Shown here piece after piece: positions 1-64,000 of a DNA stretch of 64,000 nt. Position 1 is the stretch's first letter. The number at the start of each line of letters is the position of its first letter. Below the pieces are notes generated by a model that made no database searches, was not told where the DNA came from, and worked only from the letters and a program-made list of their open reading frames with translations. The DNA is from Sinohyriopsis cumingii (Eukaryota > Mollusca > Bivalvia > Unionida > Unionidae). A program made the position numbers and the translations under genes. The stretch is taken from positions 16,109,630-16,173,629 of the forward strand of contig CM068828.1 in the NCBI GenBank assembly GCA_028554795.2, written 5' to 3'.

Positions 1-750
1 AAATAAAATTAAAAAAAGAAATCCATTTATAGGTGTCACACCATGTTTGTGAGTGAGTACTACGTCAACGAATTAGATTGTAATGTTTTACATAAAAGAA
101 TTGCCGATGTTACCTTTGGTATTATATGCACTTATATAGTAAGAAAACAGCATAATGGGAATTGGACAAAACTCCAACCGTTTAGAGTAGTTAACACAGG
201 GGTTCGGGGCTTCATGGAAATAATAAAAACTTTTTTCCATTAAATAGGCTAGTCAGAATACTCGATTTATAGAATAACACTATTTTTTTTTCTTTCTTCT
301 CGATGTTGATAACTAGTATGGTAAAGAAAGAAATCTTGGCACATGTAAGAGATGAGTTAAACACAACAAACAAAAGTACAATGGTTCGCCACAGCAAATT
401 CCCAGCGCTTTTAACTGCATATTGCAACTCCACCCCCTCTCCAACCCAGATACTCACTCACACGTCCTGATTGTGTCACATATGACGGAACTATCCGCTA
501 TGTCTGCTTGTATAAAGTTTAGAAATAAAATATATTTGAAAATGCCATTATAATTGCAACTTGTGCAGAGTTTATATTCGACGCTCTCCGCCAAACATAT
601 TCAACCCTAGACACACAAGACATGGATGTTATCCCTTCGGCAAATGACTACCGCATGGGCGACACAACTATAATTCTGTATCACAATGATCAATGGAAGG
701 GCAGACAGATGGTATTACAGTATATCAGACGCCTTTTTTCTCTCTCTCAG

Positions 751-5449
<4,699 letters not shown>

Positions 5450-5634
5450 CTTCATTGTTTTGGGATCCACACTCTATATTAAGTGATCTTTGATTGCAAA
5501 GCACAGAAAAAAAAAAGAAACTATTCAAATACAGTGCAACAGAAAACCCCAGTTTCATCCAATTCAATTACATATCCGGGTATTTCTGATTATGTTGGAG
5601 TAGTACGATTTTAAGATAAATAATCCCAGGGAGA

Positions 5635-5640
5635 AATAAA
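5635..5640 (+). promoter_or_regulatory. Candidate polyadenylation signal of gene 1
   Basis: AATAAA lies 186 bp after the gene 1 stop codon. A second possible signal (AATAAA near 6298) is farther downstream. The choice between them is not decided by the sequence. Confidence 0.4.
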
Positions 5641-6444
5641 GCCGTCTACGTTGGAGTGATTTACCCAAAGTCAGAAAATGTCTAACCCCATGAAAGCGAA
5701 GCTACGGACCGTATTTGATATTTATTTATATGTTTACTTCATCGATTACAGTAAACGAAAGTAGGATGAACAGCACAGTAATGCATGGGCCACCAGTGTT
5801 TAGTTTTCAAAATAACTGTCAACAAAGAAGACAAACTCAAGGTTTAACGTTGATGACATTGCTTGTCTACTATTGGTACATGCCGATGTGACACTCATAC
5901 GATGAAAAAAAAAGCAAACAACTCAGCTGCCGATAAGGACAGGACTCAAAAATTATATGTACTTTATATGTCTTTGCATTGTTTGCGTAAAATATCAACA
6001 CAAAGACAATTTCCTACTCAGATGCATGTTTAACATGATTTTGTAGAGTGGTAATGTGAAGCGCTAAATGCTATAAAAGCACCCTAAATAGAAACGGGTA
6101 AAGATTCTCAGAGTAACCTTTCTGCACCATAAACCACTATCAAACTACAAACTGTCTCAAAAAGAAACTTGATGCATTACTGAAAAACGGAAAATGTACA
6201 ACCTCCAAGGATTTATCCATGCTAAAAGCTAACGACAGTGTGAGCAGTTGCTTCAACAGTAACATTTGTTTCCTCAGTCTTCACCAATTTTGTGTATAAT
6301 AAATCCCTTGCATAGTAATAATTGATCTCGTATGCCAATATATTTTGCCCCTTAATTGTCTTTTAATTAGATTTTGCTTCATAATACATGTAAAATACTA
6401 ATTGCATTAAAGTTGCTAGCGTTTTGATTAGAGTTCATCTATGC
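5641..6444. other. No gene seen
   Basis: AT-rich sequence downstream of gene 1, perhaps including 3' UTR. No convincing ORF, repeat or splice-linked exon was found. Confidence 0.5.
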
Positions 6445-7133
6445 CAGAGGTTCCCAAACCACGACCCGCGGGCAACTTGTGGCCCGTCAGCTCTCAGAAA
6501 GTGGCCCGCGAGGCCTCTATATTTACTATAAGGTATTTTAATAATTTCAAAAAATTATTGACGTTCAAATAAATAAATAATAACTAGACGAAAGTTGCAC
6601 TAATGCGCAGTCTACATTATTCTAGAGTCTAGAATGTTGTTTCTAAGTCTAAGAAGTCTGTCATTTTGGTCGAGCGCTCGGAGCTCCGTCGGCGTTCGAT
6701 AATTCACTCTGCGCTTGGTTGTGGTGCTTGGATATAATTATCAATTGCGCCCGCTGAGTTAGCGAACCTTTGGGCACGACAGCTTTGTGCCCAGATATTG
6801 ATAAACTGGCATCTGAACATCAGTAACTGGTTGTGAAGAACAGTTACAATTGCAAATTAATTATATTAATATCGGTTTTAGAAACTGATTTAAAATTGTT
6901 AAATGAACGTTTGATTTAAAACCGAAAATGACTGTAGTGTAGGACTGACACTGACTGCTTTTAAAGTTTTAGAATTTGGTTGCTGAAAGTTAATAAATTT
7001 AAGAATGATATTACACGACTTTTATAATTTAATAAACATTGATAAACATTTATAATTTTATAACGTTGTGGCCCGCTTAGTTACCGAAAATAGTAGATAT
7101 GGCCCTCTACTTGAAAAGCTTGGGAACCACTTG
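6445..7133. mobile_element. Non-autonomous hAT-like transposon (689 bp)
   Basis: It starts CAGAGGTTCCCAAACC and ends GCTTGGGAACCACTTG, giving imperfect terminal inverted repeats of the CAG-G-GGTTCCCAA type known from hAT elements. It is flanked by a perfect 8-bp target duplication ATCTATGC (6437-6444 and 7134-7141). No transposase ORF lies inside, so this is an internally deleted or MITE-like copy. Subterminal GTGGCCCGC words occur near both ends. Confidence 0.9.
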
Positions 7134-7314
7134 ATCTATGCCACAAGTACAAACGTTATTTGAAGACTGATTTTGTTATTTCAAGAATGATGGCAGCTTA
7201 TGTTTATAATGTATATACTGTATATTTATCACTTCTCCATTAAATCATTTATATGAAAGTTAGTTATTTTCTTGTATTAATTTCATTTCAAAACATGTGA
7301 TAATTATGTAATGT

Positions 7315-7422
<108 letters not shown>

Positions 7423-7429
7423 CAAAAAT

Positions 7430-7870
7430 ATTAGGCAATGAATTGTCAGTACAGCATGGTAATATAAGCATTCCTAATTCCAAAGATGATGCCATGCAAG
7501 TGGATTCACCCACACTTTCGCAAAAACCAGACAGATATAATTATAACTTTTATTGCGTTTCTGTGCAAAGTGGGGTAATGAACATACATTATACGACAAC
7601 ACATCTTTTCTTGGTGTCAATATATTTCTCAGATTTTCTCTTCCGGCTGAGATATCACATTATCCTGCTTACACATGTTCTGACAAAATTGTAATTATTG
7701 TCAGTGGTGGAGACGGTAGAGAGGATACACTTGAATAATAATGTTTACAATGTGTACTGTTAATGATTTATTTTATTTATGAAAATGGGTGGGGAGTTAA
7801 TAAAATTTGTGGAAATTCTGTTTTTCTGTGACAAAAAACAAGCATATTGTCATGCTAGTTGAAAGATATT
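7430..7870. repeat. Duplicated block, 'tail' copy 1
   Basis: It contains the order TTTCTCAGATTTTCTC, then ATTATTGTCAGTGGTGGAGA, GGTAGAGAGGATACA and TTAATAAAATTTGTGGAAATTCTG. The same words in the same order occur at 14585-14780, and the first part at 19770-19880. Confidence 0.8.
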
Positions 7871-8093
7871 ATCACTGTATCTGTATTAAAACCCTTCATG
7901 ACTGCTGATTGTCAAGTTAAATAACCTTTCGGAGTAAAACAATAACAGACACATTAAAAATATTATTTTGAGGAGATATAATGTATTTATTCAGTGAAAC
8001 TGGGGCTTGAACACACACACACACGCGCGCGCGGGCACGATACTCATGATCTACATTTAGTGACCGGTTGTTACACGAAATATGGGTTGATGC

Positions 8094-8262
8094 CATGTCT
8101 ATGCAATCTAAACGACAGATTTAACATCAGTCTATGCAGTCTAAACGACAGATTTAACATCAGTCTATGCAATCTAAACGACAGATTTAACATCAGTCTA
8201 TGCAATCTAACCGACAGATTTAACATCAGTCTATGCAATCTAAACGACAGATTTAACATCAA
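8094..8262. repeat. 33-bp tandem repeat, five units
   Basis: Unit CAGTCTATGCAATCTAAACG followed by ACAGATTTAACAT. It is nearly perfect, so it is recent. Because 33 is a multiple of 3 it makes 11-residue repeats (SLCNLNDRFNI) in one frame, which I do not regard as coding. Confidence 0.95.
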
Positions 8263-8319
8263 CTCGTTTGACTTGACCTTGGCATGAGATAAAATTGTAA
8301 CATTTTCGTTTTTGAATCC

Positions 8320-8538
8320 AACATCTGCCTCGCTTGGCGCTCAGCATTAAGAGGTTTGTGTTAGGACTGGTCGGCCTCTTGTCAGGATAATGTGACTGAG
8401 TGGAACATCATGCCTCATTTTTGCGGCATGATGCCCCAGTGCTAGACATCGCTATAAAGTGTCACACTGCAGACATCGTAGCGATATGACATAATTTTTT
8501 TAAAGCTACTTAAAAAATCCAACACACACACACACACT
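8320..8538 (+). mobile_element. SINE family 2, 5'-truncated copy
   Basis: It begins in the body (CTGCCTCGCTTGGCGCTCAG) and runs to a (CA)n tail. The tRNA-like head is missing, as expected of incomplete reverse transcription. Confidence 0.85.
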
Positions 8539-8548
8539 ATGTAACTTA

Positions 8549-8815
8549 TGGGTCTATGAAAGTATGATTAACAGCATACCCTGAAATAAACACTAAATAG
8601 AATGTGGTAATATCACGTGTACATGACTTAGCAATAAAAATATCTACAAATATAATACCATTAAAGAATATATCCATTGGAAAAGAAAATTGATTATTGA
8701 ACTATACACAGAAGATAATGTAATCCGAGGAGAATATGTTATCGTTTGATCTACCTAATGGGACTCTTCACAAAAAGCTTAATCATTATTCGCAAGTAAA
8801 TATACGTAACATGCC
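8549..8815. repeat. Duplicated block, left flank of 36-bp array (copy A)
   Basis: It matches 16555-16805 closely along its length: ACAGCATACCCTGAAATAAA, TATATCCATTGGAAAA, TTATCGTTTGATCTACC, ACTCTTCACAAAAAGCTT and CATTATTCGCAAGTAAA appear in the same order. Both copies lead directly into the 36-bp minisatellite. Confidence 0.88.
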
Positions 8816-10335
8816 CTCGCTCACTGCCACGATAAACATACATAACATGCCCTAGTTTACTGCCAGGATAAACACCATAGCATGCCATCGCTCACTGCCC
8901 CGGTCAAAATCATAACATGCCCAAGTTCAATGTTACGTTAAACATACATAACATGGCCTCGCTAACTGCCACGGTAAGCATGCATAACATGCTCTCGCTC
9001 ACTGCCACGATAAACATACATAGCATGCCTTCGTTCACTGCCACGGTAAACATACATGACATGCCCTCGCTCACTGCCACGGTAAACATACACAACATGG
9101 CCTCGCTCATGGCCACGATAAACATACACAACATGGCCTCGCTCATTGCCACGATAAACATACATAACATGCCCTCGCTCAATGCCATGATAAACATACA
9201 TAACATGCCCTCGCTCACAGCCATGATAAACATACACAACATGCCCTCGCTCACTGCCACGGTAAACATACATAACTTGCCCTCGCTCGCTGCCACGGTG
9301 AACATACATAACATGGCCTCGCTCACTACCACTGTAAACATGTATAACATACCCTCGCTCACTGCCACTGTAAACATACATAACATGCCGTCGGTCACTG
9401 CCACAGTAAATATGCATAACATGCCCTCGCTCACTGCCACTGTAAACATACATAACATGCCCTCGCTCACTGCCATGATAAGCATACATAACATGCCCTC
9501 GCCCACTGCCACAGTAAACATGCATAACATGCCCTCGCTCACTGCCATGATAAACATACATAACATGCCCTCGCTCACAGCCATGATAAACATACATAAC
9601 ATGCCCTCACTCACTGCCACGGTAAACATACATAACATGCCCTCGCTCAATGCCACGGTAAACATACACAACATGGCCTCGCTCATTGCCACGATAAACA
9701 TACATAACATGCCCTCGCTCAATGCCATGATAAACATACACAACATGCCCTCGCTCACTGCCACGGTAAGCATACATAACTTGCCCTCGCTCGCTGCCAC
9801 GGTGAACATACATAACATGGCCTCGTTCACTACCACTGTAAACATGCATAACATACCCTCGCTCACTGCCACTGTAAACATACATAACATGCCGTCGGTC
9901 ACTGCCACAGTAAATATGCATAACATGCCCTCGCTCACTGCCACTGTAAACATACATAACATGCCCTCGCTTACTGCCATGATAAGCATACATAACATGC
10001 CCTCGCCCACTGCCACAGTAAACATGCATAACATGCCCTCGCTCACTGCCACTGTAAACATACATAACATGTCGTCGCTCATCGCCACAGTAAACATACA
10101 TAACATGCCCTCGCTCACCGCCACTGTAAACATACATAATATGCCCTCGCTCACTGCTACGGTAAGCATACATAACATGCTCTCGCTCACCGCCACGGTA
10201 AACATACATGCCCTCGCTCACTACCACTGTAAACATGTATAACACATGCTCTCGCTCACTGCCACGGTAAACATACATAACATGCTCTCGCTCGCTGCCA
10301 CGGTAAACATACATAACATGCCATCCATCACTAGC
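8800..10335. repeat. 36-bp minisatellite with 504-bp higher-order repeat
   Basis: About 42 units of a 36-bp repeat (AACATACATAACATGCCCTC, then GCTCACTGCCACGGTA). The rare variants around 9277 recur at 9781, an offset of exactly 504 bp or 14 units, so a 14-unit block was itself duplicated. The array is open across hundreds of codons on both strands (441 residues +, 431 residues -), giving 12-residue peptide repeats. Openness on opposite strands with no other coding sign points to a repeat by-product. Confidence 0.96.
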
Positions 10336-10349
10336 ACGGTCTTGCTTCA

Positions 10350-10640
10350 AATGTAGATAAATCAGACTAGAAGAACTAGTTATAGAAACATTGGTATGGG
10401 GTTTACGCTATGAAACTATGGATGACTTCTTGGTTTCCAAATATGATAGGCTACGAAATGAATTAATTCAACTATGGACTTGAAAACCGTTTTAAGGATG
10501 ATTAACACTGTGGCATGGAAATCATTCGCAACCTTACTAACTCGAAACAGTACGTTTGAGATCAATAAACCGTCATTTTATCTGTAAATACTTGACTAGG
10601 ATGAGCGAACTCATCTTGACAAAGAGGGCTACGCCAACAG
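10350..10640. repeat. Duplicated block, right flank of 36-bp array (copy A)
   Basis: It matches 17165-17400: ATCAAACTATGG-like words, ATGATAGGCTA, TTGAAATCATTTGCAAC-like words and CAGTACGTTTGAGATCAATAA appear in the same order, ending GATGAGCGAAC. Confidence 0.82.
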
Positions 10641-10763
10641 TAGCCAATATACGGACAATTGCGACATGGCGGTTACCCCGGGCGCCAGAGGTCTTGGTGC
10701 GCCGAAACCCGTTTGGGCCTTCATCGTCGCCCCGGGCGCCATTTCCCTTAGTACGCCACTGCA
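10640..10763 (-). mobile_element. GC-rich transposon-like fragment
   Basis: A GC-rich island with repeated CCCCGGGCGCCA words and an edge CCCTTAGTACGCCACTG, resembling the CAGTGGCGTA... ends of hAT-type elements. It interrupts the copy A block, since copy B at about 17400 lacks it. Its left boundary is unclear. Confidence 0.5.
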
Positions 10764-10921
10764 TACGATCAAAGATAAAGAACATAGACTGGTTTGACCT
10801 GCTTTTCCTCGCACCAAACGCAAGCAATGCATGACGACATGCATTTAGAAAATACTGATATTCGTGCCTGCAGTTAAATATTATACGGTCCTTTAAATAC
10901 CACAATTATCAGTTAAGTATT

Positions 10922-11168
10922 ATGTTGTTGTTGTAGGGTTTAACGCCATTTTTCAGCACACGATAGGCTTTACATGGCGGCCAGTATTAATGGTGGAGGA
11001 AGAACCCGGGAAAACCCCGGAAAGAACCACCGACCCACGAGAAGTTACTGGCAAGCTTTCTCACATACCCACAATGGCTGAATCCGAGACTCAACCAGTG
11101 CAGAGCGAGTTGAGATGGCAGTGATCCGTAACGGAGAGCGCTTTAGACCACTCGGCCGCTCGGGGCCC
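10922..11168 (-). mobile_element. tRNA-headed SINE, family 1
   Basis: Read on the - strand: a tRNA-like head (GGCCGAGTGGTCTAAAGCGC), a conserved centre (GTGGGTCGGTGGTTCTTTCC to CTCCACCATTAATACTGG), an end GGCGTTAAACCC and a (CAA)n tail. It is inserted at the start of the 39-bp repeat region of copy A, where copy B has no insertion. Confidence 0.88.
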
Positions 11169-11169
11169 A

Positions 11170-11910
11170 TAAGTATCATGTGATCTTTTGAATACCACAA
11201 TTAGCAGTAAAGTAATATATGGTCCTTCGAATACCGCAATTAGCAGTTAATTACTATGTGGTTGTTGCATTCGGGTTCAAAGGACACACAAACACCAAGT
11301 GAGGTCCTACAACTTTATGTAAAATAAAACTAAAATCTTAACATAAACTAGAAAACCAGTGTTGCTTACAGCACCAAGACCAACTAAAATATGCCTGCTC
11401 TACCACTCTGCTCTTGTTTTAGTAAGGGTTAGAGATAAGTGATCTTAATTAAATTAGCATTTGTGCCACATCCAGGCTCAGTTAGCCATAGGGAAAATAA
11501 ACAACCGACACTGTTGACAGTCTCTGGTATCATATATCCAGAATGCTGGGATTATTGTTCTGGTGTCACTACTAACAATTAGAATCTGCTAGAATCTGAT
11601 ACAGGCACTTACAACAGTGGTCTATTGAATACCGCACTTAACATTAAAGTAATACGTGGTCCATTGAATACTACAATTAACAGTTAATTAATATGTGGTA
11701 CTTTGAATGTCACACATTAAGTTAAGTATTATGTGGTCCTTTGAATCCATAATTAGCAGTTAAGTAATACGAGGACCTTTGAATACCGCAATTAGCAGTT
11801 AAGTATTATGTGGTCCATTGAATACCGCAGTTAAGAGTTCAATAATAGGTGGTCCATTGAATACCGTAATTAACAGCTAAGTAATATGTGGTCCAGTGAA
11901 TACCACACTT
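11170..11910. repeat. 39-bp minisatellite (copy A), interrupted
   Basis: Units like TGGTCCTTTGAATACCGCAA followed by TTAGCAGTTAAGTATTATG, at 11180-11260 and 11620-11910. The intervening 11265-11610 is a different sequence. The same unit forms the array at 17540-17875. Confidence 0.85.
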
Positions 11911-12228
11911 AGCAGCTTCCGTTGTTTCGTTTGCTATAAATTAAGTCGAGCACACTGTCGAATAATATGTACTCGATTTAGTCTCGGCCTAATAGACTGA
12001 ATAGAATCTTGTGGTGGCATATTGTACGATGTAGTTGTGACAGCCAATACAGTTGTGTACTGTAGAATGCTTAAAGAAGAACAATTAGCACTAGCAACAA
12101 TTAACACATGCAAAAATCATCCGAGTTTATTTTTCAATGGGAACATATCACTTAGATCCAGAGTTAAGAATAACATCTAAAACATTCCTCATGATCAGAA
12201 AGTGAGATGAATGAAACCAGATATAATC
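11910..12228. repeat. Duplicated block, after 39-bp array (copy A)
   Basis: AACAGCTTCC-like, TGCTATAAATTA and ATGTACTCGATTTAG words match 17870-17950 in order. The remainder is unassigned. Confidence 0.65.
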
Positions 12229-12480
12229 GGGGCCCCTAGTGGCCGAGTGGTCTAAAGCGCTCTCCGTTACGGATCACTGCCATCTCACCTCTGTCTGCGT
12301 GGGTTCGAGTCTCGGATTCGGCCAATGCGGGTATGTGAAAAAGCTTGCCAGTAGCTTCTCGTGGGTCGGTGGTTCTTCCCGGGGTTTTCCCGGGTTCTTC
12401 CTCCACCATTAATACTGGCCGCCATGCATAGCCTATCGTGTGCTGAAAAATGGCGTTAAACCCCACAACAACAACAACAT
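12229..12480 (+). mobile_element. tRNA-headed SINE, family 1, complete copy
   Basis: tRNA-like head with box A TGGCCGAGTGG and box B GGTTCGAGTCTC, the same centre as the 10922-11168 copy, and an (ACA)n tail at 12463-12478. The - strand ORF across it is a SINE by-product, not a gene. Confidence 0.92.
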
Positions 12481-12487
12481 ACATAAT

Positions 12488-12559
12488 CAGCCGGGGATCG
12501 AACCCACGACCTCCAGCATCCGAGGCGGACGCTCTAACCACTAGGCCACCGGAGTGGTC
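12488..12559 (-). mobile_element. SINE family 2 head only
   Basis: A 72-bp tRNA-like head on the - strand (GGCCTAGTGGTTAGAGCGTC, box B GGGTTCGATCCCC). It touches the tail of the family 1 SINE and has no family 2 body. It is not a working tRNA gene, because it is the same head as in the SINE copies. Confidence 0.8.
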
Positions 12560-13020
12560 GATATTTTTAAGATGGTTGGGCATGAATTCCTATTGAAAAT
12601 ATACAAAATTAAATTTCCAGATATATAAACAGTGATAATAATAATAATAATAGTAAACAATCAGCATCGAAAGACTCGTACTGAGTCTGCAAAAGAGTAC
12701 CTAATCTAGACCCATCCAAAATAAGATCCCCAGATTCCATCAATATCAATTAGATAATGATATCAGTACATGAATTTCAAATACACTGTGTTCGAGACCA
12801 ATAACACAAATCGTATTAGAAGGAAAATTAGCTGAAACATCATAAAACAATAAAAATTATCTAGAAAATAATAATAAAAGCCATGATTAAAATTTTTGCC
12901 ATGCAACAGTTTCAAATTTTGTTTATAGTCGAATAAAATATGCAAATGGTGAGCACCAGTAGATACACAATTAAAAGGAACATATGGGCCATGACGTACA
13001 AATACAATATAACCTCATGG

Positions 13021-13299
13021 CTAGGTCGTGGGTTCGATCCCCGGCCGAGTCATACGAAAGACTTACAAAAGTGGTACTAACAGCTGCCTCGCTTGGCGCT
13101 AAGCAATAAGAGGTTAGTGTTAGGACTGGTCGGCCTGGTGTCAGGATAATGTGACTGGGTGGAACATCATGCTACATGTCTGGGGCATGATGCCCCAGTG
13201 CTAGACATCACTATAAACTGCCACATTACAGACATCGTAGCGATATGACTGAAATATTGTTAAAGCTACGTTAAAAATGCAAATCACACACACACACAT
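13021..13299 (+). mobile_element. SINE family 2, nearly full copy
   Basis: It starts inside the tRNA-like head at box B (GGGTTCGATCCCC), then carries the full body and a (CA)n tail ending at about 13299. Confidence 0.88.
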
Positions 13300-13371
13300 A
13301 CATGACTACTTATTTTTTTTCTTCTCGGTACGCCTTGAAAAGAGTTGGTATAGGTCCGTGCTGGCCGGCGG

Positions 13372-13373
<2 letters not shown>

Positions 13374-13463
<90 letters not shown>
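13374..13463. repeat. (TA)n microsatellite
   Basis: About 90 bp of pure TA just upstream of a core copy of the duplicated block. Confidence 0.98.
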
Positions 13464-13467
<4 letters not shown>

Positions 13468-13479
13468 GCACGCAGATAC

Positions 13480-14885
<1,406 letters not shown>

Positions 14886-16550
14886 GTGCAAATTGTTGTA
14901 GATTTTTTGTCGCAGCACATTTGTCGTGATCAGCGTGACAAGTAACCATTAAAGTTGGCATATGGGCTAGGATCGCAATAAACTTCTGCCTGCGAATGAT
15001 TGGATATGCTCTGCTTGTGGTGGCGGATGGGATTTGAATTAGGACTCCCAAGGGTAACGGTCCGACAGAGATAGTAACGTAGGGTCAAGTAGATGAACAC
15101 GACCAAGTAGAGACAATCCAGAGACAAGTTGTGTCATCTGGAAATAAGTGTCATAAAATGAAATCTTCTAGAAACAGTTATTAATATATGCATAATAGAC
15201 ATAGTTATTCTTGCCTTGATGGGAGGGTACAAATTTGGTGGCTAAACTAAACGAGCGGGTGCGTGTTCCCAGACGAAATTCAAGGTTTTAAAAATTTCCA
15301 TCGCGACGGGGACGGGGGTCTGGAAGGATTTGAGAAACCCGGAACCAGAGAGAGATTCCGCTACATAGAACGACAGAGTCTTGAAATGGCGCAAAGGTAT
15401 TGTCTCAATTGCATACAATATGTTTATTGATGTAAATTTGTAAATATTTTCTGTTTAATTTATTTGTTTTAAATTAATACTTCAATTTTTATTGAGTTTA
15501 GAAATTAGTATTTACCTTGAGTTGAAGTTAACCGTGCATTCATTATCTGCAATGTTATATAATTCATGTATTGTAAGAATGACATACAATATTTCATTCA
15601 TATGAATGTGATCGGATTTAGTGGTTTGCATGCAAAAGAAATCGTGTATTGTACCACACATGTATGCTAAGAATTGACTTTAATATGTCTATGTCAGTGA
15701 ATCGCTATTTAGCAAGTATCGTAATTAGGACAAGATGTCAGGTCCATTAATTGATTTATACAATTAAATTTGTGAATGTACAGCCCACAGTGGGATGAAA
15801 TAGTTTATCTAAGAGATCTAGGTATGTCATGGTTCAAGTTATGAATGTGGCTAGCAGGTAAGAAAAATACATAAATTTCATGTTAATATTATTGTGTATC
15901 AGTGTCAGGTTACGCACTGACCACGTTAGCTTAGTGTTTGATGAGTTACGATAAGACGATATCTGACGTAAAAACAGTGAGACTATCGTTCAATTTCAGG
16001 AGATGAAAACCTGACAAATATTTCGGTTGCATATTATATTTATTGGAAAGGGTAAAATAGCTCCATATATGTGCTACGCAGTGGGAAGGAGTACATATTA
16101 CAATCAGTTTACGGTTGATGACCTGAAGACGTTGGAGAAGGGGGGGGGGGCAGAGAAGGAAAGGAAATACGGCAGCGCTGACCTGTTGCCAACAGATCAT
16201 TTGGAAATGACCGGAAGCAACCAGGTTATGCTGACATGCCAGCAATTTGAATTCGACCAATCACTTTAGTATATGAGGAATTTTATTTTATCGGTATGCC
16301 TAACGGCTAACTGCATTTCGCATAAAGTTTGTAATTCTATTTCTGAGAGAAAGTTTAACATTCAAATATCATGTTCAATTTATTTTGTTTATGTAATTGA
16401 TTAAATTGTTACACTTTACATACGGGGGCTCGTGTTGTTCTATTTTATATCTTTGCTCAGATATCGATGATTTCATCCTTAATTTCATGTTTTCTTTTAT
16501 GTTTGCTCAATCAGAACAATAACGCTGTTGTCGATCATATCATGCCACTA
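14886..16550. other. No gene seen
   Basis: AT-rich sequence with only short ORFs (104 and 80 residues, on opposite strands over the same stretch near 16.0-16.27 kb) and a G10 run at 16141. No recognisable protein or repeat. Confidence 0.5.
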
Positions 16551-16554
16551 CACG

Positions 16555-16805
16555 GGGCTACGAAAGTATGATTTACAGCAAATCCTGAAATAAACACTAG
16601 ATAGAATGACGTAAGAACACCTGTGTACGATTTTTATCGGTACAGAATATATTAAAATATAATACCAGTACAGAATATATCCATTGGAAAAAAAAATTGA
16701 TAACTATTGAACTACACACAGAAAATAACGTAATCCAAGGAGAAATATCTTATCGTTTGATCTACCAAATGGTACTCTTCACAAAAAGCTTGATCATTAT
16801 TCGCA
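16555..16805. repeat. Duplicated block, left flank of 36-bp array (copy B)
   Basis: Close match to 8549-8815. See that entry for the shared words. The offset between copies is about 8.0 kb. Confidence 0.88.
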
Positions 16806-17100
16806 AGTAAACATGCATAACATGCCATCGCCCACTGCCACTGTAAAAAAACACATAACATGCCATCGCCCACTGCCACTGTAAAACACACGTAACATGT
16901 CATCGCTCACTGCCACTGTAAAACACGCATACTATGCCATCGCCCACTGCCACTGTAAAACACATAACATGCCATCGCTCACTGCCACTGTGAAACACAC
17001 GTAACATGACATCGCCCACTGCCACTGTAAAGCACACATAACATGTCATCGCTCACCGCCACTGTAAAACACACATAACATATCACTGCTCACTGCCATG
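16805..17100. repeat. 36-bp minisatellite (copy B), short array
   Basis: About eight units of the same repeat as at 8800-10335 (CATAACATGCCATCGCCCAC, then TGCCACTGTAAA). This copy is five times shorter, so the array expanded in copy A or contracted here after the duplication. Confidence 0.92.
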
Positions 17101-17164
17101 GCTTTGATGAACTGTTACTAAACTAAGGACGAAAGAATTTGTGGGTTTTTTTTTTTTGTTTTTT

Positions 17165-17520
17165 TTTTGTAGACGCGTGGGTATGGGTCTACGTTATCAA
17201 ACTATGGGCTGCTACTTTGTTTCCACATGTGATAGACTATATAATAAATTAGTTCAGCCATAGGTTTTTAATATTGAATTCATGATGGTTACCAATGTGG
17301 TATTGAAATCATTTGCAACATTTCAAAACTGAAACAGTACGTTTGAGATCAATAAACAGCCATTTTTGGCTATACATAATCGACTGGGGTGAGCGAACAC
17401 CTAAAGATTTATACGTTAAAGGTAGCTAACATACAATCAAAAGAAAACGAACGAATAAAAACAATTTGATTTTCAAGACCAAGCACACAAAATCCTTGAG
17501 GAAATACTGATTGTGTGCAT
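17165..17520. repeat. Duplicated block, right flank of 36-bp array (copy B)
   Basis: It matches 10350-10640 and 10840-10880. It lacks the GC-rich fragment found in copy A. Confidence 0.8.
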
Positions 17521-17880
17521 GCGGTTAAATAGTATATGCTTCATTGAATGCCACAATTAGTAATTAAATAGTATGTGGTCCTTTGACCACCACAATTAGC
17601 AGTTAAATATGATGTGGTCCTTTGACCACCACAATTAGCAAGTACATATTTATTTGGTCTTTTGAACACCACAATTAGCAATTAAATATGATGCGGTCCT
17701 TTGACCACCACAATTAGCAATTACATGTTTATTTGGTCTTTTGAACACCACAATTAGTAATTAAATATGATGTGGTCCTTTAATCACGACAATAAGCAGT
17801 AAATATTATCTTTTCCTTTGAATACCACAATTAGCAGTAAATATTATGTGGTCTATCGAATACCACAATTAACAGCTTCC
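17521..17880. repeat. 39-bp minisatellite (copy B)
   Basis: About nine units like TGGTCCTTTGACCACCACAA followed by TTAGCAATTAAATATGA, uninterrupted by a SINE. Confidence 0.9.
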
Positions 17881-18129
17881 TTGGGGTTTTCTGTGTGCTA
17901 TAAATTAGGCTAAACACTGTGCCAAATAAAATGTACTCGATTTAGAAGCGGCCATCCAAGACTGTACATAATCCTGTGATGCATATTGTGTGAGGTCTTA
18001 AAGTTGCTGGAGGTACAACTTTTGTGGGTACACACAATCGAACATCGCATGGCATGAAGTGTGTGTATGTGTATGCACACGAACACAGACACATGAGATT
18101 ATGTGTGTATGTGTATGCACACGAACACA

Positions 18130-19110
18130 GACACATGAGATTATGCGATGTGAGCTTTATAATCCCAAGTTAGTCACAGACTGTTTTCAGGCAATTTTGA
18201 CTTGTTGGAAACATGGGTTCTTTTCATACCTAAACCATTTAAACAAGAAATGTAACAGTTTGTTAAAGCTGACCTTGGTCTACACGATAATATTTACCTT
18301 CTTGCGGTTGTACAGACGATATATAATCACGTAACTTACGGGTCGATTTAGGTATGATGACTGCATACCCTGAAATAAGCACTGACAGAATGTCGTAATT
18401 TCACTTGTATATGCCTGCGTTAGTACATTTACTTAGCAATAACGAATGTATCCGTTCAAATAAAAAAATGGATAATTGACATACAACTAGATGATAAATA
18501 ATGTAATCCGTCGAGGGATATACTTTATTTTGATTTGCAAAGTATATCGTTTAAAAGAACAAGTTTTTAATTTTTCTGTGCCTCTTTGCCTGCCGAAGAG
18601 TTTACTGAATCGTAAAAAAACTAGAACCGAATTGCAAGCAGAAGAATTAATTGCTGCGTCATAGACATGAGTCTACGTTGTCCAGACACTTTTAAATACA
18701 ATGAACAACTTCAGCTATGCACTTTGAAATTGTTCTCATGAGATTGGTCACGTGATACTGAAGTCATTGGCAACAGTTCAGTCTTGTAACAGTAGGTCTG
18801 AGACAAATAAGTCACCACTTAAGCTGTACATCCTCGACTGGGATGAAGGCAAACATTAAGAGGTCTACGCTAAACCGAGAACGAAGGGAAAACAAATCAA
18901 AACACAAAATAGACTGATTTGGTCTTTTCCAACACCCTAAAATAGCAACACAAAAATTCAAGTCATTGCATAACAAAATTCATTGATCTCAAATTGTCGT
19001 CTTCATGCATGAAGTCAAAAATGCTTATTTAAATATTAGAAATAGAACTGTCTTTGTACTATAAATTAAGAACTAACTTGATACTCCAAGCAGAAAAGTT
19101 CAATTTCATG
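18130..19110. repeat. Duplicated block, core copy (B2)
   Basis: Matches 13480-14390. It is preceded at 18058-18145 by two perfect copies of a 43-bp unit with GTGTGTATGTGTATGCACAC. Confidence 0.85.
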
Positions 19111-19111
19111 A

Positions 19112-19220
<109 letters not shown>

Positions 19221-19320
19221 GTATATGTGTGTTTTACAGTTGTACAAGAATATTAGCCGCATAATTATCTTTGTAATGCAGTGCTAGTAATATTGTCTTA
19301 TATCTACATGTAATTCCACC

Positions 19321-19615
19321 CAGGGCCGGCGCCAGACAATCTGGCGCCCTAGGCAAGGTTAGATTCTGGCGCCCCCACCCCCCGCCGCAGGAAAATATCA
19401 ATTTCAAAATTTATAAACATAATGTACATTTTCTTTTTATACCCAACAAACATATAAGACTCATTCTACCCGATTATTTGTCCCTGTATGGAATAAACCA
19501 AATAAAACTGAAATTTATTTATTTATTTTTCAAAACTGTTGTTGATTTAGAGAAATTGGAGAAATGTGCCCCCTGAAATCAGCGCCCTAGGCGGCTGCCT
19601 AGTTTGCCGGCCCTG
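19321..19615. mobile_element. Non-autonomous hAT-like element (295 bp)
   Basis: Ends CAGGGCCGGC and GCCGGCCCTG are perfect 10-bp inverted repeats, flanked by a perfect 8-bp target duplication ATTCCACC (19313-19320 and 19616-19623). GGCGCCCTAGGC words occur near both ends. No ORF of note, so it is a MITE-like element. It is inserted in copy B of the duplicated block. Confidence 0.93.
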
Positions 19616-19623
19616 ATTCCACC

Positions 19624-19890
19624 CATATTCTTTGTGGCAATGCTTTCACTGACACCAGATGGATATTATTATAAATCTGACTTGTTGCTATGGACGTGTG
19701 ATGAAAACTTGGAACCTGCTTTTTTGTATGTGCATTATACAACTATAGATCTTCACCTAGATTCATTAAAATTCTCAGAATTTCTCTCTAGATTGCGATT
19801 GCACATTATCATGCTTATAAAACATCTGATATTGTTGTCATTGTTATCAGTGGTGGAGATAGTAGAGAGGTGTGTATTAGTTTAGTAGCG
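19624..19890. repeat. Duplicated block, 'tail' copy 3
   Basis: TGTGCATTATACAACTA, TTCTCAGAATTTCTCTC, GCACATTATCATGCTTA and TCAGTGGTGGAGAT match 7580-7720 in order. It continues the copy B block on the far side of the hAT-like insertion. Confidence 0.78.
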
Positions 19891-20574
19891 TTTTTCTGAA
19901 CCCCACCGGTACTATAGTGGCTACTTGATACAAACTAAGGATAAAGTTTATAAAATTTAAAATTAACTTGCACAAAAATTTAACAAGATAAACCCTTTCA
20001 AATAAACGTATAGATGAAGTACAAGATAAACTATAAGATTTAAAAATTATAAAAAAAAAATGTATATAAAATAAAATATAAAGGTAATACATGTAAAATC
20101 GTTAAAACATATTATCAAAAATGAGCATCATTCACTAAAAAATCCAAGATCATCTCTAGTGGTATATTATCATACAGTTTCTTCATGTAGTTCACTTCAT
20201 ATTACGTTGTCTTGCAAGACAGAAATGTAAACACGGACAAAAATGTATTCCACTGTAACTGGACACGGCCATTTTATGCAGTCTGGTCGAGGATGAGTGT
20301 TAGGTAGGCACAAAATGACCCTCGTCTCTCAAATTTCTTCAATGCGATAGTGGGTTTGATGATCTTGACTAAGTTTGTGTAGTTTTCTTTCCACATATTT
20401 TGCCAAATATCAGGAACATGCTCCTTTATTGAACGTTTGAGGTCATTACATGGAATCTTTCATTTGCAAACGCATGACGACTGTGTCTGTTTTTATCTCC
20501 ACGTTTATAAGCTTTTATACTAATATGTCCCGACATCCGACAGTATATAGTATTTTTTCCAGATGGTACGAGTT
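19891..20574. other. No gene seen
   Basis: Strongly AT-rich with short overlapping ORFs on both strands. No recognised element. Confidence 0.45.
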
Positions 20575-20815
20575 GGTTTTTTGTCATGGGCTTAACACCA
20601 TTTTTCAGCAAATGATAGGCTATGCATGGTGACCAGAATATTTGTTGGAAGAAGAACCCACGCAAACCTCAGGAAGAACAGATAACCCACGGGAAGCTAC
20701 CGTCAAGCTGTCTCATATAATTCACGTTGGCCATGCCAGAGACTTGAACCTGCGCGGACAGAGGTGAAATGTCAAGGACTTATAATAAAGGCGAACACAT
20801 GACCGCCAGAGACGA
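20575..20815 (-). mobile_element. SINE family 1, diverged copy
   Basis: It keeps the order ATTTTTCAGCAAATGATAGG, GAAGAAGAACCCA, AACCCACGGGAAGCTACC and the head region GACTTGAACCTG. More diverged than the other two copies. Confidence 0.75.
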
Positions 20816-21309
20816 GCACATCTTATTTCTGACGATCTAAATTTGGTAAGGCTTTCAGAGTCAACAGGGAGTCCGAAAAGAATAAGAATTGCTTTTTGAA
20901 ATATTTCGATGTTGTTAGAGCTATTGGACAAAGAGTCCTTCTAAGTTTAAACTTTCCTATTAATGCTTTTATTTGTGAAAATGAGGTGACGAATGTCTCA
21001 AAATTGAGACAATTCGAAATCAGGTCCATCGAAACATTCACATTTGAAATCAAAGCGAGAAAAGAGATATTGATTTTTTTTTTATCTTTTTAAAAGAAAA
21101 ATAGAGATGTTTAGTACAACTGGGGCCTTGTCTTTGCCAAATCGGGTTCTTTCTTTATCAGGATATATACCTACGAGTATGTGACATTTTTTTCTTCAAA
21201 AACTGTGGCCGTTGTTTTTAAAAGTAAATGTTGTCGTCTTCTTTGAAAACCTCAGATAATGGCATGCCCATGTCATTTAAACGATTGACGTAAGCTCTTA
21301 ACACGAGTT

Positions 21310-21870
21310 GGCCATGACCTATGTTCAAACCATAATATGAATACCTTTATGTTTATACAGACAGGTGTTAAATAATAATTTAACCTCAGGGTCAGTCCAG
21401 GTGTGATTGACATCTTTCAGTAAAACAGACACTACACAATGTTTACAAAACATCACTTGAATATACCTTTTGTGACAGCATTTTACAAGCAGCAAGGAAT
21501 GTATCAATTCAAACAGAAAATGGACAATTAAGCTACACCCAGTTCACTTGATAATCTTATTAGTCGAGAATTATATTTTGCTTTGAGCTGATACATGACA
21601 CTGTTAAATAAAAGCCTGATGATTATCTGCAAGAAAACATACAAATTAGGTCTCGTTGACTGCCAAGGTCATGCTAAACTGAAGAAATACCAGTAATGAA
21701 ATGCACGCAGACGGATTTGTTGTAGAAACCAGTATATCGAGCTATGGACCACTTATGTGTTTCCAAACGAACATACTATATAATCAATCGACTCTACTAT
21801 GGACTTTAAAGTTGTTTTCATGAGGGTCAAATACATATTGGCAAACTTTCAACTATTCATGTTTTGGGGT
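21310..21870. repeat. Duplicated block, diverged core copy
   Basis: ACAGACAGGTGTTAAATAAT, GTGTGATTGACA, GGAATGTATCAATTCAAACA, ATTATCTGCAAGAAAACATA and TGGACTTTAAAGTTGTTTTC correspond to core words at 13.7-14.1 kb and 45.7 kb. Confidence 0.65.
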
Positions 21871-22180
21871 AAAGGAAATTTTGAATAATGACTGTCTTAG
21901 TACAAATCCCAAGTGTTGTGAAAAAGGAAATTTTGATCGATTACTGATTTAGCACGAATTCAAAGTCTTGTAATAAAGAAAAGTTTGAACTATTACAACT
22001 TTAGCACCAATACGAAGTGTTGTAGTAAAAAAAAAAGTTTAGTGGAGTATGGATTTGGTACAAATCCAAAGTGTTGTGGTAAGGAAATATTGAACGATTA
22101 CTGATTTAGAACAAATCCCAAGTGTTTTGGTAAAAGAAATTTTGAATAACTACTGATCTATCACAAATCCTAAGTGTTGT
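21870..22180. repeat. Imperfect 60-65-bp tandem repeat
   Basis: About five units built on AAATCCCAAGTGTTGTGGTA and a TTTTGAATAATTACTGATTT-like part. Confidence 0.75.
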
Positions 22181-22189
22181 GCTACTTCG

Positions 22190-24335
22190 GTCTAGTGCTT
22201 ATGGCATAGGGTCGCTTTTAACTAGACCGAAATATCAGTGAAACTCTGCGGACACGTGGATGACTGAGCATCCTTTCTTAGAATCACACTACTCACCTCC
22301 AAAGCAAGAGGAAGTGGGCAAAAAAAAGTGCCATAATATTGTCTTCTTCACCTTAACCCTTGTCAATTCAACGCGAGTGACGGGGATCGCATCTTAGCGG
22401 TCGAAAACCAAACAAGAAGACAAAACGGTGATGCAACTCAACATCTGTACCTGGAACGTACTCTCTCTAATGGACAGCACAACAGCAGAAAACCAGAGAC
22501 AAGAACATCCCTAGCTGGCAAAACTGTCCAGATACAACATTCAGATGGAAGCCTGAGTGAAACCAGCTTAGCTGAGGAGGGACAACTCATCGAAATAGGA
22601 ACTGGCTACACCTTCTTCTAGAATGATCCAAGTAAAGAGCGACGTAAAGCTGGTATTGTTTGCCATAACATATGGGCATCCTTCAGAGACTCTGTGTACT
22701 TAACTGCCTCTAAACCCCGTCCCACCACAAGTAAACATCAAGACACGTTTGATGGGAAAGATGCTACCATTCAGAGACTTCTGAATGAGAAACATGGGCT
22801 ACAGAAGGCCTATCTATGAGACAGCATTTCATCATCTAAGAAGGCAACGTTCAACAACATCTAGAGGATTGTGCCATGCAAACCCAGAGAGCTGCTGAGT
22901 AATAACGCAGATCCGATTCGGTCCTATACAGACAGGAATGATATGAAGAACTTCTATATTGCTTTGAAGACAGTCTACGGGCCCAGTCATCAGAAAGATC
23001 TCCAATACGGAGTGATGATGGTTCTGCTCAATGAAAAAGAAAATATACTAACACTTCAACAACACCCTCAATAAACATTCATCTATCAGCAAAGAGACAA
23101 TTGATCAGCTGCCTCACGTGGAATCAATATATCGATAGCTGATCCTCAAAACCTGACTAGAGCTTTGAAAGCAAACTGCCTGATGTCAAATGGCAACGCA
23201 CCTACACCAGAGACTACACTAAAAGAAGTCCACAAAGCCGGATACTCTCACATGGCACAGAAATTGCCTTAACTCTTCAATCAATGTGGACTCAGGGAAC
23301 TATACTCCAGGAGTACAAGGATGCATCCATTATCCACTTGTAAAAACGGAAAGGCAACTTAGAATCCTGTTACGACAATCAGGACTGAAGGGCGTTTTCT
23401 TGCTGTCAATAGCTGGCAAGATCTCTGCCAGAATTATGGTGAATCGTCTTGTACATTACATCTATCAGGGGTTTCTTCCAGAGAGTCAGTGTGGCTTCAG
23501 GAAAGGACGAAGGACCACAGACACGGTGTCTGCAGTTCGTCAAGTCCAGAAGAAATGCCAGAAACATAACTCCAACCTGTACACGACATTCGTCGACCTG
23601 ACAAGCCTTCGACACAGCCAGTCGTGAAGGACTTTGGAAGATCATGGCCAAATTCGGTTGCCCATATAAAGCTTTAGCGATGACTCGGCAATTCCACGAG
23701 GGCAAGCTCGCTTGTATTGTGAATGATTATGAGTCAACATTCGAGTCAAGAAAGGCTGTGTGTTGGCTCCAACCCTCTTCAGTATAATGTTCTCCGCAGT
23801 AGTTACTAATGCCTCCCTTGATTATGAGGTGGGGTCAACATCAGATATCGGACTGACGGCAAGCTGTTCAATCTATGGAGACTACAGGTATAGACGAATT
23901 CACAGGAAGTCACTGTTTGTGATCTCCTATTTGCTGATGACTCTTCTTTCCTGAATACCAAAACTGAGTCTGACATGCAATACAGAATGGACCATTTCTC
24001 TTCAACGTGTCACAACTTCGGAAAATCAGTACCAAGAAAACAGAGGTGATGAACCAGCCTGTACCAGGAAAAACGTATGTACAGTATGAGATCACTATAG
24101 ACTTTTTAACGGAGGAGAACTACAGACTTCTTAACGGAGGAGAACTACAGAGTTAATATAGAAGCGACGTAACTCTCTGAAAAACAGCATATCAGGCAAA
24201 ACGCAAGCGGCATATTCTGCCAAGTGTTCCACAGACAGTTCAGAGCACAAATTTACCTGATCAGCCCATTCACGCACCCATATAGAAGATGTCATGATCA
24301 TCTTCGTACTCGAAGATGAACAACAACACTTTTCA
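22190..24335 (+). pseudogene. Decayed non-LTR (LINE) retrotransposon
   Basis: A broken pol gene of a non-LTR element. An endonuclease start MQLNICTWNV is at 22431. Reverse transcriptase pieces follow in shifting frames: LLSIAGKI and ARIMVNRLV (about 23.40-23.45 kb), FLPESQCGFRKGRRTTD (about 23.47-23.52 kb), TFVDLT, GLWKIMAKFGCP, CVLAPTLFSIMFSA (about 23.76-23.80 kb) and the catalytic LLFADD (FADD at 23930-23941). Stops and frameshifts separate the pieces, and the region between endonuclease and reverse transcriptase is shortened. It ends near a self-complementary CATCTTCGTACTCGAAGATG and an (AAC)n tail. I am sure of the LINE class but not of the clade (RTE- or jockey/CR1-like). Confidence 0.88.
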
Positions 24336-24724
24336 CTGTACCGGTACTTCTGTAGGTCTCCATTAGCATGGCATATACTAACATTCCCGAGTAATCTTGT
24401 TACGAATTTAAAAAGCTAAGATCATGGCTTCATTTTTCATGACAAAATGAATGCAAACATTATATTTGGGGGGAGGGACAAAATAGCTGTATTTGTCACA
24501 AATTAATTTCGGATATTACAAATATTATTATTTTTGTGAACTAATAAATATGCGCAGGCAAATGGTATTTTGTGAAATAATTCAGTCCCATTCAAGCATT
24601 AGGGAAAAATGGATTAAAAAGGAACGAAAATGTAATTTTGTTTTGTTTTGTACTAGCGTATGTTAAGATGTTAAGTACAGTTGTTCCTTTGCAAGAGCGA
24701 GAATCATCGTAAGATTATTCAAGA

Positions 24725-24885
24725 GAGCAGTTGTTTTGTCTGGATGTTATCCAGTTGTTTTGTCTTGATGTTATGTAGTTGTTTTGTCTTGATGTTATGC
24801 AGTTGTTTTGTCTGGATGTTATCCAGTTGTTTTGTCTTGATGTTATGCAGCTGTTTTGTCTGGATGTTATGCACATGTAACTTTT
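24725..24885. repeat. 24-bp tandem repeat
   Basis: About six units of CAGTTGTTTTGTCTTGATGT followed by TATG. Confidence 0.93.
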
Positions 24886-24889
24886 CTAG

Positions 24890-25520
24890 TCCAATAGAAC
24901 AATATATTTTCTCGTTGGTTGAATTAGTGTATTTTTTGTTTATTGGCCCTCTCTAATAAACATCTCGCCAGGGGTATTGGCACTCCACTCAAAGTTTCCC
25001 TGCCTATTATATCGATAGCGTCAGTAGTAAATTGTTGGCTTCAGTGTCAATACTTCCTATTTCTGTAAACAGGTTTTGTAATGTCTTTTACAGGGTGTCA
25101 GCCATAGCATAAGCTTAATCATCGCACTTTGGGTACAGTTTTTAAATGATAACTTAGTTATCAATTGACATACACACAGGACATTCAACAAATAGAAAGT
25201 ACTGATCATTTTTTACAAAATAAAAAGGGTGGTGGGTGGTGGCTGCAATTATCTTTCGAACCGAGTTATTTTATTTTCTTTTTACCCAAGGTAGGTCAAT
25301 TTTAAAACATACTATAATGGATATACCATGCTGTTAGTTTGCTTTAAATTTAAGTAAGATATTAATTACAGCCACGTGCGAACCGGAAATTTAGAAGAAA
25401 AAATATTCCAGGCTGCTGCCCCAGAACTTAAATCGTTGGTCCATCATACTATTGTAGTACGTATCGCGGTATGTTAACAAATATTTTATATCACGGTGCA
25501 ACATTTTTCATGATACCAAG
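24890..25520. other. No gene seen
   Basis: AT-rich, without a recognisable element or ORF above background. Confidence 0.45.
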
Positions 25521-25525
25521 CTCTA

Positions 25526-27420
25526 GATGATAGTGGCTTGCAGTATACATATTGTAATGACATTAGCATGGACGATAGTGACTTACAGCATACATGTTGT
25601 AATGACGTTAACATGGAAGATAGTGACTTACAGTATACTCGTTGTAATGACATTAGCATGGAAGATAGTGACTTACAGTATACTCGTTGTAATGACATTA
25701 GCATGGAAGATGACTTACAATATACATGTTGTAATGACATTAGCATGGAAAATAGTGACTTACAGTATACTCGTTGTAATGACATTAGCATGGAAAATAG
25801 TGACTTACAGTATACTCGTTGTAATGACATTAGCATGGAAGATAGTGACTTCTAGTATACTCGTTGTAATGACATTAGCATAGAATATAGTGACTTCTAG
25901 TATACTCGTTGTAATGACATTAGCATGGAAGATAGTGACTTACAGTATACTCGTTGTAATGACATTAGCATGGAAGATGACTTACAATATACATGTTGTA
26001 ATGACATTAGCATGGAAGATATTGACTTCTAGTATACTCGTTGTAATGACATTAGCATAGAATATAGTGACTTCTAGTATACTCGTTGTAATGACGTTAA
26101 CATGGAAGATAGTGACTTACAGTATACATGTTGTAATGACGTTAACAGGGAAGATAGTGACTTACAGTCTATTCGTTGTAATGACATTAGCATGGAAGAT
26201 AGTGACTTACAATATACATGTTGTAATGACGTTAACATGGAAGATAGTGACTTACAGTATACTCGTTATAATGACATTAGCATGGAAGATAGTGACTTAC
26301 AGTATACTTGTTGTAATGACATTAGCATGGAAGATGACTTACAATATACATGTTGTAATGACATTAGCATGGAAAATAGTGACTTACAGTATACTCGTTG
26401 TAATGACATTAGCACGGAAAATAGTGACTTACAGTATACTCGTTGTAATGACATTAGCATGGAAGATAGTAACTTACAATATACTCGTTGTAATGACATT
26501 AGCATGGAAGATAGTGACTTCTAGTATACTCGTTGTAATGACATTAGCATAGAATATAGTGACTTCTAGTATACTCGTTGTAATGACGTTAACATGGAAG
26601 ATAGTGACTTACAGTATACTCGTTGTAATGACATTAGCATGGAAGATAGTGGCTTACAGTATACTCGTTGTAATGACATTAGCATGGAAGATAGTGACTT
26701 ACAGTATACATCTTGTAATGACGTTAACATGGAAGATAGTGACTTACAGTATACTCGTTGTAATGACATTAGCATGGAAGATAGTGATTTACAGTATACA
26801 TGTTGTAATGACATTAACATGAAATATAGTGACTTACAGTATTCTCTTTGTAATGACATTAGCATAGAAGATAGTGACTTACAGTATACTCGTTGTAATG
26901 ACATTAGCATGGAAAATAGTGACTTACAGTATACTCGTTGTAATGATATTAGCATAGAACATAGTGACTTACAGTATACTCGTTGTAATGACATTAGCAT
27001 GGAAGATAGTGACTTACAGTATACTCATTGTAATGAAATTAGCATGGAAGATAGTGACTTACAGTATACTCGTTGTAATGACATTAGCATAGAAGATAGT
27101 GACTTCTAGTATACTCGTTGTAATGACATTAACATGGAAGATAGTGACTTACAGTATACTCGTTGTAATGACATTAGCATAGAATATAGTGACTTCTAGT
27201 ATACTCGTTGTAATGACATTAACATGGAAGATAGTGACTTACAGTATACTCGTTGTAATGACATTAGCATGGAAGATAGTGACTTAGAGTATACTCGCTG
27301 TCATGACATTAGCATAGAAGATAGTGACGTCTAGTATACTCGTTGTAATGACATTAGCATAGAATATAGTGACTTACAGTATACTCTGTGTAATGTCATT
27401 AGCATAGAAGATTAGTGATT
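25526..27420. repeat. 45-bp minisatellite, first array
   Basis: About 42 units (GAAGATAGTGACTTACAGTA, then TACTCGTTGTAATGACATTAGCATG). Variants follow each other in repeated series, for example units ending a reading frame with TTCTAG recur as a group at about 25850, 26030 and 26520, showing block duplication. Reading frames are open on both strands, for example the 15-residue repeat DSDLQYTRCNDISME on the + strand. In-frame TAGs in recurring units argue against coding. Confidence 0.95.
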
Positions 27421-27450
27421 TACTGTGTACTGATTATAATGACATTAAGA

Positions 27451-28185
27451 ATGAAGATAGTGAATTGCGGTGAACTGGTTGTAATGCAATGCAAATAATA
27501 ATGAAGATAGTGACTTGCGGTGTACTGGTTGCAATACAATGCAAGTAATAATGAAGATAGTGACTTGCGGTGTACTGGTTGTAATGCAATGCAAGTAATA
27601 ATGAAGATAGTGACTTGCGGTGTACTGGTTGCAATGCAATGCAAGTAATAATGAAGATAGTGACTTGCGGTGTACTGGTTGCAATGCAATGCAAGTAATA
27701 ATGAATATAGTGACTTGCGGTGTACTGGTTGCAATGCAATGCAAGTAATAATGAATATAGTGACTTGCGGTGTACTGGTTGCAATGCAATGCAAGTAATA
27801 ATGAAGATAGTAATTTGCGGTGTACTGGTTGCAATGCAATGCAAGTAATAATGAAGATAGTGACTTGCGGTGTACTGGTTGCAATGCAGTGCAAGTAATA
27901 ATGAAGATAGTGACTTGCGGTGTACTGGTTGCAATGCAATGCAAGTAATAATGAAGATAGTGACTTGCGGTGTACTGGTTGCAATGCAATGCAAGCAATA
28001 ATGAATATAGTGACTTGCGGTGTACTGGTTGTAATGCAATGCAAGTAATAATGAAGATAGTAATTTGCGGTGTACTAGTTGTAATACAACGCAAATAATA
28101 ATGAAGATAGTAATTTGCGGTGTACTGGTTGCAATGCAATGCAAGTAATAATGAAGATAGTGACTTGCGGTGTACTGGTTGCAAG
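27451..28185. repeat. 50-bp minisatellite related to the 45-bp unit
   Basis: About 15 units of GAAGATAGTGACTTGCGGTG, then TACTGGTTGCAATGCAATGCAAGTAATAAT. The first 37 bp or so align to the 45-bp unit next door, and the unit has grown by 5 bp in its last part. All three - strand frames are open (up to 261 residues), because a 50-bp unit cycles through the frames. Confidence 0.95.
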
Positions 28186-28480
28186 AACAATGGCAGGGAA
28201 GACATTGATTTGCAGTATAGTGATTACAGTGATTTTATGAGTACTGAATGTAATGACAGTATCAAGGAATACGGTCATTTACAGAATAGTGAATGTGATG
28301 GCATGTGAAGGTTAGACGGTGTTTTACGGTAACCGATATTTATTGTAATGACAGGAGAAGGGAAGACAAGGCTAAACGGTGTTTTAGGGTATATTTGTTG
28401 TAATCAGAGTAGCAAGGAAGAAATCATTTACAATGTATTAGTTGTAATTACAGTAGAACAAAAGACAGTGATTTAATGTT
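28186..28480. repeat. Degenerate edge of the 45/50-bp array
   Basis: Recognisable but diverged units (GATTTGCAGTATAGTGATTA, AATGTAATGACAGT) at spacings of 45-60 bp. This is the expected picture of an old array margin. Confidence 0.7.
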
Positions 28481-28839
28481 TATGACACTTTAAGGCAGTC
28501 CGATCTCAAATAAAACACCTTACGAGATGATATGATACAAGTCACATGGGAGGACAGAGCACCCTACAATTCTTTAACATAATGTAGAGATTATCTGGAA
28601 TATTTATGATAGAGGAAACCAAAGCGTCTTTCCTAAAAGACATAACAATCGCTTTGACCACCATCATAGACAGGTTATTATTTCAGAACTAAGTTATGTA
28701 TTCGACGTACACAAAACGATCTTTGTGTATTTCGAAACTTCAAATATTGTACGAGATACACATTCTTTTTGTAACTGACTAGCATGGATTGATTAGCAAC
28801 ATACTGGGACAGAATACGTACATGATCCAAGAAAGAATA

Positions 28840-28841
<2 letters not shown>

Positions 28842-28932
<91 letters not shown>
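28842..28932. repeat. (TA)n microsatellite
   Basis: About 90 bp of pure TA. Confidence 0.98.
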
Positions 28933-28935
<3 letters not shown>

Positions 28936-28979
28936 TAATAATCATGTTGCAACATGTCTGATGTTCTTCCAAATTTCAA

Positions 28980-31900
28980 ATAAGAGGAAAGAATAAAGGA
29001 GTTCCTTCGCTTTCTTAATCACAGTATCGTATTTTTCAAAAGAATAACATAAATAGGTTCAAAAATAATACTAATTAAGGCCCTCAATAGCAATATTCCT
29101 CAGAACGAAACCTAATTTTCGGTTTGATGTGTTTTTGGTTTAGTTAGGTTACATCCACGTAAAAATCGTTGTCTTTAAGGTGCCCTGTCTAATACCAATA
29201 AATGTTTATATTTTCTGAACAAGCAGCAATTGTAAGCTAAATATGTAATTCAGAGATCATTGCATTTGTGTGTGTGTTACTACTTTCCTTTTAATATATT
29301 CTGCATGCCATCTGAACGCTTAAAGACCGCTGGTAAAGTAGTCGCTGTGACTTAATTTGGTTTAATGTGATACGACTTCATGTAAAAGGTACATTTGGGA
29401 TCGAAAATGTCTTTCAATCTTGAGAGCAAAGCCATTTCTATTTCTTGAGGTAACAATTATTTTTAATTAGCGCTTGAAACATGATTAAGATTCAAAGAAA
29501 CTGCGGGTTATTGACATTTTGTCCTTCAGAGGTTTGACCTTTCAGTCTTGCATCTTCTTATCTATTTAGTTGTAAAAATGTAAAGTCTAGGCTTTATGCA
29601 AAAGGGTAGTTACTAGTATCTGGACTATCTCAGACCCGACTAAAGTCATGAATTGCTGCATAATTTCCTGGAAACAAACTAAATCAAACGAAATAAAAAT
29701 AGACCGTTCTAATAAAATTCTTCTTCTGCTGTATCACCATCTCGTCCACATTCGTTTCATAATCAAGGTGCTGAGTTCAAGAAACAGGATAGCTGGCAGC
29801 TCCCACATTGTACAAATGATTATAGTCTGACATGGAAATATCACGCAGCCACACCATTTAAAGATGGGATAAAGAACTTCCAAAACGTGCAGAATGATCA
29901 ATATACATCTCAAGAAACCGTCCATTTAAAGTTCCGGCCGATGAAATGCCAATTGTTGTAAGAGTTAAAAACCATCAAGACGTCTCGTATAGTACCGAGT
30001 GTACATACCTTGGCAATCCAAGGGGGGGGGGGAGTCGAAGATCACTGCTGTACATTCATGCATGGAACAGGAAAGGCTTAGAAAAAATTAAGATATGCAG
30101 TTAATAGGCCTTCATCTTATATTGGCTTTTGGTCACTAATACTGCTGTTCCCCACCCACATCCGCATACCTTCATATATTTTAGCTGAGCGCCTTCGCCC
30201 GTCCTTGTACCCAGGCGATCAAGTACATACAAGTTGATTTGGTAAATCAAGAATCATGAGAATTTATATAAAGATATATCTCAATACAAGTTATTTATAA
30301 ACTATGCCGAGAGTGGTGTAAACTATATTTTGTTACATGCTTTGACTTTCTCTTAATTCTCAGATTAATCCCGTTTAAAATACCTAAAGCTTTTAAATAT
30401 GTGCGTCATGAGATATTATCAAATAGTGTTTCTGCAGCTTTGATATTTTAAGTATTATGCTTTTGTTTTACTCGTTTTATGTCGTGTATTCTGAATACAG
30501 GATACAAAGTTGGTTGACATACTTCATGTTATATATTTAATTAGGATGCAAACTTGATTTACATGTTACATGTGTATTTTTAATTAAGATACAAAGTTGA
30601 TTGACTTGCTTCATGTCTTGTACGATGAATACAGGATAGGAAGGTGGTTTACATGTTTCATGTGGTGTATCCTGAATACAGGATACGATATGATGTTCGT
30701 TTAGTACATTTCATCGCATGTATTTGGAATTAGGATAACATTTCGTGCAATCTCAATACAGGATACAAAGTTGGTTCACACGTATCATCATGTGTAGTCT
30801 GAATACAGGATACAATTTTGGTTCAAACGTATTATCATGTATAATCTGAATACAGGATACAAAGTCGGTTCACACGTATTTTCCTGTGTAATCGGAATAA
30901 AATATAAAAACGTGTTTTACGCCTTTTACGTCGTGTACTCTAACCTTCAGCTGTTGTTACTGTGTTACATAGATCCACATTGGTACGGAACCATGTTAAT
31001 AGGAAATTAAGAAATTATGAATGAATGCCAATATAATTGATTGGAATACTTGGTGTGAAAATGGTTTTGATGTCCCCATTGAGGCCTAAAAATACTGCCA
31101 TTGTGTTTTCATGTTTGATGGTGGTTTTGCTTTGTAGCGATCAGAGGCAACAAGACCAGTCTAAAGTGTGAATATCTTGTTGGCGGAGAAGGGGTCAAGA
31201 ACAGAAATCTGCTGGAGATGGGCGCTTAAACAAAAACACGCTTACCAGGTAAGGTAGACTCTTTGTCTAAAATTAGTCCAAAACTGTGGGATACCGCCGT
31301 GTTTCTTAGAGCCGATAATTTTTTCAAAAATACAGTGCCCCATTGTACTATGCATGCAAGCTGTAAGACTAAAGTAAGACCAAGGTGGATGCTAAATTTA
31401 ACGCATACTATCTCAACATAATAACATCTGATTGTGCTGAAAAGGTGAAATTCAACATTCTTCCGGAAATGGTCTCTTGTGAACATATGCACGTTATATA
31501 CGAATCTTCCTACTGCTTTTCCGTTCTAATCTTTATCTACATAACTAGGACATAGGTCGGTAGATCAAGTTCATTTTCATAAACGAAATTGCAAGTAAAT
31601 TAACAAAATAAAGGGGTCACTGTCAATCAGGTCATTGTTATATGATTGTATAAAAGAGACACCCTGAAATAGAAGCAGAAGACAAACTACTGTGTGATAT
31701 CTAGTTATCAACGTTATTTCTACTTTGATAATTTTTGGTCTAGTCTTTCAAGGACTTCCAATTCGGTACACATTAAATTGAATTCCCGCTGTTTCTATAT
31801 TATAGAACTAAAGATGCCTGTCTTAGTTTAAACTTCAGCAAATCCAAAAATGAAGTGACTTTGCACAAAACATGAACTTCAATGACCATGCATCTGTTCA

Positions 31901-32420
31901 AATAACACCATTATTGACCACGGATTTTTTTGAATATACGCAAATTATTAGGTTTTCTTTTCTTTTGGAGTTCGATACGCTTTCTAAGTACTGCATTTTT
32001 CCAGATATTTGAACAGCTTTAGAAATGTAAGGTTTGGTTTTTCTCTTCATATGCTCCACTTCTCACATTGACAACACAATATAAATTAGGACCCCGTTGC
32101 TTTAGAATGTCCACTAAAGTCTGACCAGAGACGTATAAATTATTCCGTATGATGATTTATTCAATATCGGAAAATATGATCGATGCTCAAGGGAGAGAGG
32201 TTATTTTAAGACTGTGCTCACGGCTGTTGAAGACATGTAAATCCGTACGCATGTTTTTCTTCTTCATAATACAAAAACATTTTTTCCTCAAAAAAATTGT
32301 TTTTTTAAAATATATAAACTATACAGTATATTGAACGAGACATCTTCATATGCAGCCGCTATTTGAAGGAACCAATTTGCGTGACCAAATTCTCTTAGCA
32401 CAATATGGTTCTCTTCATAA
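28980..32420. other. No gene seen; one loose repeat
   Basis: About 3.4 kb without a convincing exon. At 30490-30910 a loose repeat of about 60 bp built on CTGAATACAGGATACAAAGT recurs about seven times, and a G10 run lies at 30022. ORFs here are under 90 residues and have no recognisable motif. Confidence 0.5.
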
Positions 32421-32429
32421 TCATTTCTT

Positions 32430-32555
32430 TGATTATATGTGGTTATATGTAGTTAAATATTGCTATATGTGGTCAAATGTATTCATATGTGGTTAAATAT
32501 GGTTATATGTGGTTAAATATGGCTATATGTGCTTAAATGTGGCTATATGAGGTTC
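32430..32555. repeat. Short tandem repeat TATATGTGGTTAAATA
   Basis: About seven imperfect units of 16-20 bp. Confidence 0.8.
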
Positions 32556-32997
32556 TCAGTGCAAGTATGTCTAATCGAAGCAGACACGTGATATTAAAGT
32601 CCCCTTGTTGGTGAATATGCTATTAGAGACACGTAAATTAATAATATATTTACACGATGTTAAATATAGATGTAGATTATAACACAACAAGGAGACAGAT
32701 ATATCATGTTCTGAGAACAGCTGAAAATGCCCTGAAGGATAGCGAGTTACGAAACAAAAATAAAAATAAAACGGCATTTCATAAATTAGATTTAACTATA
32801 ATTGGGAATAGATGTAATAAAAACTGCGAGCATAAACAAGACAAGTACACAAATGACCAAAGAGAAGCATTAAAGCAGGGGACTCATGAGTCAGTGTGCG
32901 CAGTATCAACATCACACTAAAGAATATCACAATATATGGATTTTATTATCAAGTATAAATGAATTGCAAATTCAATTTATTGACTTCTCACATTATT

Positions 32998-32999
<2 letters not shown>

Positions 33000-33039
<40 letters not shown>
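33000..33039. repeat. (AG)n microsatellite
   Basis: About 40 bp of AG. Confidence 0.97.
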
Positions 33040-33040
<1 letters not shown>

Positions 33041-33494
33041 AGCTCTGCATATATAATTACGTAAGACTGACGTTGACAGCAACTGATAAAATGTAAGGCC
33101 AGTACGGTCCATTGTCCTGAACTTGGTATCAACGGTTAGTCGCTGGAATTACGATCGGGGCTGCTCAATACGATGCCCCAAGTCAGCTGACTTGGCGCGA
33201 TATAAATAGTACCTTTTCCAAACGGAAACTGAAATGGTCAATTATCGCTTGTCCAGTTATATAAAAAAAAAACTTTCATTTTTAATAATTGATGGGCGAC
33301 CAATGGGGTCTGCCAAATACTATGCTTTACGACGTACAGATTCTTGTATTATAAACTATTTATATTTTCTTGTTTTTATTGATTTTTTTATTGTCCAAAA
33401 AATATTAAGACTGTCGATTCTTCTATATTTTGTATCCGGCTATTACTTTTATAAATGGTGTGCACGTCTTTTGTGTGAAGAAAATGATTAAGAA

Positions 33495-34025
33495 AAGCAC
33501 AGTGTTATTTTATATGAGCAGTGTTCAAATACATACAGTGTTCTTTTTATATGAGCAGTGTTCAAACGCATATTTTTTTATATGAGCAGTGTTCAAACGC
33601 ATAGTGCACTTTTTTATATGAGCAGTGTTCAAACGCATAGTGTTCTTTTTATATGAGCAGTGTTCAAATGCATACAGTGTTCTATTTATATGAGCAATGT
33701 TCAAACGCATACAATGTTCTTTTTATATGAGCAGTGTTCAAACGCATAGTGTTCTTTTTTATACGAGCAGTGTTCAAACGCATAGTATTCTTTTTATATG
33801 AGCAGTGTTCAAACGCATAGTGTTCTTTTTATATGAGCAGTGTTAAAACGCATAGTATTCTTTTTATATGAGCAGTGTTCAAACGCATACTGTTCTTTTT
33901 ATATGAACAGTTTTCAAACGCATAGTGTTCTTTTTTATATGAGCAGTGTTCAAATGCATACAGTGTTCTTTTTATATGAACAGTGTTCAAACGCCTACAG
34001 TGTTTTAATATGAACAGTGTTCAGT
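33495..34025. repeat. 35-bp minisatellite
   Basis: About 15 units of GTGTTCTTTTTATATGAGCA, then GTGTTCAAACGCATA. Unit length varies by a few bases in the T-run. Confidence 0.94.
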
Positions 34026-34109
34026 GAATGAATTAGTAGATATGTGTTCCTGGTGCACGTGAAATGTCTAACAAATTAAGATTTCCGATTGCAGGGTAAA
34101 TCATTCAGG

Positions 34110-35530
34110 TTTACCATTTAACGATATGAAAGAAAACTGAATGAGGTATGACCAGGATTTGGACGGTATGAATGATAACTGAATGAGGTATGATCAGGAT
34201 CTGGACGGTATGAATGATAACTGAATGCGCCATGATCAGGAGTTGGACGGTATGAATGATCACTAAATGAGCCATGATCAGGATTTGGACGGTATGAATG
34301 ATAACTGAATGCGCCATGATCAGGAGCTGGACGGTATGAATGATACTTAAATGAGCCATGATCAGGATTTGGACGGTATGAATGATAACTGAAGTAGTTA
34401 TGATCAGGATTTGGACGGTATGAATGATAACTGAATGAGGCATGATCAGGAGTTGGACGGTATAAATGATAACTGAATGAGGTATGATCAGGATTTGGAC
34501 GGTATGAATGATAACTGAATGAGGTATGATCAGGATCTGGACGGTATGAATGATAACTGAATGCGCCATGATCAGGAGTTGGACGGTATGAATGATCACT
34601 AAATGAGCCATGATCAGGAGTTGGACGGTATGAATGATAACTAAATGAGCCATGATCAGGATTTGGACGGTATGAATGATAACTGAAGTAGTTATGATCA
34701 GGATTTGGACGGTATGAATGATAACTGAATGAGGCATGATCAGGAGTTGGACGGTATGAATGATAACTGAATGAGATATGATCAGAATTTGGACGGTATG
34801 AATGATAACTTAATGAGGCATGATCAGGATTTGGACGGTATGAATGATAACTGAATGAGCCATGATCATGACTTGGACGATATGAATGATAACTGAAGTA
34901 GTTATGATCAGGATTTGGACGGTATGAATGATAACTGAATGAGGCATGATCAGGAGTTGGACGGTATGAATGATAACTAAATGAGCCATGATAAGGATAT
35001 GGACGGTATGAATGATAACTGAATGCGCCATGATCAGGAGTTGGACGGTATGAATGATAACTGATCAGGATCTGGACGGTATGAATGAAAACTGAATGAG
35101 GTATGATCAGGATTTAGACGGTATGAATGATAACTGAATGAGGCATGATCAGGATTTGGACGGTATGAATGATAACTGAATGAGGCATGATCAGGATTTG
35201 AACGGTATGAATGATAACTGAATGAGGCATGATCAGGATTTGGACGGTATGAATGATAACTGACTGAGACATGATCAGGATTTGGACGGTATGAATGATA
35301 ACTTAATGAGGCATGATCAGGATTTGGACGGTATGAATGATAACTGAATGAGCCATGATCAGGATTTGGACGGTATGAATGATAACTAAATGAGGCATGA
35401 TCAGGATTTGGACGGTATGAATGATAACTGAATCAGGCATTATCATGATTTGGACGGTATGAATTAAAACTGAATGAGGCATGATCAGGATTTGGACGGT
35501 ATGAATGATAACTGAATGAGGTATGATGAC
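34110..35530. repeat. 42-bp minisatellite
   Basis: About 33 units of GGACGGTATGAATGATAACT, then GAATGAGGCATGATCAGGATTT. Variant units (GCGCCATGATCAGGAGTTGG and GAAGTAGTTATGATCAGG) recur in blocks. The 208-residue - strand ORF (14-residue repeat) is a by-product of the 42-bp period. Confidence 0.95.
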
Positions 35531-35929
35531 ACATGTACATTTTCTCAAAAGCTCCACCTAATGTACACTAAAGTAAATATGGCGTAAAAAAGATTCTAAA
35601 TACTGACGGAAATGGAATGATTAATAGTCCAGTACTTCTTCAAACGAAAATCTCATACCCTGTTATCATTCAAAAATGTTTTTCTTTCGTTTCAAACAGG
35701 TTAACAAAACTTCGTTATCTGAGATTACTAAGAATTCTCATTTTAGTATCTTGAACGTAGGCCGTGTTCCTGTTGTGAACAGCACATGTGAGATTTAAAA
35801 ATAGTCTATTTCTTGTTATATATTTAAACAGCGTGAGCAATCACTCTTGAGCTTCAATACATAATCTCCAAATTTTTCCTTTTTCTTACATTTGTTAAAT
35901 TAAAAATGTAAGTCTTAGTGAGAAAGACA

Positions 35930-36040
35930 GACCTATAGGTACCTATAAGTACCTATAAGTACCTAAAAGTACCTAAAAGTATCTATAAGTACCTAAAAGT
36001 ATCTATAAGTACGTATAAGTACCCATAAGTATCTTAAAAA
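35930..36040. repeat. 10-bp tandem repeat (ACCTATAAGT)
   Basis: About ten units with TAAGT/AAAGT variants. Confidence 0.9.
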
Positions 36041-36541
36041 TAGTGGCTTCTCCATCATCTAAGATCAAATGATGACAAATCATAAACTATTTTACTTAGC
36101 TGTATGTCACATGGAATACAAATTCTCTGAATTTCTAAGGATGTTAAACAAATATTTCAAATATGACGTAACGCAATTTATAAAACCTCCATCATATTTA
36201 CACAGATCTATTTGCTTCCGAACACGGCGTATTTGCTGCGTTTTCATTTTCTAAATGACAAAATCAGGGATGGTCAGTCTAATCAAGGATGGTCAGTCTA
36301 ATTTAGGACGGTAATGTCAGTACTAAAATACGAATGTAATCTTTCTAACTTTGCAGGATTCCTGCCCGCCTTTCCCAGATATCATCTTTAATATATGACT
36401 AAGGTTTCCCGCTCTTCCCACCTCAAAAAATACTTTTAATTTAAAGACCTATGAATCAATTTGGGCCGCTAAAGAACAAATCATCTTTGAATCTTTTGTG
36501 TGTTACATTCATAAATATATCCGGAATTCGGAGTAAAGATG

Positions 36542-36715
<174 letters not shown>

Positions 36716-36813
36716 CAGAAGGAATTTTTACATGATTTAACTTAGGGAATTCAAACAGAATAATTAAGGTTTCGATTTGTTTCAGCTGATTCTGACATTA
36801 AACATGCATATTA

Positions 36814-36918
36814 CACTGGTCAACAGTGAAATCATTACTGACTTGAAAAGGCCCTAATCTGTAGTATTTTGGTGTGCCGAACACGAATATAACCGTGAAA
36901 AATTTGTATTGGCTCTCG
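36814..36918 (+). repeat. Left terminal inverted repeat
   Basis: Imperfect partner of 39099-39213, best conserved in the outer 12 bp and in an inner 35-40 bp block around GAACACGAATAT. Confidence 0.9.
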
Positions 36919-37073
36919 TTTTGAAGATATTCATATACCTCATTTTCTATGTTTCACTGTGTAAATTTCTCCAGTAGGACTGCAGCAACATCCGGAATAA
37001 TGATGTAACATTGCATAATACCATCATGCTCACATCATCCACAGTTGATTGCATCATTTTCTGATGCAATGCA

Positions 37074-37190
37074 ATACTAATGCCATGCGGCTGCTGAAGT
37101 AAGTTGACGTCAGCAGTGTACTATACATGTGTAGGCCTATTATACTAATGCCAGGCGGCTGCTGAAGCTGACGTAAGCAGTGTACTATAT
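37074..37190 (+). promoter_or_regulatory. Duplicated promoter-proximal motif of the transposon
   Basis: Two copies of ACTAATGCCATGCGGCTGCT (second copy GCCAGG) followed by a GACGT(C/A)AGCAGTGTACTATA segment, offset about 70 bp. Both hold a GACGT core. The second copy runs directly into the TATA box. It may bind the element's own protein or a host factor; this is inference. Confidence 0.6.
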
Positions 37191-37193
37191 AAA
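37186..37193 (+). promoter_or_regulatory. TATA box of the transposon gene
   Basis: TATATAAA, 115 bp upstream of the ATG at 37308, placed correctly for a short 5' leader. Confidence 0.6.
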
Positions 37194-37307
37194 GCCCAAT
37201 CAGATAGGTTCAGCATTTAAAATATTTTAGACGTTGTGCGAGACAGTTCAAGCTACTGTTACATAAAACTTATTATTTTATCCATTTACGTACAATAAAG
37301 AACAGTA

Positions 37308-38996
37308 ATGCCTCGAAAGTGTGTTAATACCGCGGACAATTTTTGCTATATTTGTGGGGAAGTGACATTTGCCAACCAGAAGAAAAGTATCAATTCTCAA
37401 GTGAAGAAGGCATATCATCTTTACTGCGGATGCAAGGTTGGTGACCAAGACAAGCCTTGGGCTCCGCATATATGCTGTGCTACATGTACAACACAGCTTT
37501 CACAGTGGTTGAATTGCAAAAGGTCATCAATGCCGTTTGCAGTCCCAATGGTGTGGAGAGAGCCAAGCAACCACCTAAATGACTGTTACTTCTGCTTGGT
37601 TCCTCCTCTTTCCGGCGGAATAACGAAGCGAAAGAAGTCGAGAATAGTCTACCCAAACATTCCGTCTGCATTGAGACCAGTTCCACATGGTGAGGGACTT
37701 CCTATTCCAGAACCTCCAGCAGAATATTCTCTTGATTCATCTGACGAAGACAAAGGTGAGTCGACCTGTTCTTCTCTTGGTCCATCAGCATGCAGTGATC
37801 CAGATTTTCACTGTGGTGCATCATCAACCCCACACAGAATAACACAGGAAGAACTAAATGACCTGATTCGTGATTTGGACTTATCAAAGAACAAGGCAGA
37901 ATTGCTAGGATCAAGACTCCAACAATGGAATCTTCTAGAAGAAGATGTCACAATTACTGCATATCGAAAGCGCCACCAGCAATTGGAGCCTTTCTTCAGA
38001 AAGGAAAGTAATCTGATATTCTGTTCCGATATTGAGGGCCTCATGAATGCTTTAAAAATCACTCATGACCCACAAGAATGGAGACTATTTGTGGACTCTT
38101 CGAAACTGAGTCTCAAGGCTGTGCTTTTGCACAATGGAAACATTCTTCCATCTATTCCAGTAGCGTATGCTGTCCACATGAAAGAGACATACGATAACTT
38201 AAGGCAGCTACTGAATTCCATTGAGTATAACAAGTACAGCTGGCACCTCTGTGGTGATTTGAAGGTAGTTGCCCTTTTAATGGGACTGCAGCAAGGATAT
38301 ACAAAATACATGTGTTTCTTATGCGAGTGGGATAGCCGAGCAAGGGAAATGCACTACATGAGGAAGGAATGGACTCACAGGCAGAATGTAGCCATTGGAG
38401 AGAAGAATATCCAACACCCAGCTCTGGTTGAGGCTCAGAAAATCTTGCTACCACCCCTTCACATCAAACTAGGTTTGATGAAGAACTTCGTGAAAGCCAT
38501 TGACCGGACTTTGCCAGCATTCCGATACCTGCATGAAAAATTCCCTCGACTCAGCGAAGCAAAGATTAAAGAGGGAGTTTTTGTGGGTCCTCAGATTCGA
38601 GAGCTTTTCAAAGATGACCGGTTCAACAACTTGCTGGAAGGTGACGCGAAACAAGCATGGAATGCTTTTCGCCTAGTTTCTACAAACTTCCTCGGAAATG
38701 TTAGGGCAGAAAACTATAAGGAACTAGTAGAAGACATGTTGATGAAGTATAAGAAACTTGGCTGCAATATGTCTCTAAAGATTCACTTCCTTCATTCCCA
38801 TTTGGATTTCTTTCCTAGCAACTGTGGTATTGTTAGTGATGAACACGGCGAACGTTTTCATCAAGATATCGCAACAATGGAACAAAGATACCAGGGAAAA
38901 TGGTCCACTACAATGCTGGCTGACTACTGCTGGACACTCCTCAGAGATGCTCCCGAACAGCTGTACAAGAGACAGGCGAAGAAATCTAAGATGTAG
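37308..38996 (+). CDS. Intact 562-residue transposon protein, possible DDE-type transposase
   Basis: A single open frame from ATG to TAG with no break. Residues 10-100 are Cys-rich: CYIC at 13-16, C40/C42, HICCATC at 54-60 and DCYFC at 92-96, suggesting zinc-binding motifs for DNA recognition. Residues 135-170 are acidic and Ser-rich. The C-terminal half has FVDSS (D263), CGDLK (D317), CFLC (C336/C339), LHIKLG (about 385) and DEHGERFH (511-518). The spaced acids with a Cys/His motif between the second and third fit an RNase H-like DDE transposase core, but I assign this by pattern only. I recognise the sequence as a member of a widespread uncharacterised animal protein family. Its place between inverted ends and a target duplication shows it belongs to a transposon. 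It appears less AT-rich than its surroundings, which fits a recent arrival. Alternative: a captured host gene. Confidence 0.85.
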   Translation: MPRKCVNTADNFCYICGEVTFANQKKSINSQVKKAYHLYCGCKVGDQDKPWAPHICCATCTTQLSQWLNCKRSSMPFAVPMVWREPSNHLNDCYFCLVPPLSGGITKRKKSRIVYPNIPSALRPVPHGEGLPIPEPPAEYSLDSSDEDKGESTCSSLGPSACSDPDFHCGASSTPHRITQEELNDLIRDLDLSKNKAELLGSRLQQWNLLEEDVTITAYRKRHQQLEPFFRKESNLIFCSDIEGLMNALKITHDPQEWRLFVDSSKLSLKAVLLHNGNILPSIPVAYAVHMKETYDNLRQLLNSIEYNKYSWHLCGDLKVVALLMGLQQGYTKYMCFLCEWDSRAREMHYMRKEWTHRQNVAIGEKNIQHPALVEAQKILLPPLHIKLGLMKNFVKAIDRTLPAFRYLHEKFPRLSEAKIKEGVFVGPQIRELFKDDRFNNLLEGDAKQAWNAFRLVSTNFLGNVRAENYKELVEDMLMKYKKLGCNMSLKIHFLHSHLDFFPSNCGIVSDEHGERFHQDIATMEQRYQGKWSTTMLADYCWTLLRDAPEQLYKRQAKKSKM

Positions 38997-39098
38997 TCAA
39001 TGACTTGATTTTTTATAGGTAGGCTATTACAGTTGACCTTTTACTATTGGAATGCATTTCGTTATGTAAACATTAATTTCTTGCAGATTACAAAAAAA

Positions 39099-39213
39099 CT
39101 AGAGCCAATTTTGCAATTTGACTGTCATATTCGTGTTCAGCACATAAAAATTGATAAGAATTGACTAATTTTATTTCAGTAACATGACTTTTGTAAAAAT
39201 TTGTTGTCCAGTG
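39099..39213 (-). repeat. Right terminal inverted repeat
   Basis: Reverse complement begins CACTGGACAACA and contains GTGCTGAACACGAATATGAC, against GTGCCGAACACGAATATAAC on the left. Confidence 0.9.
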
Positions 39214-39248
39214 TTATTATCTAGGACAGAACAATAAAAATATTGAAA

Positions 39249-39345
39249 GGGCCCCGGCTAGCCGAGTAGTCCGAGGCGGTTGCTTTTACCGATCGCTGAA
39301 ATCTTAATCTAGGCCACCGGCTCTCCTTCCTTGGAGTGAAATGCG
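39249..39345 (+). mobile_element. SINE head fragment
   Basis: GGCCCCGGCTAGCCGAGTAG resembles the tRNA-like head of family 1, followed by diverged sequence with a GGCCACCGGCTC word. No body is recognisable. Confidence 0.45.
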
Positions 39346-39444
39346 TGTAAAACCTGCAAATCTTAGTTTCCCTTTAAGATTCTCATAAGTGCTCTTGCTT
39401 CGATATCGTTTAAAACTTGAGAAGTTTTCAGTTTTATTTGTTGA

Positions 39445-39650
39445 TTCCCAATAGATCACTGAGGTCCATAAAATCATTAGACACTTAGGTCCATAAAATC
39501 ATTAGACACTGAGGTCCATAAAATCATTAGACACTTAGGTCCATAAAATCATTAGACAATGAGGTCCATAAAATCATTAGACAATGAGGTCCATAAAATC
39601 ATTGGACACTGAGGTCCATAAAATCATTAGACATTGAGGTCCAGAAATTC
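39445..39650. repeat. 25-bp tandem repeat
   Basis: Eight nearly identical units of AGGTCCATAAAATCATTAGA followed by CACTG, so it is recent. Confidence 0.95.
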
Positions 39651-39745
39651 ATTGTGTGTCTAGCAAGGATAGTTACCATAATTGCGTGTGCGTACCTAAC
39701 CAGTGCATGCGCGTTTGCGTGCGTTCGTGTATGTGTCTGACTAGG

Positions 39746-39937
39746 ATTTTTAAGTAGATTAAAAAAAATTCAGTCATATTGTTACGGTGTCTGCAGTACG
39801 ACAGTTTATTGTGATTTCTGGCACTGAGGTACCTTGCCTCAGATATGTAGCATCATGTCCCACCCAGTCATATCATCCTGAAACCAGGCTGACAACTCAT
39901 AACACTAACCTCTTAATGTTAAGCGCTAAGCGAGGAA
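39746..39937 (-). mobile_element. SINE family 2, headless copy
   Basis: Body words TCAGTCATATTG, CACCCAGTCATATCATCCTG and CTAACCTCTTAATGTTAAGC in the - strand order. The tRNA-like head is missing. Confidence 0.82.
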
Positions 39938-40689
39938 CCGGACGGGTCTATGTAACAAATACCTAACTGAGAACAACACAGACTAAGACCAGTTGACGCA
40001 TGCGTATCTAACAAATACATGAGAACAACATAGACCCAGCAGACCAGTTAATGCAAATAATCGTTGGTACAATAGAGTCTACACTCTTTGTTCTACTTAT
40101 GCTTTCAAACGAAGAGTGCAAACCATATCTACATGCACATTATGCGATGGCAGCTATATTTTTGTTTTTTTACGAATATATACCAAAACCAGGAAAGAAA
40201 AGGTTTTTCTGTTTTATTTGTTTGTTTTGTCCATGTTTTGTATTTGCCTTTGAAATGACTCATTAACAGTCGAAAGCGCTCATGCTAGTTAGATACTAGT
40301 TTTGGACTGTTCGTTGTCAGTTTATTGCATTTATCTTAATCAATCCATGACACACGTGATCCCTTGCTGGATCTAGTGCACTTAAAAGGATTGTTATTCG
40401 CCATATATACATATATATTCAAAACGGTTTCCAGCGTTTCGGGGTAAACAAGCTTTTTGTCAAGCAAAGAAAACAGATCAACTTACATATACAAAACAAA
40501 CAATACATCATCTACCGACAAATTCTGGACTCCTACATGTTAGAATCACGAAGGGCAACTCACAATAAGAGATGTAGCAATATAAAGTGTGCAAAAATAA
40601 TATACAAGCGGGTTCTTGTGTCGTATAAGGCACAATTGTAACACTTTTTGTTTAGATCGACTTGGCGTTACGATAAAATTCTTTAATAT

Positions 40690-41330
40690 TTTTCTTGCTC
40701 CGGTTGTGCAAACAGGTGCTAACCGATATGTACCTAATGGTATGTCTCAATATGATTGACAGCATACCTTGAAATCAACACTGAGCAGAATGACATTTGA
40801 TACCAAGTATATCTGTTTTGTGCCACCATTTACTATTCAACAATAAATATAACCAATCTACCGAAAAAGAACTGTCTGCGAGGAACCGTATGTCACTATT
40901 CAAAAACATGGTAATTATGACCCTCTTAATGGCCAAGATCCAAAAACTACCCTAATTACAACTACAAGGAAGAGATAACAAAATAATGGTGATATGGATC
41001 CTCTTGATCAACACGAGTACTACTTCTTAGTTTAAAAAAATATAAAAGATATTATAATGGATTACTTCAACTGTGAGCACCAAAAGAGCTTTAACGATTT
41101 GGTATGCCCTGTTATGCTATTCACTGGCAACTCTTCAAATCTGCAGAAATGCTTGTGAAACAAACAAAAAAGTCACCATTTTAGCTGTGCAGGATGTACA
41201 AACTGGTGAAGTGGTCTTCTTTGAAAGTCGCTAATATAATGATGATGGAACAAACGGAAAAATACAATACTTAGTTTATCTAAATGTCTCTTTTAACCCA
41301 TTGACAGTACATAAAACAATACATCTGAAG
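40690..41330. repeat. Duplicated block, diverged core copy
   Basis: AATATGATTGACAGCATACC, TTGAAATCAACACTGAGCAG, TTCACTGGCAACTCTTCAAA and AAAAAGTCACCATTTTAGCT match the core of the family at 13.7-14.2, 18.3-18.9 and 45.7-46.3 kb. Confidence 0.75.
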
Positions 41331-41400
41331 CCGAAATAGTGTTATCCATCGATGTCTGACTGAATCAAAATAGTGTTATCCATCGATGTTGGACCCAATC
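41330..41400. repeat. Two-copy 40-bp repeat
   Basis: TAGTGTTATCCATCGATGT occurs twice 40-45 bp apart with partly shared flanks. Confidence 0.6.
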
Positions 41401-41846
41401 AAAAAATCAAAGCGTATAGAGACACGTGACATCAATTATGCGTTCGTTCGAATTGTTTTCGACTGGTTTGGCATTAGAACTAGACAGAGTTCGTAAACAC
41501 TGTGACTAGATGTCAGTGCTTTCGTTGCGCTTCACTGTTATGACTGATACACTGGTTATCCCTGTTATTTTTAACGTAGCTGTAATTGTCAAGCAATTGC
41601 AAAACAAATTAAACGACTAAGCAATATTCTTCTCTGTGTTGCAAATGTTGTGTATTAGTTGTATACTAAACTTATTAAACGTTCAAGTTTTCTGAAAGAT
41701 GCTTTAAGCGTACTCGATTTATATCAACCTTGATGGGAATGTATCGGAGCAAAGTTTCATTTAAATGCAACTTGCGTCAGAACAGTGTGCAGGTTTCTCA
41801 TAGTTTAAAGTCAATTCTTCAAGTCCGTTTTCAAACAAATATGAAG

Positions 41847-41849
<3 letters not shown>

Positions 41850-41933
<84 letters not shown>
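41850..41933. repeat. (TA)n microsatellite
   Basis: About 80 bp of pure TA. Confidence 0.98.
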
Positions 41934-41935
<2 letters not shown>

Positions 41936-41939
41936 TCAC

Positions 41940-42660
41940 ACACAGTATTTATAATCAGTGCAAATAAAGAAGAGTCATCTAGTTCTATAAAGATATCAAA
42001 AATATTTGCTGAAACGAGTGAATAATAAGTGTTTCACCCACGAGATGAAAGATATCCATCATTCACTCGTAGCAATCGTGGCAAGCACATTTTCTATTTT
42101 GTACTTAAACGTAATGGTAAGGAAGATGTACTGTTTAACATACTGAAGTAACATATTGCTTAGTGGATCCCGAGCGATGTCATCGGTGTACCATTTATGA
42201 TTTCCTATGTTTTGTGATTATTCACACAAAATATAAACAATTTGATATTTCTCATTTCCAATTCAAAGTAAAAAAAAGCACATTAGGGGACAAATATAAT
42301 TCGAGTTTTGATGGATTTGAATTGGAGTCGTCTAAAATGGGAAACGTCCATCCTAACCACTCAGCCAAATAAGCATCTAAGAATTTATTTGAATTTCACG
42401 GTTATCTTGTTAACGTCGCGGAAGTGAAATTATTTCTCGTAGTTCGCTCATGTGAATTATCGCATTTTACTTGGATAATCCAGTAATCCACGGTATAGCA
42501 TAAGATACATAGTACGCTTTCTCTGTACATCATATATGTAAACACTTCCTACGAAAGTACCCTCTGGTCATGCGCTGTCAACTTTGATACTACTTATGCT
42601 ACACATTGTTGCCATGGTAAAAAGTTTATACTGAATTCATAATACTCTAAGCATCAGAAG
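41940..42660. other. No gene seen
   Basis: AT-rich with one 69-residue ORF at 42163-42372. No motif or splice context persuades me it is coding. Confidence 0.45.
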
Positions 42661-42679
42661 GCCTTTCTATTCAGTTTGC

Positions 42680-43705
42680 TTGACACGTGCATCAAGTTTG
42701 GTCGACATACTTAGAATGGCTTGACATGTGCATCAAGTTTGGTCGACATACTTAGAATGGCTTGACACGTGCATCAAATTTGGTTAACACACTTATAATG
42801 GCTTGACAGTGCATCAAGTTTGGTCGACATACCTAGAATGGCTTGACATGTGCATCAGGTTTGGTCGACATACTTAGAATGGCTTGACATGTGCATCAAG
42901 TTTGGTCGACATACTTAGAATGGCTTGACACGTGCATCAAATTTGGTTAACACACTTATAATGGCTTGACAGTGCATCAAGTTTGGTCGACATACCTAGA
43001 ATGGCTTGACATGTGCATCAGGTTTGGTCGACATACTTAGAATGGCTTGACATGTGCATCTAGTTTGGTCGACAAACCTATAATGGCATGACAGTGCATC
43101 AAGTTTGGTCGACATACTTAGAATGGCTTGACATGTGCATCAAGTTTGGTCGACGTACTTAGAATGGCTTGACAGTGCATCAGGTTTGATCGACATACTT
43201 AGAATGGCTTGATATGTGCATCAAGTTTGGTCGACATACCTATAATGGCATGACAGTGCATCAAGTTTCGTCGACATACTTATAATGGCTTGACATGTGC
43301 ATCAAGTTTGGTCGACGTACTTAGAATGGCTTGACAGTGCATCAAGTTTGATCGACATACTTAGAATGGCTTGACATGTGCATCAAGTTTGGTCGACATA
43401 CCTATAATGGTATGACAGTACATCAAGTTTGGTCGACATACCTAGAATGGCTTGACATGTGCATCACGTTTGGTCGACATACTTAGAATGGCTTGACATG
43501 TGCATCAAGTTGTGTCGACGTACTTATAATGGCTTGACAGTACCTCAAGTTTGGTCGACATACCTAGAATGGCTTGACATGTGCATCAAGTCTGGTCGAC
43601 ATACTTATAATGGCTTGACAGTGCATCAAGTTTGGTTGACATACCTAGAATGGTTTGACATGTGCATCAAGTTTGGTTGACATACCTAGAATGGCATGAC
43701 AGAGA
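42680..43705. repeat. 39/41-bp minisatellite with higher-order structure
   Basis: About 25 units of GGCTTGACATGTGCATCAAG, then TTTGGTCGACATACTTAGAAT. Some units lack 2 bp (GACAGTGCATC for GACATGTGCATC). A four-unit block with the variant AAATTTGGTTAACACAC at 42775 recurs 163 bp later. It is bounded on the right by GACAGACAGACAGA. Confidence 0.95.
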
Positions 43706-43914
43706 TGCTATGAAACAAAACTGTTTACGGACAGACAGACAGACAGATAGACATCATATCCTCCCATATTGCATACCTGAGGAGAGTAGTGTATAATTAC
43801 TCTAGAAAAAGTCGAATGATTATGAAACTAACACTTAAGCGAAAAACAAAAATTAAGATTCCCTGACAAGAAGAGCAACTAACTGACAACGCCTTCAATA
43901 CCTGTCCTTGCAGT

Positions 43915-44135
43915 TCCTTGGTAAGACAACCCTTATCATCAATAAGACATCCCTTATCAAAAGGCATCCCTTTTTATTAAAAAGGCATCCCTTATCAATA
44001 AGATATCCCGTATTATCAACAAGATATCCCTTATCAATAAGACAACCCTTATCATCAATAAGATATCACTTATTATCAATACAACATCCCTTAACAATAA
44101 GACAACCCTTCTCAATAAGACATCCCTTATTAGAA
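43915..44135. repeat. Short irregular repeat CCCTTATCAATAAGACAT
   Basis: About ten units of 17-22 bp. Each unit contains a small inverted repeat (CTTATCAATAAG) that could fold into a hairpin. Confidence 0.85.
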
Positions 44136-44144
44136 GACAGAGAA

Positions 44145-44225
44145 GCCGTTGCGGGATAACACATTCAAGTCAAGATCTTGAACTCCGTAGCGGGATAACA
44201 CATTCAAGTCAAGATCTTGAACTCG
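44145..44225. repeat. Two-copy perfect repeat of about 38 bp
   Basis: GCGGGATAACACATTCAAGT and the following CAAGATCTTGAACTC occur twice in tandem, so the duplication is recent. CAAGATCTTG is palindromic. Confidence 0.9.
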
Positions 44226-45428
44226 TTTCCACTGTATTTTCCGTTTTAATGATCTTTGCAAAATTTTGTATACAAGTAAAAACAAATTTAGTGTTTATTA
44301 TTAATTGATTTCATACATTTAAATATTGTGGCCTTTGAAATTGTTAGTCCTGAATCTTATACCGATTTTGTTGTGTGATATTTTGTAGTATGCTTAGACT
44401 TTTCGAGATTTTTTGCATTCGGTTTCACATCGACACATCATTTGGTGTTATTGTTTTTGTTATTTCGTAATGACACAACTTGTTATATCCAGTTGTATAT
44501 TTCGTTAAAATATCGTCTACAGAACAACAACATCTACTATCCTGCACTGAACCGTTCATCATGAACTTTGTTTCAACATGAGATGTTTTTCCCAGTAATC
44601 TTGGCCAGAGGTTTTTCGGTGCAAACAGTTCTAGTAAAACGGTAATAACTTGAAAGGTGATTCCAAAGACATACTTTAAATTTCTCACATAAGCTAATAA
44701 CTATTATGTGTGAGAAAAATTCAGCTGAATGCAAAGTTATGCATCTGAGTTCAAACAAGATTTAAAAAAAAGCAAATAAATAATACAAATGTAAAAATAT
44801 AAACAAGACGTCGATATTGGCAAATACTTAATAATAGTACGCTGGCTACAAAATGTGTTCTCATTTTTGATACGATTATCAAGCAGAATCGCCATTTTTT
44901 GAGGCAAAAAATCTATGTGTATTTGGTGTCCATGTGAAGTATTTGCTTTTTCTAGTTCATCACCATCCCCCCATAAATAAGTAAATAAATATTCAAAAAA
45001 AATGATAATCTGAGCCATCTGCTTGGCCTGCATGCAATTAAAATGAATTAAAATTAAGATTCGACCCTCATGATGACGATTATCAGTGTTGTTTCTCCTA
45101 TCAACACTTCGTTGAAAATTTCAGCGTTGTGCAGTACTCAGTCCAAAGTTTCCCGGGTAGTTACATCACTGGCTGAAATCGATAACATTACTGCGTTTCT
45201 GACATTGATCATTACCATATTGGCGTGCATGTGTGTAACGTTTACCCAAATGGAAAACAACATAGAACCAGATTAGTCGACACATTATGCATGTTTTGCA
45301 TACGCATTATGCCACCGGGTATGTGTTGACTTAATGATAAAGAAGCAGACACCAGTCATTTTCGGGTAACCTTGGCTTTCTTCCCCCGAAAACCTTGGAT
45401 AATAATAAGTTCATTCCTTCTAATTGAC
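44226..45428. other. No gene seen
   Basis: Several 60-98-residue ORFs on both strands, none with a recognisable domain. The 45070-45276 + strand ORF is the most protein-like (a hydrophobic TLIITILACMCVTF stretch near its end) but stands alone without splice or family support. Confidence 0.45.
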
Positions 45429-45632
45429 AACCGGTCCGGTGGCTTAATTGGTCAGAGTAAACGCCTCGGATGTGGGAGGTTGCGCGTTCGAACCGTGTTT
45501 GAGTCATACCAGAAACATATAAATGGAACTGGCAGCTGCCTCGCTTAGCGCTCGGCATTAAGAGGTTAGTGTTAGGACGCAAATTGTTAAAGCTACGTTA
45601 AAAATTAAAAAACAAAAAACAACACACAAACA
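45429..45632 (+). mobile_element. SINE family 2 with internal deletion
   Basis: tRNA-like head (CCGGTGGCTTAATTGGTCAG) and body start, then a jump from GTTAGTGTTAGGAC straight to TTGTTAAAGCTACGTTAAAA. About 120 bp of body, including TCAGGATAATGTGACTGGGT, is absent. Confidence 0.82.
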
Positions 45633-45699
45633 CCCTTCTAATGGACAAATTTAACATTTAGCTTAAGTTATCCTTGGAATCAAAGAGTAACATTTTTTC

Positions 45700-46300
45700 T
45701 TGTCATCGTACAGACAGGCGTTAAGTAATGATCTAACCTAAGTGTCGACTGAGCTATGATTGACAGCGTACATTGAAATGAACACTACATATAATGATCT
45801 AAGATTTCTTACATATGATTTGTATGACAACCTCTAATAATCATCACTGAATGTATCCATTCAACCACATACGGGGTGTTTGAACTCCGCCCAGATTATG
45901 GAAGATATTGTACGTCGTCAAGCTTGATGAGTTTTAACTTAAATTGCTCAGTGTCACTCTTTAAAAAAGAGTTATCATTATTTGCCAGTAAACATGTAAA
46001 TCATTCTCTTTTTGTCAGCCAAGGTCTTGCTAAACCTTCCAGAGACTATAGCAGAGTTTCAAGAATATGAATGGTAGACATAGAGATATGGATCTACATA
46101 ATTAAACCATGTCTACGTTTCAACATTTAACAGTTATCATAATGGATTATTTCAACTGGGAACGCCAAACGGGTGTGTTTCAGCGGTATTGTTTGGTGTT
46201 AAAGTCACTGGCAACGTTTCAAATTTGCAATAATGCCTTTGAAACAGATTACTCAACAATTTAGCTGCAAAAATGTTCAGCTCCGGATTTGTTTTTGTAA
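45700..46300. repeat. Duplicated block, diverged core copy
   Basis: ACAGACAGGCGTTAAGTAAT, GCTATGATTGACAGCGTACA, GAATGTATCCATTCAACC and AGTCACTGGCAACGTTTCAA align with the copies at 21.3 and 40.7 kb. Confidence 0.75.
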
Positions 46301-48730
46301 TTTGGAATAGGGTTCAAAAACTATTTAAAATGTATTCGTAGAATCGCCCTCACTGTTAATAACTGTTATAGAAAAGTCAAGAATCATATCTAAGGAAAAA
46401 TGAGAAGAATTTCCAATTTTCATTATTCTGATATCTAAGCGACATTGGATGAAATGAGCTCAAGAGTACAAAGCTGGAACTTATTCCTGCTACGTATCTC
46501 TCAGAAGAAAGCTAGCTCTGCATGGGAATCTTCACTCTCGTAGCTGCAGAAGTAAATCAATATTAAAATGAAGTGGATACATTTCATGATTTCTAATATT
46601 TTAAATTGTATAATAGCAAATTTGTAAAATAGTAATGCATACACCGTTAAGTATATTTCTTTCTTTTATTTTCAAATTTAGTTACAATTATGCAATTTCA
46701 AACCTACTTCGTGCGCAAACATTAACATTTATTTTCAAACGTTTTCTACTTCCGAAAATACATCGCATTTCTTATAGCGATAAAACAATAACTGTACACT
46801 CAAGTAGATTAAATAAATATAACTGTCTATTAACGGTCTATAATGCTAGAGTTATGGAACAACACATTTGTCCATGTACCATGCTCCATAATCTCATCGT
46901 TGAACCAAATACTAGGGTTGGAGAAAATAGGCATGTCAATGGGTCTGCCTAGAAGGTAGCTAATTTTACACACACACAAAAACTGTAAAAGACTAACACA
47001 TTTGAACTTTTTCCTGTCACTGAAAATACAAAATACATTACGACTAAAGCTCAAATAGTGCGAACCATTTATTCTCGACGAATACAGAATATCCAAGCGC
47101 AAGCAAGCGATATCCATTTATTACGTGTCGGTACAGCGTTGAGCCGCTATGATGTTTGAACGTTAATGAATGGATGCTAATTTCCAGAGAAATAAATTGA
47201 CCAAAAATGTCTTTCCTGGCAGATCCAAATAGTATGTGGTTCTTTGAATGATAAAACTATTAACTTTTGGTAACTATCTGAGAGCTGCCTGGCGTTTAAT
47301 CTCTTGATTTGATTTCTCTACGTCTTTATGGGAAATAAGCAATTTTCAATTTTCAGTTTCAAAAATGTGCAGTCTCGTTATGTGGTACTATAATAAAATA
47401 CAATTTGTTAAAATGTTCTCTGGTTTTCGTGCAAATGCTTCCTTCCATTAGTTTAGCGTGGGTGCTTGAAAGCCAGAACAATTCATATATGTTTAAAATA
47501 ATTTGTTGTACAAGGGTGTTTGCCGTACAAGGGTGTTTGTTGTACAACTCCAACAATGCTGAGAAAGTTAGCATACCTTTACGTGTCTTCTACTTGGATT
47601 CCCATTACTTCGATCACACGTGGGAAAACTATGTGCTTTCCGCAGCAAATAGCTGATAAAATGAGTGCTTTTTCTGCTGGGGAAATGTACTCGAGATAGC
47701 GCAAAAGACACTAACTTTGCCTTGTCCTTGAAGAACATCATCAAAATTTCAAATTTGTTTTTAATTTTAGGCAATATATTCTTAAAATGCATTTATGAAA
47801 ACATCAATAAACTATAACAAGAAAGTGTTATATACTTATTCAAAAACGAATAATTTACTTCTTAAGTACAGGAGATGAAAATTGACTGGCAGTAACTAGC
47901 ACTTTGCTACGAGATATGCACCAAAGTAAACCCTAGTTGTGTACTCTCAAACCCAACGCATTAGAAGTAAACCCTAGTTGTGTGCTCTCAAACCCAAATT
48001 CTACTCTCGTCATTCGGTTCTTAAAATAAAGAAGAAAAAAAGTAGTTAGTTTAAACCTCCTCTAGAATATAAACATTTGCTTTTCTATAACATGGATTAG
48101 CAATGAGGAAAGTCATAGGGTATATATTCAATAAATTTTCAACCCATTACAGTAACTCAAGAACGGAGCCTTAGACAAATAAAAACATTTGTGCAATTAT
48201 GTTTCTCGTTTTCATATAATGATGTAAGACTTTCTAAATAGAATTGTACGTTGACATTGTTACGTTAATACCGATGTTTTTGATGATTTGTATGAAAATA
48301 AGTCGACTATGCCCACTCTGCTCATCCTCCTACACTATTGCTTGAGGGAGTATTGTGTGTGAAATGGACTTGTGTATGGAGAGCTTACAAGTCCAGGATA
48401 GAGAAACGAAATAAACTTAAATTGCAAACTTCTGGATGAAATATATAAAAAAAAACATATCATAAAAAGTTTCAAAATTTGCTCTTAATAAAAGTTAAGG
48501 AAACAATGATCAAAAAGCATTTTTGCCTTCTGCATTACACTTGGGGTTAGAAGAGTTAACAACCCTTTTGCAGTTGAACCTTTGACCTCTGAAATTCAAA
48601 TGAATTCAACCTCTTGAAATTCAAGATACCAACGACCTCATATGAGTAATTGTGTCAGGTCTGATGTTCTTGTTTTTTAACATAGCGTTAGTTGCTATGT
48701 CGAGAATACTAAGTACAGCCCAGCTTTCAC
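46300..48730. other. No gene seen; two small repeats
   Basis: No supported exon. Contains GTACAAGGGTGTTTG twice at 47505-47545 and AAGTAAACCCTAGTTGTGTG twice at 47925-47990. Confidence 0.5.
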
Positions 48731-48779
48731 CACCCAATGGTACGGGGCTGTTGTTGTAGTTGTTGTAGTTGTTGTTTTT

Positions 48780-49000
48780 GTTGTTATGCGACTCCTATTG
48801 TAACATATGGACTAAAGCTCTTCATTTTTATACTCCTACAAAATGGGCCCTATGGGCGTGTGCACTTAATTTTTATACTAATTATTTCACGCTCCCTACC
48901 GAATGTACCATATGGGCTAAAGTTCACAATTTGTACACTACTTATGTTAAGACTACTATCGAAATGTTCCCCATGGGCTAAAGCTCTCAGTGGGTTTTCT
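48780..49000. repeat. Imperfect repeat of about 60 bp
   Basis: About four units with CCATATGGGCTAAAGCTC-like words and TATACTAATTATT-like words. The ORF over it is probably a by-product. Confidence 0.6.
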
Positions 49001-49433
49001 AATTATGCTACATTTTGTTTCCATGGTAATGTCATGATATTGAGTGCAAAACCTTCCGAATATCATAAAGAATGTATGCACAGGTTGCTTCACATGTATA
49101 GTTTAATTGAAATACCTTGAATAGCTCGAGAGTTATACATCAGAAATGCGATTCTTCATGGACAAAGAAACGAGGGAGTGGGGGATTGTGTCAATAACAA
49201 CGCTCTCCTGTATCACATACCGTGAACAGGATTGGTCAGTTAGTCTGCGAACAGTCGAATTGAGTATTAAATGGGCGAACAACATGAACCCTTGCCAGAA
49301 GTAAGTAATATATAAAACCGCAATAAAAGCAATTCTACTTTAATGTAACACCACAAAGAGTGCGTGTTTACACGTTGAGTACAACACTAATGATATGGCG
49401 GGGACAAATATACACCTATGGTTACAGACTTTT

Positions 49434-49748
49434 AGGGCACCGCGTCCGACTCGGATACGGGAGGTCGCGGGTAAGAACCCCGGCTGAGTCATACCAAAGA
49501 CTTACAAAAATGGTACTAACAGCTGCCTCGCTAGGCGCTCAGCATTTAAAGGTTAGTGTTAGGACTGGTCGGCCTGGTGTCAGGATAATGTGACTGGGTG
49601 GGACATCATTCTACATGTCTGCGGCATGATGCCCCAGTGCTAGACATCACTATAAACTGTCACACTGCAGACATCGTAGCGATATGACTGAAAAAATGTT
49701 AAAACTACGTTAAAAATCTAAATCACACACACACACACACACACACTT
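49434..49748 (+). mobile_element. SINE family 2, nearly complete copy
   Basis: Head CGCGTCCGACTCGGATACGG, full body with TCAGGATAATGTGACTGGGT, end TAAAACTACGTTAAAAATCT and a (CA)n tail at 49724-49746. With the 2301-2625 copy it defines the family consensus in this window. Confidence 0.92.
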
Positions 49749-49899
49749 TCAGAATTATCATCATAAAATGTTACCCAGTCAATAAATTTAGAGAAAACTG
49801 GATTGTTTGCTATAACATTTTATGTCCGCTTATAATTAATTATTGACATTGTATTTGTAGCCCTGACAATACCATAGTGATTCAAGCGGGGTACACGGC

Positions 49900-50935
49900 G
49901 ATTTATAGTATATTAGCCATAGTGATTGTAGCACAGAAGACAGTGATGTACAGTATATAAGTTGTAAGGACAGTAGAAGCGTAGACAGTGATTTACAGCA
50001 TATTGGTTGTAAGGACAGTAGAAAGGCAGACAGTGATGTACAGTAGATCAGTTGGAATGACAGTATCAAAACAAACAGTGATGTACAGTATATCGGCTGT
50101 AAGGACAGCAGCGAGACAGACGGTGCTTTACAATATTATAGTTGTAAGGACAGTAGCAAGACAGACAGTGATGTACAGTATATTGGCCTTAGTGACTGTA
50201 GCAGAGTATAAAGTGATGTACAATTTATTGATGGTAAAGACAGCAGCAAGACAGACAATGATGTACAGTATATTGGTTGTAAGGACAGTAGCATGAAAGA
50301 CAGTGATGTACAGTATTATATTGGTTGTAACGACAGTATCATGACAGTGAGTTACAGTACATTAGTTGTTAGGACTAGCAAGACAGACAGTGATGTACAG
50401 TATATTGGTTGTAAGAATAGTAGCAAGACAGACAGTAATGTACAGTATGTTGGTTGTAAAGACAGTAACAAGACTGACAGTGATGTACAGTATATTGTTT
50501 GTAAGGACAGTAGCAAGACTGACAGTGATGTACAGTGTATTGGTTGTAAGGACAGTAGCAAGACAGACATTAATGTACAGTATGTTGGTTTGTAAGGACA
50601 GTAGCAAGACATAGTGATGTACAGTATATTGGTTGTAAGGACAGTATCAAAACAGACAGTGATGTGGAGCATATTGGCTGTAAGGACAGTAGCAAGATAG
50701 ACAGTGATGTACAGTATATTGGTTGTAAGGGCAGTAGCAAGACAGACAGTAATGGACAGTAGGTTGGTTGTAAGGACAGTAGCAAGACAGTGATGTACAG
50801 TATATTGGCTGTAAGTAGCAAGACAGAGAGTGATGTACAGTATATTGGTTGTAAGGACAGAAGCAAGATAGACAGTAATGTACAGTATATTGGTTGTAAG
50901 GATATGAGCAAGACAGACAGTGATTTACAGTACAG
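49900..50935. repeat. 45-bp minisatellite, second array
   Basis: About 23 units of GACAGTGATGTACAGTATAT, then TGGTTGTAAGGACAGTAGCAAGACA. The + strand peptide DSDVQYIGCKDSSKT lines up with DSDLQYTRCNDISME from the array at 25.5-27.4 kb, with the same period and orientation, so the two arrays share an ancestral unit although they are 22 kb apart. Small deletions break the frame (for example at 50345 and 50610), so it is not coding. Confidence 0.93.
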
Positions 50936-51009
50936 CCGCCTCTAAAAAATCTACAAAGACTATGGTGTTTAAAGAAGCCTCAAACATTTTGACTCCGATA
51001 TTTCTTCTG

Positions 51010-51270
51010 GAGAATCAGTTTTCGTGTATTTCGTAGTGCAGATTCAGATTTCGTGTATTTCGTAGTGGGGTATCAGTTTTCATGTGTTTCGTAGTGGAGA
51101 TTCAGATTTCGTGTATTTCATAGTGGAGATTCAGATTTCGTGTATTTCGTAGTGGGGTATCAGTTTTCGTGTATTTCGTAGTGGAGATTCAGATTTCGTG
51201 TATTTCATAGTGGGGTATCAGTTTTTGGCGCATTTCATTGTGGGGTATCAGTTTTCGTGCATTTCGTAGT
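51010..51270. repeat. About 32-bp tandem repeat
   Basis: About eight units of TTTCGTGTATTTCGTAGTGG followed by AGATTCAGA or GGTATCAGT. Confidence 0.9.
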
Positions 51271-51870
51271 CTGTGCAAACTATGACTTTGAAGACCCGAA
51301 AACAACAACCATTGGGTAGACATGAAAATATTCCTTTTCCAAATAACAATGATTATTGTGTATAATTGATAACGTTCCTTTTCCAAAGAACACTCATCAT
51401 TGTTTAGAATTGACAACGTATCTTTTGAGATAGATTGATTCTCGGTATATGTCTGACGAATATTAATCAATTTCTTTACTGACCAAGAACTTGAAATATA
51501 TTATCAGAAAGATATTCGTTATATTCATGAATAGTTTGCGTGAGTTCTCTTGCGTGGTTTGATTTGCATGATACCTTGGTCAGAATGCTTGTTGTTTCCA
51601 AAAACTAACCAATAGCATGTAGGCACATTTTCACCGATCATCGCAATACAAAATTTTGCTGATGTTGATCCTAATTACAAATGAGTGGAAAACTTCCATT
51701 CGGTTTTATTCATTATAGTATTGTCTTCTTGGAAATCTCCGTGAGCTATGCAAACTTGTTACTTTTCTCAATTTATGGATACGTTTAAAAGCACCGTAAT
51801 GGAGTCTCTCTATACGAATAAATATTTGGTCTGAATAATTTTTATTTTACGGAAGAGCGAATAAGAATTA
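51270..51870. other. No gene seen
   Basis: AT-rich spacer. TTCCTTTTCCAAA occurs twice near 51333 and 51380. No recognisable coding exon. Confidence 0.45.
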
Positions 51871-52625
51871 CATGAAAACAGATGACACGTAAACCGATGA
51901 CGTGAAAACAAATGACATGACATGTAAACATATGACATATAATCATATGACATGCAGTCAGATGACATGTAAACATACGACATGTAAACAGAGGACATGT
52001 AAACAGAAGACATTACATGTAAACATATGATATGTAATCAGAAGACATGCAATCAGATGACATGTAAACAGATGACATGTAATCAGATGACATGCAATCA
52101 GATGACATGTAAACAGATGACACATAAATAGATGACATGACATGTAAACATATGAATGTAATCAGGTGACATGTAAACAGATAACATAAAATCAAACGAC
52201 ATGCAAACAGATGACATGCAATCAGATGACATGTAAACAGATGACATGCAATCAGATGACATGTAAACAGATGACACGTAAACAGATGACACGTAAACAG
52301 ATAATATGACATGCAAACATATGACATGTAATCAGATGACATATAAACAGATGACATGATATGTAAACATATGACATGTAATCAGATGACATAAACAGAT
52401 GACATGATATGTAAACATATGACATGTAATCAAATGACATGTAAACAGATGACACGTAAACAGATGATATGACATGTAAACATATGACATAAAATCAAAT
52501 GACATGTTAACAGATGACATGCAATCAGATGACATGTAAATAGATGACATGCAATCAGATGACGATGTAGTCAGATGACACATAAACAGATGACATGTAA
52601 TCAGATGACATGCAATCATATGTCG
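51870..52625. repeat. 15-bp satellite (GATGACATGTAAACA family)
   Basis: About 50 units alternating GATGACATGTAAACA and GATGACATGCAATCA, with irregular 5-bp extras (GACATGACATG) and TATGA variants. Several - strand ORFs up to 114 residues are by-products of the 15-bp period. Confidence 0.95.
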
Positions 52626-52629
52626 TTGT

Positions 52630-54090
52630 CAAGTTCGTGAATATGATGCTTTGTATGATATGTGGTCAGGATGAACTGTCTGGATAACATTTCTTATACT
52701 TGTCCGATTCAAAACCAAAATACCACCTGCATACAGAGACATGTTTATTTTAATCATCACATCACACATGTATAATTTTCATCCTAGTTCAAGTAGGACC
52801 AATTAATAATGAAATCTCCTTTCTCGTAGACTCCAAGTTATAATTATATATTCATATTGATATTATGGTCAATACTGCTAAATAGACTGCAAATTATAAA
52901 TATATACTTATAAAGTTTGGATTACTAGACCTTTAGACTTGTTTTCGGTTACCTTAGAAGCACCTACGCTATTCTAAATAATACTTGTTTCTAGTCCGTG
53001 TATTAATATAGCATGGGATATTGGGGCCAAACTGGCATTATTGATAACCCTAATACGTTTTAATAACATGATTATTTCTACATTGGATTGGGTCAAAATC
53101 CTAAAATGGTAACAATTTTCTTGGAACCCAAATAAAACTGTATTATAAATCCATTGTTCTACAATATCCGTATTTCCTTCAGATGCAAAGGAAAGAGGCT
53201 CACAAAATAAACAAAACACTTGCATGCTGTATTCGAGAACCCAGTATGACACAGGAATATGAGGCAGCCAATAATAGCCCCAAAAGGGGGAGACTATCCA
53301 AAATTGCAGAACGGTACAGATAACCACTTTGGATTCAGCTCTGATACCATGCAAATGCTTTCAGTACTTGTTTCAAGAGGCGGGCGTGGCAAAGGTCAAT
53401 AATCTTCAGGGAGGGACAAAGAAATGTTCCACTGAAATAAATTACTCATTATCAGTGGAATATACCATTGAAATTACTGCTCATTTTACATGGGAATGTA
53501 TCACTGAAATACGCTAATCGTTATACAAGGGAATGTATCACTGAAACACACTAATCGTTATACAAAGGAATGTACCAATGAAATACGCTAAACATTATAC
53601 AAAGAACGTACGATTGAAATCATAGATATGCATGACCATGTTATTCTTTGTTTGGATTCGGAAGGCCTCGACAAAATTGTGATTGTCCACGCATCCTGTA
53701 TGTTTTTTAATGAAAACGAAAACTTGTATATTTCTGAAGACAGGAAAAAATAGTAACCTGTCACAATTAAACCAAAGTATAAATAAGTATATTAACACCA
53801 ATACTTACGATGTAAGATGTGCTTATTCGAATAACTATATGCTTTATAGACAGAACGGAAGATTGTTTGAAACCTACATTTTTATAGCCCCACAATTCTT
53901 TAGTCTATTTTTAAACAAACTTTTTAAATGCATTATTCCATATTTTGCAGTGCATATGACGTGTATTGATTCATTTTAAGAGAACTAGCAATTGTGTTTT
54001 AATCATTATCTCTTTTTCGACGTACTACCTCAACATTCCAAGAAAAAGTTCCTTGATTTGCCGTTGTACAAATTAAGGCTCAACATTTGC
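52630..54090. other. No gene seen; one small repeat
   Basis: A repeat of about 36 bp, GGGAATGTATCACTGAAATA plus CGCTAATCGTTATACAA, recurs about five times at 53425-53610. ORFs of 98 and 126 residues lie here on opposite strands with no recognisable domain. Confidence 0.5.
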
Positions 54091-54180
54091 TTGGTAGTGA
54101 CCTTTAACTACGTGGTAGTGACCTTTAACCGAGTGGCAGTGACCTTTAACTGCATGACAGTGACCTTGAACCGCGTCATA
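54090..54180. repeat. 20-bp tandem repeat
   Basis: Four to five units of GTGGTAGTGACCTTTAACCG. Confidence 0.85.
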
Positions 54181-54224
54181 TTTGTCACGTAGAAGATAAA
54201 ATACCCAGCAGTGTTATGAATAGG

Positions 54225-54420
54225 GCTCGAGTTATGAAAATAATTTCACCATGATATTCACTGATGTCGAATGAAAGCAAAAATATTTTAGCATGAAATT
54301 TATTGATAATGTCGAATGAAAGAAACAAGATTTGAGCGTGAAATTCCTTGATAACACCAAATGAAAGAAACAATGATTTCATTGTGAAATTCCTTGATAA
54401 TGAGGAATGAAAAAAAGGAC
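54225..54420. repeat. Imperfect 50-60-bp repeat
   Basis: About four units with GTGAAATTCCTTGATAATGT and GAATGAAAGAAACAA words. Confidence 0.8.
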
Positions 54421-55106
54421 TTGCTGTTTTTACACACGCTATTTTGCGATAAATTTAAGAGAAGCCCGACATAAACAGAAATCAAGGGGGACAAATCTTG
54501 TGGGAAAATGTAATTAATTGTATTAAGTAATCATAAGTATATTTAAATGAGAGTATATTCGTGTTTTACTATTGGAATACATAGACCTTTTCCACGAACC
54601 TGTATCACATGGGTTCATATACCGATTTTTGGAAAGGTTATCTAAACAGCGATACTTCCTTGTCTGTCTATCAATGTTGAAACCTGTTTTAGATTGACGT
54701 ATAATAATTTTCTATGTAAGGAATACAACTAAATGGAACGAAATCAAACGCTGCACTATCAAATGCTCAAATTAGAACTTTCACGGGCTAAGGGAAATAT
54801 TTTTTTTCTAAGAAATCGCCAGTTCCCCTTGTTCACGAGAATCTCGCGTTAATGAGGTGTATAGGTAGATAAAGGTATAGTACGAGGTGTGTATTGTTTG
54901 TAAACAGTACTCAGGTCTCACCGTGCGGCAAACATCTATCCTGGGGCAGCTCCAGACGTCACCACAAGCGTGATAGTCTGGTAGGGCTCCATCGTCATTC
55001 TGGACAATCGAACCACGGGGGGAATTTGGCCAAATCCTGTATCCCATCTAGTTTTGCACTGAACTATTGTTGCAAGAGTTGCCTTCAAGGACCAAGGCTG
55101 GTAACG

Positions 55107-60873
<5,767 letters not shown>

Positions 60874-60879
60874 GTAAGC

Positions 60880-61655
60880 ACACTCCTTTTGTTAACGTTT
60901 TTAGCTGCATGCCACATGGCAGCTAGAAGCAAGTGCCAAATGTTGTTTCTTCTATATTTCTTGTACGAGGTATGGGGTACTCATCGTCTTGCATTGCGCA
61001 TCACTGCACATATACACATGCACAAATACACGTATAAATCAGGATTCATACAGTTCTGTAAATGTGTGAATACCTTGAAAATCACCCCCACCCCACCCCA
61101 CCCCCCAACTGTATTAGACATCATAGATGAAAATGGAATTTAATCATTGTCTCAGATAACAATATTCCAATCCTTCGCCTATCAGTCTCCCGAGATTGGC
61201 TTTTAAATTCTAATAAAATTTTTTCATTAAGCGAAAATATTCTGCACACAAAAATAGAATGAATCAAGGTAATTTATCCGTTTGCTAACATTGGTGGAAA
61301 TACCGCAATGAATAGCTTTGGATCGCCCACCCATGTGTTATATTGGAAATCCCTTGATGATCCTAAAATCTAGTAATTGTGCAACCTTCTCCATTCCAAT
61401 CCCGATAAAATTTCATTTAAAACTTAACAGCTGGCCGTATTTATCACGAAATTGTCATGTAAAATAATATGCAAATATGCAAATTGTATGTGGAAATCCT
61501 GGTTAAAAGCCTATGCTGTTGCTTGCACGCGTTACAGGTGAAAATACCCCCCTATAGTAACCTAATCACAAGGTAAACATGCTTCCGTATATACTTTAAT
61601 AGAGAATTCTATAGCAGGAAACGAAATAGTGCGGAAAATCAATAACGTATAATTA

Positions 61656-61703
<48 letters not shown>

Positions 61704-62400
61704 CCAGTAATGTGGACTGATAAGAAGTATTTCATAAAACTATTTGAGGTGGGCCATAAGGCAACGAAGTGTACTGAGACATTGCGATAGATGGCAGCTT
61801 TCTGAGGCACTTGTGACTACACATGCCTGTATGAAAATTTCATAATTAGGAATTAGTTCTTGTTTGTTAATTATTTAAATTTGGAAGAAGTATTTGAGCG
61901 ACATGAAGAGCACTGGCTGACTTTGAATTCGCTTTTTGGCTTTGAATACGCTTTTTGACTTCAAGTTGCGGTTGTTCATAACTTATTTGCCCCCATCTTC
62001 CTTTCCCTTCGATATGTTTCATTTCGCTATGCAGATAATTTAAAATTATTGTTCTATACAGAAGACATGTATTGCAGCATAACAGGGCGGGTGTGTCATA
62101 TCTTTGACATGGTATAGTAAGAGCCAAACATTTGACATGTATAACAGCGTAAGAGCTGATACAGACGGGTATTCCATATCTTTAAAGCGGAAATGCATGA
62201 GCGTATACGTATTTCGAAATGATTCAATGACACATAAAAAACGGCGTTACGAGGCTTCCCCTGACTTCTTAATTTCAAATTTATAGTTTATTGAAAAAAG
62301 AAAGAAATATGAAACAGTCTGATTAACATGCGAGTAGTACTCATGCGAATACACGTTTTACAGACCATTGTTTGTTTTGAATATCAAACTGTTTTTGTTT
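60880..62400. other. Probable gene 2 intron; no further exon recognised
   Basis: It holds an (ATT)n microsatellite at 61656-61700 and a C/A-rich patch at 61083-61108. No splice-bounded block resembling the gene 1 TNF exons was found. Confidence 0.5.
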
Positions 62401-62411
62401 CCTTTTGTACC

Positions 62412-62936
62412 CACTATAATGATGCCCACTATACTGATGCCCACTATACTGATACCCACTATGTTGATGCCCACTATACTGATACTCACTATACTGATGC
62501 CCACTATATTGATAATCACTATACTGATGCCCACTATACTGATGCCCACTATACTGATACTCACTATACTGATGCCCACTATATTGATAATCACTATACT
62601 GATGCCCACTATATTGATAATCACTATACTGATGCCCACTATACTGATACTCACTATACTGATGCCCACTATACTGATACTCACTATACTGATGCCCACT
62701 ATACTGATACCCACTATACTGATGCCCACTATAATGATACTCACTATACTGATGCCCACTATACTGATACTCACTATACTGATGCCCACTATATTGATAA
62801 TCACTATACTGATGCCCACTATACTGATACCCACTATACTGATGCCCACTATACTGATACTCACTATACTGATGCCCACTATATTGATAATCACTATACT
62901 GATGCCCACTATACTGATACTCACTATACTGATGCG
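62412..62936. repeat. 15-bp satellite (CACTATACTGATGCC)
   Basis: 35 units of 15 bp with the last three bases and TACTG/TATTG varying: GCC, ACC, ACT, AAT. Variants alternate, so the working period is often 30 bp, and longer blocks recur. It is open in several frames (HYTDA repeats in a 231-residue + ORF; GISIV repeats on the - strand), a by-product of the period. Confidence 0.96.
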
Positions 62937-63167
62937 TATATGTGCACTCCTTGTTTTGATTTAATTGATGATGCCATTTCCAAACTGATATACGTGCATC
63001 TTTTCACTCCTATAAGCTTCTAAAGTAGGGTGTTGTAGTGACATAAACAAAACATACAGTTGTTCCAAGTTGCACGTATAGCGAACCTCGCTTTTACGAA
63101 TTCTATTATATGGCGAACGCCGGCTTTTGTATTCCAAACGTATACGCACCACTGATAGCAAATGCCC

Positions 63168-63168
<1 letters not shown>

Positions 63169-63257
<89 letters not shown>
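63169..63257. repeat. (TA)n microsatellite
   Basis: About 89 bp of pure TA. Confidence 0.98.
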
Positions 63258-63261
<4 letters not shown>

Positions 63262-63350
63262 GCCGGCTAATAATATTCAATATTTATTAGTAATATGAAA
63301 TGTACAACAGTTATTTCAAATTTCGAATTAACCCCATTTGTTTCATTCAG

Positions 63351-63382
63351 TTTTTGGATACTCTGAAAACACAGGCACTTTG
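63351..63382 (+). CDS. Possible gene 2 exon 3 (linker)
   Basis: 32 bp after a good acceptor (tttcattcag) and before a weak donor (gtggca). Phase 1 in and phase 0 out, as in the 35-bp gene 1 linker exon, reading through a completed Leu codon to FGYSENTGTL. It is supported only by phase, length and position. Confidence 0.25.
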
Positions 63383-63389
63383 GTGGCAT

Positions 63390-64000
63390 CTTTAATGGTT
63401 GCATGAAACCTAAATACTCTTTTGTCAAAAATCTAAATCATATTTTATTCTGCATATATTGGTGTATCTAATGTAAAGGGTAGGAAATATTTTGAAATAT
63501 ATTTTTTGTTCAAGTCAAAAGTAAATCAAACGTACATTGGTACAATTTGTGTTCAAACGTAGGCGGTCTCTGAAGTGAGGTGTTACGCATGGGTCTGGAA
63601 TTTAAATAAAATAATTTCTGTGTGAATCAGCGGACCCTATTTTCACCTAATCATATCACTGGAATTTTCATTTTCATCTAAAAACCCGATGCTGTAATTC
63701 CTTAGTTTCAATGAAGAAACTGTGCTTCTCCCTCGTTATTTGCCACCATTATATCACACTCCACTCATCCCCCGGATGTTTGAAAATAACACAATTTTCC
63801 CTTCCTAAATTCTATCGTGATGTAACGCCAACCTACAATAAGTCAAACACTTCAGGCTGAATTCCAACAGATGGCGTATTACGTTTATTGTTTAAGATGC
63901 CCATTGGTTCGCAAATATTTCGAAACGGTACAGATTAGGCAGTCCATATCTTCAATTTATTGTTGTATACATACTTGGTTTAATTTTCTTGCTGTAGTAG
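63390..64000. other. No gene seen
   Basis: AT-rich end of the window, probably intron of gene 2. Nothing recognised. Confidence 0.45.

Follow-up and report, generated by a model that had tools for sequence, protein, structure and literature searches.

Chapaev transposons have CAC/GTG ends according to the excerpts of PMC4079192 used here, and the same excerpts describe Chapaev3 elements as generating a TWA duplication between an A and a T and as encoding, mostly in a single exon, a transposase with C(2)C, LH and H(4)H motifs and DDE residues. Full-length Merrow and Garfield elements are 2.3-2.45 kb long, and the Garfield transposase has 556 aa (PMC4079192, excerpts). In the available parts of PMC4411706, Chapaev and Chapaev3 are grouped with Transib and RAG1, and a shared zinc domain is named Chapa. 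The Chapaev3 transposase is a distant relative of RAG1, the immune-system enzyme. Our literature search found no assay of a Chapaev element by title among the best 12 of 1,312 matches, and we know of no Chapaev element that has been shown to work.

Here we describe an element in Sinohyriopsis cumingii that, judged from its sequence, is in all likelihood a copy of a Chapaev3 DNA transposon of the autonomous type. It lies in a window of 64,000 bp, the whole stretch of DNA that we analysed (contig CM068828.1, positions 16,109,630 to 16,173,629). Chapaev3 is already known and this element is a further representative; what stands out is its recent burst of full-length copies and an N-terminal zinc domain in its transposase that resembles the ZADs of insects.

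The element occupies exactly positions 36814-39213 (2,400 bp), starts with CACTGGTC and ends with GTCCAGTG, and is flanked by identical TTA target-site duplications at 36811-36813 on the left and 39214-39216 on the right. A preliminary description had proposed a 2,400-bp element with CACTG ends and a TTA duplication, and we found the same boundaries again in 68 of the 70 loci fetched from the genome. It had also claimed that the ends pair over about 105-115 bp, which agrees with our alignment of the left terminal inverted repeat (36814-36923, + strand, about 110 bp, beginning CACTGGTCAACA) to the right one (39095-39213, - strand, about 119 bp, ending CCAGTG). This repeat is imperfect: a gapped alignment of the 110-nt and 119-nt ends pairs 86 of 101 aligned positions, and instead of running continuously the pairing falls into the outer 12 bp (11/12) and an inner stretch of some 60 bp. 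The global score of this pairing is 76, compared to a maximum of 33 in 500 random window pairs.

Between the ends lie a TATA box, TATATAAA (37186-37193, + strand), and, 114 bp from the end of the TATA box to the ATG, a single-exon ORF of 562 codons plus stop (37308-38996, + strand) that has no break, as first reported. Upstream of the ATG, a segment of about 50 bp is present twice (37074-37189 on the + strand, comprising 37074-37125 and 37142-37189). The second copy extends into the TATA box and the first contains, as read from the sequence, a palindrome, TGACGTCA, which we take to resemble a CRE site and which might affect expression. Downstream of the stop codon, the element contains neither AATAAA nor ATTAAA (38997-39213); the nearest AATAAA is at 39233, about 20 bp beyond the right end, and transcripts may terminate in the flanking DNA. 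Directly to the right of the element, at 39247-39340, is a tRNA-like head beginning GGGGCCCCGGCTAGCCGAGTAGTCCGAGGCGG, which looks like the start of another SINE and has no Rfam match at the gathering level.

These features are like those of Merrow, Garfield and Conan in the published excerpts (PMC4079192): the CAC...GTG ends, the TWA duplication, the motif set and the DDE residues are shared, and the element is of similar size (2.4 kb against 2.3-2.45 kb), as is its protein (562 aa here, 556 aa in Garfield). According to the same excerpts, Merrow and Garfield have two exons, whereas the element here has one, as is said of most other Chapaev3 elements. The excerpts also report, as we find here, copies lacking purifying selection and a patchy distribution in animals. 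We rejected hAT as a classification: the duplication here is 3 bp, and that of hAT elements is 8 bp.

The ORF had been called an uncharacterised protein marked as a transposon gene by its flanks. This holds, given thousands of near-identical copies in the genome, 3-bp duplications around those examined and a RAG1/Transib-type core in the structure model; the ORF is very probably the element's transposase. A search of protein databases scored 8,000 candidates, of which 2,001 are relatives at E <= 0.001. Three of the 120 matches listed are assigned to a named organism, namely a frog, a firefly and a moth, and are annotated as uncharacterised or hypothetical proteins, and some others among the 120 bear the label hypothetical protein. 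For 106 of these 120 relatives the longest contig measures 1.9-3.1 kb and is thus roughly as long as the element, as would be expected of collapsed repeats.

Sequence searches against known families and structures were uninformative. The query protein had no family in Pfam or NCBIfam at E <= 1; phmmer found no match in the PDB at E <= 1, and a profile search of the PDB returned only three irrelevant chains at E 1.4-2, neither Transib nor RAG1. When Pfam was run on 89 relatives, RT_RNaseH_2 appeared in four (best E 0.0059) amid chance-level matches to other families; RNase H matches below the cut-off were located in P0037 and P0102, approximately at the position of D263. In contrast, the structure model, a kind of check suggested by the preliminary description, has a predicted RAG1/Transib-type RNase H core at residues 175-560 (37830-38987, + strand). 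The predicted fold of this core is like that of HzTransib and RAG1, with 11-15% identity in the best rows.

Across 89 aligned rows, several residues in the core are invariant (codons all on the + strand). These include two candidate catalytic aspartates, D263 (38094-38096) and D317 (38256-38258), each present in 89/89 rows, the cysteines C336 and C339 (38313-38324), L384 and H385 (38457-38462), and the histidines H493 and H498 (38784-38801). E512 and E515 are likewise invariant in 89/89 rows, and one residue within E512-E515 (38841-38852) is the likely catalytic Glu. In our reading, these residues would correspond to the published Chapaev3 motif positions C(2)C, LH and H(4)H, with either E512 or E515 as the catalytic Glu.

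An alternative classification is that the element is a CACTA/EnSpm element proper. The CACTG termini and the 3-bp duplication are also compatible with animal EnSpm, given that animal EnSpm/CACTA elements have CACTR ends and duplications of 2-3 bp, and CACTA is placed in the same CMC group as Chapaev in the excerpts of PMC4079192. Nevertheless, its A-TWA-T target, its single-exon gene for 562 aa and its C(2)C/LH/H(4)H set all match published Chapaev3, and no CACTA transposase family appeared among 25 of the 29 Pfam families matched by the 89 relatives. We therefore consider a CACTA element improbable and Chapaev3 the better assignment. Nor is the element filed as a Transib, despite the similar core, because its duplication is 3 bp (in 67 of 68 copies) and not 5 bp, the length of the Transib duplication; unlike the systems in that comparison, the element is also without a second gene. 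By analogy, it may work like Transib without being classed as one.

The N-terminal part of the transposase, residues 1-142 (37308-37733, + strand), is a cysteine-rich zinc domain, as seen in both the alignment and the model, with C13, C16, C57, C60, C93 and C96. It is probably the Chapa domain. Its predicted fold is ZAD-like: the model of this part has four listed PDB matches, all of them ZADs, and Pfam zf-AD matches occur in 3 of the 89 relatives (best E 0.0017), amid chance-level matches to other families. The ZADs of M1BP, Grauzone, Pita and Serendipity-delta are four-cysteine domains, as found in the transposase N-terminus. The ZAD is a dimerisation domain found at the head of insect zinc-finger transcription factors, which form a large family. 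We tentatively raise the possibility, against which we still lean slightly, that the N-terminal zinc domain of Chapaev3 transposases is a ZAD homologue, a single module that may have passed from transposases of the RAG/Transib/Chapaev line to host factors or the reverse. Among the papers listed in a limited literature search (10 of 234 matches in one case), no title or displayed abstract connected the ZAD with Chapaev or with an origin from a transposase; in PMC7397244 the words "zad" and "chapaev" occur once each.

Taken together, these features suggest how the element might move. The TATA promoter would drive expression of the transposase, whose zinc domain and core would bind and pair both inverted repeats; if the N-terminal domain is a ZAD homologue, it could dimerise transposase subunits on the paired ends. 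D263, D317 and E512 or E515, together with metal, would then excise the element, probably via hairpin ends by analogy with Transib and RAG. The 3' ends would attack the two target strands at positions staggered by 3 bp, and repair by the host would yield the TWA duplication. Copies could be moved in this way without an intact gene of their own, leaving their ORFs to decay neutrally.

A genome search for further copies sharing these ends had been put forward earlier as the test of the transposon reading, and in the 2.90 Gb assembly (1,138 contigs) it returned 4,806 exact matches to the left end (41 bp; 2,428 and 2,378 on the two strands). The exact right end (44 bp) likewise gave 4,806 matches (2,417 + 2,389) and an exact catalytic 41-mer gave 4,639 (2,338 + 2,301). 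Allowing up to 3 mismatches, the left end has 5,104 matches (2,568 + 2,536), more diverged copies being invisible to this search; reversed controls gave 0 in all four cases. We used exact patterns for these counts because the DNA search skips very common words: searching the genome with a 117-bp DNA query gave no matches, and a search with the whole element gave 13, of which seven are copies outside the set found by protein similarity. That protein search scored 77 of 9,575 candidates, a lower bound and not a basis for copy number; in all 77, residues 1-562 are covered at 99-100% identity with no stops. The 77 are the best candidates by protein similarity, and hence a biased set, from which we examined 70.

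To sample copy structure, we paired the first 100 exact left ends on contig C1 (0.6-49.8 Mb) with same-strand right ends within 12 kb. Ninety-two paired with an exact right end and eight did not. Among the 92, 86 are 2,395-2,405 bp long, 73 of them exactly 2,400; the other six measure 1,540, 2,295, 2,364, 2,392, 2,394 and 8,079 bp. By extrapolation there would be about 4,100-4,400 full-length copies genome-wide, or about 10 Mb. None of the 92 is MITE-sized, within a search that covers derivatives with unaltered ends; the shortest is 1,540 bp, whereas MITEs are reported from tuna, silkworm and lizard in the excerpts of PMC4079192. Three close pairs of copies on C1 (17407854 and 17410507; 39132643 and 39136179; 25412503 and 25414162) could reflect local hopping.

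The copies are very similar to each other. Exact matches make up 94.2% of the left ends within 3 mismatches, which corresponds to a divergence of about 0.147% per site (resampling range 0.131-0.164%). The 70 copies selected by protein similarity give 0.13% in their non-coding parts, and six ORFs taken without selection give 0.19%. The agreement of these three estimates implies that few, if any, older copies are included among the matches that differ from the 41-bp end at no more than 3 positions. The view that this copy looks young is thus borne out, with about 0.15% divergence among copies. Assuming mutation rates that we take to be 2.8e-9 to 1e-8, the age would be about 150,000-520,000 generations, a rate-dependent figure and not a date.

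We infer that a single recent wave took the element to about 5,000 sites, mostly as full-length copies in our sample. The highest copy numbers in table 1 of PMC4079192, as excerpted, are 281 (a short lizard element) or more than 254 (Merrow), against about 4,800-5,100 here. In a limited literature search we found no report of a Chapaev3 burst this large. The fire ant Mariner-2_DF, in the parts of PMC6307670 available, is similar in being a recent burst of an autonomous DNA transposon whose copies give no evidence of purifying selection, but it belongs to another superfamily and has 857 copies with a diversity of 0.005, compared to about 5,000 copies at 0.15% here.

To examine the insertions themselves, we analysed the flanks of the 70 loci. 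Sixty-eight are full length, L022 being without the left end and L032 without the right; among the first 30 loci, the CACTGGTC...GTCCAGTG termini are found in 29 of 29 full-length copies. Counting copies with 3-bp duplications, a check proposed at the outset, gave a perfect duplication in 67 of the 68 full-length loci. These are TTA (25), TAA (23), ATA (6), TTT (4), CAA (2), TAT (2) and five others once each, so that 48/67 are TTA or TAA. The exception, L037, is full length with no target duplication (ATAG before, TTGG after) and is perhaps a recombinant of two insertions. In the target logo (n = 67) the five central positions are A in 58, T in 56, T/A in 64, A in 59 and T in 51, with a slight additional preference up to the fifth position on either side of the centre (<=0.31 bits) and <=0.09 bits beyond. 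Thus an A precedes the duplication in 58/67 and a T follows it in 51/67, both together in 45/68, a preference rather than a property of every copy. In contrast, the flanking A and T are always found in the silkworm copies described in the excerpts of PMC4079192; here 19/67 duplications depart from TWA.

Joining the flanks of the 68 full-length copies and comparing them with the window and with the other flanks yielded junction-spanning matches for five copies. The empty site of L006 corresponds to four element-free repeats in the window (49461-49702, 13023-13263, 2338-2578 and 8321-8490) with one TTA at 77-79% identity; that of L010 is the flank of L003 with one ATA (86%), and that of L064 is the flank of L053 with one TCA (73%). 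L045 and L059 have weaker spanning matches. The paralogous empty sites of L006, L010 and L064 show insertion with a three-base duplication.

These flanks also bear on whether the thousands of copies could be an assembly artefact or segmental duplication. Long near-identical repeats can be over-assembled, the assembly comprises 1,138 contigs, and among the first 30 loci with 300-bp flanks one pair (L024 and L027) has similar right flanks. But all except one of the 68 full-length copies are flanked by a 3-bp duplication of their own, no pair among 50 loci with 200-bp flanks was above the similarity threshold on either side, and the left ends are split nearly equally between the strands. We regard this explanation as highly improbable, and dispersal by transposition as the source of the copies.

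The four copies of the repeat that supplied the L006 empty site, each a dispersed repeat of about 240 bp, probably represent a tRNA-derived SINE; the only Rfam match at the gathering level in the window, a tRNA at 2549-2621 on the minus strand (31.7 bits), overlaps one of them. The window also contains minisatellite arrays (8796-10340, 25529-28184, 34121-35527, 42678-43701, 49928-50932, 59300-60157 and 62408-62935) built from 30-50-bp units repeated up to 44 times (32 rows in the window score >=200); several of these arrays produce long spurious ORFs. Two ORFs elsewhere in the window have no Pfam family.

To assess the coding state of the copies, we took six ORFs in genome order from full-length, + strand copies, chosen blind to their code. 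Three are open from ATG to stop (L071, L073 and L075) and three are broken: L072 has lost its start, L074 has a stop at 528 and L076 a stop at 243. Thirteen of 19 differences from the majority in these ORFs alter the protein, where 79% of sites are non-synonymous; decay in this small sample fits neutral decay. Neutral ORF decay is expected where a transposase acts in trans. We discarded a low non-synonymous/synonymous ratio of 0.05 because its loci had been chosen by protein similarity. The same selection affects the idea that the ORF belongs to a multicopy gene family that has been domesticated and is useful to the host, its flanks merely looking like transposon ends: it could draw on the ORF being open in the 77 scored copies and on the 2,001 protein relatives, but the 77 were chosen by protein similarity, half of the genome-order ORFs are broken, with changes as expected without selection, and the 3-bp duplications and empty sites demonstrate transposition. 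We give domestication almost no credence, and treat the ORF as the gene of a transposon.

The copy in the window differs from the majority at two bases. One of these makes codon 40 (37425-37427, + strand) encode Cys; among 70 copies only the window copy and L002 have Cys there, a third copy has Ser, and in 88 aligned relatives the residue is Phe in 87 and a gap in one. The shared Cys40 indicates that the window copy is a member of a sub-lineage. The preliminary description had called this copy intact; that stands for its boundaries, duplication and ORF, with the reservation that this nearly invariant residue is substituted; the copy may or may not still be active.

In a tree of 89 relatives, the window protein groups with P0001-P0003 (87-90% identity; 4 rows, support 100/100), and the frog and firefly proteins group together (8 rows, 100/97) apart from the moth protein. 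For these three hosts, the history of the element therefore disagrees with that of its hosts, as has likewise been reported for other Chapaev3 families. Given the frog and firefly grouping and the one tight wave, horizontal arrival of the element is plausible. The kind of viral carrier reported for Garfield finds no support here: none of 52 pattern matches in viral contigs was confirmed as a relative, and predicted viral structures contained no relative at E <= 0.001.

The element is ordinary in kind and unusual in state, a fresh wave of about 5,000 copies. Pfam and NCBIfam are blind to its protein, and so its relatives remain labelled uncharacterised. If the ZAD reading is true, transposons of the RAG family would have a module in common with a domain of insect transcription factors. 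The burst offers a chance to see a genome invasion before short deletion derivatives dominate, and the fresh, near-identical Chapaev3 copies are a natural tool set for the study of RAG1-like cutting and joining that is neither RAG nor Transib.
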